Shown here: one piece after another, positions 1-64,000 of the stretch
Layout of the letters: every line of letters starts with the position of its first letter
Numbering within the stretch: the first letter of the stretch is position 1
Origin: Flavihumibacter fluvii
GTDB taxonomy: Bacteria > Bacteroidota > Bacteroidia > Chitinophagales > Chitinophagaceae
Direction of reading: 5' to 3'
Assembly (NCBI RefSeq): GCF_018595675.2
Contig: NZ_CP092333.1
Coordinates: 1,078,001-1,142,000, forward strand
Length of the DNA: 64,000 bases
Translations under genes and position numbers: made by a program
The notes under the pieces: generated by a model
What the model was told of the DNA's origin: nothing
Databases searched by the model: none
The model's input: the letters and a program-made list of their open reading frames with translations, nothing else

Positions 1-584
1 TTTGCCGCAAAGGTCAGGATCTCTTCTTTCATTGCCTGCAAATAATCTATATCATCGTACCCGTTGGTCATGTTATCCTTTTTATAATCATTGATATCAA
101 AGGATTCCTTTTCACCGGTAGCGAGGATGGTTATGGTCTGGTTGGGCAGGTTTACTTCTAATTGGGTTTTCGGGTCAGCTTCAATTGCTTTGAATACCTT
201 ATTCAGAAATTCTCCGCTTACCTGGACCGGCAAGATGCCAATATTGAGGGAGTTGTTTTTGAAGATATCCGCAAAGAAACTGGAAACCACACAACGGAAT
301 CCATAATCATATATCGCCCATGCGGCATGTTCGCGGCTGCTGCCACTGCCAAAGTTTTTTCCGGCCACCAATATTTTTCCTGAATAGATAGGGTTATTCA
401 GGACAAAATCCTTTTTCGGGGTATCATCGTTATTATACCGCCAGTCGCGGAATAAATTATCACCAAATCCTGTCCTTTCAGTTGCCTTAAGGAACCTTGC
501 GGGAATGATCTGGTCTGTATCTACGTTTTCGATCGGCATGGGTACTGCCGTGCTGGTCAATACTGTGAATTTATCGTAAGCCAT
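1..584 (-). CDS. leuD: 3-isopropylmalate dehydratase small subunit (partial, 3' end outside window)
   Basis: The small subunit works with LeuC to isomerise 2-isopropylmalate to 3-isopropylmalate in leucine biosynthesis in the cytoplasm. The reading frame starts at the ATG at 584 ([10 protein letters not shown]) and stays open for 194 codons to the left edge, so only the last few residues should be missing (family length about 200). The family hallmarks [11 protein letters not shown] (about 23-32) and [11 protein letters not shown] (about 79-89) are present. It lies 45 bp downstream of leuC on the same strand and is presumably co-transcribed with it. The identification is secure; only the C-terminus is unseen. 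Confidence 0.95.
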
Positions 585-629
585 TTTTTGGGTTGTTGTG
601 TTCTTAAATCTGGATGTACGTGCTATATC

Positions 630-2036
630 CTACGCTAACAGTTCCCTGGGGTCTGTTACCACTCCTGTAACGGCAGCGGCTGCTGCAACAAGTGGACTGG
701 CAAGCATAGTCCTTGCACCCGGGCCCTGCCTTCCTTCGAAATTCCTGTTACTGGTACTTACCGCATATTTACCGGCCGGGATCTTATCGTCATTCATGGC
801 CAGGCAGGCACTGCAGCCTGGTTGCCTTAATTGGAAACCTGCTTCAGTAAGGATGTCCAGTATTCCTTCATCCTTGATCTGCTGTTCAACAATATGCGAA
901 CCCGGAACGATCCAGGCGGTCACATGTTCGGCTTTTTTACGGCCTTTTACTATGGAGGCAAATGCGCGAAAATCTTCTATACGGCCATTGGTGCAACTTC
1001 CAACAAATACATAATCCACTTTTTTACCCAGCATCGCATCATCTTCATGGAAGCCCATATAATTCAACGATTTTTCATAGCTCGATTTTCCACTACCGGT
1101 TTCATGCGAAACAGGGATATGCTTTGAAATACCGATGCCCATACCCGGATTGGTTCCGAAGGTGATCATTGGCTCTATGTCAGCACCATTAAAATGGTAT
1201 TCTTTATCAAATTGGGCACCTGCATCTGTTTTTAAGGTCTTCCAATAAGCAAGGTCCTTTTCCCAGGCTTCTCCTTTAGGTGCTTTATCTTTTCCTTTGA
1301 TATATTTGAAAGTTGTTTCGTCTGGTGCTATCATACCGCCACGGGCACCCATCTCAATACTCATGTTACATACGGTCATCCGGCCTTCCATGCTCATCTG
1401 CTCAAACACCTCACCGGCAAACTCTACAAAATAACCCGTAGCACCTGCGGCAGTTAATTGTGAAATGATATACAGGACCACATCTTTAGGGGTTACGCCT
1501 ATACCCATCTTCCCGTTCACATTGATGCGCATTTTCTTAGGTTTCGGCTGCATGATGCATTGTGAAGCCAAAACCATTTCAACCTCCGATGTACCGATTC
1601 CAAACGCAATCGCACCAAATGCGCCATGTGTTGACGTATGGGAATCACCACATACGATGGTCATGCCCGGAAGAGTAATACCATTCTCCGGTCCAACCAC
1701 ATGCACAATACCATTTTTCGGATTGCCCAGGCCCCAATAAGAGATGCCATATTTGCCTGAATTTGTTTCCAGTGCTTTCAACTGGTTCGCAGACAAAGGA
1801 TCCTTAACCGGAAGATGCTGGTTGATCGTCGGGGTATTATGGTCAGCTGTAGCAAAAGTTTTATTGGCAAACATTACTTTCAAGCCCCGGGTTTCCAATC
1901 CCAGGAAGGCAACCGGACTGGTTACTTCATGGATAAAATGGCGGTCAATAAAAAAAACATCGGGGCCATTGGTGATATGACGAACCACATGCGCGTCCCA
2001 AACTTTATCAAACAGTGTGCTGGGTGTATTGCTCAT
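630..2036 (-). CDS. leuC: 3-isopropylmalate dehydratase large subunit
   Basis: This 468-residue aconitase-family protein carries the 4Fe-4S cluster of isopropylmalate isomerase. The cluster cysteines are visible in VGSCTNGR and in PGCSACLA, and the substrate-side motif [13 protein letters not shown] is intact. I place the start at the ATG at 2036 ([18 protein letters not shown]) because the nine extra residues available upstream are not family-like. The next gene on this strand is leuD, 45 bp away. leuA and leuB are not in the window and may lie to the left. Confidence 0.96.
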
Positions 2037-2198
2037 TTTGTATGAATTATAATGGAAATGCAAATTTCTTAAAATTTAAGCAGATAATGGTCATTTTTAT
2101 TTAACAAAAAAAACTAACTACCATTTGTTTTTAAGATAATCACGAAATTGCTTTTGTGAAATAAATATTCCGTTTAATGCATTCAATATTTTGCAAAT

Positions 2199-3233
2199 AT
2201 GTTTCAAACTGTCCTCGTTACCGGCGGTACCGGTTATATTGGCTCCTGGGTAGTTAAACAATTGCTCGAAAAGGGTTATACAGTGCGGGTTACAGTTCGG
2301 CATAAACATAAAAAAGCCAGCTATGCCCATCTTGAGAAACTGGCCACTGGAAACCCTGGCAGGCTCGAAATTCATGAAGCCAACCTCCTCGTAAATGGAT
2401 CCTATGATACAGTGGCAAAAGGTGCTGATGCTATCCTACATATGGCTTCCCCGTTTACGCTGCGATTTGAGGATCCCATAAAGGACCTGATTGAACCGGC
2501 AGTCAGTGGGACTAAAAATGTATTAGGGGCAGCTAACCGGTCCGGGACCGTCCGTCGCATCGTGATGACGTCCAGTGTTGTTGCGATTTTTGGTGACAAT
2601 GGGGATATGAAGGATAAGCAGCTTGCTGCATTTTCTGAAAAGGATTTTAATGAGACCAGTTCGGCATCGCACCAACCTTATTCCTATTCCAAATTGCTGG
2701 CAGAAAAAGCAGCCTGGGAAATCCATGGCCTGCAGAAAAACTGGTCGATGGTTACCATCAACCCGGGATTTGTTATGGGACCAGCAATTTCTCCATCAAG
2801 TGATTCGGAAAGCCTGGCATTCATGAAAAATATACTTTTTGGCAAATTCCGGACTGGTGTACCCCACCTTGAATTTGGACTGGTCGACGTGCGGGATGTG
2901 GCGCGGGCCCATATCCTTGCCCTTGAAAATGAACAGGCAACAGGCAGGTTTATCATCAATGAAAGCTCAGCTTCCATAATAGAACTGGTATTCATCATTA
3001 AAAAACACTTCCCTAAGGAATTCAGTCTACCACTCATACAAGCCCCCAAGGTAATAATTTACCTCATTGGCTGGGCATTTGGGTTAACCAGGAAATACAT
3101 CAGCCGGAATGTTGGTTATCACCTCGCTTTTGATAATACTAAAAGCATGCTGGTATTGGGCATGACCTACACACCACTTGAAACCTACCTGGTTGATATG
3201 GTGCAACAAATGAAAACTGACAGGCCGGCTTAG
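2199..3233 (+). CDS. NAD(P)-dependent epimerase/dehydratase, dihydroflavonol-reductase-like (extended SDR)
   Basis: This is a 344-residue extended short-chain dehydrogenase. The N-terminal Rossmann motif GGTGYIGS is at residues 9-16, VMTSS is near 122-126, and the active-site Y161-xxx-K165 lies in YSYSKLLAEK. The overall pattern resembles dihydroflavonol-4-reductase and cinnamyl-alcohol-type reductases, so it probably reduces or epimerises a ketone or sugar-like substrate; the true substrate cannot be read from sequence. It stands alone, divergent from leuC, and its 3' end overlaps the following minus-strand gene by 4 bp. A TTTG precedes the ATG by five bases, similar to the near-leaderless arrangement seen elsewhere in this window. 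Confidence 0.85.
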   Translation: MFQTVLVTGGTGYIGSWVVKQLLEKGYTVRVTVRHKHKKASYAHLEKLATGNPGRLEIHEANLLVNGSYDTVAKGADAILHMASPFTLRFEDPIKDLIEPAVSGTKNVLGAANRSGTVRRIVMTSSVVAIFGDNGDMKDKQLAAFSEKDFNETSSASHQPYSYSKLLAEKAAWEIHGLQKNWSMVTINPGFVMGPAISPSSDSESLAFMKNILFGKFRTGVPHLEFGLVDVRDVARAHILALENEQATGRFIINESSASIIELVFIIKKHFPKEFSLPLIQAPKVIIYLIGWAFGLTRKYISRNVGYHLAFDNTKSMLVLGMTYTPLETYLVDMVQQMKTDRPA

Positions 3234-4003
3234 TGGCCTTTGCCCTTGCCCATCATCATTGGCTGGTGACTAAATACAAGGCTCACAAAAAAACGGCTTA
3301 ATCCATCTTTGGGTGCATTCCCCAGGTTCTGGTTGTCGTTGGATTTCCAGTAGCTATCGTGGAAACTTCCGGTGTATCCGGCCCTGAGCCCGATTCCGCC
3401 ACCCATACTTTTGGGTGATGTCAGGTTTACACCCAATCCCAGGTGGTATGTGAAAAAATCGTTCTTGAAATTGACCGGACGAATAGCATTCTGCAAATTC
3501 GGTGAATCGAGTACATCGTCAAAGTCCGATGAAGAGTTGTCTTTATAAAACCTTGCCTGGTACCATTCATATCCTAGTCCAGCAAAAGGGTAAAACAGCA
3601 CTGTTTTATTTTTCACAACAGCATAACCAAAGTCAGCGCCAAGACCGATGAACCGGATATTACTGCTTTTTTTCCCTTTGTCTCCACTAAAACTATTGCC
3701 AAAACTTATATCTGAACCTGAAACAAACCGATTCCTTTCCTTCAGCCAGCCAAGTTGCAAAGTAGCTGCATGGTCTTTCAAGGATGTATATTCCGGAAAG
3801 CCCGCGATCCGGGAATTAAGTCCATCAAATTGCTGGAAGCTGGCCCCAAGTCCTAAAGTTGACATAGGCATAAAATCTGTATACTTTCCATGCATTCCGT
3901 GTTTGTCATGCTGTCCCTTCATCTGGTGTTTTTCATGTTTGTCATCCTGCCCTTGTGCAGTAGCAACAGCGGCAAGCAGGCATAATAGGAAGATCGATTT
4001 CAT
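3230..4003 (-). CDS. Predicted outer-membrane beta-barrel protein with His-rich N-terminus
   Basis: This is a 257-residue exported protein of unknown function. It begins with a clear signal peptide (MKSIFLLCLLAAVATAQG). A strongly histidine/lysine-rich stretch follows (about residues 21-41, DDKHEKHQMKGQHDKHGMHG), and the C-terminus is HQPMMMGKGKGH. The middle alternates aromatic and glycine-rich strands (for example LGLGASFQQF, FYPFAGLGYEWY, GGIGLRAGYTGSF), as in small outer-membrane barrels. The His and Met clusters could bind metal, which is inference. No family name is recognised. The gene is convergent with the epimerase. Confidence 0.7.
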   Translation of the reverse strand: MKSIFLLCLLAAVATAQGQDDKHEKHQMKGQHDKHGMHGKYTDFMPMSTLGLGASFQQFDGLNSRIAGFPEYTSLKDHAATLQLGWLKERNRFVSGSDISFGNSFSGDKGKKSSNIRFIGLGADFGYAVVKNKTVLFYPFAGLGYEWYQARFYKDNSSSDFDDVLDSPNLQNAIRPVNFKNDFFTYHLGLGVNLTSPKSMGGGIGLRAGYTGSFHDSYWKSNDNQNLGNAPKDGLSRFFVSLVFSHQPMMMGKGKGH

Positions 4004-4107
4004 AATACATTCGTTTATTCATTTAATACAAGTGAGTTGGTCTTATAGTTGCCAAAAACCAAAAAATGCCTGCTGAAAACACATTTTTCCAGATATTTAA
4101 GCAAAAA

Positions 4108-5199
4108 ATGCAACAAACGAAGATTGCCATACTTGGGGCTGGATTTATTGCAGACATCCATTTTGAAAGTTATCACCGCTTTGTACCTGAAGCGGAAGTG
4201 GTGGCAGTATATGCCCGGGATGGGTCTAAGGCCAGGGCTTTCGCTGAAAAACACAATATCCCGCAATGGTATGATGATATTGATGCCCTGATCGGGCAAT
4301 CAGGTTGCGAAATTGTAGATATCTGCCTTCCAAATTTCTTACATGCAGAGGTCACATTTAAGGCGGCAGCTGCCAGAAAACATATCATTATTGAAAAACC
4401 CCTGGCTGTAACCCTTGAAGAAGCCGATGCCATGATCGCTGCCTGCAAGTCTGCCGGGGTTAAGCTGATGTATGCTGAGGAACTGTGTTTTGCGCCAAAA
4501 TATGAGCGGGTGCGCCATATGGTGAAAGAGGGTGCCATTGGCGATATATATATGCTGAAACAGGGGGAGAAACATTCTGGTCCGCATTCCGATTGGTTCT
4601 ATGATAAAAATAAATCGGGTGGTGGTGTATTGATGGATATGGGTTGCCATGCCATTGCCTGGTTCCGCTGGATGCTGAATAATGCCAAAGCTGTGAGTGT
4701 ATATGCGACCATGGCCACTGTTTACCATAAAGGCCGGACGGTTTGTGAAGACAATTCGGTGGTGATTGTTGAATTCGAGAATGGGGTGACCTGTGTCGCA
4801 GAAAACAGCTGGGCCAAACATGGTGGAATGGATGATCGTTGTGAAGTATATGGCACCGGCGGTGTGGTATATGCCGATCTATTCATGGGAAATGCTGCAG
4901 TAGCCTATAGTAAAAACGGCTATGGATATGCTATGGAAAAAGCCGATACAACAGTAGGCTGGAGTTTTACCATTTTTGAAGAAGTATTTAACCAGGGCTA
5001 CCCGCACGAATTAAAACATTTTATTGAATGTGTGCAGCAGAATAAAGAACCTCTCGTGACCGGTGAAGATGGCCGGGCTGTACTCGAAATCATTTATGCT
5101 GCGTATGCTTCTGCTGGTACCGGCAAAAAAATTAATTTACCATTTCATCCGAAAGTAAACCGGCCGATTGATCTTTGGCTGGATGCCCAGAAAGGCTAA
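4108..5199 (+). CDS. Gfo/Idh/MocA-family oxidoreductase
   Basis: This 363-residue cytoplasmic NAD(P)-dependent oxidoreductase probably acts on a sugar or inositol-like substrate. The N-terminal Rossmann motif ILGAGFIADIHF is at about residues 7-18. The family EKPLAVTLEEAD motif follows, and the C-terminal domain holds GGGVLMDMGCHAI with the expected histidine. I chose the ATG at 4108 (MQQTKIAILG) over one 42 bp upstream because the Rossmann strand should sit near the N-terminus. A NagB-like deaminase starts 14 bp after the stop, so the two are probably one transcript and may share an amino-sugar pathway. Confidence 0.88.
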   Translation: MQQTKIAILGAGFIADIHFESYHRFVPEAEVVAVYARDGSKARAFAEKHNIPQWYDDIDALIGQSGCEIVDICLPNFLHAEVTFKAAAARKHIIIEKPLAVTLEEADAMIAACKSAGVKLMYAEELCFAPKYERVRHMVKEGAIGDIYMLKQGEKHSGPHSDWFYDKNKSGGGVLMDMGCHAIAWFRWMLNNAKAVSVYATMATVYHKGRTVCEDNSVVIVEFENGVTCVAENSWAKHGGMDDRCEVYGTGGVVYADLFMGNAAVAYSKNGYGYAMEKADTTVGWSFTIFEEVFNQGYPHELKHFIECVQQNKEPLVTGEDGRAVLEIIYAAYASAGTGKKINLPFHPKVNRPIDLWLDAQKG

Positions 5200-5213
5200 A
5201 CCCAAATTTTATT

Positions 5214-5945
5214 ATGCAAATATTTATCAGGGATTCATATGCAGAAATTTCTGCTCTGGCAGCCAGTCATTTTGTAGAAATTCTTTCCGGAAACCAACAT
5301 CCATTGGTCTGCGTAGCCTCGGGGGACAGTCCGTCGGGTTTATACAAACAGCTTGTCGCATTAAAAAACGCCGGAAAATTAAATGTTCAGGATTGGAATT
5401 TTATAGGGTTGGATGAATGGTTGGGTATGAATGGGAATGATGAAGGTTCCTGTCGCTACCACCTCGATCAGCAATTCTTCAATCCGATGCAGATCGATAA
5501 AGGTAAGATCCGGTTTTTCGATGGGCGTGCAACAGACCTGCAAGGAGAATGTGATGTCGTGGAAGATACCATTAAAAATAAGGGTGGGGTAGACCTCGCC
5601 ATTCTGGGCCTCGGTTTAAATGGCCATATCGGGATGAATGAACCAGGAACTGATATCCATTCCCGTGCCCATATCGCTCAACTGGAAGAAGAGACCGTTA
5701 AGGTTGGCCAGAAATATTTCACTACTGCTAAAGAATTAACAGGCGGACTCACCATGGGTATTGCCAGCATCATGGATTCCCGTAATGTCTTCCTGATTGT
5801 TAATGGTACAAAAAAAGCAGGCATTGTAAAAAGGCTGCTGGAAGAACCTGTTTCAGCGGCACTACCTGCATCAATATTAAGGAACCATCCTGGCGCCCGG
5901 ATATATCTTGATCGTGAAGCTGCATCACAATTGGCCAATATTTAA
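5214..5945 (+). CDS. Glucosamine-6-phosphate deaminase-family protein (NagB-like)
   Basis: This 243-residue protein belongs to the NagB/6-phosphogluconolactonase fold and most resembles amino-sugar-6-phosphate deaminases/isomerases, which release ammonia from glucosamine-6-phosphate to give fructose-6-phosphate. ASGDSPSGLYKQL forms the phosphate loop, DEWLGMNGNDEGS carries the catalytic Asp, and GLGLNGHIGMNEPG carries the catalytic His. The start is the ATG at 5214 (MQIFIRDSYAE). It follows the Gfo/Idh/MocA gene by 14 bp. The exact sugar (GlcN versus GalN) is not decidable here, so I give no symbol. Confidence 0.85.
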   Translation: MQIFIRDSYAEISALAASHFVEILSGNQHPLVCVASGDSPSGLYKQLVALKNAGKLNVQDWNFIGLDEWLGMNGNDEGSCRYHLDQQFFNPMQIDKGKIRFFDGRATDLQGECDVVEDTIKNKGGVDLAILGLGLNGHIGMNEPGTDIHSRAHIAQLEEETVKVGQKYFTTAKELTGGLTMGIASIMDSRNVFLIVNGTKKAGIVKRLLEEPVSAALPASILRNHPGARIYLDREAASQLANI

Positions 5946-6060
5946 GAAACTATTGGCTGCTATACATCATAATGGAAACTTTAATTCCTTCCGGTGCAGA
6001 TTTTGACTGCCATTTTGCCCAACAATAAATTTTTCACTTACGAACAACGACAACATCAAC

Positions 6061-8244
6061 ATGAGATTACTCTTATTAATTTGCCTGTTTCCTGTCCAGG
6101 TAATGGCCCAGAATTTTTCAGTAAGGGAAATTTCAACCTGGGAAAAGCAAAGTAAAAAAGTCACCATCATCCGGGATAACTGGGGTATCCCACATATTTA
6201 TGGTAAATCTGATGCTGATGCGGTATTCGGATTAATGTACGCACAGTGTGAAGATGATTTTAAAAGGGTTGAATTTAATTATATCGAGAAGCTGGGCCGG
6301 ATGGCTGAAGTAAAAGGTAAGGATGTCCTCTATGATGACCTGCTAATCAGGCTCATCCTTGACCAAAAAGATGCCAAAGCAGATTACCAGCGTGGGCCTG
6401 CCTGGTTGAAACAATTGTGCAATGCATTTGCAGATGGAATTAATTTTTACCTATACAAACACCCGGAGGTCAGGCCAGCTTTATTAACCCGCTTTGAACC
6501 ATGGTTTCCTTTGCTGTGGACTGATGGTAGCATAGGTGCAATCAGTATTGCAGATATCAGTATGAACGAACTGAAGGCATTTTATGGTGGAACACCTGAT
6601 CTGTCTAAAGTTGATTTGCCTGCGGAAGAGCTGACAACCGGCTCGAATGGTTTTGCCATCGCTCCTTCAAAATCAGCTTCCGGGAAAGCCATGTTATATA
6701 TTAATCCGCATGTGAGTCCATATTTCCGGCCGGAAGTGCATATGGTGAGTGAGGCCGGCCTTAACGTGTATGGTGCTGTAACCTGGGGCCAGTTTTTTAT
6801 TTACCAGGGATTCAATTCATTCTGCGGCTGGATGCATACCTCCTGTTATGTAGATGCTGCTGATACGTATATTGAAAAAATAACGCCTGCTGCAAATGGA
6901 TGGCAGTATTTGTATGATGGAAAACAGTTGCCGCTGGTTAAAAAACCCATTACCATCCGTTATTCCAACGGGACTTCCATGGAATCAACCACTATTGAAG
7001 GTTTGTATACCCAACACGGTCCGCTAATGGCCAGGCGCAATGGCCAGGTGCTGAGTATGAAAGCCGATAACAGGATAATGAATGGGTTGATACAATGCTG
7101 GCAACGTACCCGCGCAAACAGCATGGCAGCATTTGAAAAAACACTGGCCTTGCAGGGAAATATTTCTAATAATACAGTGTATGCCGATGCGGCCGGGAAT
7201 ATCGCCTACTGGCATGGTAACAGGATACCTAAAAAGGATCCGAACTTCGACTGGACCAAACCCGTAGATGGTACTACCAAAGTAACGGATTGGAATGGCC
7301 TGCATCCGATCAGCGAAACCGTACATTTGATCAATCCACCGAATGGTTGGTTGCAAAATTGCAATTCCTCGGCCTTTAGTGTAGCCGGTGCGAATAGTCC
7401 GGATCCCGGTAAGTTCCCGGCATACATGGCTCCCGATAAAGAAAACTTCAGGGGCATCAATGCTGTCAGGACCCTTAGTGAAGAAAATGCCTATACTATA
7501 GACAAGTTAATTGCAGCAGGGTATGACAGAAGACTTCCGGCATTTGAAATTCTGGTGCCCGCCTTGGTGAAAGCCTTCGAATCTTCAGTGCTGCCTGAAG
7601 ATAGTTTATTTGCTTACCTGGCTGGTCCGGTTGCAGTGCTGAAGCAATGGGATTTCAAAAGTACCGAGTCATCCATTGCAACCACCCTTGCTATAGAATG
7701 GGGACAAAAAATATTACCTGCAATCAATGGTATTCAGTCGATGGCGGATGAAGAGTCGGACATCGTGCATAAAACAAAATATTTTGCAGCGCATGCGAAG
7801 CCCGCTGCATTGTTAATTCCATTGTATACAACCATTCTTGAGTTACAGCAAAAGTTTGGTAAATGGCAATTGCCTCTTGGGCAGATCAACCGTTTCCAGC
7901 GTATTTCAAATGACCTTGACCTGAAGTTTGATGACAACCAGCCAAGTTTGCCGGTTGGATTTGTAACATCAACCTGGGGTATGTTGCCTGCCTATGTCAG
8001 TTTTCCTTTTCCCAATACCAAAAAACGATATGGTTTGCATGGCAACAGTTTCATCTGTGCGGTTGAATTTGGACCGCGCATCAAAGCCAAATCTTTACTG
8101 GCAGGTGGCGAAAGCGGGCATCCTGAATCGAAGCATTTCAATGACCAGGCAGCCATGTATGCAAAAGGGGAATTCAAGGAAGTTTTGTATTACCGTGAAG
8201 ATGTGCAAAAGCATGCAGAAAAAACATATCATCCCGGGGAATAA
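6061..8244 (+). CDS. Penicillin acylase-family N-terminal-nucleophile hydrolase
   Basis: This 727-residue exported enzyme belongs to the penicillin/AHL acylase family (peptidase S45), which cleaves amide bonds after self-processing. The signal peptide MRLLLLICLFPVQVMAQ is followed by the A chain (TIIRDNWGIPHIYG near residue 35). The autocatalytic junction TTGSNGFAI makes Ser195 the N-terminal nucleophile of the B chain. Downstream family motifs include NPHVSPYFRPEVHMVS and HGNRIPKKDPNFDW. Length fits the family. The natural substrate (beta-lactam, acyl-homoserine lactone or another N-acyl compound) cannot be told from sequence. The stop is 9 bp before the next gene. Confidence 0.9.
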   Translation: MRLLLLICLFPVQVMAQNFSVREISTWEKQSKKVTIIRDNWGIPHIYGKSDADAVFGLMYAQCEDDFKRVEFNYIEKLGRMAEVKGKDVLYDDLLIRLILDQKDAKADYQRGPAWLKQLCNAFADGINFYLYKHPEVRPALLTRFEPWFPLLWTDGSIGAISIADISMNELKAFYGGTPDLSKVDLPAEELTTGSNGFAIAPSKSASGKAMLYINPHVSPYFRPEVHMVSEAGLNVYGAVTWGQFFIYQGFNSFCGWMHTSCYVDAADTYIEKITPAANGWQYLYDGKQLPLVKKPITIRYSNGTSMESTTIEGLYTQHGPLMARRNGQVLSMKADNRIMNGLIQCWQRTRANSMAAFEKTLALQGNISNNTVYADAAGNIAYWHGNRIPKKDPNFDWTKPVDGTTKVTDWNGLHPISETVHLINPPNGWLQNCNSSAFSVAGANSPDPGKFPAYMAPDKENFRGINAVRTLSEENAYTIDKLIAAGYDRRLPAFEILVPALVKAFESSVLPEDSLFAYLAGPVAVLKQWDFKSTESSIATTLAIEWGQKILPAINGIQSMADEESDIVHKTKYFAAHAKPAALLIPLYTTILELQQKFGKWQLPLGQINRFQRISNDLDLKFDDNQPSLPVGFVTSTWGMLPAYVSFPFPNTKKRYGLHGNSFICAVEFGPRIKAKSLLAGGESGHPESKHFNDQAAMYAKGEFKEVLYYREDVQKHAEKTYHPGE

Positions 8245-8253
8245 CTATATCGT

Positions 8254-8649
8254 ATGAAACAGAAACTGGCACTGGTTGCGATCGTTGTGGATGATTATGA
8301 TTCCGCGATTGATTTCTATACAAATAAAATGAATTTTGAATTGGTGGAAGATACAGTTATGTCACCCACGAAAAGATGGGTTGTGGTAGGGCCACGCGGG
8401 ACAGATGGCTGCCGATTTTTACTGGCGCGGGCAGCCAATGCAGAACAGGAGAGCCGGATAGGAAACCAGACCGGTGGGCGTGTTTTTTTATTTTTGCATA
8501 CTGATGATTTTGCCCGTGATTTTGCCCAGTATGCAGTAAATGGCCTCCGGATTATTCGCGAGCCGTCCATCGAACCGTATGGCAAGGTGGCAGTTTTTGA
8601 GGATATCTATGGCAACCTTTGGGACCTGATTGAGCCTTTGAATCTTTGA
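8254..8649 (+). CDS. VOC-family (glyoxalase/bleomycin-resistance-type) protein
   Basis: This 131-residue protein has the beta-alpha-beta-beta-beta pattern of the vicinal oxygen chelate fold. It opens with VAIVVDDYDSAIDFYTNKMNFELVEDT and ends with KVAVFEDIYGNLWDLIEP, where the terminal glutamate is the usual metal ligand. Members act as small-molecule lyases, dioxygenases or drug-binding proteins; the ligand here is unknown. It lies 9 bp after the acylase and 10 bp before the FMN reductase remnant, so the three look like one transcription unit. Confidence 0.85.
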   Translation: MKQKLALVAIVVDDYDSAIDFYTNKMNFELVEDTVMSPTKRWVVVGPRGTDGCRFLLARAANAEQESRIGNQTGGRVFLFLHTDDFARDFAQYAVNGLRIIREPSIEPYGKVAVFEDIYGNLWDLIEPLNL

Positions 8650-8659
8650 ACATAAACAA

Positions 8660-9187
8660 ATGCCCCCAAAAATAAGATTAGCGATTTGTGGCAGCACCCG
8701 CACAGACTCCTCTAATCATCAATTGATTCGGGCTACCGCAAAACTTTATCCAAATGATCTTGACTTTACAGTCTTTTCCCGCCTTGCAGACATTCCGGCT
8801 TTTAATCCTGATATCGATGAGGCTAGCCAGCCAGCTGAAGTTACCCGGTTCTGACAACTTATTCAGGATTTTGATGGTGTACTGATCTGTACGCCGGAAT
8901 ATGCACATGGTGTTCCTGGTGCTTTAAAGAATGCGATCGACTGGACCGTTGGGACTTCCGATTTTTCAGGTAAACCAACAATACTGATTACTGCTGCAAC
9001 TGATGGCCGCGCTGCCCATGCTTCTTTATTGGATACCTTAAAGGTGATAGAAGCCAAAGATGTTGGCAAAAACCAATTGCTGATCCAGTTTGTCAAAACA
9101 AAACTGAATGCTGATCAGGAGATCATCCATGAACCAACCAGGGCTGCTATCCAGGATATTATCAGTTCATTGATGCAAATCCTATGA
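8660..9187 (+). pseudogene. NAD(P)H-dependent FMN reductase interrupted by an in-frame TGA
   Basis: A flavodoxin-like NADPH-dependent FMN reductase can be read across 176 codons in a single frame from the ATG at 8660 to the TGA at 9185-9187. The FMN-binding loop CGSTRTDSSNHQLI is at the N-terminus, and the family signature TPEYAHGVPGALKNAIDW lies after the break. The only lesion is a TGA at 8852-8854 (codon 65) between VTRF and QLIQDFDGV. A C-to-T change in CGA (Arg), the residue expected there, would explain it. No frameshift is present, so this is a very recent nonsense mutation, a sequencing error or, less likely, readthrough. Confidence 0.85.
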
Positions 9188-9283
9188 TTCACACCGGAGT
9201 AACAAAATGCCAGGTTGCCGGTCTGGGTATCCAGGTCGGAAGAATAGCATACAACGGCCAAAACAATGATATGGCATTGACAA

Positions 9284-10396
9284 TCACTGGTTGATATCCC
9301 TTCCTTCTTTCAGCTTTTTAATGACGTCCTCCACATTGATTTTATTGACGTTATCCGGTGCCTGCAATAGCGCTTTCTCGGCATATGACAGCGCTTTTTT
9401 ATTGTCGCCGGTTATGGCCATGGCCCTTGTCATACCCATATTGGTGGTGAAGGTATTTGGGAATTTATCGTAATTTTTTTTGAAGACATCAACCGCCTCA
9501 GTGCTTCTTTTTTGTTGCTGTAACTGCCGGGCATATGCATGTACCTGGTTCATACTGCCCATTGGTAACGCTTTTTGCATCAACTTTGTGGCTTCATCTG
9601 TCCGGCCCAGCTGTTGCAGGATTCCCGCCTTGGTGCTCAGTGTAATGAAATTGGCTTCGCCGATGAAAACACCGCTCACTGCCATGTCCGCCCATTGCAG
9701 GCCTTCTTGCAGGTTTACTTTGTTCTGCAGGCAAAATTGAGCAGCCTGCTGCCAGGACTGCCATCCCGGGCTAAAACTTTTCTCGCTCCTTAACTCTTTA
9801 CGGAATGATTCCAGTTGTAAGGGGATAAGGTCCACTTCCACTTTAAAAGGGATGCGCCATTTTTCCCAGTACAAATTTATGACGGCACTATTCGCCGTCT
9901 GGTCACTGAACTCATATTTCAGGAATTCAGTTAAAGTGGGCATAGTTTGTTGTTTCACATCTACCCGCAAAACATCTTCTTTGGGGTCATAAAAAAAACT
10001 ACCCCAACTGGTAAAGTTAGATGAAAAGATAAGGGTGCATTTTTCTTCATAAAGCGCAATATGAAAGCCATATGTGCCGGCTTTTAAAGGCTGTCCCTCA
10101 ACTTTCACATCGGTCGAAAAACTAATCACAGTATTCTCATTGGCACCTGCCCGCCATGGGGCCTGCTTACTGGTGCCGAAGCCAAGGTCGTTAAAGCCAT
10201 ACTGTACCAGTTTTCCCCATATCTGTCCCTCGCGACCTTTCACTGCCGGACGATTATATTGGATACTGACATCGGTGATCCCAATTTGTTCGCCTACCCA
10301 GGCTTTTTTATTCCCACCATCAGGTGGTGTTTTAAGTTGTGCGAAATTTGATTGGAGACCCAGCAGGAGTAGTGAAAAAAGTAACAGCGGTTTCAT
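9284..10396 (-). CDS. DUF2911 domain protein with C-terminal TPR-like repeats
   Basis: This is a 370-residue exported protein. The signal peptide (MKPLLLFSLLLLGLQSNFAQ) is followed by a DUF2911-type domain with the characteristic ITDVSIQYNRPAVKGREGQIWG and PWRAGANENTVISFSTDV segments. The C-terminal third (residues about 235-365) is helical and repeat-like (ALPMGSMNQVHAYARQLQQQ, AMAITGDNKKALSYAEKALL), as in TPR proteins. Function is unknown in the family; such proteins are common periplasmic or surface proteins of Bacteroidota. It converges on the FMN reductase remnant. Confidence 0.82.
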   Translation of the reverse strand: MKPLLLFSLLLLGLQSNFAQLKTPPDGGNKKAWVGEQIGITDVSIQYNRPAVKGREGQIWGKLVQYGFNDLGFGTSKQAPWRAGANENTVISFSTDVKVEGQPLKAGTYGFHIALYEEKCTLIFSSNFTSWGSFFYDPKEDVLRVDVKQQTMPTLTEFLKYEFSDQTANSAVINLYWEKWRIPFKVEVDLIPLQLESFRKELRSEKSFSPGWQSWQQAAQFCLQNKVNLQEGLQWADMAVSGVFIGEANFITLSTKAGILQQLGRTDEATKLMQKALPMGSMNQVHAYARQLQQQKRSTEAVDVFKKNYDKFPNTFTTNMGMTRAMAITGDNKKALSYAEKALLQAPDNVNKINVEDVIKKLKEGRDINQ

Positions 10397-10486
10397 GTTG
10401 GTTGGTTTCTTCCGTCAAGCTAATTTTTTATAGGTGTTCTACCACCGAAAAATGGATGGAAGGTTGGAATATTGTACATTAGGAAA

Positions 10487-11134
10487 ATGCTGACCCGGAT
10501 ATTCTTCACCATCTTTCTCATAAACCTCCTAGCAATGCCTGCGAAATCGCAGTCCGGAAAATCATTGGCCGGCGAATATTACCTTGAGCATGTCATGGAA
10601 ACAGCTTCCGGATTCCTGATTAGGCCGGATTCCAGCTTTGAATTTTTCTTTTCACAGGGTGCTTTGGATCGCACCGGTAAGGGACGTTGGCAGGTTAAGG
10701 ATGGCAAATTGTTATTGCAGAGCCAGCCCTGGCCTGGCCTTGATTTTAAATTAAATCGCAGCAACCATTCCGCGCATGAGAATATCCTCATCCAGGTTGT
10801 GGAAAATAACAGGAACCTATTGCCTTTTGTGGATGTAATGCTGGTTAAAGGAGAATTGGTACGGGATGCTTCATTGAACCAGGAAGGATTGGCGACTTTT
10901 CCACCAATGGCCCCGGACACCATCCTTTTACAGTTCAGGTTTTGCCCGGAGCGGTATTCAGCTTTCCCTGTTAATGATAGTTCCCTGAACCATTTTGAGT
11001 TCAGCTTCCAACCCTGGGTATTTGATGTCTTCTTTAATAATTTCGAATTAGAGGTTACACCCACCGGGCTGAAAGGGAACCATCCTTTGCTGATGGGTAA
11101 GGTATTTGAGTATAAACGACAAAAAATCAATTAG
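10487..11134 (+). CDS. Exported protein of unknown function
   Basis: This is a 215-residue protein with an N-terminal signal peptide (MLTRIFFTIFLINLLAMPAKSQ). The mature part starts with SLAGEYYLEHVMETASGFLIRPDSSFEFFFSQGALDRTGKGRW in two blocks, a beta-rich pattern seen in small secreted Bacteroidota proteins that weigh an unmodified reference state (GxW after a charged strand). I do not recognise a family. I prefer the ATG at 10487 to the TTG five codons upstream. The stop is only 1 bp before the SDR gene, so the two are surely co-transcribed. Confidence 0.65.
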   Translation: MLTRIFFTIFLINLLAMPAKSQSGKSLAGEYYLEHVMETASGFLIRPDSSFEFFFSQGALDRTGKGRWQVKDGKLLLQSQPWPGLDFKLNRSNHSAHENILIQVVENNRNLLPFVDVMLVKGELVRDASLNQEGLATFPPMAPDTILLQFRFCPERYSAFPVNDSSLNHFEFSFQPWVFDVFFNNFELEVTPTGLKGNHPLLMGKVFEYKRQKIN

Positions 11135-11135
11135 G

Positions 11136-11927
11136 ATGCTTCACAACAAGAATGCAGTGATATATGGTGCCGGCGGGTCATTAGGCGGGGCGGTTGCTAA
11201 AGCACTTGCGCTTGCAGGTGCCAGGGTCTTTTTAACAGGTCGCCATCTCCGTTCTGTACAAAAAGTAGCAGATGACATCTTAGCTGCAGGCGGAAACGCA
11301 GAAGCCGATGTGGTGGATGGATTTGATGAAAAGGCCATTCATAATCACCTGGAGAAGGTTATACAAAAAGGCGGAAGGGTTGATATTTCATTTAATGCTG
11401 TTGGAGTAGATGTAATCCAAAATATTCCTTTAGTGGAAATGTCAATGGACGATTTTGTTCGTCCGATTACCTTAACCATGCAGACCCGCTTTTTAACAGC
11501 AAAAGCAGCCGGAAGGGTTATGATGGAACAAAGGGCAGGAGTTATTGTATCACTTACTGCAACCCCAGGTGGCATAGGCTATCCATATACTGGTGGCTTT
11601 GCGGCAGCCTGCTGTGCTTTGGAGAGTTTTTCAACGAACCTTGCTGCAGAGTTGGGCATTTATGGTATTCGTGTGGTCAATATTCGTTCGGGTGGCTCGC
11701 CGGATTCCGCCGTGTTTAAATCGGCAATTGATGGCGACCCTGAAAAGATGGGAATTATTTTGGGTAAGATGCAGGCAGATACCATGTTGAAGAAACTTCC
11801 CCTGATGGCAGATATTGCAAATACTGCTGTATTCCTGGCTTCTGATCTGGCGGCTGCAATAACGGGTGTTACAGTTGATGTGACCAGTGGCACAACAGCG
11901 GGATTGAACTACAGGGTGATGCAGTAA
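11136..11927 (+). CDS. SDR-family oxidoreductase lacking the catalytic lysine
   Basis: This 263-residue classical-length short-chain dehydrogenase has an N-terminal GAGGSLGGAVAKAL nucleotide loop (about 11-24), NAVG at about 87-90 and a C-terminal SGTTAGLNYR tail. The serine position is S139 and the tyrosine Y151 (YTGGF), but the lysine expected four residues later is Phe155; no lysine lies in the following helix. It may therefore be a non-catalytic or altered-mechanism member. The start at 11136 leaves 1 bp to the preceding exported-protein gene. The substrate is unknown. Confidence 0.82.
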   Translation: MLHNKNAVIYGAGGSLGGAVAKALALAGARVFLTGRHLRSVQKVADDILAAGGNAEADVVDGFDEKAIHNHLEKVIQKGGRVDISFNAVGVDVIQNIPLVEMSMDDFVRPITLTMQTRFLTAKAAGRVMMEQRAGVIVSLTATPGGIGYPYTGGFAAACCALESFSTNLAAELGIYGIRVVNIRSGGSPDSAVFKSAIDGDPEKMGIILGKMQADTMLKKLPLMADIANTAVFLASDLAAAITGVTVDVTSGTTAGLNYRVMQ

Positions 11928-11964
11928 TCGTTGAGTATCCTCCCTGTTTTGTTTGGTGAACGAA

Positions 11965-12456
11965 TTAATCTTCCCTTATTAATACCCTTTTCCCGATTTT
12001 AAATGTAGGGTCGCCAATAAATAAAGTATCTCCCCTTATTATGAATTGCCTGGGCTGGTCTGTTCCAATATACCAGGGGATAGAGCCGCCGGTCGGGTGA
12101 TGGGTGACAATTGAATTTTCCTCATCAATGGTGTAAGTCCCGAAGTACCCCCATGCATTATCTAAAAGTGCCCCAATTGTAATGGGCTGTTTGTATGCCG
12201 AATCTTCGGAGATGGGTAATGTTTTTTCTGCCGAGCCATTAATGTTAACTATTCCGCTTTTTGTATAAGTAAAATAACCTTTTGGGTGGTCGCCATACAA
12301 ATGGATCCATTTTCCTGTTAGGGTATCAAAATCTTCATAATCAATTAATCTCCAGGTGCCCACTATTTTTTCTGCAGATGTTTTTTTTATGTCATCCAGA
12401 CCCGGTTTGCATCCAAAAGCAAGTGCCAAAAAAGTTAACAGGATAATTAGTCGCAT
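11965..12456 (-). CDS. Lipoprotein with lipocalin-like domain
   Basis: This is a 163-residue predicted lipoprotein. The signal peptide ends in a lipobox (LAFGC, Cys16). The rest matches the lipocalin-like family pattern: VGTWRLIDYEDFDTLTG at the start, GYFTYTKSGIVNI, GTYTIDEENSIVTHHPTGG and a final QPRQFIIRGDTLFIGD strand. It is probably attached to the outer membrane and binds a small ligand, but no ligand is known. It converges with the SDR gene at 11927. Confidence 0.72.
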   Translation of the reverse strand: MRLIILLTFLALAFGCKPGLDDIKKTSAEKIVGTWRLIDYEDFDTLTGKWIHLYGDHPKGYFTYTKSGIVNINGSAEKTLPISEDSAYKQPITIGALLDNAWGYFGTYTIDEENSIVTHHPTGGSIPWYIGTDQPRQFIIRGDTLFIGDPTFKIGKRVLIRED

Positions 12457-12861
12457 TTTTTCATTTTTAAATTTAGTGTCACCTAATTGTGTTTCCCTAT
12501 AATGTCAGGGATTCCGGCTTCATGTAGGACCCAATGTATTTATAATGCAGCAAATTATGGTGGCTTGCCTGAGTAGACGCACACTACAACTAATGAAAGC
12601 TTATTTCATTTTTGATGGCAGTGGTATAGTTTTACCTGCAACCATAAAGACACCCTTGCCACGATGGTGGATGGTTCGCGGGTTTTTGACAGCAGGATCG
12701 ATCCATGCTTTCACCCCCTCAAGAAGGCCGTATATTTTCGATAATGGAAATGATTTATTATTAAAAATAGTGACTGGTATTTAAATGGGTTCAGGGCTCA
12801 TTATTTTAAGGATAACAGTAAAACAAGCTTATATTCAATCCTTAAGTTAAAAGATATAATT
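12457..12861. other. Intergenic region without a supported gene
   Basis: These 405 bases separate the lipocalin-like lipoprotein (minus) from a small plus-strand gene and hold both their promoters. A 79-codon plus-strand frame at 12545-12784 has no recognisable motif. In another frame, around 12612-12735, a stretch reading HKDTLATMVDGSRVFDS looks protein-like but is bounded by stops; it could be a worn gene fragment. Nothing else is supported. Confidence 0.4.
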
Positions 12862-13197
12862 ATGATTACTTACGTTGAACTATGGAAAGCCAAACAAGCA
12901 TGGCTCGATTTATCCAAAGAAGAAAGGGGTAATTATATGACAGCATTAGGACCGGCCATACAAAACCTGTTGGACAACGGTGTTCAGATTGTAAGTTGGG
13001 GTAGCAATTCGTCATCAACCTTCAGCAAAGCTGATTATGACTATTTTGCTGTCTGGACTTTTCCCAATATTGAAAGTGCCCAGGGATTTGAAAAAATGGT
13101 TGAAGGGGCAGGGTGGTACAATTACTTTGACCAGGTTAATGCGATGGGTACAGCAACGACTCCCCAGGAAGTTATTGGGCTGATGATCGGACTGTGA
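12862..13197 (+). CDS. Small conserved protein, DUF6616-like
   Basis: This is a 111-residue soluble protein opening with YVELWKAKQAWLDLSKEERG and containing VQIVSWGSNSSST and DYDYFAVWTFPN. This is the pattern of a small family (DUF6616 as far as I recall) with a ferredoxin-like ABM-type fold. There is no signal peptide and no catalytic motif that I can name. It stands alone between the lipocalin-like gene and the glycosyltransferase. Coding status is good because composition and length are gene-like and the frame is followed by a weak hairpin and T-run. Confidence 0.7.
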   Translation: MITYVELWKAKQAWLDLSKEERGNYMTALGPAIQNLLDNGVQIVSWGSNSSSTFSKADYDYFAVWTFPNIESAQGFEKMVEGAGWYNYFDQVNAMGTATTPQEVIGLMIGL

Positions 13198-13210
13198 TAT
13201 CCTTTTCCTA

Positions 13211-13247
13211 TGGTCTGGCTTAGATACCAGGCTGGGCCATTTTTTTT
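13211..13247 (+). terminator. Weak terminator-like hairpin
   Basis: An imperfect hairpin with G-U pairs between TGGTCTGG and CTGGGCCA is followed by eight T residues. It is 14 bp beyond the stop of the small DUF6616-like gene, where a terminator would be expected. Confidence 0.35.
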
Positions 13248-13335
13248 GACCAGATATTCCAGAACCAATTAGTTTGTTATACCTTTTACCCAGGTCCAAT
13301 GGTATTGGATAATATAAAACAACGAAGGTTAATTT

Positions 13336-14796
13336 ATGGTCATCTCGCCATCTGATTCTTTTACAAAACAGGTAGTAGCATTTTCCATTATTATATTAAT
13401 TGCCAGGAGCCTTATTATTCCATTTTCTGGTATAATGCCGCAGGATGCTTATTATTATATGTACAGCAGGCATTTGTCGCTTTCCTATTTTGATCATCCT
13501 GCCGGTGTCGCTTTTTTATTGAAAGCAGGCACCTTCGTGTTGGGAAATAGCCCTGCCGCTGTTATTTTCTGTGCACTGCTGACTTCTTTATTAACCTTAT
13601 TCGTTGTTTACAGGCTGGCTGTTCAGTTTATCTCAAAGCAGCAGGCGTTGATTTTTGTTTGTGTCCTTGCGTGTACACCTATGTTCGGCATACTGGGTTG
13701 GATAGTTACACCGGACGTTCCCCTGATGTTGTTCTGGGCCTTATCTGTTTTATTTATTTATAAAGCTGATAGGGAAGGGAAAACTACCTGGTGGATGCTA
13801 GCCGGGTTTTTAACAGGATTGTCATTTGACAGCAAGTACACTGCTGTTTTTATTGTAGCTGGAGTATTCCTTTACCTCCTTGCAAAACCCGACAGGTGGC
13901 GAAAGATTTTCTCCTTCAATATCCTGGTGTACTTATTAGCGTTTGCAGTAACCATCCTGCCGGTTTTTATTTGGAATATGCAGAATAACTGGGCTTCGAT
14001 CCATTTCCAGACTACCCAGCGTGCACAGGAATTGAGTCTTTCTTTAAAACCGCAATACCCGTTTGCTGTGCTGTTGCTCCAGCTTGTTTTACTGTTGCCG
14101 TGGTTATTCTTTTATTTCATCCGGTCATTCCGGTCTTTTAAGAAAGACAGTAACCATTATTTCCTGCTTTGCTTTTCGGTCCCGATGTTTGGCTTCTTCC
14201 TGTTTATTTCCTTTTTCTATTGGGTAAAAATCAACTGGATGATGCCTGCATTCATTACCGGTTCATTGCTCGCCTTCCAGCATTTGTCGCAAAAACAGGT
14301 AAAATGGCATATGATAACAGGGGCTGTAATATTTGTCCTGGCAAGTGTTGAATTGATATGGTATCCCATTCCGGTGAAAAGCCATGATACCTGGTGGGGT
14401 TGGGACAGTGTAGCCAATGAAGCTTCAATGTTGCGTAGGGATACAAAATCTGATTTTATTTTTTCGACTGATGATTATAAGACAAGTGCCATACTTCGGC
14501 TTTACCTGAAGGAAAAAGTGTATGCAAAAAATATTATTAAAGAACCTGCCCTCCAGTTTGATTTTATGGGAGAGGATATAAGCAGTTTAAATGGCCAAAA
14601 TGCTATCTATGTTTGTAATATAAGGACTTTGAAAGATTCGGATACCTCTGAAAAGCTGGAGAAAGTAAAGCAATATTTTTCCGATGTCCGGTTGATAAAA
14701 AGCCAGGTATTGAATAATGTATTTGGTAAGGAATGCAGGATGGTCAAATATTATTACTGTTCTGGTTATAATGCCCGGGCCATACCCGGCAACTAA
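13336..14796 (+). CDS. Glycosyltransferase family 39-like integral membrane protein
   Basis: This 486-residue polytopic membrane protein resembles ArnT/PMT-type lipid-linked sugar transferases. The first luminal loop contains DAYYYMYSRHLSLSYFDHP, with the acidic residue near helix 1 and the YFDHP motif typical of this group. Helices continue to about residue 340, followed by a soluble C-terminal part. It probably moves a sugar from a polyprenyl-phosphate donor to a lipid, glycan or protein on the periplasmic side; the acceptor is not known. It has no obvious partner genes. Confidence 0.83.
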   Translation: MVISPSDSFTKQVVAFSIIILIARSLIIPFSGIMPQDAYYYMYSRHLSLSYFDHPAGVAFLLKAGTFVLGNSPAAVIFCALLTSLLTLFVVYRLAVQFISKQQALIFVCVLACTPMFGILGWIVTPDVPLMLFWALSVLFIYKADREGKTTWWMLAGFLTGLSFDSKYTAVFIVAGVFLYLLAKPDRWRKIFSFNILVYLLAFAVTILPVFIWNMQNNWASIHFQTTQRAQELSLSLKPQYPFAVLLLQLVLLLPWLFFYFIRSFRSFKKDSNHYFLLCFSVPMFGFFLFISFFYWVKINWMMPAFITGSLLAFQHLSQKQVKWHMITGAVIFVLASVELIWYPIPVKSHDTWWGWDSVANEASMLRRDTKSDFIFSTDDYKTSAILRLYLKEKVYAKNIIKEPALQFDFMGEDISSLNGQNAIYVCNIRTLKDSDTSEKLEKVKQYFSDVRLIKSQVLNNVFGKECRMVKYYYCSGYNARAIPGN

Positions 14797-14874
14797 GCAC
14801 AGTGTACTATTCAGGTTTGTAACTGGTTATTTGCAATATTGTTACTTCAGGGAAGCAATTTAGGTTCACCTCCG

Positions 14875-15597
14875 TTACTCTGTTGCCAGTTGCCGCTTAT
14901 ACAGCTGGATCGCATTTTCATACCCTAAATAGAGGGCATCGCAGATCAGGGCGTGCCCAATGGATACTTCATCCAGGTAGGGAACCTGCCGGGCAAAAAA
15001 CTGCAAATTGTGCAGGTCAAGGTCGTGACCGGCATTTATTCCCATTCCTAAAGCGTGGGCCTGGTCAGCAGCAGTCACGTAAGGTGCGATTGCCGCATTC
15101 CGGTCTTTCGCATAGTCACGGGCATAGGCTTCGGTGTATAATTCAATCCGGTCGGTACCGGTGGCTGCAGCACCTTCAACCATTGCGGGAACCGGGTCGA
15201 CAAATATTGAAGTGCGGATTCCGGCCGATTTGAAGATCCTGATCATTTCTACCAGGTAATCCTTATGGGTGATGGTATCCCAGCCATGGTCTGACGTCAG
15301 CTGCCCTTCGGCATCGGGAACAAGGGTCACCTGGTGGGGCTTAACTTCAAGCACAAGGTCGATGAATTTCTGTTCGCGGCAATTTCCTTCTATATTGAAT
15401 TCAGTAGTGATAATGGGCCGTATGGCCCGGACGTCCGCATAACGGATATGCCGTTCATCCGGACGTGGATGTACAGTAACGCCATCCGCACCAAATAACT
15501 GCGCATCTATGGCGGCTTTTAATACACTGGGATTTTCACCGCCACGACTATTCCTGATCGTGCCGAATTTATTGATGTTTACCGAAAGCTTTGTCAT
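14875..15597 (-). CDS. pdxJ: Pyridoxine 5'-phosphate synthase
   Basis: This 240-residue TIM-barrel enzyme condenses 1-deoxy-xylulose-5-phosphate with 3-amino-2-oxopropyl phosphate to form pyridoxine 5'-phosphate, the ring-closing step of DXP-dependent vitamin B6 synthesis. Family motifs are TVHPRPDERHI, EFNIEGN, VTLVPD and GINAGHDLDL. Length matches the family. A -7-type box TATCTTTG ends four bases before the ATG, so the transcript may be leaderless. It lies downstream of rpe on the same strand (91-bp gap). Confidence 0.96.
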   Translation of the reverse strand: MTKLSVNINKFGTIRNSRGGENPSVLKAAIDAQLFGADGVTVHPRPDERHIRYADVRAIRPIITTEFNIEGNCREQKFIDLVLEVKPHQVTLVPDAEGQLTSDHGWDTITHKDYLVEMIRIFKSAGIRTSIFVDPVPAMVEGAAATGTDRIELYTEAYARDYAKDRNAAIAPYVTAADQAHALGMGINAGHDLDLHNLQFFARQVPYLDEVSIGHALICDALYLGYENAIQLYKRQLATE

Positions 15598-15601
15598 GGA
15601 G

Positions 15602-15609
15602 CAAAGATA
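15602..15609 (-). promoter_or_regulatory. Bacteroidota -7 box (TAnnTTTG) of pdxJ
   Basis: Read on the minus strand this is TATCTTTG, followed by CTCC and then the pdxJ ATG at 15597. The Bacteroidota transcription start lies a few bases after this box, so initiation would be at or next to the start codon. No good -33 TTTG is seen. Confidence 0.6.
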
Positions 15610-15688
15610 CGAAGCCAGCCTTCAACCGGGCCTGAAACGGGCATAGTTTTCGGCCTGCGATGAATATAAGTCTTTGTCCATATTTTTC

Positions 15689-16348
15689 TTAAGCGACCTC
15701 CTTATCGATATGCTTCAATGCCGATATAGTAGCTTTAGGATCTGCTGACTGGAATACAGAACTTCCCGCAACCAGCACATGCGCCCCGGCTTCAAATAAT
15801 GCCCGGGCATTGTTCGGGTCAACACCACCATCAACTTCGATCTTAACGTTCAAACCTAAATCATCAATGCGCTGCCTTAATGTCCGGATCTTTTGAAGGC
15901 TGTGCGGAATGAATTTTTGTCCGCCGAAACCAGGATTCACACTCATGACCAGAACGAGGTCGATGTTAGCCAGGATATCCTGTAAAAGCTGAACAGGTGT
16001 ATGCGGGTTGATCGCTACGCCGGCGACCATCCCCAGGTCTTTGATCTGCTGGATGTTTCGGTGCAGGTGTGGACAGGCTTCATAATGTACTGTAAGGATA
16101 TCAGCGCCGGCCTTTCGGAAAGCTTCAGCATATTTGCCGGGCTCTTCGATCATCAGGTGGACATCACATAATTTTTTTGTAGTCTTCCTGATCTGTTCGA
16201 TCACGGGAAACCCATAACTGATATTGGGAACAAAGCGGCCATCCATCACATCGAGGTGAAACCAGTCAGCCTCGCTTTCGTTCAGCATCTGGCAGTCGGC
16301 CTGGAGGTTCAGGAAGTTAGCGGCAAGTAAAGATGGGGCAATGATCAT
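15689..16348 (-). CDS. rpe: Ribulose-phosphate 3-epimerase
   Basis: This 219-residue TIM-barrel metalloenzyme interconverts ribulose-5-phosphate and xylulose-5-phosphate in the pentose phosphate pathway. It has the N-terminal IAPSLLAANFLNL, the metal-binding HLDVMDGRFVPNISYG, MSVNPGFGGQKFIP and the phosphate-binding VDGGVDPNNA and LVAGSSVF. It follows a TPR lipoprotein gene by 28 bp on the same strand. TATCTTG-TACT-ATG precedes it, one T short of the usual -7 box. Confidence 0.96.
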   Translation of the reverse strand: MIIAPSLLAANFLNLQADCQMLNESEADWFHLDVMDGRFVPNISYGFPVIEQIRKTTKKLCDVHLMIEEPGKYAEAFRKAGADILTVHYEACPHLHRNIQQIKDLGMVAGVAINPHTPVQLLQDILANIDLVLVMSVNPGFGGQKFIPHSLQKIRTLRQRIDDLGLNVKIEVDGGVDPNNARALFEAGAHVLVAGSSVFQSADPKATISALKHIDKEVA

Positions 16349-16376
16349 AGTACAAGATAAACAAAATGGTAAAATC

Positions 16377-17405
16377 TTAGCGATCGCCCTTTTTTGCTTT
16401 CACCCTGGCGGCCGCTTCCACTGCTTCAACAAAATCCTTGTCCAGCGCATAGGCCCGGGCGTAATAGGCCAGCGCTTCATCATCCTTTCCTAATTGTTCA
16501 TAACAGCGGCCCTGCCAGAAATAGGCGTCCGGATAAGTATTGCTGACTGTAGCCGCCAGTTTGAACTGTTGCAAGGCTTCGTCCAGGTTTTTCTGTTCAA
16601 AGTAAATGATGCCTTTTTCAATATAGGCTTCCTGGAATTTCCAGTCCATCCTGATACAGGTATTATATTGTTCCAGGGCCTTTGGATAGTTTTTGATGTT
16701 GCCATAATAGACCCCCTTGATAAAAACAGGATCGATCTGTTCTTTCGCTGAATCACGGGCAATCACCATATCTGCCAGTACGAGTGCCCTGGGATTTTTG
16801 GCTTCTGCATATAAATTGGCCAGTGTGACTGCTGTGAGCTGCAAAGGCTGCAGCCTGAAGGAAGTTTCGAGGTCACGGATGGCGGCAATGGTGTCTTTGT
16901 TTTCCAGTGAGATCAATGCCCTTTCATGGTAGGCCTCGAAGTCGAGTGAATCATCGGCAATGATTTTATTATAGACTGTCAGGGCCTCTATATATTGTTT
17001 GTTTTGTGACAAAGCTTCGGCCATCCTACGTTTCAGGTTGACATTTTCAGGGAATTTCCTGGTCAGTTCATTCAGTAAGGTCAGCGCCTGTTCATTTTTT
17101 CCAGCCATGAACAACATGCTTACACGGTATTCCGCAATGGCCTGTTGCGGTGCTAATTCCCAGGCTTTTGTAAGGTCAGCGTAGGCCAGCTCATATTGAC
17201 GGGCCTGGCTCAGCATTTCTGCCCTTCGCAGGTAGAGGGCCGGGTCTTTTGGACTGGCAGCGATGCTGTCGGATATACCTGTAAACGGATCGCGGCTTAA
17301 AATGGCCGTATTAACTTCTTTTACCTCCGTTGACCGGTCTTTTGATCTGCATGCAGTGAAAAAAGCCAACAACACTAAAAATATTACGCCAATCAATGAT
17401 TTCAT
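16377..17405 (-). CDS. TPR-repeat lipoprotein
   Basis: This is a 342-residue predicted lipoprotein (lipobox FFTAC, Cys19) made almost wholly of tetratricopeptide repeats. Repeated units include YELAYADLTKAWELAPQQ, YPKALEQYNTCIRMDWKFQ, LDEALQQFKLAATVSNTYP and DDEALAYYARAYALDKDF. It is probably a periplasmic or outer-membrane-anchored scaffold; no specific partner is evident. It is the first gene of a minus-strand run with rpe and pdxJ, and it is divergent from the PD40 gene. Confidence 0.82.
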   Translation of the reverse strand: MKSLIGVIFLVLLAFFTACRSKDRSTEVKEVNTAILSRDPFTGISDSIAASPKDPALYLRRAEMLSQARQYELAYADLTKAWELAPQQAIAEYRVSMLFMAGKNEQALTLLNELTRKFPENVNLKRRMAEALSQNKQYIEALTVYNKIIADDSLDFEAYHERALISLENKDTIAAIRDLETSFRLQPLQLTAVTLANLYAEAKNPRALVLADMVIARDSAKEQIDPVFIKGVYYGNIKNYPKALEQYNTCIRMDWKFQEAYIEKGIIYFEQKNLDEALQQFKLAATVSNTYPDAYFWQGRCYEQLGKDDEALAYYARAYALDKDFVEAVEAAARVKAKKGDR

Positions 17406-17478
17406 CCGGCAAAGCTATGGTTTTCGGCAAAATCAACTTATACCAATACATTTGCGCGGTAAACAGAACTTTTCATTT

Positions 17479-18585
17479 ATGCTAGCTTTAACGCAATGGT
17501 TGGGAATATCTTCCCTGGTAGTTGGAAGTTTTTTTAATTGGGGCAGTCAACAAATTAAACGGCAACAGCCCGTGCTTGCCGACACCCTGCATTATCCTGA
17601 GGAAACACATTTTAAGCATCTCCGGCAGCTGACCTTTGGCGGCGATAATGCAGAAGCTTATTTCAGTTTTGACAGTAAGTGGCTCATCTTCCAGCGAACC
17701 AATGCAAAGGAAGGATTACCCTGCGACCAGATCTTCATTGCAAAAGTACCTGCCAATGCAGAAGAACCTTTCCAGCCTAAAATGGTGAGTAGTGGTAAGG
17801 GCCGTACGACCTGTCCATATTTCCTGCCCGATGGCAAGCGGATCATTTATGCCTCCACCCACTTGGGCGGGGATGAGTGTCCGCCGGTTCCGGACCGTTC
17901 CAGGTATGGAAACCGGTATATCTGGCCTTTGTATGCTTCTTATGATATTTTTATGGCAGATACCAGTGGTAAGATACTTAAACAACTGACCCATGCCAAA
18001 GGCTATGATGCCGAGGCCACCGTTTCACCGGATGGCAAAAAAATGATTTATACCAGTGATAAGGACGGTGATCTTGAATTATACATCATGGACCTGAAAT
18101 CAGGAAAGGAAAAGCGCATAACGCATACTGTTGGATATGATGGCGGTGCCTGGTTCAGCCGTGATGGCAAAAAGCTCATCTGGCGCGCCAGCAGGCCACA
18201 GACGCCTGAAGAAATCAAGGAGTATAAGGACCTGCTTGCCGAGCACCTCGTGGCACCCACACGGATGGAGGTATTTACTTCAAATATTGATGGGTCTGAT
18301 GTGAAGCAGGTAACCAGCTTAGGCCAGGCCAACTGGGCCCCGGTATTTATGCCAGACAGCAAGCGCATCGTCTTCGCTTCCAACCATGAGTATAAAAGGG
18401 GATTCCCTTTCAATTTATATATGATGAACGGGGATGGGAGCAATATTGTTAAAGTTAGCCGCGATAAAGGTTTCGATGCCTTCTCGATGTTTAGCTATGA
18501 TGGAAAGAAGATCGTATTTTGCAGCAACAGGAATAACGGTGGGACCAGGGATACAAATATTTTTGTGGCGGATTGGGTGGAGTAG
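17479..18585 (+). CDS. TolB-like PD40 beta-propeller exported protein
   Basis: This is a 368-residue protein with an N-terminal hydrophobic segment (LGISSLVVGSFFNWG) and at least five WD40-like PD40 repeats. Examples are FSFDSKWLIFQR, FLPDGKRIIYAST, VSPDGKKMIYTSD, FSRDGKKLIWRAS and FMPDSKRIVFASN. These form a beta-propeller like the C-terminal domain of TolB. There is no N-terminal TolB domain, so it is not TolB itself. I start at the ATG at 17479, since the longer frame upstream runs back through the TPR gene. A periplasmic scaffolding or sensing role is inference. Confidence 0.8.
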   Translation: MLALTQWLGISSLVVGSFFNWGSQQIKRQQPVLADTLHYPEETHFKHLRQLTFGGDNAEAYFSFDSKWLIFQRTNAKEGLPCDQIFIAKVPANAEEPFQPKMVSSGKGRTTCPYFLPDGKRIIYASTHLGGDECPPVPDRSRYGNRYIWPLYASYDIFMADTSGKILKQLTHAKGYDAEATVSPDGKKMIYTSDKDGDLELYIMDLKSGKEKRITHTVGYDGGAWFSRDGKKLIWRASRPQTPEEIKEYKDLLAEHLVAPTRMEVFTSNIDGSDVKQVTSLGQANWAPVFMPDSKRIVFASNHEYKRGFPFNLYMMNGDGSNIVKVSRDKGFDAFSMFSYDGKKIVFCSNRNNGGTRDTNIFVADWVE

Positions 18586-18636
18586 CGGGCAGTGAACACT
18601 CGAGGGGAAGAAATTAAAAAAAGTTAAACAATCTAT

Positions 18637-19110
18637 ATGTACAACGGACTATTGCATTTACACAATTTTGCCAGGTGGATCATTTTGATCTTATTGCTTA
18701 TCGCGATATATAAACATTATATGGGCATGACGAAAAAGCTCAGTTATAGTGCTTCTGACCGAAAGGTTGACCTGTTCCTGATGATCACAGCGCATATTAC
18801 CTTACTGGTGGGCCTCTACCAGTGGGTTGCCGGTGAACTCGGTCTGAAACTTATCCAGGCTTCCGGGTTTGGTGGTGTGATGAAGGACAGTGTTCAAAGA
18901 TACTGGGCTGTAGAACATATGGTGGGGATGCTTATCGTCATCACGCTCATTACAATCGGGCGGGGAAAGGGTAAGCCGGCAACCGCTGGTCCGGATGAAC
19001 ATAAGAAAGCTTTTTATTTCTTTCTGCTGGCATTCCTGATCATCCTGCTGAATGCGCCCTGGCCGTTCCGCGCTGGAATCGGAAGACCCTGGTTCCCGGG
19101 TATGCATTAA
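18637..19110 (+). CDS. Four-helix membrane protein of unknown function
   Basis: This 157-residue integral membrane protein has about four helices. It starts with LLHLHNFARWIILILLLIAIY and later has MITAHITLLVGLYQW, EHMVGMLIVITLITI and AFYFFLLAFLIILL. Histidines occur in or at the ends of three helices (HLHNFARW, TAHI, EHM), which has led such proteins to be called cytochrome b-like; haem binding is not shown. It ends just before a strong bidirectional terminator shared with the aminotransferase gene. Confidence 0.65.
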   Translation: MYNGLLHLHNFARWIILILLLIAIYKHYMGMTKKLSYSASDRKVDLFLMITAHITLLVGLYQWVAGELGLKLIQASGFGGVMKDSVQRYWAVEHMVGMLIVITLITIGRGKGKPATAGPDEHKKAFYFFLLAFLIILLNAPWPFRAGIGRPWFPGMH

Positions 19111-19120
19111 TTTATTCAAA

Positions 19121-19146
19121 GGCCGTTATTGATGACGGCCTTTTTT
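19121..19146. terminator. Bidirectional terminator
   Basis: Arms GGCCGT and ACGGCC enclose an 8-nt loop and are followed by six T residues on the plus strand. On the minus strand the hairpin is followed by TTTGAATAAATT. It sits between the convergent membrane-protein and aminotransferase genes. Confidence 0.75.
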
Positions 19147-20278
19147 ATGCTTTTACCGTTTGCATGATTTTAATAAATTTTTGCATTTCTTCCATCGTAC
19201 CCATACTAACGCGCCCCCATTTGCCGTCAGGCAAAACGCTGGACCTGAGGATGACATTTTTTTCCAGCATATCCTTTGCAAAATCACCGCCATAATTTTT
19301 TAAGGGGAAGAAGATGAAATTGGTAGAAGAGGGGATTGGTTTGAAACCCAAATCCTGTAAGGCTTTATGGGTATATTCCCGCGCTGCAGCATTTTTTTGC
19401 TTACAACTTTCCCGGTGTGCAGTATCCTTTAAACTGGCCATCGCTGCATGGATAGGCAATGACCCTACGCAAAAATTACTATTGCCGAAATAATTGGCCT
19501 GTAAGGCTTTGATCGTTTCCGGGGCTGCGATCACAAAGCCCACCCTTAATCCGGCCATTGCATGGATCTTCGAAAAGGTACGCACCACCACAATGTTTTT
19601 ATTGCCACTTTTCACCATGCTGATCATGGATTCGTTATCCGGCGCATCAAGGAAATCGATATAGGCTTCGTCGACTGTCACCACTGCTTTTTTACTTGCT
19701 TCTTCACAGAATGCTTTTAAGACAGCCGGCTTCAGCATAGTGCTGGATGGATTTGCCGGGTTGCAGATATACACGTGTGCGGTATTTGCATCCATCGCTT
19801 TTGCCATGGCCTGGAGGTCATGCACTTTTCCGCTATCCAGTAATACTTCACGCACTTCAATGCCAATCTTCTTCGCCGTATTTGGTAAAATGCCAAAAGT
19901 TGGATTGGCAGTCACCAGGTTTCCCTTGTTGCAGTGCCTTGCCAGGAGGTTCAGGGCTTCACCCGATCCTGCCGTGATCAGCAGGTGCTCTTCCGTTACG
20001 CCATATTCTTCAGCCAGTTCTTTTTTGAAACTTTGGATGGCGGGAACATTATAGGCATAGCGGTTAGCTGTATTGATCAGTTCTGAAATGGCCTGTTTTG
20101 CACCAGGAGCCAGTCCATATGGATTTTCATTTGAGCCGAGGTTAAGTAATCCGGTTTCTATACCCAGTTCCCGGGGCAGGTAATCCTCACCGCCTAAAGA
20201 GCGGGCAGAGAAAGTTAAACCCAGGGCAGCAAGGGCACTTTGTTTCAGCCAATCGCGGCGATGCAGTTGGTTCGACAT
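19145..20278 (-). CDS. Tat-exported HisC-like PLP aminotransferase
   Basis: This 377-residue fold-type I aminotransferase is related to histidinol-phosphate aminotransferase. The core is complete: LNLGSNENPYG, NPANPSS, VDEAYIDF and the PLP lysine K237 in TFSKIHAMAGLRVGF. Unusually it begins with a twin-arginine-type signal (HRRDWLKQSALAALGLTFSA), suggesting export as a folded, cofactor-loaded enzyme. It stands alone, not in a his operon, so a role outside histidine synthesis is likely; the substrate is unknown. The promoter region holds a large inverted repeat (20373-20453). Confidence 0.85.
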   Translation of the reverse strand: MSNQLHRRDWLKQSALAALGLTFSARSLGGEDYLPRELGIETGLLNLGSNENPYGLAPGAKQAISELINTANRYAYNVPAIQSFKKELAEEYGVTEEHLLITAGSGEALNLLARHCNKGNLVTANPTFGILPNTAKKIGIEVREVLLDSGKVHDLQAMAKAMDANTAHVYICNPANPSSTMLKPAVLKAFCEEASKKAVVTVDEAYIDFLDAPDNESMISMVKSGNKNIVVVRTFSKIHAMAGLRVGFVIAAPETIKALQANYFGNSNFCVGSLPIHAAMASLKDTAHRESCKQKNAAAREYTHKALQDLGFKPIPSSTNFIFFPLKNYGGDFAKDMLEKNVILRSSVLPDGKWGRVSMGTMEEMQKFIKIMQTVKA

Positions 20279-20372
20279 GGTTTGTAGTTTATACAGGAAG
20301 TTACGAAAAAAGCGGGGGTCTCACATGCAACAATGGAAAGGCCCAATCAAACATATATAGGTAATTCATGTG

Positions 20373-20453
20373 TAATCCATGTGCCAACCATGTGCCATAC
20401 TGCGTAAAATGGCCTGTTTTAGCATGGTTGGCACATGGTTGGCACTTGGATTA
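20373..20453. repeat. 25-bp inverted repeat built from 11-nt iterons
   Basis: The arms at 20373-20397 and 20429-20453 are inverted copies matching at 24 of 25 positions around a 31-nt loop. Within the left side the unit CATGTGNNAWN recurs three times at an 11-nt period (20367, 20378, 20389). The right arm mirrors this. It lies between the 3' end of the phosphoesterase gene and the start of the aminotransferase gene, both minus strand. It could be an operator, a REP-like element or a transcript-end structure. Confidence 0.7.
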
Positions 20454-20480
20454 GCGGTTCTTCCCCTTAATTTGCAATGG

Positions 20481-20981
20481 TTACCTTTTGCCCAGCTCAA
20501 TTACTTCACAATCCTTCATATTGGTGCCATCGATCACAAATCGGATGATGGTCCGGACCTTATGCCAGCCCTGTTTGCCCGCGGCGCCGGGGTTCATATG
20601 CAGGCATTGGAGATCCTTGTCAAACTGGACTTTCAGGATATGGGAATGGCCGGAAATAAACAGGCGGGCTTTCTCACTAACCAGCTTTTGCTTTACACCC
20701 GGCGCATAACGGCCCGGGTATCCGCCGATATGTTTCATAAATACTTTCACGCCTTCGCAGGTGAAGGCCAGTTCCTCGGGAATTACACTTCGGACATCAT
20801 ACCCATCGATATTTCCATAAACACCGCGAACCGGCACCTTGCACTGGTCGGCCAATTCCTGGGCGATGCCAATATTGCCAAAATCACCAGCATGCCAGAT
20901 CTCCTGGCAGGTCCTGAAATGCCCGAATACCTTTTCATCCAGCCAGCCATGAGTATCTGCAATCAATCCGATTTTTGTCAT
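20481..20981 (-). CDS. Metallophosphoesterase, YfcE/MJ0936 family
   Basis: This 166-residue calcineurin-like phosphodiesterase has the metal-binding signatures DTHG (about 9-12), HAGDFGN, GNIDGYD and GHSHILKV. Members hydrolyse phosphodiesters with two bound metals; the physiological substrate is unknown. The start codon overlaps the stop of the NUDIX gene by 4 bp (ATGA), so the two are translationally coupled and probably act on related nucleotide compounds. Confidence 0.9.
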   Translation of the reverse strand: MTKIGLIADTHGWLDEKVFGHFRTCQEIWHAGDFGNIGIAQELADQCKVPVRGVYGNIDGYDVRSVIPEELAFTCEGVKVFMKHIGGYPGRYAPGVKQKLVSEKARLFISGHSHILKVQFDKDLQCLHMNPGAAGKQGWHKVRTIIRFVIDGTNMKDCEVIELGKR

Positions 20982-21382
20982 AAATAGCCTTCCTTTTTTA
21001 ATTCATCCAGCACCATTAATACGCCCACTACTTTTTGGGGTTCCTTCAAATAGGCTTCTTTTGAGAAGAAACGCAGTTCGCTTATTTCCCCCGAGGCCTG
21101 TGGGTCCAGGTTGCCATGGTAAAAGAAACACTGCTGCTGGATAGTATACCCTTCGGGTTCACCAAATGCAGGTGCTACTACCTCCATAAACCAACCCAGA
21201 TTATTGATGTCCAGGTGGCAGTTCAATTCCTCCCTGATTTCACGCACCAGCGCTTCTTCTGCTGATTCCCCGGCATCCACTTTCCCCCCGGGTAAATACC
21301 AGGCAGATTTCCGGCTGCTGTATGCCAGCAGTAACTTACGCTCATGAACGACCAGCAATGCAGCTGCAGGGATCACTACCAT
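20978..21382 (-). CDS. NUDIX hydrolase
   Basis: This 134-residue protein has a near-complete NUDIX box at residues 33-55 (GKVDAGE, seven residues, REIREEL). It hydrolyses a nucleoside diphosphate linked to another moiety; the SAWYLPGGKVD context resembles MutT/ADP-ribose-type members but does not fix the substrate. It is the first gene of a two-gene unit with the phosphoesterase. Confidence 0.9.
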   Translation of the reverse strand: MVVIPAAALLVVHERKLLLAYSSRKSAWYLPGGKVDAGESAEEALVREIREELNCHLDINNLGWFMEVVAPAFGEPEGYTIQQQCFFYHGNLDPQASGEISELRFFSKEAYLKEPQKVVGVLMVLDELKKEGYL

Positions 21383-21574
21383 AACAATTTTATCGGCGGC
21401 AAAATAGGATTTTGTACCTTAATTGCAGGATTGCAATATGCCATACCATCGCAACTTCACCTGGTGGATCGACAAAAGAAGCTGGAAATATATATTTCTC
21501 CTCGCCACTCTTGCTATGTCACGGAGCTAACAGTTTCCGCAAAACAATTTATATACAAAACATAATGAATTTCA

Positions 21575-22732
21575 ATGCCACATTACCATAGTTTGGGTGT
21601 GATCCCGCATAAGCGCCATACCCAGTTCAGGAAACCGGATGGGTCCCTGTATTCAGAACAACTATTCAGTACAGAAGGGTTTTCCAATGATTCCTCCCTG
21701 CTTTACCATTGCCATCCGCCTACGGAGATCATCCATACCGACCCCGCGATTAATGTTATGCCCAGGGTGGCAGAGGAGAAAATGTTACAGCACCGCAGCT
21801 TTGAAGGATTTGACCTGGTGCCGGAGCCCGATTACCTCAACAGCCGGAAGCCGGTTCTGGTGAATAATGATTGCCATATCGTACTGGCTGCCCCGGTCGA
21901 AAGCATGACCGCATATTTTTTTAAGAATGCAGATGCCGATGAAATGATCTTCATCCATGAGGGTAGTGGTCAATTGACCACCCAATACGGGATAATTGAA
22001 TTTATCTATGGTGATTACCTGGTGATACCCCGCGGCACCATCTATCAGATCAGTTTCAATGACCCGAATAACAGGTTATTCATTGTAGAATCATTCAGCC
22101 CGATCCGTTACCCAAAGCGGTACCTGAGCAAAAATGGACAGTTACTTGAACATTCACCTTATTGCGAGCGGGACATCCGGGTGCCAAAACAATTGCTGAC
22201 CATCGATGAGGCCGGTGATTTCCTGATCAAAACAAAAAAGAAGGGGATGCTGTATGGCCTGCATTATGCACACCATCCCTTTGATGTGGTTGGCTGGGAT
22301 GGCTGTTGTTATCCATTCGCTTTCAGTATCCATGATTTCGAACCGGTCACCGGCCGGGTGCACCAGCCACCGCCAGTCCACCAGACATTTGAAGCCAATA
22401 ACTTCGTGGTCTGTTCTTTTGTTCCGCGCTTGTATGATTACCATCCCGATGCCATCCCGGCACCCTATAACCATAGCAATATCGACAGCGATGAAGTGTT
22501 GTATTATGTGGATGGCGATTTCATGAGCCGGAAGAATGTGACCCGTGGTATGATCACCCTGCACCCGGCGGGTATTCCCCATGGTCCGCATCCGGGTGCC
22601 GTGCAGAAAAGTATTGGAAAAAAAGAGACCGGGGAACTTGCGGTGATGGTAGATACATTCCATCCCTTACAGTTAACCGTGGAAGCCCTGGAAATAGAGA
22701 ACAAGGGCTATACCATGAGTTGGGCGGAATAG
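21575..22732 (+). CDS. hmgA: Homogentisate 1,2-dioxygenase
   Basis: This 385-residue non-haem iron dioxygenase opens the ring of homogentisate to maleylacetoacetate in tyrosine and phenylalanine breakdown. The C-terminal cupin carries the iron ligands in PVHQTFE, YNHSNIDSDEVLYY and LHPAGIPHGPHPG. The N-terminal DPAINVMPR and GWDGCCYPFAFSIHDFEP motifs also fit. It is shorter than the roughly 430-residue proteobacterial enzyme because the N-terminal region is reduced. No hpd or fumarylacetoacetase gene is next to it, so the pathway is dispersed. Confidence 0.92.
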   Translation: MPHYHSLGVIPHKRHTQFRKPDGSLYSEQLFSTEGFSNDSSLLYHCHPPTEIIHTDPAINVMPRVAEEKMLQHRSFEGFDLVPEPDYLNSRKPVLVNNDCHIVLAAPVESMTAYFFKNADADEMIFIHEGSGQLTTQYGIIEFIYGDYLVIPRGTIYQISFNDPNNRLFIVESFSPIRYPKRYLSKNGQLLEHSPYCERDIRVPKQLLTIDEAGDFLIKTKKKGMLYGLHYAHHPFDVVGWDGCCYPFAFSIHDFEPVTGRVHQPPPVHQTFEANNFVVCSFVPRLYDYHPDAIPAPYNHSNIDSDEVLYYVDGDFMSRKNVTRGMITLHPAGIPHGPHPGAVQKSIGKKETGELAVMVDTFHPLQLTVEALEIENKGYTMSWAE

Positions 22733-22829
22733 GCCATGTAACAGCAAAAGCTGAAGAACCAGGCTGGCCTCCGACATCCGTCTGACAGTTTACCAATTTC
22801 TTCTTATATTAGAAAAAACAAACAGCCAT

Positions 22830-23228
22830 ATGATAAAATTCAACGAATTGAAGCCGGGCGATTATGTATTTGCCCAATATGAAGGAGAACTGTGGGAAGG
22901 AATTGTGAACGAACTCAATGCCGAGGATAAGGAAGTTTGCGTACAGACTGAAGTACAGGACTTCTGGTTCAAGCCGGAGGACCTTCGGCCAATACCCCTG
23001 AATGACGAGCAGCTGTCCAAACTGAACTTTGAAAAAGAGTCCCTGGGACAAGGGGGCGTAAAATATAAGAAGGGTCCCTTCCGGATCCAGTTATCCAAAG
23101 ATGGCGCTTTCGACGATTTCGAAATCTGGTACCGGGAAGACCGTCGCCATTTCAAACAGCCCATCCATGTGCACGAGCTGCAGAACCATTATTATGACAT
23201 GACCAAGGTTGAACTGGGCAGAAACTAG
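22830..23228 (+). CDS. Conserved protein of unknown function with Tudor/KOW-like N-terminus
   Basis: This is a 132-residue soluble protein. Residues 1-55 (NELKPGDYVFAQYEGELWEG, VCVQTEVQDFWFKPEDLRP) look like a small beta-barrel reader domain. The part after PIPLNDEQLSKLNF, ending in IHVHELQNHYYDMT, is a pattern I recognise from many Bacteroidota proteins of unknown function, including phage-borne ones. It lies 117 bp upstream of infA with no sign of co-transcription. No function is assigned. Confidence 0.72.
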   Translation: MIKFNELKPGDYVFAQYEGELWEGIVNELNAEDKEVCVQTEVQDFWFKPEDLRPIPLNDEQLSKLNFEKESLGQGGVKYKKGPFRIQLSKDGAFDDFEIWYREDRRHFKQPIHVHELQNHYYDMTKVELGRN

Positions 23229-23321
23229 GCCTTTTGGGGTATCTTTGCCATTTAATTGCTGGATTTTCAGCGAGAAAAGGGAAAAATCTGCCCTTTTTTT
23301 CTGATTTGTAGTAAATATTCC

Positions 23322-23329
23322 TATCTTTG
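23322..23329 (+). promoter_or_regulatory. -7 box (TATCTTTG) of the infA-rpoA cluster
   Basis: This TAnnTTTG match lies 16 bp before the infA ATG and follows a T-rich tract. Transcription would start near 23334-23337, leaving about a 10-base leader. The -33 position (TTCT) is a poor match. Confidence 0.6.
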
Positions 23330-23345
23330 CGCTCCCAAAATCTGT

Positions 23346-23564
23346 ATGGCAAAACAAGCACTCATTAAACAGGATGGAATTATTGTTGAAGCACTTTCGA
23401 ACGCAATGTTCAAAGTTAAGCTGCAAAACGACCATGAAATACTGGCCACCATTTCAGGAAAAATGAGGATGCACTATATCAGGATCCTGCCTGGCGATAA
23501 GGTAGGTGTGGAGATGAGTCCATATGATTTGACAAGGGGTAGGATTATTTTCAGATATAAATAA
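23346..23564 (+). CDS. infA: Translation initiation factor IF-1
   Basis: This is a 72-residue single OB-fold protein that binds the ribosomal A site during initiation. The sequence [20 protein letters not shown], the central [16 protein letters not shown] and the C-terminal [13 protein letters not shown] are typical. It opens the cluster infA-rpmJ-rpsM-rpsK-rpsD-rpoA-rplQ. secY and map, which usually precede infA in related genomes, are absent here. Confidence 0.97.
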
Positions 23565-23573
23565 TATAGCATC

Positions 23574-23690
23574 ATGAAAGTTCGTGCATCGATCAAAAAA
23601 CGCAGCGTTGATTGCAAGATCGTGAGAAGAAAAGGCAAGCTGTACGTGATTAACAAAAAGAATCCGCGTTACAAGCAGAGACAAGGGTAA
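23574..23690 (+). CDS. rpmJ: 50S ribosomal protein L36
   Basis: This is a 38-residue protein starting [20 protein letters not shown] and ending NPRYKQRQG. It has one cysteine (C14) and none of the remaining zinc ligands of the C+ form: the later positions read [15 protein letters not shown] without Cys or His. It is therefore the zinc-free version. It is too short to be noticed easily, lies 9 bp after infA and is followed by rpsM. Confidence 0.95.
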
Positions 23691-23741
23691 TCCTTGCTTG
23701 TGCTGAATCAGTCATTAGTAAATTGAAAATAGAATCAGATT

Positions 23742-24122
23742 ATGGCTCGTATTGCCGGTGTTGATTTACCAAAAAACAAAAGAGGGGAAATAGGTCTGAC
23801 CTACATCTTCGGTATTGGCCGTTCTACTGCCCAGTACATTCTTAGCAAATCAAATATCAGTTTTGAGAAGAAAGTAAATGAGTGGAACGATGATGAATTG
23901 GCCGCTATCCGTAACACCATAAACGAAGAGTTTAAGGTGGAAGGTCAGCTTCGCTCTGAGGTTCAGATGAGTATCAAGCGTTTGCTCGATATCGCCTGTT
24001 ACCGTGGATTGCGTCACCGTAAAGGGTTACCGCTTCGTGGTCAGCGTACCAAAACGAACAGCCGTACCCGTAAAGGAAAGCGCAAGACTGTTGCTGGTAA
24101 AAAGAAGGCTCCTAAGAAATAA
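23742..24122 (+). CDS. rpsM: 30S ribosomal protein S13
   Basis: This 126-residue protein of the 30S head contacts the P-site tRNA and the inter-subunit bridge. [35 protein letters not shown] and the C-terminal [18 protein letters not shown] are characteristic, and the tail is Lys-rich. It is third in the infA-rplQ cluster, 51 bp after rpmJ. A hairpin follows before rpsK. Confidence 0.97.
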
Positions 24123-24173
24123 GACATAGTGCCGCTACCGGATCCAAACTTAGGAGGGGGAGGAGCGTCACGG

Positions 24174-24195
24174 TCCTGCTGCATGTGTAGCAGGA
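24174..24195 (+). promoter_or_regulatory. Hairpin between rpsM and rpsK
   Basis: TCCTGCT and AGCAGGA form a perfect 7-bp stem around an 8-nt loop in the 109-bp gap between rpsM and rpsK. It is followed by A-rich, not T-rich, sequence, so it is not a classical terminator. It may be a processing or regulatory structure. Confidence 0.45.
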
Positions 24196-24231
24196 AGAAA
24201 TAGTAAAAAAAAGATTACCTCATTATCTGTC

Positions 24232-24648
24232 ATGGCAAAACAACAACAAAGTGCTAAGGCTGGTGGAGCGAAAGCTGCCGCCAAAAAGAGAATCGTAAAA
24301 GTAGACTCGTATGGCGATGCCCATATTTCTGCTACTTTTAACAACATCATCATCAGTCTGACCAATAAAAATGGTCAGGTAATTTCCTGGTCTTCTGCGG
24401 GTAAAATGGGTTTTAAAGGTTCTAAAAAGAACACCCCGTATGCTGCCCAGATGGCTGCTTCAGACGCTGCTAAAACCGCACTCGATGCTGGTTTGAAAAG
24501 AGTAGACGTTTTTGTTAAAGGACCTGGTTCTGGTCGGGAAGGCGCAATCCGCTCCTTATCACAATCCGGTATTGAAGTGGTGATGATCAAAGACTGTACA
24601 CCGTTACCGCATAACGGTTGCCGTCCACCGAAAAAACGCCGCGTATAA
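24232..24648 (+). CDS. rpsK: 30S ribosomal protein S11
   Basis: This 138-residue protein lines the platform of the 30S subunit at the mRNA exit. [39 protein letters not shown] and the C-terminal [13 protein letters not shown] are diagnostic. The N-terminus has an Ala/Lys-rich extension ([20 protein letters not shown]). It is followed by a strong terminator-like hairpin, suggesting partial uncoupling from rpsD and rpoA. Confidence 0.97.
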
Positions 24649-24662
24649 TTCTTTTTGATATA

Positions 24663-24710
24663 CCAAAACCCAAGGCCCGAAACAGGCTTTGGGTTTTGGA
24701 TTTCTATTTT
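24663..24710 (+). terminator. Terminator-like hairpin after rpsK
   Basis: A 15-bp stem with one mismatch (CCAAAACCCAAGGCC against GGCTTTGGGTTTTGG) encloses a 7-nt loop and is followed by ATTTCTATTTTT. It lies 14 bp after the rpsK stop, inside an otherwise conserved operon. Confidence 0.65.
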
Positions 24711-24718
24711 TAAACACT

Positions 24719-24759
24719 GGGTGCACAATTTATTTTAAGATTTTTACCGATTGTGCGCC
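24719..24759 (+). promoter_or_regulatory. Hairpin in the rpsD leader
   Basis: GGTGCACAAT (24719-24728) pairs with ATTGTGCGCC (24750-24759), ten pairs counting one U-G, around a 21-nt loop. It ends 23 bases before the rpsD start. By analogy with S4 autoregulation in other bacteria it is a candidate S4-binding leader; that is inference. Confidence 0.45.
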
Positions 24760-24782
24760 GTAACTAAAAAATCAATTTCGAT

Positions 24783-25388
24783 ATGGCACGTTACACTGGT
24801 CCAAAGACCAAAATCTCGAGAATCTTCGGTGAGCCCATCCTGGGAAACGGGAAATGGCTCAACAAGAACAGCAACCCGCCCGGTCAGCATGGTGCTGCCC
24901 GTAAGCGTAAGAGCCTGGGTGAATATGCCCTGCAGCTCCGTGAAAAACAAAAAGCCAAGTACACCTACGGTGTTTTAGAGCGGCAGTTCCGCCGCACTTT
25001 TGAGGAAGCCGCACGTCGTAAAGGGGTTACCGGTGAAAACCTCATTAAGTTGCTGGAAGCCCGTTTGGATAACACTGTTTACCGTATGGGTATTGCACCT
25101 TCACGGCCTGCAGCCCGGCAGCTGGTGAGCCACAAACACATCATGGTGAATGGCGAAGTGGTGAATGTTCCCTCTTTCCAACTGAAGGCTGGTGATATCA
25201 TTACTTTTAAACCAAGCGCTACTGAGAAAACCGGCTTAACCAGCCAGGTTCGCGGAAAGAACCCAAAATTCAACTGGGTTGATTGGAATGAAACCACCAT
25301 GACAGGTACATTCATCGCGTATCCTGAAAGGGAAAGTGTTCCTGAAAACATCAAGGAACAACTGATCGTCGAACTGTACTCTAAGTAA
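24783..25388 (+). CDS. rpsD: 30S ribosomal protein S4
   Basis: This 201-residue primary assembly protein of the 30S subunit also acts as a translational repressor in several bacteria. MARYTGPKTKISRIFGEP starts the N-terminal domain, and the S4 RNA-binding domain is at about residues 92-155 (RLDNTVYRMGIAPSRPAARQ, SHKHIMVNGEVVNVPSF). The N-terminal region lacks the zinc-binding cysteines. It starts after a hairpin-rich 134-bp gap and is followed by rpoA after 55 bp. Confidence 0.97.
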   Translation: MARYTGPKTKISRIFGEPILGNGKWLNKNSNPPGQHGAARKRKSLGEYALQLREKQKAKYTYGVLERQFRRTFEEAARRKGVTGENLIKLLEARLDNTVYRMGIAPSRPAARQLVSHKHIMVNGEVVNVPSFQLKAGDIITFKPSATEKTGLTSQVRGKNPKFNWVDWNETTMTGTFIAYPERESVPENIKEQLIVELYSK

Positions 25389-25443
25389 TAGTGGATAGTC
25401 GTTAACCAATTTCGGAACTACAAAACGTAAATCGTACATAAAA

Positions 25444-26442
25444 ATGGCCATTTTAAACTTTCAGAAACCCGACAAAATCGTATTGCAGAAAGCAAATGAT
25501 TTTGAAGCACAATTTGAATTTCGTCCATTGGAACCAGGTTACGGTGTAACCATCGGTAATGCCCTGCGCAGGGTATTGCTGAGTTCACTGGAGGGATTCG
25601 CGATCGTGGGTATCAGGATTGAAGGGGCTGACCATGAATTTGCCACTATTAAGGGTGTTACAGAAGACCTGACCGACATCATCCTTAACCTGAAGCAGGT
25701 TCGTTTCAAAAAAACTATTGACACCGAAGTGACCAATGAGAAGATCGTTCTGCACATAAAAGGCAAGAGCGAATTCACTGCCGGTATGATCCAGGAGGGT
25801 ACACAAAGCTTCCAGATCATGAATCCCGAGCAGTTGATCTGCACCATGGATCCTTCAGCCAAGCTGGAAATTGAATTAACCATCGGCAAAGGCCGCGGTT
25901 ATGTTCCTGCTGAAGACAATAAAATGAAAGATGCCCCACTGGGTTTTATTCCTATCGACTCTATTTATACGCCCATCAAGAATGTGAAGTATAGTATCGA
26001 GAATACCCGTGTGGAACAAAGGACAGATTTCGAAAAGCTGATCATGGACGTGTCTACCGATGGTACCATCCATCCGGAAGAAGCTGTTAAACAAGCTTCC
26101 CGTATCCTGATCCAGCACCTGATGATCATTACTGATGAGAACATCACTTTCGATAATAAGGAAGAGAAAAAAGAAGACCTGGTAGACGAACAAACCCTGC
26201 AGCTACGTAAAGTGCTGAAGACCCCACTGGAAGACCTGGATCTTTCTGTTCGTGCCTTCAACTGCCTGAAAGCCGCAAAAATCAACTCCCTCAGCGAACT
26301 GGTTCAGTACGAGCAGGAAGACCTGATGAAATTCCGCAACTTCGGCCAGAAATCACTGGCAGAGATCGAGCAGGTACTGCACGAGCGCGGACTCAGCTTC
26401 GGTATGGACCTCGCGAAACTGGGGATTGATAAGGAAGACTGA
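25444..26442 (+). CDS. rpoA: DNA-directed RNA polymerase subunit alpha
   Basis: This 332-residue protein nucleates RNA polymerase assembly. The N-terminal dimerisation domain is marked by [20 protein letters not shown]. The C-terminal domain (about 250-325), which binds upstream DNA and activators, has the [20 protein letters not shown] helix-hairpin-helix core and [17 protein letters not shown]. It is followed by a hairpin of the AGCAGGAAGCAG repeat family before rplQ. Confidence 0.98.
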
Positions 26443-26461
26443 AGTTAGTAAGCAGGAAGCA

Positions 26462-26516
26462 GTGAGCAGGAAGCAGGAAGAAATTCCCAGACTACTGCTC
26501 CCTGCTTCCTGTTCAC
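26462..26516. repeat. AGCAGGAAGCAG-type inverted repeat between rpoA and rplQ
   Basis: GTGAGCAGGAAGCAGG at 26462-26477 is matched in inverted orientation at 26501-26516 with one mismatch; the loop is 23 nt. Another AGCAGGAAGCAG copy lies just upstream (26451-26462). A related element occurs at 58444-58504 and a half copy at 45018. Confidence 0.7.
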
Positions 26517-26579
26517 AGCTCAATATTAATAATGTAGGCTGCAATTCCTGACCCGGTGCAGCCGGTAAAACTTAAAGTC

Positions 26580-27065
26580 ATGCGTCACGGAGACAAACAA
26601 AACAACCTGGGCCGTAAAAAAGCCCACCGCGAGGCCCTCCTCGCCAACCTTACGATCAACCTGATCGAGCACAAACACATCGTTACTACTTTGGCTAAAG
26701 CTAAAGCTTTGCGCGTGTATGCCGAGCCACTGATCACCAAGGCAAAATCTAATGACACCCATAACCGCAGGGTGGTATTCAGCTACCTCCAGAACAAAGA
26801 AGCCGTTGCAGAACTCTTCGGACCAATTGCCGAGAAAATTGCAGGCCGTCCCGGTGGTTATACCCGTATCATCAAACTTGGCGCCCGTGTTGGTGACAAT
26901 GCTGAACAAGCCCTGATCGAACTGGTTGACTTCAACGAAGTGTACGGAAAAACAGCTGAAACTAAAGCTGAACCTGCTAAGAGGACCCGTCGTGGTGGTA
27001 AAAAAGCCGCAACAGAGACTCCGGCAGCACCTGCCCCAGCCGCTGAAGAAAAAGCAGCAGAATAA
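26580..27065 (+). CDS. rplQ: 50S ribosomal protein L17
   Basis: This 161-residue protein starts at the ATG at 26580 ([20 protein letters not shown]), the invariant L17 N-terminus. A GTG 24 bp upstream is rejected for that reason. The L17 core ends near residue 118. It is followed by an extension rich in Lys, Ala and Glu ([21 protein letters not shown]), commonly seen in Bacteroidota. It closes the ribosomal cluster and is followed by a terminator. Confidence 0.96.
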
Positions 27066-27092
27066 AGGATGAATGATTGATTTTTCAATAAG

Positions 27093-27124
27093 GGCAGAAT
27101 GGTTTTCCATTCTGCCTTTTTTTT
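27093..27124 (+). terminator. Rho-independent terminator after rplQ
   Basis: GGCAGAATGG and CCATTCTGCC form a perfect 10-bp stem around TTTT and are followed by eight T residues. It ends the infA-rplQ transcript 28 bp after the stop. Confidence 0.9.
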
Positions 27125-27155
27125 CGTGATATTTGCAAAATTTCCATTTACAAAC

Positions 27156-28265
27156 ATGTCGAACGCCCCACAACAGCAAGCTATCCTCGTACTCGAAGAT
27201 GGTTCGGTTCATTATGGTAAAGCCTTTGGAACCATTGGTACAACAACTGGTGAATTGTGTTTTAATACCGGGATGACCGGTTACCAGGAAGTATTTACTG
27301 ATCCCAGTTACTATGGACAGGTCATCATCATGACCAGCGTCCATGTGGGTAATTATGGCGTAAAAGATGAAGATATTGAGTCTTCATCAGTTAAAGTGCG
27401 GGGCATTGTTTCCCGCAATCTCGAAGAGCAGTTCAGTCGCCGGCTTGCCCAGGGTTCTTTGGATGAATACCTGAAAGCCAACAATATTGTGGCCATCGAT
27501 GGGGTGGATACGAGAGCCCTGACCGCAAAAGTTCGAAAGGAAGGCGCTATGAACTGTATTATATCATCTGCTATCAGCGATATAACTGAATTGAAAGCTA
27601 TATTGAAAGAAGTGCCTTCAATGGGGGGACTCGAACTCGCCAGTAAAGTCAGCACCGAAGCTCCCTATGAATTGGGTGATCCCAATAGCGATATCCGAAT
27701 TGCCGTACTTGATTATGGGGTGAAACAGCATATCCTGCATTGTATGGTGGATCGGGGTGCCTATGTTCGTGTACATCCAGCTTCAGCAAAACTTGCCGAC
27801 CTGAAAACGTTCAACCCTGATGGTTATTTTATCTCCAACGGACCTGGTGACCCGGCAGCCATGCCTTATGCGATTCAAACCGTTAAAGATGTTATCGCTG
27901 AAAATAAGCCCACCTTTGGAATATGCCTGGGCCACCAGTTATTGGCGCTGGCTAATGGTATCCCAACGTTTAAAATGCACCACGGACATCGTGGCCTCAA
28001 TCATCCTGTAAAGAACCTGCAAACGGGGAAATGCGAGATCACCACCCAAAACCATGGTTTTGGCGTTGATCCGGAAGCTGTAAAAAATGCAGCCCATATT
28101 GAGATAACGCACGTGAACCTCAATGACCATTCCATTGAAGGCATCAGGGTGAAAGATAAGCCTGCCTTCTCTGTGCAATACCATCCGGAAAGCACACCAG
28201 GTCCGCACGATAGCCGCTACCTCTTCGATGACTTCCTGTCTATGATCAAAAAAAGTAAAAACTAA
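27156..28265 (+). CDS. carA: Carbamoyl-phosphate synthase small subunit
   Basis: This 369-residue glutamine amidotransferase subunit feeds ammonia to CarB for carbamoyl phosphate, used in pyrimidine and arginine synthesis. The N-terminal CPSase domain is followed by a class I amidotransferase domain with SNGPGDP, the nucleophile Cys257 in FGICLGHQLLAL, and the His/Glu pair in YHPESTPGPHD. The start is the ATG at 27156 (MSNAPQQQAILVLEDGS). carB is not in the window. It lies between two terminators, so it is its own transcript. Confidence 0.96.
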   Translation: MSNAPQQQAILVLEDGSVHYGKAFGTIGTTTGELCFNTGMTGYQEVFTDPSYYGQVIIMTSVHVGNYGVKDEDIESSSVKVRGIVSRNLEEQFSRRLAQGSLDEYLKANNIVAIDGVDTRALTAKVRKEGAMNCIISSAISDITELKAILKEVPSMGGLELASKVSTEAPYELGDPNSDIRIAVLDYGVKQHILHCMVDRGAYVRVHPASAKLADLKTFNPDGYFISNGPGDPAAMPYAIQTVKDVIAENKPTFGICLGHQLLALANGIPTFKMHHGHRGLNHPVKNLQTGKCEITTQNHGFGVDPEAVKNAAHIEITHVNLNDHSIEGIRVKDKPAFSVQYHPESTPGPHDSRYLFDDFLSMIKKSKN

Positions 28266-28271
28266 TATAAT

Positions 28272-28297
28272 ACCGCCTTTAACCAGGCGGTTTTTTT
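28272..28297 (+). terminator. Rho-independent terminator after carA
   Basis: ACCGCC and GGCGGT enclose an 8-nt loop and are followed by seven T residues, 6 bp after the carA stop. Confidence 0.9.
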
Positions 28298-28423
28298 ATG
28301 AATGACCAGTTTTTTTAGCAGCAAACCTATTGACTTTTAGGCCGCACCGTGTGACAGTATGGGTGGAAATTTATCAGTCTTTTTATTTATGCCTTACTAA
28401 CCTAATTCTATTATTTTTATAGT

Positions 28424-28849
28424 ATGACCATTGCTATCATCAACGGACCAAACCTTAATCTGCTGGGAAAGCGGGAACCCGGAGTTTACGGATCAAAGGA
28501 TTTTGAGTCTTACCTGGAAGAAATGCGCTTGCTGTTCCCTGGTGTAGAACTTATTTACTTTCAATCCAATGTTGAAGGTGAACTCATCAATGAGCTCCAG
28601 CGGGTGGGCTTTACCGTTAGTGGCATTGTTATGAACCCGGGTGGTTATACCCATACCTCGGTAGCCATTGGAGATGCCATTGCTGCTATTCAGGCACCCG
28701 TTGTGGAAGTGCATATCAGTAATATTCATGCCCGGGAAGAATTCCGCCATATTTCACATGTATCCGCAAAGGCAGCGGGTACCATATGCGGGCTTGGACT
28801 AACCGGATATGAACTGGCTATTCGCTTTTTATTACATCGGCTGGCTTAG
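28424..28849 (+). CDS. aroQ: 3-dehydroquinate dehydratase, type II
   Basis: This 141-residue dodecameric type II enzyme converts 3-dehydroquinate to 3-dehydroshikimate in the shikimate pathway. INGPNLNLLGKREPGVYG carries the active-site loop, FQSNVEGELI and MNPGGYTHTSVAIGDAI follow, and EVHISNIHAREEFRH holds the catalytic His. It stands alone, and its 3' end overlaps the convergent BNR-repeat gene by 32 bp. Confidence 0.96.
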   Translation: MTIAIINGPNLNLLGKREPGVYGSKDFESYLEEMRLLFPGVELIYFQSNVEGELINELQRVGFTVSGIVMNPGGYTHTSVAIGDAIAAIQAPVVEVHISNIHAREEFRHISHVSAKAAGTICGLGLTGYELAIRFLLHRLA

Positions 28850-31361
28850 GTAAAACCATTGCCTGCAGCGCATCCAGCTTGCCGATATACAAGCTGCGGC
28901 CATGAGTGCCCAAAACAATTTCATTGGCCCTTTTCTGGATAGCAATATCGTGCACCGGCACGGATGCCGGTAAGCCTTTATTCAACGTCATAAAACCTTG
29001 CCCGCCATCAATACTGGCATATAATCCACCATCTGTACCCACATAGATGATGCGCTCTGATTTCGGATCCTCCCTGATCACATTAACCGGTTCCATCGGC
29101 AAATCATTCCCGATCTGCCTCCAGTTGCTGCCAAAATCCTCACTCACAAAAACATAGGCATTAAAATGGTCATTGCGATAACCATTCAGAGTTACATATA
29201 CCCGGCCTTCTTTCCAGGTACTGGCAAGCACCCTTGATACAAATAATCCCTGTGGTAATCCTGCATTTTTTTTAGCTGGCTTACCTAGGTTGTTCCAGGA
29301 ATAGCCACCGTCTCGGCTCAGCTGGATATTTCCATCATCCGTACCAATGTATAGAAGTCCAAAATGAAGGGGCGATTCACTGATCGTGGTGATGGTTCCG
29401 AAGGGTACATCACCAGGGCGGGCGCCATTGCTGAGATCATTACTTAAGGTCTGTAACCGGTCACCTTTCGCCAATGAACGATGAAAACGATTTGACCCGA
29501 TGTACAGGACATCGCTGTTATGTGAGCTGAGTAGGATAGGCGTTTGCCAGTTAAACCTTAGTGGATATTCGCCCATAACATGCCTTGGACGAATGGGCAC
29601 ATCTGTTTTCTGCAGCAGGTTGAATCGGTAATAATATCCAAACTGGGACCCGGAATATACTGTACTATTGTCACGAGCATCTACCTGCACCTGCATGCCA
29701 TCGCCACCGTTCAATCTTTTAAATCCATATTCGCCACTATCTATCCAATCGGGACTTTCTTCATTGGTGGATGGTCCATACCAACTGCCATTATCCTGCA
29801 ATCCGCCATATATCCTGTATGGCATGGTGCTGTCTACCGCTATGGCATAATATTGGGCAACTGCAGGTGTATTCGCTTTAAACCAGTTGGCCCCGTTATC
29901 ATAACTGATATTGCAACCACCATCATTGCCATTAATGATGTGACTGTCTTTTTTCGGGTTGATCCATAATGCATGATGATCGGCATGTACATTACCCTTA
30001 TCGATCGTTGAAAAAGTTTTACCACCATCTGCAGAAAGCTGGGCACTATATCCCAGTATGAATATTTTTTCGGTATTTATTGGTGATACATAAATTTTTG
30101 AGAAATAATAACCATATGTAGAAAATATGTTGATGGGTTTTGTATTTGTTTTATTCCATTGTTTTCCGCCATCATCAGACCTGTACACCTCACATCCTGT
30201 TACAGATTTATTCTGGAAGCCATCATCTACAAACAGGTAATCATATAATGCTGTGGGCTTTATTGTTTCCTTCCTTACCATGTCTTTTAGCGAAGCAACC
30301 GAGTATTGTTCCGGTACATAGTTCACTTTCAAAAAGTTTGCGAGTTTTTTATCATCCAATGCATCGAAGTCCATCTTGCTAAGTCCTTTCAATTCACTTA
30401 ACTGGTACATGGTATCCGATATTTTTTTCCCGGTATCCGGTAACGGGATCTGGTTATCCACCACCGCATAAATAACTTGGGGATCCTTTGGTGAAACAGC
30501 AATCCCGATTCTACCAACACCTGGTCCATTAATGAAACCGGAAGATGGCCCACTAACCAGGCTCCAGTGTTCACCGCCGTCTTGTGACCTGTAAATGCCG
30601 CTGGTGTTGCCAGATTCTTCAAAGTTCCATGCAGTTCTGGTACGGTGCCAGGCAGCGGCAAATAATTCCCTGGGATTAGCCGGGTTGATATCCAGGTCCA
30701 CCACACCAGTATTCTCGTCTATAGCTAAGGTTTGTGTCCAGTTTTTCCCACCATCACTGGTCTTATATACGCCCCGTTCTTTATTGGGCGAATATAAATG
30801 CCCTAGTACTGCTACCCAGGCCGTGTTGGGATCAATAGGATCTAACTGGATCTTCCCGATATGGTGCGATTCAGGTAGTCCGGCATAGGTCCAGTTTTTT
30901 CCATTATCCCTGCTTTTATACACCCCAATACCTGCATAGGAAGACCGGCTGCTATTAACCTCCCCGGTTCCCACCCAGATGATCCGTTCGCTGCTGGTCC
31001 AGTTCACTGCAATATCACCAATGCCGATAACCTGTTCACTGTCAAAAATCGGGACGAAGGACTGCCCGTTATTTTGGGTATACCATAAACCTCCAGTAGC
31101 ATAAGCGAGGTAAAATTCTGTCGGATCTGCCGGATTCGCATCAATATCCACTACGCGGCCACTCATGACAGATGGGCCGATATTCCGGAAGGGTAGATCA
31201 GGAATTCCGGCCCTGGTCGCCAAAGCCTGCCGCTTTTGCAAACTTTTAAGACGGTCTGCCGCGGGTGTTGGCTGGATTTGGCTATAGCTTTGCAGTGATA
31301 AGAGCAAACCAGCAATAACGGCATATTTGTTGGAGGATATTCGTGTAGAAAGAAATAACAT
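28818..31361 (-). CDS. Exported sortilin-like/BNR-repeat beta-propeller protein
   Basis: This 847-residue exported protein has a signal peptide (YAVIAGLLLSLQSYSQ) and many Asp-box/BNR-type repeats of the VPS10/sortilin or xyloglucanase-like propeller class. Examples are YKSRDNGKNWTYAG, YKTSDGGKNWTQTL, YRSQDGGEHWSLVSG, LSRDGGYSWNNLG and VSEDFGSNWRQIG. Proteins of this kind are usually annotated as glycosyl hydrolases, but I see no proven catalytic site. It is shorter than many relatives, which exceed 1000 residues. A surface or periplasmic binding role is possible. Confidence 0.8.
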   Translation of the reverse strand: MLFLSTRISSNKYAVIAGLLLSLQSYSQIQPTPAADRLKSLQKRQALATRAGIPDLPFRNIGPSVMSGRVVDIDANPADPTEFYLAYATGGLWYTQNNGQSFVPIFDSEQVIGIGDIAVNWTSSERIIWVGTGEVNSSRSSYAGIGVYKSRDNGKNWTYAGLPESHHIGKIQLDPIDPNTAWVAVLGHLYSPNKERGVYKTSDGGKNWTQTLAIDENTGVVDLDINPANPRELFAAAWHRTRTAWNFEESGNTSGIYRSQDGGEHWSLVSGPSSGFINGPGVGRIGIAVSPKDPQVIYAVVDNQIPLPDTGKKISDTMYQLSELKGLSKMDFDALDDKKLANFLKVNYVPEQYSVASLKDMVRKETIKPTALYDYLFVDDGFQNKSVTGCEVYRSDDGGKQWNKTNTKPINIFSTYGYYFSKIYVSPINTEKIFILGYSAQLSADGGKTFSTIDKGNVHADHHALWINPKKDSHIINGNDGGCNISYDNGANWFKANTPAVAQYYAIAVDSTMPYRIYGGLQDNGSWYGPSTNEESPDWIDSGEYGFKRLNGGDGMQVQVDARDNSTVYSGSQFGYYYRFNLLQKTDVPIRPRHVMGEYPLRFNWQTPILLSSHNSDVLYIGSNRFHRSLAKGDRLQTLSNDLSNGARPGDVPFGTITTISESPLHFGLLYIGTDDGNIQLSRDGGYSWNNLGKPAKKNAGLPQGLFVSRVLASTWKEGRVYVTLNGYRNDHFNAYVFVSEDFGSNWRQIGNDLPMEPVNVIREDPKSERIIYVGTDGGLYASIDGGQGFMTLNKGLPASVPVHDIAIQKRANEIVLGTHGRSLYIGKLDALQAMVLPKPADVIKSE

Positions 31362-31406
31362 ATTCCGCTTGGTTTCGTTAATAGTCTATCATCAAACATA
31401 CTAACA

Positions 31407-32069
31407 ATGCGTTGGATTCTACTTTTGGCCCTCTTGATTTCAGGCAGCAGCTATGCGCAGTGGAAGGATTATATGATTGGTGTTAAAGGCGATACCTTGA
31501 ACAAGGTAGATCTAAAGGGGAAAAAACAGGGCCCCTGGATCAATCGCTATGAGTCCGTCCGCGGCGAACCGGGTTTTGAAGAGGAAGGCGAATATTATGA
31601 TGATCGGAAGGAGGGTAATTGGAGAAAATTCAATATGACGGGTGATTTATTAGCCATTGAGAATTACCATTGGGGCTTTCTGGATGGTACAAGCCAGTAC
31701 TTTAATCTGGCCGGCAACCTCATCAGGGAAGAGAGCTGGCGTGCATTTAATCCAGATAAAGCCTATGATACCCTGGATGTGGAAGATGTTATGAATCCGG
31801 GTAATTACAATTCGGTGATTGTTAAGAATGAGGGATCTTCATTAAGGCATGGAACATGGTCTTATTATAATGATGGGATGGCTTTCAAAACGGAATTTTA
31901 CCGTCTTGGCAAGCTCGAACAGGGAAATGCAGCACCGCCAACATTAGGAAGCGATACGCTGGTAGTTTCCAGTAACAGGAAACCAAAAGAAGTACTTGAA
32001 TTCGAGAAAAAGAATGCCGGCAAGAAGAAAGTTAAAGTGCGCGATGGCGCGGTCAGCTACATTCCATAA
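31407..32069 (+). CDS. Exported MORN-like repeat protein (YwqK-type)
   Basis: This is a 220-residue protein with a signal peptide (MRWILLLALLISGSSYAQ). It has repeats of the MORN/YwqK type built around GxWxxYxxxG: GKKQGPWINRYES, DDRKEGNWRKFNMTGDL, FLDGTSQYFNLAGNLI and SLRHGTWSYYNDG. Automatic annotations often call this family antitoxin, but here there is no toxin partner and the protein is exported, so I do not support that. Function is unknown. It is convergent with the esterase (1-bp gap). Confidence 0.72.
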   Translation: MRWILLLALLISGSSYAQWKDYMIGVKGDTLNKVDLKGKKQGPWINRYESVRGEPGFEEEGEYYDDRKEGNWRKFNMTGDLLAIENYHWGFLDGTSQYFNLAGNLIREESWRAFNPDKAYDTLDVEDVMNPGNYNSVIVKNEGSSLRHGTWSYYNDGMAFKTEFYRLGKLEQGNAAPPTLGSDTLVVSSNRKPKEVLEFEKKNAGKKKVKVRDGAVSYIP

Positions 32070-32070
32070 C

Positions 32071-32883
32071 CTACTCAGCTTCCCAGCCTTTCCGAAAAAA
32101 CAACAGCTGGTATTCCACAGCATTTTTCCAGTAATCCCATGTGTGTTTACCTGGTCTTTCTGCATAATCGTGGGCGATCTTTCGCTCTACGAGGCGCTTG
32201 TGCACATTCCGGTTAACCGGCAATAAATAATCATCAAGGCCACATTCGATGGCCAGCCTGATTTTACCTGCCTGTAAGCTATCCGATACATTGAATGCCA
32301 TGAATTTATCCCAGTTCACACTGCAACAGCTGCTATCTGCCACTTTTTTGCTGATGGGGCTGCTTTTTGAAAACGGCTTGAGGTCAAGCACACCGCTCAT
32401 ACTTCCTGCGGCACTGAACAGGTTCATATGCCTGCTGGCCAGGAAAAAAGCCCCAAATCCGCCCATGCTCAATCCGCTGATAGCCCTGAACTTTCTTTCA
32501 TTCAGGGTAGGGTAATGGGTCTCTACATAGGGCATCAGTTCTGAAATAAAATGGGTTTCAAAACGTGAACTGCTGTCGAGCGGATTATCAAAATATAAGG
32601 TAGTATAACCACCATCCGGGCAGACAATGATACACCCGTATTTGTCAGCCAGTAGTTTGAGCTGGGGTACTTTGGTGATCCACAACGCAAAATTGCCCCC
32701 AAAGCCATGAAGGAGGTAAAGCACAGGAAAAGCTTTGGTAGAGGATGTTTGGGCCGGAGCGATAACAACAGATTTAACTTCCCGTTTCATGGAAGCGCTA
32801 TACACCCTGATTGTATCCACTGTCGACGCATTGCCCACAGATGCCAGTAATAACATTCCTGCCAACAAGAAATACATACGCAT
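32071..32883 (-). CDS. Exported alpha/beta-hydrolase esterase (esterase D/antigen 85-like)
   Basis: This is a 270-residue secreted serine esterase. A signal peptide (MYFLLAGMLLLASVGNAS) precedes an alpha/beta-hydrolase domain. The oxyanion segment is VLYLLHGFGGNFALW, the nucleophile elbow is GLSMGGFGAFF, and a late His lies in GKHTWDYW. This arrangement matches the S-formylglutathione hydrolase/feruloyl esterase group. I use the ATG at 32883, since 22 further upstream codons are unlike a signal sequence. The substrate is unknown. Confidence 0.85.
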   Translation of the reverse strand: MRMYFLLAGMLLLASVGNASTVDTIRVYSASMKREVKSVVIAPAQTSSTKAFPVLYLLHGFGGNFALWITKVPQLKLLADKYGCIIVCPDGGYTTLYFDNPLDSSSRFETHFISELMPYVETHYPTLNERKFRAISGLSMGGFGAFFLASRHMNLFSAAGSMSGVLDLKPFSKSSPISKKVADSSCCSVNWDKFMAFNVSDSLQAGKIRLAIECGLDDYLLPVNRNVHKRLVERKIAHDYAERPGKHTWDYWKNAVEYQLLFFRKGWEAE

Positions 32884-32969
32884 GAAACTGCATTTAGTTA
32901 AAAATAAGGGATTTGCCAATACCTGGAATTGTATTAACTTTGATATCATTATAATATCAAAATGATTTT

Positions 32970-33833
32970 ATGGAAAAGATTACACGGCCCGTTTCCGGAT
33001 ACCTTGCTTTGTTGCTTGTTTTGCTCTGCATAGGTTCTGGAGTATTTCTTGCAATGCATCATAGTGACAATCAAAACAAGATTATTCTTGCTATTGTTCT
33101 GTTGCTTGGTGGGATTTTCCTGGCTGCCGGACTTCTGGTGAACCAGCCCAACCAGGCCCGGGTACTCACTTTTTTTGGAAAATATGTGGGTACGGCGCGG
33201 GAGAATGGGTTATTGTTTGTAAATCCATTGTATAAAAAACAAAAGATTTCCTACCGTTCTGAGAACCTGGAAAGTTCCCGGTTAAAAGTGAACGATAAGA
33301 TGGGGAATCCTATTGAGATTGCCGCAGTTATAGTATGGAAAGTGGCAGATACCTATAAGGCCTGTTTTGAAGTGCAGGATTTTGGGCAATATGTAAAAAT
33401 CCAAAGTGAAGCTGCCGTAAGGCACCTGGCTACCAGTTTTCCATATGACCATATGGAAGGTGAACATGTTGATATCACCTTAAGGGGTGGAGGCGATAAA
33501 GTGAATGAGTTGCTGGAGCAGGAATTAAATGACCGGCTTTCCCCTGCTGGTATCCATGTGGAAATCGCCCGGATCAGCCACCTGGCTTATGCGCCTGAAA
33601 TTGCAGGTGCCATGCTGCAAAGGCAACAGGCTGCGGCTATTGTTGCTGCAAGATTCAAGATCGTGGAAGGTGCTGTTGGCATGGTCGAACTTGCATTGGA
33701 GCAATTGTCAAAAAAGGAAATTGTTCATTTGGATGAAGAAAGAAAAGCGGCTATGGTCAGTAACCTGATGGTGGTATTGTGCGGAGAGAAAGCTGCAACT
33801 CCGGTGTTAAATACCGGAACATTATATCAATAA
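32970..33833 (+). CDS. SPFH/band-7 membrane protein
   Basis: This 287-residue protein has two N-terminal transmembrane helices (LALLLVLLCIGSGVFLAM and ILAIVLLLGGIFLAAGLLV). An SPFH (stomatin/prohibitin/flotillin) domain follows (RVLTFFGKYVGTARENGLLFVNPL to RISHLAYAPEIAGAMLQRQQA in two parts). Such proteins form oligomeric membrane assemblies that organise lipids or proteases. A ribbon-helix-helix protein gene starts 15 bp after the stop. The paired occurrence suggests linked function. Confidence 0.88.
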   Translation: MEKITRPVSGYLALLLVLLCIGSGVFLAMHHSDNQNKIILAIVLLLGGIFLAAGLLVNQPNQARVLTFFGKYVGTARENGLLFVNPLYKKQKISYRSENLESSRLKVNDKMGNPIEIAAVIVWKVADTYKACFEVQDFGQYVKIQSEAAVRHLATSFPYDHMEGEHVDITLRGGGDKVNELLEQELNDRLSPAGIHVEIARISHLAYAPEIAGAMLQRQQAAAIVAARFKIVEGAVGMVELALEQLSKKEIVHLDEERKAAMVSNLMVVLCGEKAATPVLNTGTLYQ

Positions 33834-33848
33834 TGTAAATCCATTATC

Positions 33849-34034
33849 GTGTCTGAAAAAAAGAGTTTTGTATTAAGGCTGGATGAATCCATGTACGAGT
33901 TGCTGGAGAAATGGGCGTCGGATGAATTTCGCAGTGTTAACGGACAACTGGAGTGGATCATCCAGCAACAATTGAAAACGGTTGGCCGGTGGAAGGAACC
34001 GGAGAAGTCCGGTGCTGTTCCAAAAAAGAAATAA
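33849..34034 (+). CDS. Arc-type ribbon-helix-helix protein
   Basis: This is a 61-residue protein with a GTG start at 33849. The segment KSFVLRLDESMYELLEKWA followed by SDEFRSVNGQLEWIIQQQL matches the Arc/MetJ ribbon-helix-helix fold, normally a dimeric DNA-binding protein. The tail is Lys-rich. It directly follows the SPFH gene and precedes a strong terminator, so the two form a bicistronic unit. It could repress its own operon, or it may have been recruited as an adaptor to the SPFH assembly. Confidence 0.85.
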   Translation: MSEKKSFVLRLDESMYELLEKWASDEFRSVNGQLEWIIQQQLKTVGRWKEPEKSGAVPKKK

Positions 34035-34036
34035 AA

Positions 34037-34065
34037 AAGGAGGCCGTTAACGGCCTCCTTTTTTT
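34037..34065. terminator. Perfect-palindrome terminator
   Basis: The 24 bases at 34037-34060 are a perfect palindrome (AAGGAGGCCG, TTAA, CGGCCTCCTT) flanked by A and T runs. It serves both the plus-strand SPFH/RHH unit and the minus-strand M1 peptidase gene. Confidence 0.9.
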
Positions 34066-34069
34066 ATAC

Positions 34070-36445
34070 CTAAAATGCTTTTTTCTCTTTCTTTTTTTCT
34101 TCTGCTTTTTGCATGGGTGTTATTCCCGTGCTTTGCCCGCGGGCGCCTTGTTTCAATTTATATAACTGGAATTTACTGGGTTCAGAAATTGTTCCCCAGG
34201 TATTGTTGTTTTCATTGATATCGGCTGTTTCGCGCATTGGGTCGAGTTTGATTGACTTAACTTCCTTGTCTTTCATGTACACCTTGGTGACTTTACCTTC
34301 GTCCTTCCTCCAGATCTGGGCAGGAATGCGATCTACTTCTTTTGTGCCGTCGGCATAAGTGAACTCGACAATGATTGGCATAACTAATCCGCCTTTATTG
34401 GAGAATGCAATTTCATACAAATGCTTCCCACTGTATTTTTTTTGCAATTCCTCATCTGCTTTCTGCACATTACTTTGTGATGGTACTTCATAGCTGGCCG
34501 TATCAACAGGCTCAATGCCACGGGCATAACGCCAGTAGAAATCACGCAGGCTGGTATCCGCATCAGTTGCAAATACGATATTCTTATCCTCCCTGTTACG
34601 GACCTTTGAAATATCTTCAAATTCATTCACCTGCGGTTTTGCCAGTTTTATTTTTCTGGTTGCGCCGGCTGCCTGACCGGTAGGCTCACCAAATTCAGGT
34701 TGCAGGTGGCGTACAGTATCGATGGCAATATCAGTGGCATCAGTGCTGTAGAACCAGCCTCTCCAGAACCAGTCAAGGTCTTCACCACTGGCATCTTCAA
34801 GGGTGCGGAAAAGGTCAGCAGGTGTAGGGTGTTTAAATGCCCAGCGACGTGCATATTCCTTAAAGGCATAATCAAAGAGCTCTCGGCCCATGATGGTTTC
34901 ACGCAATATGTTTAAACCAGTTGCAGGTTTTGAATAAGCATTGGGCCCAAACTGGATGATATTTTCGCTATTGGTCATAATGGGTTCCAACTGGTCCTTC
35001 GGCAATTTCATATAATCTGCTATATAGGCAGCGGGTCCGCGTCGCGATGGGAATTTGTTGTCCCAGAGTTCTTCTGTCAGGTATTCCACAAAAGTATTTA
35101 ATCCTTCATCCATCCAGCTCCACTGACGCTCATCACTATTCACAATCATGGGAAAGAAGTTGTGACCTACTTCATGGATAATTACACCCAGCATACCATA
35201 CTTGGTGTTTTCACTGTACGTACCATCTGGTGCAGTCCGGCCATAGTTGAAACAGATCATTGGGTATTCCATTCCATTTGCTGCTTCAACACTCTGGGCT
35301 ACGGGGTATGGATAAGGGATAGAGAATTTTGAATAGGTTTTTATAGTATGTGCTACTGCCTTGGAAGAGAATGGACGATAGAGTCCATAAGCTTCTTTGC
35401 CATAAAAACTCATACACATCACTTTCTTTCCTTCAACATTTGCCGGGATGCCATCCCAGATAAATTTGCGGGAAGAGGTCCATGCGAAATCCCGTACATT
35501 ATCTGCTTTGAAGATCCAGGTCTTCTTCGCCTTGCTTTTTGTTTTCTCTGCCGCTTTAGCTTCCTCAAGGGTTACCATCTCAACAACATCCTTGGCAGTC
35601 TGCGCTTTCTGCCATCGGGCGAACTGCGTTGGCGTAAGCACTTGCTGGTAGTTCTGGCACTCACCGGTAGAACCGACCATATGATCGGCCGGCACTGTCA
35701 TTTGCACTTTGAAATTGCCAAAGGTGAGCGCAAACTCACCGCGTCCGGTGAACTGGTGGTTCTGCCAACCCTGGAAATCACTATAGACACACAAACGGGG
35801 ATACCATTGTGCGATCGTGAAAAGGTGGTTGCCATCTTCCGGGAAATATTCATAACCACCACGGCCACCCTGTGCCATGCGGTCACTGATCTTATAATTC
35901 CAGTCAACCTTAAACACGAATTTCTGTCCGGGTTTCAAAGCTGCCGGTAATTCTACACGCATCATGGTTTTATTCACGGTATAATTCAGCGGCTTGCCCA
36001 GGGCATCAGTGATTTTCTTGAGGTTTACACCAAAATCATTTTTTGATTCTTCCAGTCCCTGGATCATGCGGTCAACGGTTTGTTTACCCATTGTACTGGC
36101 ATCCTGGTAATTTGCATTTTTTTCACTGCTGTGCTCATTCTCGTCAAGTTGCAGCCACAAGTAAGTGAGTACGTCTGGGGAGTTGTTATAATACGTTACG
36201 GTTTCACTGCCTGTTAACAGGAGTTTCGCCTCATCCAGTTCGCATTTAATATCATAATCTGCGCGCTGTTGCCAGTATTTAGGGCCCGGTGCACCGCTGG
36301 CAGTGCGGTATTCATTGGGTGTTGGCAGGCTGGTGCCCAACTGCTCAAACTTATTCCCATGGTTAGAACCCGGATTGTTCTGAATGTTCTGGGCATTTGC
36401 TGCTCCGGCAAATATACCCAGGCATGCAAAGAGTAGTCTTCTCAT
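34070..36445 (-). CDS. Exported M1-family metallopeptidase
   Basis: This is a 791-residue exported zinc aminopeptidase-like protein. The signal peptide MRRLLFACLGIFAGAANAQ starts at the ATG at 36445. The zinc site is H424-E425-xx-H428 with E447 in DEGLNTF, and the substrate-binding loop reads AANGMEYPMICF. An N-terminal M1 beta-domain and a long beta-rich C-terminal region (KGGLVMPIIVEFTYADG) are present, as in related leukotriene-A4-hydrolase-like proteins. The start overlaps the HupE/UreJ stop by 4 bp, so translation is coupled. Confidence 0.9.
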   Translation of the reverse strand: MRRLLFACLGIFAGAANAQNIQNNPGSNHGNKFEQLGTSLPTPNEYRTASGAPGPKYWQQRADYDIKCELDEAKLLLTGSETVTYYNNSPDVLTYLWLQLDENEHSSEKNANYQDASTMGKQTVDRMIQGLEESKNDFGVNLKKITDALGKPLNYTVNKTMMRVELPAALKPGQKFVFKVDWNYKISDRMAQGGRGGYEYFPEDGNHLFTIAQWYPRLCVYSDFQGWQNHQFTGRGEFALTFGNFKVQMTVPADHMVGSTGECQNYQQVLTPTQFARWQKAQTAKDVVEMVTLEEAKAAEKTKSKAKKTWIFKADNVRDFAWTSSRKFIWDGIPANVEGKKVMCMSFYGKEAYGLYRPFSSKAVAHTIKTYSKFSIPYPYPVAQSVEAANGMEYPMICFNYGRTAPDGTYSENTKYGMLGVIIHEVGHNFFPMIVNSDERQWSWMDEGLNTFVEYLTEELWDNKFPSRRGPAAYIADYMKLPKDQLEPIMTNSENIIQFGPNAYSKPATGLNILRETIMGRELFDYAFKEYARRWAFKHPTPADLFRTLEDASGEDLDWFWRGWFYSTDATDIAIDTVRHLQPEFGEPTGQAAGATRKIKLAKPQVNEFEDISKVRNREDKNIVFATDADTSLRDFYWRYARGIEPVDTASYEVPSQSNVQKADEELQKKYSGKHLYEIAFSNKGGLVMPIIVEFTYADGTKEVDRIPAQIWRKDEGKVTKVYMKDKEVKSIKLDPMRETADINENNNTWGTISEPSKFQLYKLKQGARGQSTGITPMQKAEEKKKEKKAF

Positions 36446-37053
36446 TGTTTTATTGCTGTTTGTGTGTGTGAACGTAATGCTGGAATTCTTTGGAAAGTCA
36501 TTTTCAAAGCAAATATCAGGATCAGTGCAGATAATATCCTTAACCACCAGGCCTGTTTTAATTTAAATTGATCAACGAATATAAAGGATAGTGATAAAAC
36601 TACCGCCACCACCAGTAGCTGGGCAACTTCAATACCCAGGTTAAATGCCAGGAGGTGGCCAGGCAATTGCTCAGTTCCCTCCAGGTCAAGCAGCAGGTTG
36701 GCATAGGCCATGCCGTGGATCATCCCGAAAAAGAGGGCGAAAAAGTAAATAATGGGTAGTTTCTCACTTTTTTGGCCTGGTCTGAAAAACAGGTTATTCA
36801 TTGCTGTTCCGGCAATCGTGAGCGGGATCAGGAATTCAATAATAGCAACTGGTATGTTTATCCAGCCAAATACACTAAGGGCAAGGGTAATGCTATGGCC
36901 AACCGTAAATGCTGTAACCATGATCGCCACTTTTTTCCAGTCCGGGAACCTGTACCGTAAACATAGTGCAGTTACAAATAATATGTGATCCAGGGCATCC
37001 CAGGTCAGTATATGTTCTACACCCAGCCCGAAGTAAAGGTTAAAATCTTGCAT
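36442..37053 (-). CDS. HupE/UreJ-family membrane protein
   Basis: This 203-residue polytopic membrane protein belongs to the HupE/UreJ family. Some members are nickel or cobalt permeases. The N-terminal GVEHILTWDALDHILFVTAL and FTVGHSITLAL carry the histidine-rich transport motifs, and about six helices can be drawn. It is translationally coupled to the M1 peptidase and divergent from a DUF6702-like gene 58 bp away. No hydrogenase or urease genes are nearby, so the metal and the role are uncertain. Confidence 0.87.
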   Translation of the reverse strand: MQDFNLYFGLGVEHILTWDALDHILFVTALCLRYRFPDWKKVAIMVTAFTVGHSITLALSVFGWINIPVAIIEFLIPLTIAGTAMNNLFFRPGQKSEKLPIIYFFALFFGMIHGMAYANLLLDLEGTEQLPGHLLAFNLGIEVAQLLVVAVVLSLSFIFVDQFKLKQAWWLRILSALILIFALKMTFQRIPALRSHTQTAIKQ

Positions 37054-37111
37054 ACTTTATGAAGCTGTCAAAATAAAGCAGAGTTTTGTGAATGAAAAAT
37101 TTAAATGTTCA

Positions 37112-37600
37112 ATGGCAGTAGTATATTATAAATGGTTGATGACGGGTATCCTGGCCCTTTTACATCCTTTTTTTGTTGGGGTAACCGAAATTCAGCACAA
37201 TGCCAAAGACCGGACCCTGGAGATCAGCGTTAAATTGTTTTCCGATGATTTTGAAAAAGCACTGGCAAAGGTTAATAATAGTGCTGTGGACCTGAACAAC
37301 CCGAAAGACAGTGTAAAGACTAATAAAATGGTAGCGGCCTACCTGCAGCAACACCTGATATTGAATGTGAATGGGAAATCAGTTCAAATGGAATTTATTG
37401 GCTATGAAAAGGAGCGGGAAGCCACCTGGTGTTTCATGCAGGTGGATAATATTTCTGCAGTGAATAAACTGGCAGTTATTAATTCCCTCCTCTATGATGC
37501 CTTTGAACAGCAGATCAACCTCATGCATGTAACGGTAAATGGGGAAAGGAAGAGTACCAAACTGGCCTTTCCTGACCAAAAGGCCGAATTCGTTTTTTAA
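37112..37600 (+). CDS. DUF6702-like protein of unknown function
   Basis: This is a 162-residue protein with a hydrophobic N-terminus (WLMTGILALLHPFFVGVTE) and a beta-rich body: EIQHNAKDRTLEISVKLFSDDFE, LNVNGKSVQMEFIGYE, VTVNGERKSTKLAF. The pattern IQHN...LEIS.KIF.DDFE fits the DUF6702 family of Bacteroidota, as far as I can judge. I start at the ATG at 37112; a GTG 24 bp upstream is possible. It is divergent from HupE/UreJ and the M1 peptidase. The last 4 bp overlap the convergent CorC gene. Confidence 0.7.
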   Translation: MAVVYYKWLMTGILALLHPFFVGVTEIQHNAKDRTLEISVKLFSDDFEKALAKVNNSAVDLNNPKDSVKTNKMVAAYLQQHLILNVNGKSVQMEFIGYEKEREATWCFMQVDNISAVNKLAVINSLLYDAFEQQINLMHVTVNGERKSTKLAFPDQKAEFVF

Positions 37601-38898
37601 TCCTCATCATCCATACCTTCCCTGATATCGGAAGAAATGGTAACCAGTATTTTGTCGATCCTCAGGGAATCCATGTCTACAATTTCCAATTTAAAACCTT
37701 TCCATTCAAGCTTATCACCCGTATGCGGAATCCTTTCCAGTTTATGCAATACAAATCCTGCCAGCGTATTGAATTCATGTTCGCCTTCATTCATCCAGTC
37801 GGTCATTTCAAAACGCGATAAAAAATCATAAAAAGGTATCTGAGCATCCACAAGGTAACTGCCATCATCCCGTTTAGTGATTTCATAATCTTCCAGGTCG
37901 GGCTGGGGTAAATCGCCGACAATGGCTTCCAATATATCGTTGAGGGTGATCATCCCCTGAACAGTTCCATATTCATCCACAATAAAACAACAATGCAACT
38001 GGCTTTCCTTGAATTTTTCCAGGACGCGGTAAGCAGTATTGTTTTCCGGTACAAACATTGCCGGTTTCATAATGTGCTTGAATAAAGTAAGATCATTGGT
38101 GATATACAGGTCCTTGATGGAAACCACCCCTTTTATCGTATCAATATCTGTATCACATATAGGGTAGATCGAGTGAGGTTCCTTCACGATTTTTTCTTTG
38201 ATAGAAGCCTCGTTATCATTTACATCAAACCAGATGATATCGCTGCGGTGGGTCATCAGGGAGGTGATATTCCTGTCGCCAAGGTGAAAGACCCGTTCAA
38301 TAATTTCCTGCTCAGCTTCATCAATTGTACCCTGTTCGGTTCCTTCACTTATAATCGCCTTGATCTCTTCTTCCGTTACCTGGGTATCATTGCGTTGAAC
38401 ATTCAACAATTTCGACAGCACATGGGTTGATTTACTGAGCAGCCAGATAAAGGGATGGGTTATCCGGCTGAGGATTTTCATGGGACCAGCGACCAGCTTG
38501 GCTATTTTCTCTGGATTTGATAATCCGATGCGTTTGGGCAATAATTCCCCCAGTACCAGGCTGAAATAGGTGATGATTATAACCACTACAGCAGTGGCAA
38601 TACCGCCACTCCATTTCGCTACCAGGGGGATATCTGCAAAAAAGGCCGCTACATTACTGGTAAGGGCTTCACCAGAAAAAATACCGGTTAGAATACCGAT
38701 CAGGGTGATCCCTATCTGGACGGTGGATAAAAAAGTGTCCGGGTGGTTGGCCAGGTCGAGGGCTTCCCTCGCGCGTGCATCGCCCTTCATCGCCTGGCCT
38801 TCCAGCCTGGCCTTGCGGGCTGAAACAAGGGCTATTTCTGCCATGGAAAAAACTCCATTTAACAAAATCAACCCCAGAATTACTAAAATCTCAGTCAT
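37597..38898 (-). CDS. CorC/HlyC-family transporter (DUF21-CBS-CorC)
   Basis: This 433-residue membrane protein has the CNNM/CorC domain order. A DUF21 transmembrane domain comes first (LVILGLILLNGVFSMAEIAL at the start, EKIAKLVAGPMKIL later). Two CBS domains follow (about 205-330, for example SIYPICDTDIDTIKGVVSI and MITLNDILEAIVGDLPQ), then a CorC_HlyC domain (about 345-425). The family is involved in divalent-cation, chiefly Mg2+, export; older annotation as haemolysin is not informative. Confidence 0.92.
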   Translation of the reverse strand: MTEILVILGLILLNGVFSMAEIALVSARKARLEGQAMKGDARAREALDLANHPDTFLSTVQIGITLIGILTGIFSGEALTSNVAAFFADIPLVAKWSGGIATAVVVIIITYFSLVLGELLPKRIGLSNPEKIAKLVAGPMKILSRITHPFIWLLSKSTHVLSKLLNVQRNDTQVTEEEIKAIISEGTEQGTIDEAEQEIIERVFHLGDRNITSLMTHRSDIIWFDVNDNEASIKEKIVKEPHSIYPICDTDIDTIKGVVSIKDLYITNDLTLFKHIMKPAMFVPENNTAYRVLEKFKESQLHCCFIVDEYGTVQGMITLNDILEAIVGDLPQPDLEDYEITKRDDGSYLVDAQIPFYDFLSRFEMTDWMNEGEHEFNTLAGFVLHKLERIPHTGDKLEWKGFKLEIVDMDSLRIDKILVTISSDIREGMDDED

Positions 38899-38912
38899 TA
38901 TATTGGATTAGG

Positions 38913-39500
38913 TCAGTTTGCACGCAGTTCCTGCAAACCTATTTTTTTATTGAAGATAACACTCATTCCGTAACCAATTAAAGAACCGGTCAATCCTCCG
39001 CAAACCACATCCAGTGGAAAATGTACGCCTACATAAACCTGGCCGTAGCTTATCATAAATGCTACTGCCAGGAGTGCATAGATCCAGGCGCTCAGGTACC
39101 GCCGCAGGGTAAATATGACATAGGCGGCAAATCCGAAATGATTCGTAGCATGTGATGAGGTAAAACTACTGCTGCCCGGACAATACCGCACAAAAAAGCG
39201 AATCTGGTCGGCCAGCATAGGATCCCGGCATGGTCGCAGCCTTTCTATATTCCCTTTGATCAGGTTACTGCTTACCTGGTCGGTGATGCTGATCGTAACA
39301 ATGCCGACAAGCACCCAAAGCCAGCCTTTCTTACCAAAATTCAAGACAGCAAGAACAATAAAAAAAAGGTACAGCGGCAACCAGAAATAGGTTTCCCTGA
39401 TGTGCTGGAAAAGGGTATCCAGCAGGGGATAATGCCATTTACTATTGATGCTTAACATCAATGCCTTATCAAATTCAATTAACCGCTTGATCAGATCCAT
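38913..39500 (-). CDS. PAP2-family membrane phosphatase
   Basis: This 195-residue integral membrane phosphatase has the three PAP2 signatures: KGNIERLRP, SSFTSSHATNHFG with the catalytic His, and GQVYVGVHFPLDV with the second His and Asp. Its active site faces the periplasm, and substrates are lipid phosphates such as undecaprenyl-PP, phosphatidic acid or lipid A. It is divergent, 78 bp away, from an LTA-synthase-like gene, which suggests a joint role in envelope lipid modification. Confidence 0.9.
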   Translation of the reverse strand: MDLIKRLIEFDKALMLSINSKWHYPLLDTLFQHIRETYFWLPLYLFFIVLAVLNFGKKGWLWVLVGIVTISITDQVSSNLIKGNIERLRPCRDPMLADQIRFFVRYCPGSSSFTSSHATNHFGFAAYVIFTLRRYLSAWIYALLAVAFMISYGQVYVGVHFPLDVVCGGLTGSLIGYGMSVIFNKKIGLQELRAN

Positions 39501-39518
39501 GTAGTGTACTAACGTAAG

Positions 39519-39526
39519 CAAAAATA
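39519..39526 (-). promoter_or_regulatory. -7 box (TATTTTTG) of the PAP2 gene
   Basis: On the minus strand this reads TATTTTTG, 18 bases before the PAP2 ATG at 39500. The -33 position is a weak match. The divergent sulfatase gene has a related GACTTTTG five bases before its ATG. Confidence 0.5.
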
Positions 39527-39578
39527 AGTAGTTGTAACTTATAGCGGTAAAGATTAAATAATTACGACTTTTGTCATA

Positions 39579-41567
39579 ATGTATAGAATTCCTAGAATTG
39601 TTCGGTGGACCTTGTCCATTTTTGCCATACTGGTGTTAGCGATGAGTGCGGCAAGAGTATTTTCCTGGTATGAGTTTCGGTTGCCTGTAGCTGGTAGTGG
39701 GAGTAACATCCCCACTTTCTTGCTGGGGCTTCGGTATGATGCAAGGGTTTCTGCCGCAATATCACTGTTCATCTTTTTATTGGCCAGTATCCCGGTAATG
39801 AATCCTTTCAGGAATCAAAAAGCCATCAGGGGTTGGAATTATTTCCTGGCCTTCATCTGCCTGGGCCTGACTATTTTTTATGTCACGGACTTCCTTCATT
39901 TCAGGTACCTGAACCAACGGCTGAATGCCAGCGCCATGACCTTTCTGGAGGATGCCACTATTTCGGCCGCAATGGTTTGGCAAACCTATCCGGTCATTCG
40001 TATTGTGCTTGTTGTTATTTTTGCCACCTGGTTGTTTTACAGGTTGGTGAAAAGCCTGCTGAAGGGCATTTCAAGTACTGGAACAGGTAAATCTCACCGT
40101 ACCCATTGGTTTTCTTACATTGCCTGTTTTCTGTTTTTTTCCCTTTGTATTTTTGGACGTATAGGCCAATATCCGCTGCGTTGGAGTGATGCCTTTGACC
40201 TGGGTTCAGACTTCAGGGCAAATATTGCATTGAATCCACTGCAATCCTTTTTCAGCTCATTCAAGTTTCGCAGTTCCTCCTATGATGAAGCGAAACTCAG
40301 GTCCGTTTATCCCGCCATGGCTGAATACCTTGGTGTAAGTCATCCGGATAGCACCAGATTTTCATTTGAAAGGCATGTACTTCCAGATAGCATTATGAAT
40401 TGGTCCGGGCAAGACCATCCAAATATTGTACTTGTGATTTGCGAAAGTTTTAGCGGTTACAAGAGTTCTATGTATGGCAACCCGCTGAACACGACCCCGT
40501 ATTTTGCAGAAATGTGCAGGAATGGACTGTTTTTTGACAATTGCTATAGTCCATTGATCGGCACCGCTAAAGGGGTATGGGCAATCATCACCGGTATTCC
40601 CGATGTTGAGCTGGTGAAAACAGCCAGCCGGAACCCCCTGATGGTAGACCAGCATACGATCATCAATAGTTTCAATGACCATAAAAAATATTATTTTCTG
40701 GGCGGAAGCACCAGCTGGGCCAATATCCGCGGACTGCTTCGGAATAATATCAATGGATTGAATATTTATGAACAGGAAAATTTTACTGCCCCAAAAGTTG
40801 ATGTTTGGGGTATCAGCGATAAAAATCTTTTCCTGGAAGCGAATAAAATCCTGCAGGTAGAGCAGAAACCTTTTTTTGCGATCATACAAACAGCTGATAA
40901 TCACCGGCCATATACCATTCCTGAAGATGACAGGGCAGGGGTTGGCGTGATTAATTTCCCAATGGATAGTTTACGTAAATATGGTTTTGAATCAAATGAT
41001 GAACTCAATGCTTTCCGGTACACGGATTACTGTTTCAAGACATTTATGGAAGCAGCAAAGCAATCGGCCTATTATGAGAATACGCTTTTTGTTTTTGTAG
41101 GGGATCATGGCATTGCCGGAAATGCCGGACCATTATTCCCCCATTCCTGGACGGATAATTTCCTGTCTGCACACCATGTACCACTCTTATTTTATGCACC
41201 CGGGAAAATACCCCGGGCACGATTACATGACCTGGCTTCACAGGTTGATGTTCTGCCTACCATTGCAGGAATCGCCAATATACCCTACAGGAATACAAGT
41301 ATGGGCCGTGACCTGACTGTAACGCACCAGAAAGATAGCGGTCAGGATAATAAAGTGTTCATCATGGATTATAACAACAAGAACCTTGGACTGATCATGG
41401 GTGGTTATTATTATAATAAATCGATGCAGGGCAAATCCACAGTAATGGCATGGTCAGATTTTTCGCATCCTGAAACCGGCGAAGCACCAGCAACAGATGC
41501 CTTCGAATGGTGGTCGCAAGCTTATTTTCAGTCCGCCCGTTTCATGTTGTTACATAATAAAAAATAA
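39579..41567 (+). CDS. LTA synthase-like sulfatase-family membrane protein
   Basis: This is a 662-residue protein. It has about five N-terminal transmembrane helices (to residue about 210) and an extracytoplasmic sulfatase-fold domain starting at NIVLVICESFSGYKSSMYG. The nucleophile threonine is T329 in GTAKGVWA, and FVFVGDHGIAG carries metal ligands. Lipoteichoic acid is not made by Gram-negative bacteria. In this group such enzymes are thought to transfer phosphoglycerol or phosphoethanolamine to lipids or glycans. It is divergent from the PAP2 phosphatase gene. Confidence 0.9.
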   Translation: MYRIPRIVRWTLSIFAILVLAMSAARVFSWYEFRLPVAGSGSNIPTFLLGLRYDARVSAAISLFIFLLASIPVMNPFRNQKAIRGWNYFLAFICLGLTIFYVTDFLHFRYLNQRLNASAMTFLEDATISAAMVWQTYPVIRIVLVVIFATWLFYRLVKSLLKGISSTGTGKSHRTHWFSYIACFLFFSLCIFGRIGQYPLRWSDAFDLGSDFRANIALNPLQSFFSSFKFRSSSYDEAKLRSVYPAMAEYLGVSHPDSTRFSFERHVLPDSIMNWSGQDHPNIVLVICESFSGYKSSMYGNPLNTTPYFAEMCRNGLFFDNCYSPLIGTAKGVWAIITGIPDVELVKTASRNPLMVDQHTIINSFNDHKKYYFLGGSTSWANIRGLLRNNINGLNIYEQENFTAPKVDVWGISDKNLFLEANKILQVEQKPFFAIIQTADNHRPYTIPEDDRAGVGVINFPMDSLRKYGFESNDELNAFRYTDYCFKTFMEAAKQSAYYENTLFVFVGDHGIAGNAGPLFPHSWTDNFLSAHHVPLLFYAPGKIPRARLHDLASQVDVLPTIAGIANIPYRNTSMGRDLTVTHQKDSGQDNKVFIMDYNNKNLGLIMGGYYYNKSMQGKSTVMAWSDFSHPETGEAPATDAFEWWSQAYFQSARFMLLHNKK

Positions 41568-41575
41568 GCGTTGGG

Positions 41576-42322
41576 TTAGCCCGGTATTTTGCGGGCCACC
41601 ATAATCATTCGGGGGGATTTTTTAACATCGTAATTACTGAAATCATAATCACCGAAAACTTCCTGTATCTGCAATTGGTGAAAAGAGAACATATCATTGA
41701 AATCTCCCAGGGAAAATTTGGCCACCTTTTCCATGAATTCCAGCGGCGCTTCCAGGTTATCATCTTCTATGATCACTTTTTTAAAAAAATGGGTTTCATC
41801 AAACCATTTGGTGATATAAAAATTCACCCCATCAATCTGTTCTTCATATTTATGCACCAGGTGATCTTCGGCATAATGGACATTCAGGAAATCCATCACG
41901 AGTTTGCCACCTGGCTTTAAAGACTGGCCAATGGTCCGGATCGTATTGTAATGTTCCCGGTCGGTGCGGAAATAGCCAAAACTGGTAAAAAAATTAAAGG
42001 CGAACTGGTAATAATTTATCCGGAATGGTAACCGCATATCATGCACGAAAAAATGCAGGTGCTCCTGTTCAAATTGCAGGGCTTCTGCAATACTGTCAGC
42101 AGAAATGTCTATGCCGGTGACGTCATATCCCATTGCGGCAAGGCTTCTTGCATGCCGCCCCCTGCCACAGGCCACATCGAGCATCGTGGCACCTGGTTCT
42201 GGTTTAAGGTATTGGACCAGCTTATTGATGAACTTATCGGCTTCTGCCTCATCCCGCTTAAAATAAAGCTGGTGATAATAAGGTGAATTAAACCATTCCC
42301 GAAACCAATTCCCCGTCGACAT
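41576..42322 (-). CDS. Class I SAM-dependent methyltransferase
   Basis: This 248-residue methyltransferase has the SAM-binding motif I MLDVACGRGRHARSLA, followed by VTGIDISADSI and GGKLVMDFLNVHY. Substrate specificity cannot be read. It converges on the sulfatase gene, 8 bp away, leaving no room for a terminator. A TACTTTTG box lies 16 bases upstream of the ATG. Confidence 0.87.
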   Translation of the reverse strand: MSTGNWFREWFNSPYYHQLYFKRDEAEADKFINKLVQYLKPEPGATMLDVACGRGRHARSLAAMGYDVTGIDISADSIAEALQFEQEHLHFFVHDMRLPFRINYYQFAFNFFTSFGYFRTDREHYNTIRTIGQSLKPGGKLVMDFLNVHYAEDHLVHKYEEQIDGVNFYITKWFDETHFFKKVIIEDDNLEAPLEFMEKVAKFSLGDFNDMFSFHQLQIQEVFGDYDFSNYDVKKSPRMIMVARKIPG

Positions 42323-42338
42323 GTCCCTGAATTTTCAC

Positions 42339-42346
42339 CAAAAGTA
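42339..42346 (-). promoter_or_regulatory. -7 box (TACTTTTG) of the methyltransferase gene
   Basis: This TAnnTTTG match lies on the minus strand 16 bases before the ATG at 42322. No matching -33 box was found. Confidence 0.45.
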
Positions 42347-42389
42347 AAGGGACGCAGCCAAATTATCATGCACTTTAGTTGCCTGAACT

Positions 42390-42420
42390 GTTGGACACTC
42401 CCCGGAATCGCTTATTTTTG
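42390..42420 (+). promoter_or_regulatory. Complete Bacteroidota promoter of glmM
   Basis: GTTG at 42390-42393 fits the -33 box. After exactly 19 bases, TATTTTTG at 42413-42420 fits the -7 box TAnnTTTG. The glmM GTG start is 22 bases further. This is the best two-box match in the window. Confidence 0.65.
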
Positions 42421-42442
42421 AATTCATTAAACCTCCGAAACT

Positions 42443-43822
42443 GTGGCATTGATTAAAAGTATTTCTGGCATTCGTGGTACGATTGGCGGGCATCCTACAG
42501 AAAACCTGACTCCCCTGGACATTGTCCGTTTTACCGCGGCATATGGCACTATGCTGGCAGCTCAAAATAAGACCCCAAGAGTTGTAGTGGGTCGTGACGG
42601 GCGTATTTCCGGTGCAATGGTCAGCCAACTGGTCGTACAAACCTTAATTGGATTAGGGATAGATGTGGTTGACCTCGGGTTATCTACTACACCTACGGTT
42701 GAAATGGCTGTTACCTGGGAAAAGGCCGATGGCGGCATTATTATTACAGCAAGCCATAACCCCAAGGAATGGAACGCGTTAAAGCTGCTGAATAAACAAG
42801 GGGAATTTATTTCTGCTGAAGCCGGTGCCCAGGTATTGGACCTGGCCTCCCGTGATGCCTTTAATTTTATTTCAGTCGATAAGCTGGGTAACTATAGTGC
42901 GAATGACACTTATCTTGACCGGCATATTGATGCTGTGCTGGAATACCCGCTGGTCAATGCAAAAGCCATTAAATCCAAACAATTCAAAATTGTCGTGGAT
43001 GCCATTAATTCAACCGGTGCCTTTGCAATACCCCGCTTGTTAAAGGCATTAGGCGTTGATGATGTTATAGTATTAAATGAAGAGGTGAACGGGCGCTTCG
43101 CTCACAATCCGGAACCCCTGCCCGAGAATTTATCCGCACTTAGCAATGAAGTCAAAAAAAGTGGGGCATCAATGGGCATTGCGGTTGATCCAGACGTTGA
43201 CCGCCTCTGTTTTGTTTGTGAGGATGGCAGCATGTTTGGAGAAGAATTTACACTGGTGGCTGTGGCGGATTATATTTTATCTCAACGACCGGGAAACACG
43301 GTCTCCAATATGTCCTCCACCAAAGCCTTAAAAGAAATTACCTTAAAACAAGGCGGACAATATTTCCCTTCTGCAGTAGGAGAGGTGAATGTGGTGAACC
43401 GTATGAAAGAAAAACAGGCGGTGATCGGGGGAGAGGGGAATGGTGGCATTATTGTACCTGATTTTCATTATGGTCGTGATGCGCTGATTGGTGTTGGTTT
43501 GTTCCTGAGTGCCCTGGCACAACATAAAAACGGGATCAAATCATTCCGGAACAGGTATCCCGATTATTTTATCTCCAAAAATAAAATTGAGCTGGAGAAG
43601 CATATTAATGTTGCAGACCTTTTTGAAAAGATCCAGAAGAAATATAAGAAACAGCCGGTCAATACGGAAGACGGACTAAAAATCGAGTTTGATGAAGATT
43701 GGGTGCATCTCCGGACTTCCAATACCGAGCCCATCATCCGGATTTACGCCGAAAGCAATTTTGAGACTACGGCCAATAATATCGCACTCCGGCTGATGCA
43801 GGATATCAAGGAGTTCCTCTGA
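42443..43822 (+). CDS. glmM: Phosphoglucosamine mutase-type phosphohexomutase
   Basis: This 459-residue alpha-D-phosphohexomutase most resembles GlmM, which converts glucosamine-6-phosphate to glucosamine-1-phosphate for UDP-GlcNAc. The N-terminus ALIKSISGIRGTIGG, the phosphoserine Ser104 in TASHNPKEWNALK, the Mg2+ loop DPDVDRL and the C-terminal phosphate loop RTSNTEPIIRIYAE are all present. The start is GTG at 42443. Other phosphohexomutase specificities cannot be wholly excluded. It is followed by a terminator placed immediately in front of a cysteine desulfurase gene. Confidence 0.87.
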   Translation: MALIKSISGIRGTIGGHPTENLTPLDIVRFTAAYGTMLAAQNKTPRVVVGRDGRISGAMVSQLVVQTLIGLGIDVVDLGLSTTPTVEMAVTWEKADGGIIITASHNPKEWNALKLLNKQGEFISAEAGAQVLDLASRDAFNFISVDKLGNYSANDTYLDRHIDAVLEYPLVNAKAIKSKQFKIVVDAINSTGAFAIPRLLKALGVDDVIVLNEEVNGRFAHNPEPLPENLSALSNEVKKSGASMGIAVDPDVDRLCFVCEDGSMFGEEFTLVAVADYILSQRPGNTVSNMSSTKALKEITLKQGGQYFPSAVGEVNVVNRMKEKQAVIGGEGNGGIIVPDFHYGRDALIGVGLFLSALAQHKNGIKSFRNRYPDYFISKNKIELEKHINVADLFEKIQKKYKKQPVNTEDGLKIEFDEDWVHLRTSNTEPIIRIYAESNFETTANNIALRLMQDIKEFL

Positions 43823-43849
43823 TAAATCAAAATAATTACGGAAATTTGC

Positions 43850-43878
43850 GGCTCCCCGGCTTTGGGGAGCCTTTTTTT
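43850..43878 (+). terminator. Terminator between glmM and the cysteine desulfurase gene
   Basis: GGCTCCCC and GGGGAGCC form a perfect 8-bp stem around a 6-nt loop, then seven T residues. The T-run ends only 14 bases before the next start codon, so it may also shape the leader of that gene. Confidence 0.85.
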
Positions 43879-43892
43879 GTAAAATACAACTG

Positions 43893-45020
43893 GTGAAAAG
43901 AATCTATCTCGATAATGCGGCAACAACCTCCCTTGATCCCAGGGTGTTGGAAGCCATGATGCCCTACCTGACCGAGAAGTTTGGTAATCCGTCTTCCATT
44001 TATTCCTATGGACGCGAAAGTCGCCTCGCAATTGAAAATGCACGCAAAGTAGTGGCTAAAACGCTGGGTGCCCACCCCGCAGAGATATTTTTCACATCTG
44101 GCGGTACTGAAAGTTCCAATACAGCTATTTGCGCAGCCGTTCGTGACCTCGGATGTAAACATATCATCAGTTCACCAATTGAACACCACGCCACAACACA
44201 TACAGTTGAATACCTGCACCAGAATGGGGAAACTGCCCTCAGTTTTGTGAAGATCAGGCCAGACGGTCATGTCGACCTGGAAAGTCTTGATCAATTACTC
44301 AGCAAAAGTGAAGAAAAATGCCTGGTGAGTCTCATGCATGCCAATAATGAGATTGGCAACCTGCTGGATATACATGCTGTAGGCGAACTGTGTAAGAAAT
44401 ACAATGCGATATTTCATTCAGATACAGTTCAGACTGTTGGGCATTATCCATTTGACCTCAGACATACCCCGGTGCATTTTATTACAGGTGCGGCCCATAA
44501 ATTTCATGGACCAAAGGGTGTAGGTATTTTATATATCAATGAAAACGTACAGATAAAACCCTTCATTCATGGTGGTTCACAGGAAAGGAATATGCGCGCC
44601 GGAACTGAGAACCTCTATGGTATTGTTGGTTTCGCCAAAGCGCTTGAATTGGCTACAACTAATTATGAGGCTGACCGGGGTTATATTTCCGGATTGAAAA
44701 CTTACATGGCTAAACAATTACAGCAATACATCAAAGGCATTCATTTTAATGGTGATACTTTTGGCAATAGCCTGTATGCTGTACTGAATGTTTCATTTCC
44801 CAAAACGGAAAAATCAGAAATGATATTATTCAATCTTGATATCAACGGAATCTGTGCGTCGGGCGGAAGTGCCTGCACCAGTGGAGTAGATATAGGATCA
44901 CATGTCATCAGGGCAATTAATAATAACCCAAACCTCGTTGCAGTCCGTTTCTCTTTTAACCGGGACAACACCAAAGAAGAAATTGATTTTGTGGTGGAGA
45001 AACTGAAGGGAATGATTTAG
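43893..45020 (+). CDS. Cysteine desulfurase (IscS/NifS-type)
   Basis: This 375-residue PLP enzyme takes sulfur from cysteine for Fe-S clusters or thio-modification. YLDNAATTSLDPRVL starts the protein (GTG at 43893). GGTESSNTAI, HANNEIGN, HSDTVQTVGHYP, the PLP Lys203 in AAHKFHGPKG and the persulfide Cys328 in ASGGSACTSG follow. No iscU, iscR or suf genes are adjacent, so its sulfur acceptor is unknown. Confidence 0.92.
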   Translation: MKRIYLDNAATTSLDPRVLEAMMPYLTEKFGNPSSIYSYGRESRLAIENARKVVAKTLGAHPAEIFFTSGGTESSNTAICAAVRDLGCKHIISSPIEHHATTHTVEYLHQNGETALSFVKIRPDGHVDLESLDQLLSKSEEKCLVSLMHANNEIGNLLDIHAVGELCKKYNAIFHSDTVQTVGHYPFDLRHTPVHFITGAAHKFHGPKGVGILYINENVQIKPFIHGGSQERNMRAGTENLYGIVGFAKALELATTNYEADRGYISGLKTYMAKQLQQYIKGIHFNGDTFGNSLYAVLNVSFPKTEKSEMILFNLDINGICASGGSACTSGVDIGSHVIRAINNNPNLVAVRFSFNRDNTKEEIDFVVEKLKGMI

Positions 45021-45181
45021 CAGGAAGTTAGCAGTCAAATCAGACCTGGGTATTCCCGTAAAGTTTAAATCGTTCAACTGCTTTATTTACTTAACAAAAA
45101 TTTGCAGGGAATCAATTAACTGGAACAAGTATTTTCTGTCTAAATATTTGAGACGGCTAAAAAATCCGTTCCAATATTAAT

Positions 45182-45850
45182 ATGAAGAAAATTCTCATGC
45201 TCCTTCTCGTATCTGCGTTTACAGGTGCGGGTAATGCACAACCAGGTATTAAGTATGGATTCCAGGCTGGAGTTAATTTGGCTGACATTGATGGAGAAGC
45301 AAACCAGCAATTGAACAACCTGCTCGAATGGACAAATGGAATGGTTCAAGCCACTGGCAGGACAGGTTTCCATGCAGGTGGGTTCATTCAAATCCCTTTG
45401 TCTGGAAAGCTTGTGCTTGAACCAGCATTATTGTATTCATCCAAAGGCTATACACTGAAAGGGAAAACCGACTTTGCCCTGCTGGATAAATTAGGTATTG
45501 GTGCAAAAGCCGAATTGCAATCCCATTATATTGACCTTCCGGTAATGCTGAAAGCGACTATAGGAAGTGGATTCCAGGTGTTTGCAGGCCCGCGTGTTTC
45601 TTACCTGGCTAATGCCGGTCTGAAAGCCCAGGCAAGAATATTGGGCATCAATTTGTTGAACCAGAAATGGGAAGTGACTGACCAGTTTAACCGTTGGGAT
45701 GCCGGAATCAAAGCTGGATTGGGTTACCAGTTCAGCAAGGGCCTGAATCTGTCTGTTGCATATGATTATGGTCTTAGCAAAATAGATGCCGCGCAATCAG
45801 TGGATGCACGGAACCAGGTGGTATCGTTAAGCGTGGGTATGCGATTCTGA
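45182..45850 (+). CDS. PorT-like outer-membrane beta-barrel protein
   Basis: This is a 222-residue exported protein with a signal peptide (MKKILMLLLVSAFTGAGNAQ) and an eight-strand barrel pattern. GIKYGFQAGVNLADIDGE opens it, SGKLVLEPALLYSSKGY and LPVMLKATIGSGFQVFAGPR follow, and it ends with QVVSLSVGMRF and a terminal Phe. This is the PorT-family outer-membrane pattern of Bacteroidota; function is unknown. It converges on mutS, 7 bp away. Confidence 0.82.
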   Translation: MKKILMLLLVSAFTGAGNAQPGIKYGFQAGVNLADIDGEANQQLNNLLEWTNGMVQATGRTGFHAGGFIQIPLSGKLVLEPALLYSSKGYTLKGKTDFALLDKLGIGAKAELQSHYIDLPVMLKATIGSGFQVFAGPRVSYLANAGLKAQARILGINLLNQKWEVTDQFNRWDAGIKAGLGYQFSKGLNLSVAYDYGLSKIDAAQSVDARNQVVSLSVGMRF

Positions 45851-45857
45851 CCTTATA

Positions 45858-48455
45858 TTATTGCAGCATATTACGGATCTCCTGCAATTTAAGCAGGGCT
45901 TCTACCGGTGTGAGGCGGTTGATATCAAGGTCTTCCAGCACTTTCCGGATATTCTCAAAAGTTTGGGTATGTACATCAAAAATCGATAGTTGTAATCGTG
46001 GTCCGCCGAGGTCCCTGACCTTTTCCGTAGCATCACCAACATGTTTGCTTTCCAGTTGTGCTAAAACTTCATTGGCCCGGCGGATCAATGCCGGTGGCAT
46101 CCCGGCCATCCTGGCTACATGGATTCCAAAACTATGTGTGCTGCCACCCGGTGCCAATTTGCGCAGGAAAATAATTTTATTTCCAACCTCTTTATTAGTG
46201 ATATGAAAATTTTTAACACGCTGCCACTTGTTCTCCAATTCATTCAGTTCGTGATAATGGGTGGCAAACAGGGTCATTGGCATTTGTGGGGCCTGGTGCA
46301 AATATTCAACAATACTCCATGCAATGGAAATCCCGTCATAAGTAGATGTTCCCCGGCCAATCTCATCCAGTAAAATCAAACTCCGCGATGTTACATTGTT
46401 TAGGATGCTGGCCGTTTCATTCATCTCCACCATAAAGGTCGATTCTCCACCACTAAGGTTATCCGATGCGCCAACCCTCGTAAAGATTTTATCAGTTACC
46501 GGCAGATAGGCATCATTTGCAGACACAAACGACCCCATATGTGCCATTAAAGTGATCAACGCAACCTGGCGAAGTAACGCACTCTTACCACTCATGTTTG
46601 GTCCGGTCAGGATAATTATCTGTTGTTCAGTTTTGTTGAGCGTAACATCATTGGAAACATACTGGTCGCCGGCATTCAGGTACCGTTCTATTACCGGATG
46701 CCTTCCTGCACTGATCAGTAGTTCTTCGCCTTCATGAATACGCGGACGCTTGTATCCAAAGGATATGGCATTTTGTGCAAAACACAACAGGCAATCCAGT
46801 ATGGCCAGTATATTTCCATTTGTCTGGATCGGAGAAAGGTAATCCTGTAATTCATTCAGCAAGGCTTCAAATAAAGACAATTCGATCTGGAAAATCTTAT
46901 CCTCGGCACCGGTTATCTTTTCTTCGTATTCTTTCAGTTCAGGGGTAATATACCTTTCAGCATTGGCCAGGGTTTGTTTACGTGTCCAACTGGCCGGCAC
47001 TTTATTTTTATGAGAGTTAGTTACTTCCAGGTAGTAGCCGAAGACATTGTTGAACCCGATCTTCAGTGAAGAGATGCCCGTATTGGCTGATTCCTGCTGC
47101 TGCATCTGCACCAGGTATTCTTTTCCGCTGCTGGCTATAAAACGCAGTTCATCCAGTTCCTTATGTATCCCTGAGCGTATGAAACTTCCTTTTGCTGCAG
47201 TGGGTGGTGGATTCTCCACCAGTTCGGCCTGAATCTTGCCGGCAATGTAGTTACATGGATTCAAGGTGTCGGAAAGCCGGCGCAGGTATCCATTCTGGAT
47301 GTTTGTACAGGCTTCCTTGATGGCAGCCACCTGTTGTAATCCGCGTGCGATCTGCAAAACTTCACGCGGGCCAATTTTCTTTAGTGGGATCTTACTCACC
47401 AGGCGCTCAACATCACCGCATTGTTTAATATGCTGGGCCAATTGATTACGTAAGTCTACTGCACCAATAAAATACTCCACAAGGTCAAGCCGCTCATTAA
47501 TCCGCCCGGCATCCTTTAAGGGGAATACGATCCACCTTTTCAATAGCCTGGCACCCATTGGGGAAACAGTGTGGTCCAGCACTTTTATTAGCGTATGACC
47601 TTCACTGCCAGGAGCGCCTAGCAATTCAAGATTCCTGATAGTAAAACGGTCCATCCATAAAAAATCGCCCTTATCCATGCGTTGCATGGAAATGATATGC
47701 TGCAGGTTTGGATGCTCGGTATCTTTCAGGTAATGCAATATAGCGCCGGCTGCAACAAGGCCATGTGTTAGTTCTTCCACCCCGAAACCTTTCAGGGAAT
47801 GGGTTTGGAAATGTTTCAGTAAAGTATCCTGCGCGTAAGTGTCCTGGAAGATCCATTCATCCAGGGTATAGGTATAGAACTTGGTGCCGAAATATTCCTT
47901 GAACATTTTTTGCCTGTGACGCTGGAACAATACCTCCGCAGGCTGGAAGCTTTGTAATAATTTGTCCGCATACTCACGGTCACCTTCTGCAATGAAGAAC
48001 TCCCCTGTAGAAATATCCAGGAAAGCCAACCCGAAATTATGGTCATCAATAAAACAGATACTGGCCAGGAAATTGTTGGAATGATGTTCCAATAACTTTT
48101 CGTTGGTGGCAGTTCCGGGCGTAACCATTTCAGTGACCCCGCGTTTTACTATACCTTTTACTTGTTTGGGATCTTCCAGTTGATCACAAATGGCCACGCG
48201 ATATCCCGCTTTCACCAGTTTGTGCAGGTAAGTGTCCAGGGCATGGTAAGGAAAGCCCGCCAATTCAGATGAAGCAGCTGCACCATTATTGCGCCTGGTT
48301 AAGGTGATTCCCAATACCTGTGAGGAAATTATCGCATCCTGCCCGAAGGTTTCATAAAAGTCACCCACCCTGAACAGAAGTATTGCATCAGGGTACTTTT
48401 GCTTGATCGCCTTATGTTGCTGCATTAAGGGTGTATCGGAACTGCTTTTCGACAT
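45858..48455 (-). CDS. mutS: DNA mismatch repair protein MutS
   Basis: This is an 865-residue MutS. The mismatch-recognition domain carries GDFYETF (Phe-Tyr-Glu near residue 33). The connector, lever and clamp domains follow, then the ATPase with Walker A GPNMSGKSALLRQ (about 615-627), STFMVEM and Walker B ILLDEIGRGTSTYDG. Length fits MutS1. mutL is not in the window. A TAAATTTG box is 41 bases upstream of the start codon on the minus strand. Confidence 0.97.
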   Translation of the reverse strand: MSKSSSDTPLMQQHKAIKQKYPDAILLFRVGDFYETFGQDAIISSQVLGITLTRRNNGAAASSELAGFPYHALDTYLHKLVKAGYRVAICDQLEDPKQVKGIVKRGVTEMVTPGTATNEKLLEHHSNNFLASICFIDDHNFGLAFLDISTGEFFIAEGDREYADKLLQSFQPAEVLFQRHRQKMFKEYFGTKFYTYTLDEWIFQDTYAQDTLLKHFQTHSLKGFGVEELTHGLVAAGAILHYLKDTEHPNLQHIISMQRMDKGDFLWMDRFTIRNLELLGAPGSEGHTLIKVLDHTVSPMGARLLKRWIVFPLKDAGRINERLDLVEYFIGAVDLRNQLAQHIKQCGDVERLVSKIPLKKIGPREVLQIARGLQQVAAIKEACTNIQNGYLRRLSDTLNPCNYIAGKIQAELVENPPPTAAKGSFIRSGIHKELDELRFIASSGKEYLVQMQQQESANTGISSLKIGFNNVFGYYLEVTNSHKNKVPASWTRKQTLANAERYITPELKEYEEKITGAEDKIFQIELSLFEALLNELQDYLSPIQTNGNILAILDCLLCFAQNAISFGYKRPRIHEGEELLISAGRHPVIERYLNAGDQYVSNDVTLNKTEQQIIILTGPNMSGKSALLRQVALITLMAHMGSFVSANDAYLPVTDKIFTRVGASDNLSGGESTFMVEMNETASILNNVTSRSLILLDEIGRGTSTYDGISIAWSIVEYLHQAPQMPMTLFATHYHELNELENKWQRVKNFHITNKEVGNKIIFLRKLAPGGSTHSFGIHVARMAGMPPALIRRANEVLAQLESKHVGDATEKVRDLGGPRLQLSIFDVHTQTFENIRKVLEDLDINRLTPVEALLKLQEIRNMLQ

Positions 48456-48496
48456 GGCTGAAAAATAGGGAATTCCGCTGGTTTATCGGAAAGGGG

Positions 48497-48504
48497 CAAA
48501 TTTA
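48497..48504 (-). promoter_or_regulatory. -7 box (TAAATTTG) of mutS
   Basis: The minus-strand sequence TAAATTTG lies 41 bases upstream of the mutS ATG at 48455. The -33 region is not a good match. Confidence 0.45.
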
Positions 48505-48577
48505 CGGAAGGGATGCAGTAAAGCCGGTAAAAAACGGATATGCTTTTTTTTTATTATTTTAATTCCAAATCCGTAGC

Positions 48578-50212
48578 ATGCCAAAATTGTTTGCTTTGAT
48601 GTTCTTTGCCTTTTCCTGCTTTTTTCGCGGCTATGCTCAAATAGAACTGAACTCCTCCAACCTGCCGATCGTGGTGATCAATACCAATGGACAGGAAATT
48701 CCTAATGACCCAAAGATCCCTGCTGACATGGGAATTATATATAATGGTGTTGGTATTCGCAATTCTATCAGCGACCCTTTCAATGAATATAATGGCAAGA
48801 TTGCTATTGAGATTCGCGGGCAGTCTTCACAAATGTTTCCAATGAAATCGTACAGCGTGGACCTTAAAAAGGCCTCGGGATCTTCATTGGATGCACCATT
48901 ACTGGGTATGCCCAGGGAAAGCGACTGGGTTTTATATGCCCCGTTTACTGACAAAACACTAATGCGGAATTTCCTCGCCTACACCATGTCGCGGGAGTTA
49001 GGTCGCTGGGCGTCGAATTGCAGGTTTGTTGAAGTGGTCCTGAATGGCGATTACAAAGGGGTTTATGTGCTAATGGAAAAAATTAAACGAAATGCAAGCA
49101 GGGTGAATATTACAAAAATAGCTGCCACAGACAATAGTGGAGATGCCCTTACCGGTGGCTACATTTTTAGCCTGGATAAAGAACCCGATGGATGGTTTTC
49201 ATCTTACCCGACCCCAAATTCGAATTATAAGGATTTCCGGCAATTCTCTTTTGTAACGCCAAAACTTGCAGATATCTCCACTGAACAAATGGCGTATATT
49301 AAAAGCTATGTTGACAGTTTTGAATTGGCATTGGCTGGTCCTGATTTCCAGGATCCGGTAAAAGGCGTAAGGAGATTTGCAGAGCTTCCCTCTTTTATTG
49401 ACTATTTTTTTGTGAATGAAATCAGCCGGAACGTTGACGGGTACCGCCTAAGTTCCTATTTCCATAAGAACCGGAATTCAGTCAACGGTAAAATCATAGC
49501 CGGTCCGGTTTGGGATTATGACCTGGCATTCCGGAACGCGGATTATTGCCATGGGAGTTATATCCAGGGCTGGGCCTACCAGTTTAATAATGTTTGTGGT
49601 GGCGACCAGGCGGGCTTAATTCCATTCTGGTGGGAAAGACTTATGGTTGATACAGCATTTCTCAGCAACCTTCGTTGTACCTGGAAGAGATACCGGCAAC
49701 AGTCCTTTTCCAATAACCGTTTCCTGGAAATTATCGATTCGGTCTATACCCTCCTGGGTGAATCCAGCCAAAGGCATTTCCAGCGCTGGCCAATTCTAGG
49801 CACTTATGTATGGCCCAATCCTTCACCAATCCCGACCTCTTATGCAGAAGAAATAAGTTCATTGAAAACCTGGATCACCCAACGATTGGCCTGGTTGGAT
49901 GGTAATATGCCCAACAAAGGCGCTTGCGCAGACTGGCCGGTTGACGCTGCCGGATCCCTGGTGCTAACAGCTTACCCCAATCCATTCGAAGGCAATGGGC
50001 TTAATGTTAAGGTCAGATCTAAGTTTAAACAGAATATTCTTTATGAGGTTTTTGATATGTCTGGCAGAAAGCTTGATAAACGCAATATTGACCTTCAAAC
50101 CGGGGAAAATTCAGTGGCCATGAACGCCGATCGCTGGCCGGCAGGAGTGTACCTGATCAGGATATCTAATTCCAGTGGCGAACTCATGAAGACCCGCATA
50201 GTTAAATACTAA
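48578..50212 (+). CDS. Secreted CotH-like kinase with T9SS sorting domain
   Basis: This is a 544-residue secreted protein. After the signal peptide, a CotH protein-kinase-like domain spans about residues 60-420, with EIRGQSSQMFPMKSYSVDL, YKGVYVLMEKIKRNASRVNI and GPVWDYDLAFRNADYC. The last 75 residues form a type IX secretion C-terminal domain (AYPNPFEGNGLNV, FDMSGRKLDKR, WPAGVYLIRI, KTRIVKY). CotH proteins phosphorylate other proteins in spore formers. Here the enzyme would act at the cell surface or outside; its targets are unknown. Confidence 0.9.
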   Translation: MPKLFALMFFAFSCFFRGYAQIELNSSNLPIVVINTNGQEIPNDPKIPADMGIIYNGVGIRNSISDPFNEYNGKIAIEIRGQSSQMFPMKSYSVDLKKASGSSLDAPLLGMPRESDWVLYAPFTDKTLMRNFLAYTMSRELGRWASNCRFVEVVLNGDYKGVYVLMEKIKRNASRVNITKIAATDNSGDALTGGYIFSLDKEPDGWFSSYPTPNSNYKDFRQFSFVTPKLADISTEQMAYIKSYVDSFELALAGPDFQDPVKGVRRFAELPSFIDYFFVNEISRNVDGYRLSSYFHKNRNSVNGKIIAGPVWDYDLAFRNADYCHGSYIQGWAYQFNNVCGGDQAGLIPFWWERLMVDTAFLSNLRCTWKRYRQQSFSNNRFLEIIDSVYTLLGESSQRHFQRWPILGTYVWPNPSPIPTSYAEEISSLKTWITQRLAWLDGNMPNKGACADWPVDAAGSLVLTAYPNPFEGNGLNVKVRSKFKQNILYEVFDMSGRKLDKRNIDLQTGENSVAMNADRWPAGVYLIRISNSSGELMKTRIVKY

Positions 50213-50222
50213 ACAGAGCACT

Positions 50223-50230
50223 TATCTTTG
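50223..50230 (+). promoter_or_regulatory. -7 box (TATCTTTG) abutting the RNA methyltransferase start
   Basis: TATCTTTG is followed by CGCC and then the ATG at 50235. Initiation would be at or next to the start codon, giving a leaderless transcript. Confidence 0.6.
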
Positions 50231-50234
50231 CGCC

Positions 50235-50762
50235 ATGCAGAAAAAAAGCATGCATGAGCTTGGCCGTAAAAGCATAGATGACTTTAGGGAGGCCACAAAA
50301 ACGCCCATCATCATTGTCCTGGATAATGTGCGTAGCATGCATAATGTGGGTAGTGTTTTCCGGACTGCAGATGCTTTTTTATTAGAGGCAGTATACCTTT
50401 GTGGATTTACCCCGGTTCCCCCACACCGTGATATTCACAAAACAGCACTAGGTGCAACTGAAACAGTGGCCTGGAAATATTATCCAACCACGGGTGAGGC
50501 AATTGAAGCTTTAAAGCTATCGGGATATGGTATTTATGCTGTTGAACAGGCTACCGGCAGCTTCCTGCTCAACCAGCAAGGTTTCGGGCCTGGCGATAAA
50601 CTGGCGGTAATATTTGGCAACGAAGTGACGGGGGTAGATGCCGGCATACTTCCAATCTGTGATGGCTGTATTGAAATTCCTCAATTAGGAATGAAACACT
50701 CCCTGAATATTTCTGTTGCAGCCGGAATTGTACTTTGGGAACTTGTAAGGGAAAGATTGTAA
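50235..50762 (+). CDS. TrmH/SpoU-family RNA 2'-O-methyltransferase
   Basis: This 175-residue SPOUT methyltransferase has the three family motifs: NVRSMHNVGSVFRTADAF, IFGNEVTGVD and IPQLGMKHSLNISVAAGIVLWEL, which form the knot that binds SAM. It methylates a ribose in tRNA or rRNA; the exact site is not known. It lies 22 bp after the CotH gene but has its own promoter box. A UbiA-like gene follows after 31 bp. Confidence 0.9.
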   Translation: MQKKSMHELGRKSIDDFREATKTPIIIVLDNVRSMHNVGSVFRTADAFLLEAVYLCGFTPVPPHRDIHKTALGATETVAWKYYPTTGEAIEALKLSGYGIYAVEQATGSFLLNQQGFGPGDKLAVIFGNEVTGVDAGILPICDGCIEIPQLGMKHSLNISVAAGIVLWELVRERL

Positions 50763-50793
50763 ACCCTTTTGAATACTAAAATGTTTTGATTAG

Positions 50794-51714
50794 ATGTCAT
50801 CGATTAAAAATTACCTGAGCCTCATAAAATTTTCGCACACCATTTTTGCGATGCCATTCGCCATGATCGGTTTTTTCCTGGCTGTATTTAAGCCGACCAA
50901 TTCTTATGGAAGGCAGGAGATCTACTCCTGGCCGGTATATTTTTCGAATAGCAATTTGTACCGGAAACTTGGCCTGGTTATCGCCTGTATGATGCTGGCA
51001 AGAAGTGCGGCCATGGCCTTTAACCGATACCTCGACCGGCATTTTGATGCTAAAAACCCCCGTACCGCCATCCGGGAAATTCCTTCAGGTATCATCAGCG
51101 CCGACAGGGCCCTGCTGTTCACCATTATTTGCAGCATGTCGTTTATAGGTTGCAGTTGGTTAATCAATCCGCTTTGTTTCTGGCTTTCACCCATTGCGTT
51201 ATTGGTGGTCCTGGGCTATAGTTATACCAAAAGATTTACGGCCCTCTGCCACCTGGTTCTCGGGCTGGGGCTGTCCCTTGCACCAATTGGTGCCTACCTG
51301 GCAGTAACCGGCCAGTTCAATTGGCTGCCCATCCTGTTTTCCTTTGCCGTTATCTTTTGGGTAAGCGGTTTTGATATTATTTATGCCTTACAGGATGAAG
51401 AATTCGACCGTTCCCAGCAACTCCATTCAATTCCGGCAGCTCTCGGCAAGGTCAAGGCACTTCGGGTATCTGAATTCCTGCATTTATTGAGTGCTACTGC
51501 CATTGTACTGGCTGGTATTTACGGTGGGTTTGGCTGGTGGTATTGGATCGGTGTGTTCATATTTGCAGGTATGCTGGTGTACCAGCACTCAATTGTAAAG
51601 CCCCATGATTTATCAAGGGTCAATATCGCCTTCATGACTGCCAACGGCATGGCCAGTGTTATTTTCGCAATATTGGTGATTACTGATTTATTATTACATA
51701 ATTCCCACCTTTAA
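50794..51714 (+). CDS. UbiA-family prenyltransferase (MqnP/UbiA-like)
   Basis: This 306-residue membrane prenyltransferase has the two Asp-rich motifs: NRYLDRHFDAKNPRTAIREIP and DEEFDRSQQLHSIPA. It attaches a polyprenyl chain to an aromatic acid during quinone synthesis. Bacteroidota use menaquinone, and this subtype (4-hydroxybenzoate prenyltransferase-like) matches the enzyme of the futalosine route, but that is inference. A polar insertion (about residues 27-50, PTNSYGRQEIYSW onward) lies between the first two helices. ruvX follows after 20 bp. Confidence 0.88.
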   Translation: MSSIKNYLSLIKFSHTIFAMPFAMIGFFLAVFKPTNSYGRQEIYSWPVYFSNSNLYRKLGLVIACMMLARSAAMAFNRYLDRHFDAKNPRTAIREIPSGIISADRALLFTIICSMSFIGCSWLINPLCFWLSPIALLVVLGYSYTKRFTALCHLVLGLGLSLAPIGAYLAVTGQFNWLPILFSFAVIFWVSGFDIIYALQDEEFDRSQQLHSIPAALGKVKALRVSEFLHLLSATAIVLAGIYGGFGWWYWIGVFIFAGMLVYQHSIVKPHDLSRVNIAFMTANGMASVIFAILVITDLLLHNSHL

Positions 51715-51734
51715 ATCTCTAAACCTAAAAGGGC

Positions 51735-52148
51735 ATGGCCAGGATAATTGCGATAGATTATGGTGGAAAAAGAACTGGACTTGCTGTAACAGATCCTTTG
51801 CAGATTATTGCCAGCGGCCTCACAACTGTGCCTTCCCGGGAATTGATGGCCTTCCTGAAAAAGTACTTCCAGCAGGAAGAAGTGGAACTCATCATAATTG
51901 GAGAACCTAAAAACTGGGATGAATCTGATACACATGCCACACCATTGGTTGAAGCCTGTATAAAAAGTCTTAAAAAGAATTTCCCGGAAAAACCCATCCT
52001 GAAAGTAGATGAACGCTATACATCCAAAATGGCCAGGCAGAGCATGTTGGAAAGTGGCATGAAGAAAAAGGACCGGCGAAATAAAGCCCTGGTGGATGAA
52101 ATTGCTGCCACAATTATGTTACAGGAATACCTTGGCCGTAGTTTTTAA
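51735..52148 (+). CDS. ruvX: Putative pre-16S rRNA nuclease / Holliday junction resolvase-like (YqgF)
   Basis: This 137-residue RNase H-fold nuclease has IAIDYGGKRTGLAVTD (catalytic Asp), VELIIIGEPKNWDESD, VDERYTSKMA and DEIAATIMLQEYL (acidic residues). In E. coli this family is needed for 16S rRNA 5' maturation. It follows the UbiA-like gene closely, and the def gene has its own promoter downstream. Confidence 0.93.
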   Translation: MARIIAIDYGGKRTGLAVTDPLQIIASGLTTVPSRELMAFLKKYFQQEEVELIIIGEPKNWDESDTHATPLVEACIKSLKKNFPEKPILKVDERYTSKMARQSMLESGMKKKDRRNKALVDEIAATIMLQEYLGRSF

Positions 52149-52193
52149 CGCATCAATAAGGAGTTGACCTGTTCTGTATCTGGCTAGTTTTCA

Positions 52194-52201
52194 TACCTTT
52201 G
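52194..52201 (+). promoter_or_regulatory. -7 box (TACCTTTG) of def
   Basis: TACCTTTG ends 20 bases before the def ATG at 52221. The -33 position reads GTTC, a partial match. Confidence 0.5.
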
Positions 52202-52220
52202 CACCTTGAAAAATGAGTAC

Positions 52221-52799
52221 ATGATTTTACCCATTGTGGCATACGGGCATCCGGTTTTACGAACTGTTGCAAAAAATATTACACCTGAGTATCCCAACCT
52301 GGATCAATTGATACTGGATATGTGGGAAACCATGTATTACAGTAATGGGGTTGGATTGGCTGCACCCCAGATTAACCGGGATATCAGGCTTTTTGTTGTT
52401 GATAGTGCCCAGATTTTTACAAACCTGGATGACAAAGAAAAACTTGAATATCCCAACGACGAAGGCGTAAAATCTGTATTTATCAATGCCCATATCCGCG
52501 AACTTCATGGCGACGACTGGGCATACAATGAAGGTTGCCTGAGTATACCCAAGATCAGGGAAGATGTATATCGCCCGGAAGAAGTGACCCTGGATTATTT
52601 GGATGAAAATTTTCAGCCACAGACACGCACCTTTAATGGTATTACGGCCAGGGTGATCCTTCATGAATATGACCACCTGGAAGGCAGACTTTTCATCGAT
52701 CATATCAAACCGTTGAAACGTAAACTGCTGAAAGGCAAGCTGGATGATATCTCAAAGGGCAAGGTGCGGGTAGATTACCGAATGATGTTTGCCAAATAA
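52221..52799 (+). CDS. def: Peptide deformylase
   Basis: This 192-residue metalloenzyme removes the formyl group from nascent N-terminal methionine. Motif I GVGLAAPQI, motif II EGCLSIP with Cys106, and motif III H148-E149-YDH152 are intact, giving the Cys/His/His metal site. I prefer the ATG at 52221 (MILPIVAYGHPVLR) to a TTG 15 bp upstream. An exported-protein gene begins at the base after its stop codon. Confidence 0.96.
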   Translation: MILPIVAYGHPVLRTVAKNITPEYPNLDQLILDMWETMYYSNGVGLAAPQINRDIRLFVVDSAQIFTNLDDKEKLEYPNDEGVKSVFINAHIRELHGDDWAYNEGCLSIPKIREDVYRPEEVTLDYLDENFQPQTRTFNGITARVILHEYDHLEGRLFIDHIKPLKRKLLKGKLDDISKGKVRVDYRMMFAK

Positions 52800-53738
52800 G
52801 TGAAAACGACTGTTATAACAGCCCTCTGTTTACTGGTTCTAATCATCCAGGTCAGGGCCCAGGATTCTTCAATTATCGTTGAAAGGAAGGTAATTACCCT
52901 TAAAGAAGTGGTGGTGAGAAACAATTTGGATGTTCCGGCTTTTATACGGCGTATCCAGCTGGATACCAGTTTTTACCGTGCCTTTAAAAACTTACGCGAA
53001 TGTTCTTACACATCTTTGAATGATATCAGGATGATGGATAAAAAAGAACAGGTTAAAGGATCCCTTCAAAGCAAGACCATTCAGGTATTCAGTAAGGGGT
53101 GCAGAACTATGCAGGTACTTGAAGAAGCTGCAAGTGGCGATATCAAATCTAAGGATGGTGAATGGAATTATTATACAGCTGAAATGTATGCCGGATTATT
53201 TTTTACCCAGGGTATGGTCTGTGGCGAAAACACATCAGTTAGTGCTGACGAACTCAGTCTGCACCATAAAAAAGGCATTGAAAAACATAAGGAACAATTA
53301 AAAATGCTGTTTTTCAATCCGGGCCGCAAAATACCGGGTATCCCTTTCATCGGTGACAAGGTCAATATATATGAAGAGCCGATGGCCGATTTGTATGATT
53401 TCGAGCTGGACATGCAACCGCATGGTGGACAAAACTGTTATGTTTTCACCATTTCAGCCCGGAAGGGCCTAACTGAAATTGAAAATGACCGGCTTGTTTT
53501 CAATACTATTACAACCTGGTTTGACGCCCAGACCATGACCATCATTGCCCGTTCTTACGATCTCAGTTATGATGCTGGCGTATACGATTTTGATGTGCAG
53601 ATGGAAGTTGAAATGAGCCCGCTAAAGGAATTATGGGTGCCTGCCCTCATCAGGTATACCGGCAACTGGAAAGTCGCTTTCAAGAAAAGGGAAAGGGGGG
53701 TATTTACAGCTACTATTTTTGATGTTGTTAAAGATTAA
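52800..53738 (+). CDS. Exported protein of unknown function downstream of def
   Basis: This is a 312-residue exported protein with a GTG start immediately after the def stop codon. The signal peptide (VITALCLLVLIIQVRAQ) is followed by IIVERKVITLKEVVVRNNLDVPAFIRRIQLDTSFYRAFKNLR in two parts, a segment reminiscent of the start of carboxypeptidase-regulatory or plug-like Bacteroidota proteins. The C-terminal half is beta-rich (YDFDVQMEVEMSPLKELWVP). I do not recognise a family. It overlaps the convergent pseudouridine synthase gene by 4 bp. Confidence 0.7.
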   Translation: MKTTVITALCLLVLIIQVRAQDSSIIVERKVITLKEVVVRNNLDVPAFIRRIQLDTSFYRAFKNLRECSYTSLNDIRMMDKKEQVKGSLQSKTIQVFSKGCRTMQVLEEAASGDIKSKDGEWNYYTAEMYAGLFFTQGMVCGENTSVSADELSLHHKKGIEKHKEQLKMLFFNPGRKIPGIPFIGDKVNIYEEPMADLYDFELDMQPHGGQNCYVFTISARKGLTEIENDRLVFNTITTWFDAQTMTIIARSYDLSYDAGVYDFDVQMEVEMSPLKELWVPALIRYTGNWKVAFKKRERGVFTATIFDVVKD

Positions 53739-54811
53739 ACCTGTTCTTCCATATTCTTGCCCTTGAACTTTACGTAATTGCGCCATTTTTCTATCAGGTT
53801 TTCCATATCTTTTGACAGCTCACTTTCAAATAGCACCTGTTCGCCGGTTCCAGGGTGTTTGAACCCGATATTTTTTGCATGTAGTGCGTGCCTTGGACAT
53901 ATGGAAAAGCAATTGTCAATAAATTGACGGTATTTGGTATATACAGTTCCTTTTACAATGCGGTCTCCACCATAAAAATCGTCATTGAACAACGGGTGAC
54001 CAATATGTTGCATATGTACCCTTATCTGGTGTGTGCGGCCTGTTTCAAGCCGGCATTCTACCAGGGTTACATAACCAAATCTTTCCAATACTTTATAATG
54101 GGTAATCGCATCTTTGCCATAGTCACCTTCGGGGTAGGCATCAAATAGCTTCCTGAACCTTTTATGCCGGCCAATATGGGCAATTACGGTACCTTCTTCT
54201 TCAGCTACATCCCCCCAAACCAAGGCTATATACCTTCTATATACGGTATGGTCAAAAAACTGCCTGGCTAATGCGGTTACTGCCCTGTCGGTCTTGGCCA
54301 GCACCATCAGTCCGCTGGTATTTTTATCGATCCGGTGTACCATCCCAAACCTGGGTAGGTTCTCCTCTGAAATATCCTTGTTCTGCTGTTGCAAGTAATA
54401 AGCTACCCCATTGATCAATGTGCCGCCAGGGTTTCCAGATGCCGGATGAACAACCAGTCCGGCAGGTTTATTGATGATCAGAATGTCATTATCCTCGTAC
54501 TGTATATTTAGCGGGACCGGCTCAGGGACTATATGTTCACCTTTTTTCTCCCGGTGTGAATACACTACAATTTCATCCCCGGCCTTGATTTTATAATTTG
54601 ACTGGGTGATTTTGCCGTTCACTATAACCCTTCCGGCTTCAATGGCTTTCTGTACTTTGTTGCGGGTGGCATATTCAATCCGGGCAACCAGGAATTTGTC
54701 GATCCGCATAGGTTCCTGCCCAGGATCAATGCGCATAGTCAATTGCTCATATAATTCTTCCGAAGCATCAATCTGATCGTCGAATTCCTCACTTACCAGG
54801 TCATTGGCCAT
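53735..54811 (-). CDS. RluA-family pseudouridine synthase
   Basis: This is a 358-residue enzyme. An N-terminal S4 RNA-binding domain (about 36-90, MRIDKFLVARIEYATRNKVQ) precedes the RluA catalytic domain. The catalytic Asp (about residue 158) lies in GMVHRIDKNTSGLMVLAK, and ETGRTHQIRVHMQHIGHP follows. The domain order matches RluD, which modifies 23S rRNA helix 69, but RluC-like activity is possible. The start is the ATG at 54811 (MANDLVSEEF). It is divergent from lipB. Confidence 0.92.
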   Translation of the reverse strand: MANDLVSEEFDDQIDASEELYEQLTMRIDPGQEPMRIDKFLVARIEYATRNKVQKAIEAGRVIVNGKITQSNYKIKAGDEIVVYSHREKKGEHIVPEPVPLNIQYEDNDILIINKPAGLVVHPASGNPGGTLINGVAYYLQQQNKDISEENLPRFGMVHRIDKNTSGLMVLAKTDRAVTALARQFFDHTVYRRYIALVWGDVAEEEGTVIAHIGRHKRFRKLFDAYPEGDYGKDAITHYKVLERFGYVTLVECRLETGRTHQIRVHMQHIGHPLFNDDFYGGDRIVKGTVYTKYRQFIDNCFSICPRHALHAKNIGFKHPGTGEQVLFESELSKDMENLIEKWRNYVKFKGKNMEEQV

Positions 54812-54828
54812 GCGCTGCAAAATTTTGG

Positions 54829-54836
54829 CAAAAATA
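54829..54836 (-). promoter_or_regulatory. -7 box (TATTTTTG) of the pseudouridine synthase gene
   Basis: The minus-strand TATTTTTG lies 17 bases before the ATG at 54811 and 24 bases from the divergent lipB box. Confidence 0.5.
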
Positions 54837-54860
54837 GGTATACATCGGCTAGGCATATGC

Positions 54861-54868
54861 TAAATTTG
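54861..54868 (+). promoter_or_regulatory. -7 box (TAAATTTG) abutting lipB
   Basis: TAAATTTG is followed by CAAA and then the lipB ATG at 54873, the same four-base spacing as at the TrmH-family gene and pdxJ, implying a leaderless message. Confidence 0.55.
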
Positions 54869-54872
54869 CAAA

Positions 54873-55583
54873 ATGCAGCAAGTATTCTTCAACGACCTGG
54901 GTATTATGGATTACCAGACAGCATGGGATCTACAGGAAAACCTGCTGCAATATAACCTGCAGAAAAAGGCAGCAACTCCGGGAATTTTGGCTGATACCCG
55001 TCACCACCTGCTATTTGTTGAACATCCACCTGTCTATACCCTGGGTAAAAGTGGGAAAATGGAGCATGTGCTGATTAGCGAGGAAACGCGCCTGCAAAAA
55101 GGAATTGAGTTTTTTAAGATCAACCGTGGTGGTGATATAACCTTCCATGGTCCTCAGCAATTAGTAGGTTATCCTATTCTTGACCTGGAAAAAATCTATA
55201 CCGATATCGGGAGATATCTCCGCAGCCTTGAAGAGGTGATTATAAAAACCCTGCTGGAATTTGGAATAAAAGGGGAGCGGTCTCCGGGTGAAACCGGGGT
55301 TTGGCTGGATGCCAGCCTACCAGGGAAGGAACGTAAAATCTGTGCTATGGGTGTTAGGTGCAGCAGGTGGATTACCATGCACGGTTTTGCCTTAAATGTA
55401 AACACCGACCTTAGTTACTTTGATCATATTGTTCCATGTGGAATAGCCCAAAAATCGGTGACCTCTCTGGAAAAGGAGCTGGGCTATACTGTAGACTTAT
55501 TCTCCGTTAAAGAAGCGGTTAAACGAAATTTTTCATTGGTTTTCGGAATTACCCTGGTTAACAGTCCAGTGGTAGCTGGTTAG
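54873..55583 (+). CDS. lipB: Octanoyl-[acyl-carrier-protein] transferase
   Basis: This 236-residue enzyme moves octanoate from ACP to lipoyl-dependent proteins, the first step of lipoate attachment. NRGGDITFHGPQQLVGYP is the substrate loop. The catalytic Lys155 is in RKICAMGVR and Cys189 in IVPCGIAQKS. The first 40 residues are a somewhat long family-typical lead. The stop codon lies inside a perfect 14-bp tandem duplication (55569-55596), so the C-terminal residues may have been changed recently. lipA is not in the window. Confidence 0.95.
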   Translation: MQQVFFNDLGIMDYQTAWDLQENLLQYNLQKKAATPGILADTRHHLLFVEHPPVYTLGKSGKMEHVLISEETRLQKGIEFFKINRGGDITFHGPQQLVGYPILDLEKIYTDIGRYLRSLEEVIIKTLLEFGIKGERSPGETGVWLDASLPGKERKICAMGVRCSRWITMHGFALNVNTDLSYFDHIVPCGIAQKSVTSLEKELGYTVDLFSVKEAVKRNFSLVFGITLVNSPVVAG

Positions 55584-55596
55584 TGGTAGCTGGTTA
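55569..55596. repeat. Perfect 14-bp tandem duplication across the lipB stop
   Basis: GTGGTAGCTGGTTA occurs twice head to tail, at 55569-55582 and 55583-55596. The first copy encodes the last residues (VVAG) and most of the TAG stop; the second reaches into the end of the convergent gene. Confidence 0.85.
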
Positions 55597-56562
55597 AAAA
55601 TCCTTGTTGATATAAAACCTGTTCTTTTCGAACAGATTACCATCATTATATATTTCAAACAGGAACCAGCCGGCATGCTGGAAATTGGCTTTGTCGAGCA
55701 AAAGCATATTGTCCCTGATATTCTTTAATTCAAAAAGGAATGTTTTATCTACTTCATAAAATCGGACCAGGTATCTTTTTTTTGTGGCATCGGGCAGTTC
55801 AACGTGCAAAACCCCAGATTTATCTATAAAAATATACCTTGATAATTTGTATATATCCTTGGCATTGAATGGTTTGATAAATATCGTATCCTTTGAAATG
55901 AGGGTAATAGTATCCTTGGTTTTTAACGTAACAGAATCCCTGAACCGTTTAAGGTTGACATCGCTTAATTGACCGGCTAAAGTGTCACCCCGCTTTATAG
56001 TATACATTTTCTCCGGGGGCGGGGGAAGGGAAGACTTCTTTATGGGTTCTTTGGTTTTTTCCAGGATGGGCGCAGCACCCTTTTCTTCTTCTGTAAACAG
56101 TGGCCGGGGTGGTTTTTCTGGTAGCTGCAGGGTTTTAATGGGTTCTTCTTTTACAACTACCGGCTTTTCAATGACTTCCTTAATTACCGGCGGCGGAATG
56201 TATATAGTAGGTTTCCTTGGTGAACTAAACACATACCTTCCACTATCCAGTAAAATATAAAGCCGGTAATAATAATTACTATCTGTTTCTTTCTGGTCGA
56301 TATATCCGTTTCTTAGGACAGTCGGATCCGGGATGGTAATAATAGTCTTAAAAAGTCGCTGGCTGTCGCGTGAGCGCTGTATACTTAATTGTCGGATTTG
56401 ATTTCCATACTGGTTAATCCAGCTGATCTGAACTTTTTTGCCTGGCCTGAAAACTGCTTTGAAGTCCGGCAGTGTATCCTGACCGGCGCAAAGGGTAGAT
56501 AGTAGTAGTAAAGTTGGCAGTATCCATGCCCTATTATTCCTGTTGATCCATGCCATCGCCAC
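55594..56562 (-). CDS. Exported protein with proline-rich linker, function unknown
   Basis: This is a 322-residue exported protein. The hydrophobic N-terminus (WILPTLLLLSTLCAG) is followed by a fibronectin-III-like segment (VQISWINQYGNQIRQLSIQRS, NYYYRLYILLDSGRYVFSS). A Pro/Lys/Glu-rich linker spans about residues 118-188 (VIKEVIEKPVVVKEEPIKTL, SSLPPPPEKMYTI), and a beta-rich C-terminal domain ends in FLFEIYNDGNLFEKNRFYINK. It may be periplasm-spanning or surface-exposed. No family is recognised. Confidence 0.7.
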   Translation of the reverse strand: MAMAWINRNNRAWILPTLLLLSTLCAGQDTLPDFKAVFRPGKKVQISWINQYGNQIRQLSIQRSRDSQRLFKTIITIPDPTVLRNGYIDQKETDSNYYYRLYILLDSGRYVFSSPRKPTIYIPPPVIKEVIEKPVVVKEEPIKTLQLPEKPPRPLFTEEEKGAAPILEKTKEPIKKSSLPPPPEKMYTIKRGDTLAGQLSDVNLKRFRDSVTLKTKDTITLISKDTIFIKPFNAKDIYKLSRYIFIDKSGVLHVELPDATKKRYLVRFYEVDKTFLFELKNIRDNMLLLDKANFQHAGWFLFEIYNDGNLFEKNRFYINKDF

Positions 56563-56590
56563 AAATATAGGATAGCCCTATTTTAAACCA

Positions 56591-57493
56591 TTATAAAAAA
56601 ATCAATTGGCCCTTTTTTAACGATCGGTTCCCTTGTAACCCCCCGCTATGAATGGCCAGAATATTGTCTGTTTCACTGAAATATCCTGTTTGCAACAACT
56701 CTTTTAAGGCAAACATCATTTTACCTGTATACACGATATCTGTTGGAATTCCGGTTTTCACGTATAATTCATTTATAAAATCCAATAGTTTTTGCGGATG
56801 TTTAGCATAACCACCAAAGTGATAATCAAATAGTAAACTGAATGGCGCCGCATTCTTGAAGCGCCACCTGTTGATTATTTCCGTTAATGAGTCCATGCCT
56901 TTCAGGCTGCTGATTCCAACGATTTGCTGGTGCGGAAGTGCTGCATTTGAAAGGCCGGCCAGCATGGTACCGGTCCCAACAGCACAAAAGATATGGGTAT
57001 ATTTATGTAAGGAGGGAACTGTCTCAAGAATGGAAGCTGCTCCTTTTACACCGATTGCCCCGGCCCCGCCTTCTGGCACAAATAGCCAGTTTTCACGCAC
57101 CAGCCGGCCAGGATCCTGTTGATGGCTGAGTGACCTGTAATCTGAGCGGCTTATAAACTGCAGGTCCATCCCATAGGAGCGTGCTTCCATTAAACAATGC
57201 GATTCGGGGCCAGCTGGTTCCCCCCGGATAATGGCAGCACTCTTAAGTCCCGCCAGTTTAGCTGCGAATGCTGTTGCAACCACATGGTTTGAAAAGGCGC
57301 CACCCATCGTTAGGATGCCTTCCTTTCTTTCATTTCTGGCAATAGCCAGCCATTCTTTAAGTTTAAACCATTTGTTTCCGGAAACCACACTATGGATTTT
57401 ATCCAGCCGTAAAATATCTAAGGGTATGCCTTGTTCTTGAAATAAAACAACCGGTTGCACAGCAACAGCATGGTTTATTAAGGATAAATTCAT
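56591..57493 (-). CDS. ACC deaminase/D-cysteine desulfhydrase-family PLP enzyme
   Basis: This is a 300-residue fold-type II PLP enzyme. The PLP lysine is in SGNKWFKLKEW, and the cofactor- and substrate-binding GGAFSNHVVATAFAAKLAG and VGTGTMLAGLSNAA follow. Family members deaminate 1-aminocyclopropane-1-carboxylate or desulfurise D-cysteine; the two cannot be separated here. It is divergent from the nucleotidyltransferase gene by 39 bp. Confidence 0.86.
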   Translation of the reverse strand: MNLSLINHAVAVQPVVLFQEQGIPLDILRLDKIHSVVSGNKWFKLKEWLAIARNERKEGILTMGGAFSNHVVATAFAAKLAGLKSAAIIRGEPAGPESHCLMEARSYGMDLQFISRSDYRSLSHQQDPGRLVRENWLFVPEGGAGAIGVKGAASILETVPSLHKYTHIFCAVGTGTMLAGLSNAALPHQQIVGISSLKGMDSLTEIINRWRFKNAAPFSLLFDYHFGGYAKHPQKLLDFINELYVKTGIPTDIVYTGKMMFALKELLQTGYFSETDNILAIHSGGLQGNRSLKKGQLIFL

Positions 57494-57532
57494 ATCGGAA
57501 TATTATATTCGCGAATCAACAAAAATAGAGGA

Positions 57533-58432
57533 ATGCAACCAACACTTGTGATATTGGCGGCTGGAATGGCTTCGCGTTATGGAAGCCTGAAGCAGATACA
57601 ATCATTTGGGCCCAGTGGAGAAACAATTATGGAATACTCCATTTATGATGCAATCCGGGCTGGATTTGGAAAAGTAGTTTTTATCATCCGGAAAGAGTTT
57701 GAAACAGATTTCAGGGAAATTTTTGGCACTAAATTGAAGGGAAAGATTGCGGTGGATTACGTATTCCAGGACTTGCAGGCATTTTTGCATGGCATTGCGG
57801 TTCCTCCCGAGAGGACCAAACCATGGGGAACTGCGCATGCTGTGCTTTGTGCGAAAAATGTTGTTAACGAGCCCTTTGCTGTGATCAATGCGGATGATTT
57901 TTATGGCCGGGATGCATTTGAGAAGGCATACAATTTCATGGTCAATGATTGTAGTGAAACCAATTATGCCATTATTGGTTATGAATTATTAAAAACATTG
58001 TCTGATCATGGTACTGTAAATAGGGGAGTATGTGTGGTAGATGAAAAAGGCAATCTCGTATCTATTGCGGAACGCCTGAATATTTCCCAGAAGGATGGCC
58101 AGATTCAGTGTGACGATAACATTGAACCACGTGTTCTTCCATTAAAATCAAGCGTATCGATGAATTTCTGGTGTTTCCATCCGTCGGTATTTGAAATTTC
58201 CCAACGAATGTTTGACGCTTTTGTACGGGAGAACGCTGATAATATTAAAGCGGAATTCTTTATCCCTATCGTTGCAGATTATTTTATAAAACAAGGTATT
58301 GGCCAGATCCCGGTTATTCCAACTTCATCCAATTGGTTTGGGGTGACCTATAAGGAAGATGCCCCTAGTGTGCAGGCCAGTCTTGATGTTTTAGTGGCTG
58401 CCGGTGAATATCCTCAAAGCCTTTGGGCGTAA
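57533..58432 (+). CDS. Sugar-phosphate nucleotidyltransferase family protein
   Basis: This 299-residue protein begins with the NTP-transferase signature LVILAAGMASRYGSLKQI and continues with GETIMEYSIYDAIRAGFGKV and the metal-binding NADDFYGRDAF. It probably couples a nucleotide to a sugar phosphate or polyol phosphate. Related stand-alone proteins are often annotated just as nucleotidyltransferases, and the substrate is unknown. A hairpin of the AGCAGGAAGCA family follows 12 bp after the stop. Confidence 0.85.
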   Translation: MQPTLVILAAGMASRYGSLKQIQSFGPSGETIMEYSIYDAIRAGFGKVVFIIRKEFETDFREIFGTKLKGKIAVDYVFQDLQAFLHGIAVPPERTKPWGTAHAVLCAKNVVNEPFAVINADDFYGRDAFEKAYNFMVNDCSETNYAIIGYELLKTLSDHGTVNRGVCVVDEKGNLVSIAERLNISQKDGQIQCDDNIEPRVLPLKSSVSMNFWCFHPSVFEISQRMFDAFVRENADNIKAEFFIPIVADYFIKQGIGQIPVIPTSSNWFGVTYKEDAPSVQASLDVLVAAGEYPQSLWA

Positions 58433-58443
58433 TGTCAGGAGTA

Positions 58444-58504
58444 TGCAGGAAGCAATGTGTGTTCAAATTATGTTTAATGTAATTTGTTTCACCTGCTTCC
58501 TGCA
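58444..58504. repeat. Second AGCAGGAAGCA-type inverted repeat
   Basis: TGCAGGAAGCA at 58444-58454 is perfectly inverted at 58494-58504 around a 39-nt loop. It fills the gap between two convergent genes, as the copy after rpoA fills the gap before rplQ. Confidence 0.65.
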
Positions 58505-58506
58505 CC

Positions 58507-59604
58507 TCAATAACTCATCACATTATAAATGCAATCTTCAATTTTTTTGATCTGTTGAACTCTTTCAACACCTTTTAAAGAGGAGTGTGTCGGGACTTTT
58601 AAGGAAAGGGCACTACTATCCTCCTTTAAGGATTCCAGTGCGGAAAATATATATTTACTTTGGCTACTAAATACCACACCTTCAGCGGTGATTTGTTTCC
58701 CACTTAAAACACCAATGATTTCACCGGAATGGTTGAAAATCGGACCACCGGAATTTCCGGGGTTTGCTGAAATGGCGATCTGGTAGGCAATAGTATCGCC
58801 ATCAAATCCGGTTTTGGCACTCAGGTACCCTTCATTATAGACAATTTCTGTGCGAGGGAATCCAAGTGTAAAAATCTGTTCACCCAGGTCTGCCTTACCT
58901 CTTCGGATGCCATAAGGCAGACGGTCGAGTGGTTCAAAACGGCTATCTACAATTTTAAGAATGGCGATATCTGTATTATCGTTTACGTGAATAGTCTTTA
59001 CTTTAAAATAGTCCCCTTTATTATTTACAATATAAACGGAATCGGCCTTTGAAACCACATGAGCCGAGGTAACAAGGTAACCCTTGCCATCAATCAGGAA
59101 ACCGGTGCCACCAAATTTGCCTGGAGCAGTGGGGCGGCTGGGGGTGATTTTTATAGTATTAAGTTCTTTTTGTGCCTGCTTCTGGGAAATTTTTACTGCA
59201 TTGATCTCTTTTTTCAAAAGGGCAATTTCCTGCGGACTGCTCTTCGGACTCAGGTAGGCTACTAATCCGCTGATGGCCAAGGCTGTAAGGCCGGCAATTG
59301 AAGCTGCCATCGCAAATACCCGCTTGTATTTATTGATCTGATGCATTACCCGCAGTTTCGGCAGCTCCTCTTTTATTTCATTATTATCGAGTAAATGATT
59401 ATGGGTTTCGTGTAAAAGGGATTTGAAAGCTTTTTTCTCCCCAAACTGTCCAAGCTGCTGTAAAAAAATGGTATGTTCAACAACCAGTTGGTCAATATCT
59501 GGATTTGATTTACGCAATTGCTCAAAATATTCCCGCTCCTGGGTTGTCATCTCATCCTGGATATATCGCTCAACAGTTTCTAAAATTTGTACATCGTCGT
59601 TCAT
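58507..59604 (-). CDS. Membrane anti-sigma-like protein fused to periplasmic trypsin-like protease
   Basis: This is a 365-residue single-pass protein. Residues 1-95 are cytoplasmic and helical (LETVERYIQDEMTTQEREYF), placed like an anti-sigma domain, without a zinc-binding HxxxCxxC. Residues 97-118 are the transmembrane helix, 125-152 a coiled coil, and 165-330 a DegP-type protease with His182 (VTSAHVV), Asp212 (NTDIAIL) and Ser285 (GNSGGP). The start codon overlaps the sigma-factor stop by 4 bp. It therefore probably holds the sigma factor at the membrane and links its release to a periplasmic event; the link is inference. Confidence 0.85.
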   Translation of the reverse strand: MNDDVQILETVERYIQDEMTTQEREYFEQLRKSNPDIDQLVVEHTIFLQQLGQFGEKKAFKSLLHETHNHLLDNNEIKEELPKLRVMHQINKYKRVFAMAASIAGLTALAISGLVAYLSPKSSPQEIALLKKEINAVKISQKQAQKELNTIKITPSRPTAPGKFGGTGFLIDGKGYLVTSAHVVSKADSVYIVNNKGDYFKVKTIHVNDNTDIAILKIVDSRFEPLDRLPYGIRRGKADLGEQIFTLGFPRTEIVYNEGYLSAKTGFDGDTIAYQIAISANPGNSGGPIFNHSGEIIGVLSGKQITAEGVVFSSQSKYIFSALESLKEDSSALSLKVPTHSSLKGVERVQQIKKIEDCIYNVMSY

Positions 59605-60170
59605 GATACCTGGTTTTTATATTGCGCAAAAAACAGTTTTTTCAGTCGGGTAAGGCATTTATACTTCTGGTTTTTAGCATTGTCTGCATTGGTGTAACCA
59701 AAGCTTGCAGCAATATCTACCATATTCCTTTTTTGCAGGTAGTATGCCTCAAGTAGACTCCTGCATGGTTCACCTAAACTCATCATCGATTTTTCCATGA
59801 CCACAAATTCGAAATTCCTTAGCTCATGCTGTTCCAATTCATCTTCTACAGGGACTACTTCGGCAATGCTATCTACTTCAGGTGAATACTTCTGTAATTG
59901 CTGTAAGCGCTTGAGCCACAATCTTCTACAAACAGAATATATATAAGTTTTTAATTGACAATTCAGTTCAAAATGTTCTGATTTTGCTTTTTCATACAAG
60001 ACAACCATGGCTTCCTGAAAAACATCTCTGGCATCATCTATTGTCCCGTTATTATTCACAATCATCGACTGTACCATTCCATAGTTTTGTTTATAAATGG
60101 TTTCTGTCGCCTTTCGGTCGTTCCCGGCCAATCCTTTCAGCAATTCTTTTTCTAATGGATCTGAGGTCAC
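59601..60170 (-). CDS. RNA polymerase sigma-70-family (ECF-like) factor
   Basis: This is a 189-residue sigma factor with only regions 2 and 4. Region 2 holds DDARDVFQEAMVVLYEKAK and YIYSVCRRLWLKRLQQ. Region 4 holds LEAYYLQKRNMVDIAASFGY followed by TNADNAKNQKYKCLTRLKK, the helix-turn-helix. The start is a GTG at 60170, because no ATG fits the region-2 alignment. It overlaps the protease-bearing membrane protein by 4 bp. Its own upstream element matches that of the divergent lipoprotein gene, suggesting positive autoregulation. Confidence 0.9.
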   Translation of the reverse strand: MTSDPLEKELLKGLAGNDRKATETIYKQNYGMVQSMIVNNNGTIDDARDVFQEAMVVLYEKAKSEHFELNCQLKTYIYSVCRRLWLKRLQQLQKYSPEVDSIAEVVPVEDELEQHELRNFEFVVMEKSMMSLGEPCRSLLEAYYLQKRNMVDIAASFGYTNADNAKNQKYKCLTRLKKLFFAQYKNQVS

Positions 60171-60177
60171 CTTGCTT

Positions 60178-60211
60178 TATTTAATACCCAAATTAACAAA
60201 TAGTAACCCGG
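60178..60211 (-). promoter_or_regulatory. Two-block promoter of the sigma-factor operon
   Basis: On the minus strand CCGGGTTAC (60211-60203) is followed after exactly 15 bases by GTATTAAATA (60187-60178), eight bases from the sigma-factor GTG. The same two blocks with the same spacing are found on the other strand at 60242-60274. Confidence 0.7.
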
Positions 60212-60241
60212 AATGCCGGCTGAAAAAAAATATTTTATGGA

Positions 60242-60274
60242 CCGGGTTACCTTTTTCAGCTTTCTGTATAAATA
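60242..60274 (+). promoter_or_regulatory. Two-block promoter of the divergent lipoprotein gene
   Basis: CCGGGTTAC (60242-60250) is followed after exactly 15 bases by GTATAAATA (60266-60274). This leaves about a 40-base leader to the lipoprotein ATG at 60315. It mirrors the element in front of the sigma factor. Confidence 0.7.
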
Positions 60275-60314
60275 GGAAATCATTCATTCAAACATTCAAA
60301 AAAAAGAAGAACAA

Positions 60315-60512
60315 ATGAAAAAGCTCCTTTTTGTCCTGGTTATTGGCGCCTTTGCAGCTTGTAACAATGCTGCTGAAACTACTGAAGCTGTTGCTGATTC
60401 TGCTACAACTGCAGTTGAAGCTGTTGCTGATTCAGCAAAAGCAACAATCGATTCTACTGCATCTGCTGCTGTAGATAGCATGAAAGCAACTGTTGATTCT
60501 CTGAAAAAGTAA
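60315..60512 (+). CDS. Small Ala/Thr/Val/Asp-repeat lipoprotein
   Basis: This is a 65-residue lipoprotein. The signal peptide ends in a lipobox (AFAAC, Cys16). The mature part is a run of near-repeats of about 11 residues (AVADSATTAVE, AVADSAKATID, SMKATVDSLKK), predicted to be amphipathic helix. It has no aromatic residue after the signal. Its promoter region matches that of the divergent sigma factor, so it is a likely member of that regulon and perhaps an abundant envelope-stress protein. Confidence 0.8.
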   Translation: MKKLLFVLVIGAFAACNNAAETTEAVADSATTAVEAVADSAKATIDSTASAAVDSMKATVDSLKK

Positions 60513-60542
60513 GATTTTTCATATGGCAAGCAATCGTTAGAG

Positions 60543-60569
60543 GCCGTCCTGTTCGCAGGATGGCATTTT
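60543..60569 (+). terminator. Terminator-like hairpin after the small lipoprotein
   Basis: GCCGTCCTG and CAGGATGGC pair (one G-U) around a TTCG tetraloop and are followed by ATTTTT. It is 31 bp after the lipoprotein stop. Confidence 0.7.
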
Positions 60570-60590
60570 TAACGGCTTCCGGAATTAAGT

Positions 60591-60619
60591 CGATACCAAT
60601 AGGTATCGGCTTTTTTTTT
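60591..60619 (+). terminator. Second terminator in tandem
   Basis: CGATACC and GGTATCG form a perfect 7-bp stem around AATA and are followed by GC and nine T residues. Confidence 0.75.
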
Positions 60620-60935
60620 GCCTGTGGTATATGGGGATTTTCCGCTATTAAAACTGGGGTTTACCATGAGGGTTGTGAAAATATACTAGTTCCAAGAAAA
60701 TCATGGTAAATAATTAGACTTCATAGAATATTTCAGCGTATTTCGTCGTTGTAAAGTATCCGTTCCAATCCTATGCTAAAATAAATTCTTATGAAAACTT
60801 TTCTACTTAATCCGTTTTTAACTAGCCCGAAAATTCAAATCAGGGTATCGGGAAGCTATTTTCAGTCTATTTATAGTTGGTAATCGATTTAGAATTGCAT
60901 ACACGTAGTATCATTTTTAATTTCAATTAACATTT

Positions 60936-62909
60936 ATGAAAAAGCTGATAATCATTATACTAGCAAATTTTGCTGGGCTGTCAAATATTATTGCCCAAAT
61001 TACTACGGCGCAGAATAAGGCGAATTTTGGGGTAGATGCAGAAGTGCGCGCCAGTTTCCTCGGAGCCTTACCTCAACCAGCAGCAACTTCCCATGATTGG
61101 TTTGCCAATACATTGGCCGGGCCACCCCGTTTTATTATTGATACAACCGGGGCTGCCGCCATCACAACAAGGTATATTTCAGACCTGAATTTCAGGAAAT
61201 TGCCCTTTTTCAGGGTTATGAAGTATGACCCGTTTACTATCCTGGATGGCAGGATGCTGATAGATGCGGTATATATCCGGGATTACCATGGATCCGATTC
61301 CACTGTTTTTGCTACTTCCAATAAAAATGGAGATAACCCACAAGTATGGCAAGGATCTTCAGCTCAAAACATACCGGATAAAAATGACCTGCTGGATATG
61401 TATGTGCATGTCAGGAGGGCCGGGTCATTGCCCCGGCTACAGGATTCCCTGTGGTTTATTGGCGGGATAGCCCTTGATGCTACTGCCGGCAATCGGTATT
61501 TCGACTTTGAACTCTACCAAACAGACATATTTTACCAGCGTTCCACCCTGTCCTTCACTGGTTATGGGCCAGACGCAGGCCATACCAGCTGGCAGTTTGA
61601 TCCATCCACTGGGGCTGTTACGAAACCCGGCGATGTGATATTCTCAGCAAATTTTGGTGGAAGCGGCCTTCAGGATCTGGTGGCCAGGATCTGGGTAAAA
61701 AAGACTGACCTGCTGATCAACTCGCCAAATTTCGATTGGGCGGGTGATTTTGATGGTGCTTCTGCGGGAGCTACCTTCGGCTATGCCAGTATAAAGCCAA
61801 AAACTACCCAGAATTTTTACCAGGGACTTCAAAACAGTGCCGCGACATGGTCGGGGCCATTTCAATTACTGCGGGCAAATAATAGTGTTCAAACTACTTT
61901 TGATGCTAACCAATTCCTGGAATTCTCTGTGAATATGGGTACACTGGGGCTGGATCCGATTTCACTTCTGGGTGGTGACCCTTGCGGATTGCCTTTCCGG
62001 CGAATCCTGGTAAAATCCCGGGCATCGTCAGCGTTTACTGCTGAATTGAAAGATTTTGTTGGCCCATTCGACTTCTTTGATTTTCAGGCAGCCGATGCGA
62101 CCGCAGATTTTCCAACCATTTGTGGGGATAATATGATCAGTACCCTGAGTGTAACCAATCCTTTACCCACATCAACCTATTCATGGGTAACACCAGATGG
62201 GAATATTGTTGGGGATACTTTCGGGTACCAAATCACGGTAGACACTCCAGGAACCTATATCGTCAGACAACAATTGCTAAGTGGTTGTAACCAATATGCA
62301 TCCGATACAGTTGTAGTGGCTGCAAGTTTGTCCTGTGGATTATTGCCACATAACCGGATTGACTTGAAAGGGTCGATTAATTATCAGTCGGCCCATCTCG
62401 ATTTTACTGTTTCGGCAAATGAAAATGTACAATATTATTCATTGGAAAGAAGCCTGGATGGAAAAAAGTTTAGTACTGTTAAAGTATTGACTTCCAATGG
62501 CGATATGGGATTAGCGACCTATTTAACAGACGATGATATTTCACAGGTTGAAGGAAGTGAAGTGTATTACAGGATCAAAATGACCCGTTCGGATGGAAGC
62601 ATCCGGTATTCTGAAGCATTGTTGTTGAGCCGACCAATGGAAAAGATGGATGGTTTTACCATTTTACCTAATCCGGTGAGCAGCAAAATGCAGATTCTGA
62701 TAATCGCTGATAAAAAACAAGCGGGAGTCGTTAAAATTTTTAACGCACTTGGTTCGTTAGTTGAAATGAAAAGTATATCACTTGGCTCCGGAAACAATAT
62801 TATAGGTTTTGAAGGATTAGAAAAATGGAGTAGCGGTTTGTATCCGGTTCAGGTTCAGGTAGGTGAAAAACTCTATACGCAGAAAATGATCATTTCCCGT
62901 AATAAATAA
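60936..62909 (+). CDS. Secreted T9SS-sorted protein, function unknown
   Basis: This is a 657-residue secreted protein. It starts with a signal peptide (LIIIILANFAGLSNIIAQ). An N-terminal region (about 20-390, DLNFRKLPFFRVMKYDPF and DAVYIRDYHGSDST) lacks a recognised domain. A PKD/Ig-like segment (STYSWVTPDGNIVGDTFGY) follows, then a beta domain (YYSLERSLDGKKFSTV). It ends with a T9SS tail (ILPNPVSSKMQILI, VVKIFNALGSLVEMK, SGLYPVQVQ, KMIISRNK). It is followed 20 bp later by another T9SS-type gene. Confidence 0.8.
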   Translation: MKKLIIIILANFAGLSNIIAQITTAQNKANFGVDAEVRASFLGALPQPAATSHDWFANTLAGPPRFIIDTTGAAAITTRYISDLNFRKLPFFRVMKYDPFTILDGRMLIDAVYIRDYHGSDSTVFATSNKNGDNPQVWQGSSAQNIPDKNDLLDMYVHVRRAGSLPRLQDSLWFIGGIALDATAGNRYFDFELYQTDIFYQRSTLSFTGYGPDAGHTSWQFDPSTGAVTKPGDVIFSANFGGSGLQDLVARIWVKKTDLLINSPNFDWAGDFDGASAGATFGYASIKPKTTQNFYQGLQNSAATWSGPFQLLRANNSVQTTFDANQFLEFSVNMGTLGLDPISLLGGDPCGLPFRRILVKSRASSAFTAELKDFVGPFDFFDFQAADATADFPTICGDNMISTLSVTNPLPTSTYSWVTPDGNIVGDTFGYQITVDTPGTYIVRQQLLSGCNQYASDTVVVAASLSCGLLPHNRIDLKGSINYQSAHLDFTVSANENVQYYSLERSLDGKKFSTVKVLTSNGDMGLATYLTDDDISQVEGSEVYYRIKMTRSDGSIRYSEALLLSRPMEKMDGFTILPNPVSSKMQILIIADKKQAGVVKIFNALGSLVEMKSISLGSGNNIIGFEGLEKWSSGLYPVQVQVGEKLYTQKMIISRNK

Positions 62910-62929
62910 GTGTATTTCTATACTAACCT

Positions 62930-63475
62930 ATGAAATTCAATTGCAAACTTAAAACCTTCTTATCCTTCCTTTTGGGCGGTCTGATCAGTTTTTCATCGAA
63001 AGCACAGGATAGCCAAAGTGGAACGATAAATTCATCCGGGGGCAGTTTTTCCAATGATAAAATTGTAATTGATTGGAGCATTGGGGAATTATCCAGGATT
63101 GACACTAAAATATCCGGGAATAATACATTGCTGGTCACCCAGGGGCTTTTGCAGCCAGACCTGGGCCGGCGGGTGATATTTGTTTCAGACCCTGCATTTG
63201 CGCCGGGTGAAGTTAAAATCCTTCCCAATCCGGTAAAATCAATTTTACAACTTCAATTGTCTTTACACCAGGTTGGTTATGTGCGCTGTGTGTTATTCAG
63301 TGAAAAAGGGGAAAGGCTGTACCAAACAGGGTTTACTTATTATGGATATGGCTATACACAGTCCATTAATATGACAAAATTAGCAACAGGCACTTATTTT
63401 TTATACGTAGAACTTGAACCAACTGAAGGTCCGGTTGTCAGAAAAGGTTCATTTAAGATATTAAAGATCGATTAA
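62930..63475 (+). CDS. Small secreted protein with T9SS sorting domain
   Basis: This is a 181-residue protein. The signal peptide (FLSFLLGGLISFSSKAQ) is followed by INSSGGSFSNDKIVIDWSIGEL and VTQGLLQPD, a short leader typical of Bacteroidota exoproteins. A T9SS-type tail follows (ILPNPVKSILQLQLSL, LFSEKGERLYQTGF, LATGTYFLYVEL, GSFKILKID). It is almost only a sorting tail, so it may be a surface-attached accessory to its neighbours. The next gene starts 20 bp later. Confidence 0.78.
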   Translation: MKFNCKLKTFLSFLLGGLISFSSKAQDSQSGTINSSGGSFSNDKIVIDWSIGELSRIDTKISGNNTLLVTQGLLQPDLGRRVIFVSDPAFAPGEVKILPNPVKSILQLQLSLHQVGYVRCVLFSEKGERLYQTGFTYYGYGYTQSINMTKLATGTYFLYVELEPTEGPVVRKGSFKILKID

Positions 63476-63495
63476 CCAGTTTAAATCCAATTCCA

Positions 63496-64000
63496 ATGAT
63501 AAAACAAGTTATGCCCTTTGTGGTAGGCCTGTTTTTATGCAATTCCCTCATGGCACAGGTGCCAAAACAAATCAATTACCAGGGGATCGCCAGAAACGCT
63601 TATGGGACGGCTCTAGCCAACCAGTCCATCTCACTTCGATTAACCGTTCGTGAATCAAACGCATCCGGTACTATGGTGTACCAGGAAACCCGAATTGTCG
63701 AAACTAATCAGTTTGGACTGTTTTCTACGGCGATTGGCAGCGATGGAGCAACATCTGTAACAGGTACGCTTGGAGCAGTGAACTGGGCTAATGGTCAATC
63801 TAAATTCTTGCAGGTGGAAATGGATCCCAAGGGTGGAACACAATACACCAGTCTTGGTGCGTCTCCATTGACGAGTGTCCCGTTCGCCTTCCGTGCTGAA
63901 TCAGCCTCCCCCATTGGTATTGCTGGTGGTGATTTGAGTGGAAGTTATCCAAGCCCAACAATAAAAGATGGTGCAATCACGGCCGCAAAATTGGCGCCCG
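63496..64000 (+). CDS. Exported repeat/tail-like protein (partial, cut by right edge)
   Basis: The frame is open from the ATG at 63496 to the right edge (168 codons seen). A signal peptide (VMPFVVGLFLCNSLMAQ) is followed by QINYQGIARNAYGTALANQ and a segment ending in TSVPFAFRAES, a pattern frequent at the N-terminus of large secreted Bacteroidota proteins. The motif GGDLSGSYPSPTIKDGAIT follows, as in phage-tail-like and large adhesin proteins. The full length is unknown. It lies in the same run as the two T9SS genes. Confidence 0.78.
   Translation, partial: MIKQVMPFVVGLFLCNSLMAQVPKQINYQGIARNAYGTALANQSISLRLTVRESNASGTMVYQETRIVETNQFGLFSTAIGSDGATSVTGTLGAVNWANGQSKFLQVEMDPKGGTQYTSLGASPLTSVPFAFRAESASPIGIAGGDLSGSYPSPTIKDGAITAAKLAP

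Follow-up and report, generated by a model that had tools for sequence, protein, structure and literature searches.

Can the anti-sigma factor that holds a sigma factor at the membrane and the protease that sets the sigma factor free be one and the same protein? To our knowledge, anti-sigma clearance in known systems uses separate site-1 proteases. The question is raised by two genes in a 64,000-nucleotide stretch of DNA (the window) from Flavihumibacter fluvii, whose genome is a single contig of 5.0 Mb. An earlier note, made from the letters of the window, had read them as a sigma factor gene overlapping by 4 bp the gene of a membrane anti-sigma/trypsin fusion, with a divergent lipoprotein gene as a likely output. 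The features of the locus are as follows.

58507..59604, minus strand: predicted membrane anti-sigma/HtrA-protease fusion, 365 aa
58510..58572, minus strand: conserved C-terminal helix and strand of the fusion, residues 345-365
58615..59112, minus strand: PDZ-less trypsin/HtrA domain, residues 165-330, with H182, D212 and S285
59155..59250, minus strand: heptad coil, poorly conserved, residues 119-150
59251..59328, minus strand: membrane helix, conserved, residues 93-118 (hydrophobic segment; A100, A101)
59380..59604, minus strand: three-helix cytoplasmic domain (N-domain), anti-sigma-like, residues 1-75 (model pLDDT 84, Foldseek, zf-HC2)
59601..60170, minus strand: ECF sigma factor, 189 aa, GTG start (TIGR02937, Sigma70_r2)
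60182..60209, minus strand: putative promoter motif GGGTTAC-N15-GTATTA, facing the sigma gene
60244..60271, plus strand: putative promoter motif GGGTTAC-N15-GTATAA, facing the lipoprotein gene
60315..60512, plus strand: small low-complexity lipoprotein, 65 aa
60513..60570, plus strand: 3' RNA module, conserved TTTTTCATATGGCAAGCAATCGTTAGAGG plus terminator hairpin (60543-60564)

The reading frames and the overlap were as the earlier note had them: the list of open reading frames gave the same coordinates, and the sigma and fusion genes share the four bases ATGA at 59601-59604. The sigma protein belongs to the ECF group, scoring 58.1 bits against the sigma70-ECF model TIGR02937 (cut-off, 42.9), and Sigma70_r2 was matched in the Pfam scan. 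Its nearest paralogue in the same genome (30% identity) is followed downstream by a TPR protein (L037) of the anti-sigma-like kind described below.

Is the pairing of the two genes conserved? We used the 110 best-matching loci, three of them duplicate records: a first set of the best 30, and the best 80 of 501 candidates from a scan of named genomes. The sigma gene lies directly upstream of the fusion gene in every one of the first 30 and in 108 of the 110 overall, and the two loci without it (L087 and L089) sit at contig ends. This adjacency exceeds chance. Conserved adjacency was one of two points on which the earlier note let its reading stand or fall, and a place beside an ECF sigma gene is also expected of class I anti-sigma factors (ASDI); the fusion gene has this place in the same 108 of 110 loci and in all 14 of a more distant set. 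The His and Asp of the catalytic triad are kept in 110 of 110 loci and the Ser in 109, the remaining one reading X; this is most likely L023, owing to its run of N. We rejected an insertion as the reason for the split fusion gene of L023, as the 615-base N-run is an assembly or masking gap.

How far does the fusion reach? When the genomes of 59 relatives were searched with the fusion, 58 gave a match at an E value of 0.001, many of them only to Deg-type proteases. Judged by aligned range, the whole fusion is present in 13 of 15 genomes of the genus (our own included) and nearly whole in 21 of 21 other genomes sampled from the family, and it is absent from the 23 other-family genomes of this 59-genome sample. 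The two exceptions within the genus are a genome in which an N-run interrupts the fusion (G002) and one, 75% complete, with a Deg-type match only (G011). A larger, order-level sample added one fusion from another family (L130). Of 395 genomes sampled from the phylum, 37 matched the fusion profile at an E value of 1e-35: 14 belong to the same family and 15 to three further families of the class, while the remaining 8, from other classes, match in the protease part only. Loci were examined for 13 of the 15, 1 of the 14, and 2 of the 8, respectively. The sigma gene adjoins the fusion gene, at most 94 nt away, in all 14 of the further fusion loci (13 from other families and 1 from the same family), and it was not found in the two protease-only stretches from other classes. 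In two of these 14 loci (L212 and L213), the N-domain seems mostly missing or shortened with the sigma gene still adjacent; their start codons may have been misjudged.

The periplasmic part of the fusion carries the trypsin-fold domain with a His-Asp-Ser triad that is typical of HtrA and DegS proteins. Pfam Trypsin_2 covers residues 166-299 (E value, 5.2e-22), and H182, D212, and S285 stand where a complete triad had been claimed. The description of this protease as DegP type proved apt for the catalytic domain and not for the rest, to which we do not extend the term because no PDZ domain was found in a Pfam scan at E values up to 1. DegS was likewise rejected as a family label, since it is a protein in its own right and carries a PDZ domain; the fusion scores 51.3 bits against the DegS equivalog model, below the cut-off of 422.95. 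MarP, a membrane-anchored, PDZ-less trypsin fold with several membrane helices, resembles the fusion in its anchoring and in lacking PDZ but differs from it in the number of helices, which in the fusion is one. The match to the MarP model NF033740 (E value, 2.6e-18; 66.3 bits) is below its cut-off of 250, and we know of no sigma partner of MarP.

The membrane helix and the coiled coil were also borne out. All 116 fusion homologues, the one from the window included, show a hydrophobic segment where the membrane helix is expected, and in 113 Lys and Arg are richer on its N-terminal side. A100 and A101 within the helix are invariant in 110 of 110 loci. The a and d positions of the coil are hydrophobic at a frequency of 0.65 versus 0.48 in shuffled sequences, and 2.8% of single shuffles reach 0.65. 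The mean frequency of the majority residue is 0.58 in the N-domain, 0.64 in the membrane helix, and 0.65 in the protease, versus 0.37 in the coil and 0.35 after it. Because the coil and the post-coil linker are the least conserved parts of the fusion, a fixed self-cleavage site is not favored. HtrA proteases cleave loosely.

We then asked whether the N-domain is an anti-sigma domain. Its structure model (pLDDT 84) was compared by Foldseek with 350,542 PDB chains at E values up to 10. Eight of the 11 matches were anti-sigma domains (seven RslA chains and one chain of a SigK complex), and yet none was significant alone, all having E values above 1 (best E value, 1.2). The claim of an anti-sigma-like cytoplasmic part is supported as a resemblance of fold and falls short of a significant single match. 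By sequence, zf-HC2 was weakly matched by 9 of 31 N-domain members (best E value, 5.7e-4), and the N-domain of the window protein reached the cut-off of none of the Pfam families. When PDB sequences were searched with a profile of the N-domain, no anti-sigma protein was among the 60 of 132 matches listed; we took these as helix similarity, the best being a designed protein (9e-4) and the other 59 listed nuclear receptors.

A profile of residues 1-120 matches 102 of 248 genomes of the order and 56 of the 60 same-family genomes listed; one of the four nonmatching genomes (G068) has the fusion by the full-length profile. Outside the family, most matches fall in frames of roughly 240-350 aa. We examined 20 loci picked from the better-scoring matches other than ordinary fusions, which turned out to be 5 fusions and 15 other proteins. 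An open reading frame of sigma size lies upstream in 19 of the 20 (the exception is L140) and in 14 of the 15 nonfusion loci. Ten of these 15, chosen for strand convenience, were tested further: the upstream frame passes the ECF model in all 10, and the downstream N-domain protein matches TPR-type models at an E value of 0.01 in 9, some below the curated cut-off. Since TPR-type proteins encoded downstream of ECF sigma genes thus carry the N-domain and membrane helix as well, the two together behave like a cassette that would accompany ECF sigma factors and swap periplasmic parts. Coevolution between sigma factor and fusion was analyzed in 116 pairs (effective number, 94); with the within-sigma check noisy too, the N-domain, linker, membrane helix, and protease had 64, 68, 71, and 46 strong pairs per 10,000, respectively. 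Taken together, the evidence on the N-domain is good but indirect, and from its fold, the cassette swap, and the adjacency we regard an anti-sigma role as highly probable.

What might the sigma factor transcribe? Among 105 distinct pairs, 99 have the 450 nt or more of upstream DNA needed for a search with the pattern GGTTAC-N13-18-GTATNA. The motif occurs in both directions in 87 of the 99 loci, in one direction in 9, and in neither in 3, and the spacers found among all 105 pairs are 15 or 16 only. The fusion genes, used as a control with both strands counted, gave 1 match in 233,820 nt. A looser pattern (G-any-AT), applied to the 14 further loci, faces the sigma gene in 13 and points away from it in 12. 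This promoter pair, GGTTAC-N15/16-GTATNA, is newly found here. Because it faces both the sigma gene and the lipoprotein gene, autoregulation of the sigma factor and a lipoprotein output are likely on sequence grounds; the E. coli sigma-E operon is autoregulated. The motif common to both transcripts also supports the earlier proposal of the divergent lipoprotein as output, and we have little doubt that the sigma operon and the lipoprotein share one regulon, presumably through recognition by this sigma factor.

In the whole genome, the strict motif (GGGTTACN15-16GTATWA) has 3 matches versus 2 for the reversed control. They lie at the sigma gene, at the lipoprotein gene, and at a third gene:

G000:C1:1858576, within 1858505-1859205 (L033, L220): third motif-bearing gene, 216-aa frame

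The third gene matches DUF4332 above the cut-off and, more weakly, glycogen-recognition and helix-hairpin-helix models. It is whole in only 10 of the 15 genomes of the genus, with the motif upstream in 10 of 10; an eleventh, partial match lacks the motif. Across the 15 genomes the strict motif has 37 matches versus 13 for the reversed pattern: 14 at the sigma gene, 7 at the lipoprotein gene, 9 at the third gene, and 7 elsewhere. We rejected a large regulon as unsupported by the strict motif, and the variant GGTTACN14-16GTATWAA gave 5 genome matches versus 7 reversed. At two further matches to this variant (L034 and L035), no same-strand frame of 60 aa starts within 240 nt.

The lipoprotein itself was found by BLAST in 23 of the first 30 loci, and a lipoprotein-like frame, by a permissive lipobox pattern, follows the motif in 93 of the 105 pairs. 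Against the PG1828 family model NF050142 it scores 35.9 bits, below the cut-off of 50. In 9 of the 14 further loci, our script flagged lipoprotein frames after the motif, up to 3 in succession and each with its own motif. Six loci from another family of the class (L204, L205, L206, L207, L209, and L210) carry two or three small lipoproteins in tandem, again each behind its own motif.

Downstream of the lipoprotein stop codon, we came upon a second conserved element: TTTTTCATATGGCAAGCAATCGTTAGAGG, followed by the terminator hairpin at 60543-60564. In 68 of 93 loci, a core, CAANCAATCG, is at most 200 nt from the lipoprotein stop, and by reading, GGCAAGCAA is kept in 10 of the 25 loci without it. 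Exact copies of the 16-mer GGCAAGCAATCGTTAG were present in 29 of 36 genomes from the same family (our own included), up to 8 in each, in 0 of 23 other-family genomes, and not at all in the reversed control. A covariance model picked out the same 29 of the 59 genomes and, in our own, three copies: after the lipoprotein, after a porin-like gene (BBP2), and standing alone. Copies elsewhere are solitary or in tandem; loci with the module, at a porin 3' end or standing alone, are L180:2049-2124, L200:1520-1600, L181, L185, L186, and L197. Among 124 distinct copies in the loci, 80 pass a test for a 6-pair hairpin and a T-run, with 55 different stems; 44 fail it, and the 12 of these that were inspected still fold a hairpin. 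The block before the hairpin is nearly constant, its 12-base centre having served to select the copies. The RNAalifold consensus is weak (-4.92 kcal/mol) and pairs part of the constant block, so that a single-stranded block is only a reading.

No Rfam family reached its gathering score in 60150-60950 (24 weak matches at E values up to 10) or in six other loci with the module, and no description of it was found in the literature searched. The core could be a five-codon reading frame (ATG GCA AGC AAT CGT TAG), against which the ATG is missing from several loci. The module looks like an undescribed regulatory RNA, judged by its sequence. Hfq was rejected as its partner, with 0 of 39 genomes over the cut-off and one weak match below it. 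By eye, six loci from some of the genera (L061, L067, L079, L095, L113, and L115) have an additional hairpin-like stretch between the lipoprotein stop and the core that contains GCTTGC, complementary to GCAAGC of the core. The stand-alone copies L180, L181, L186, and L195 often have, also by eye, a second, degenerate GGCAAGCAATCG plus TTAGAGG, about 60-120 nt upstream of the copy and preceded by a promoter-like TTG...TACTTTTACA.

How could such a protein release its sigma factor? As the best explanation for the whole, we propose a sigma/anti-sigma switch with a built-in site-1 protease, which we put at somewhat better than an even chance. The N-domain, by its fold, cassette swap, and adjacency, would keep the ECF sigma factor in check at the inner membrane. 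In the periplasm, the HtrA-type domain, which may form trimers through the coil, would be activated by an envelope signal and, acting as the built-in site-1 protease, would cut the linker on that side of the membrane, in its own subunit or a neighboring one. A site-2 protease, for which the one M50 protein of the genome is the candidate, would complete the release. The freed sigma factor would then transcribe its own operon and the divergent lipoprotein from GGTTAC-N15/16-GTATNA and, in Flavihumibacter, also the third gene. That the protease cuts its own chain is a narrower claim, for which the chance falls a little short of even. More tentative still, and on balance unlikely, is the full picture of sensor, site-1 protease, and anti-sigma in one chain that would cut itself or its partners in the trimer, with a sigma factor mainly for a tiny lipoprotein whose transcript would yield a regulatory RNA of a new multicopy family.

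The switch with a built-in protease is weakened by its TPR-type relatives, which presumably do the same job without a protease. They suggest that the periplasmic part may mainly bind ligands, and so lend weight to an alternative in which the protease domain serves as effector or sensor and degrades or binds damaged envelope proteins, the sigma factor being freed by a conformational change or by other proteases. The linker without a conserved site and the separate Deg-type protease of the genome (501-aa frame) point the same way, whereas a catalytic serine kept in 109 of 110 loci would be needless for a pure binding sensor; we consider this alternative a substantial, if lesser, prospect. It is improbable that the N-domain is no anti-sigma domain and the fusion a membrane protease merely cotranscribed with, and induced by, the sigma factor, as might be read from the missing Pfam match above cut-off, given that other proteins encoded behind ECF sigma genes carry this N-domain, and given the Foldseek ranking and the membrane topology.

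For the preferred switch with a built-in protease, the working analogue is the E. coli RseA/DegS/RseP sigma-E system (PMC8103513). Both have an ECF sigma factor, a single-pass membrane anti-sigma (predicted here), an HtrA-type serine protease, and an envelope setting. The fusion differs in joining protease and anti-sigma in one chain, in which a PDZ domain was looked for and not found, and in the very small regulon that the strict motif predicts. The nearest named type in Bacteroidota, going by the available text of PMC13088901, is Dma/Das, pairs of an anti-sigma and its cognate ECF sigma factor with a link to the outer membrane. Dma proteins are described there as having domains from the outer membrane to the cytosol, with a protease domain unmentioned in that text. 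The TPR-type proteins of Bacteroidota share with the fusion the kind of N-domain, the membrane helix, and the place after an ECF sigma gene, and differ in a periplasmic part that is TPR type and not a protease. A fusion of anti-sigma and trypsin was not described in the literature searched, as far as its text was available.

In a 2020 survey, class I anti-sigma domains were found beside only 6% of Bacteroidetes ECFs (PMC7406223); a divergent and widespread anti-sigma type would therefore help to explain how the remaining ECFs are controlled. The fused, conserved version, if true, would allow sensing, cutting, and sigma release to be studied in one protein, and the promoter pair offers a direct reporter for finding the signal.
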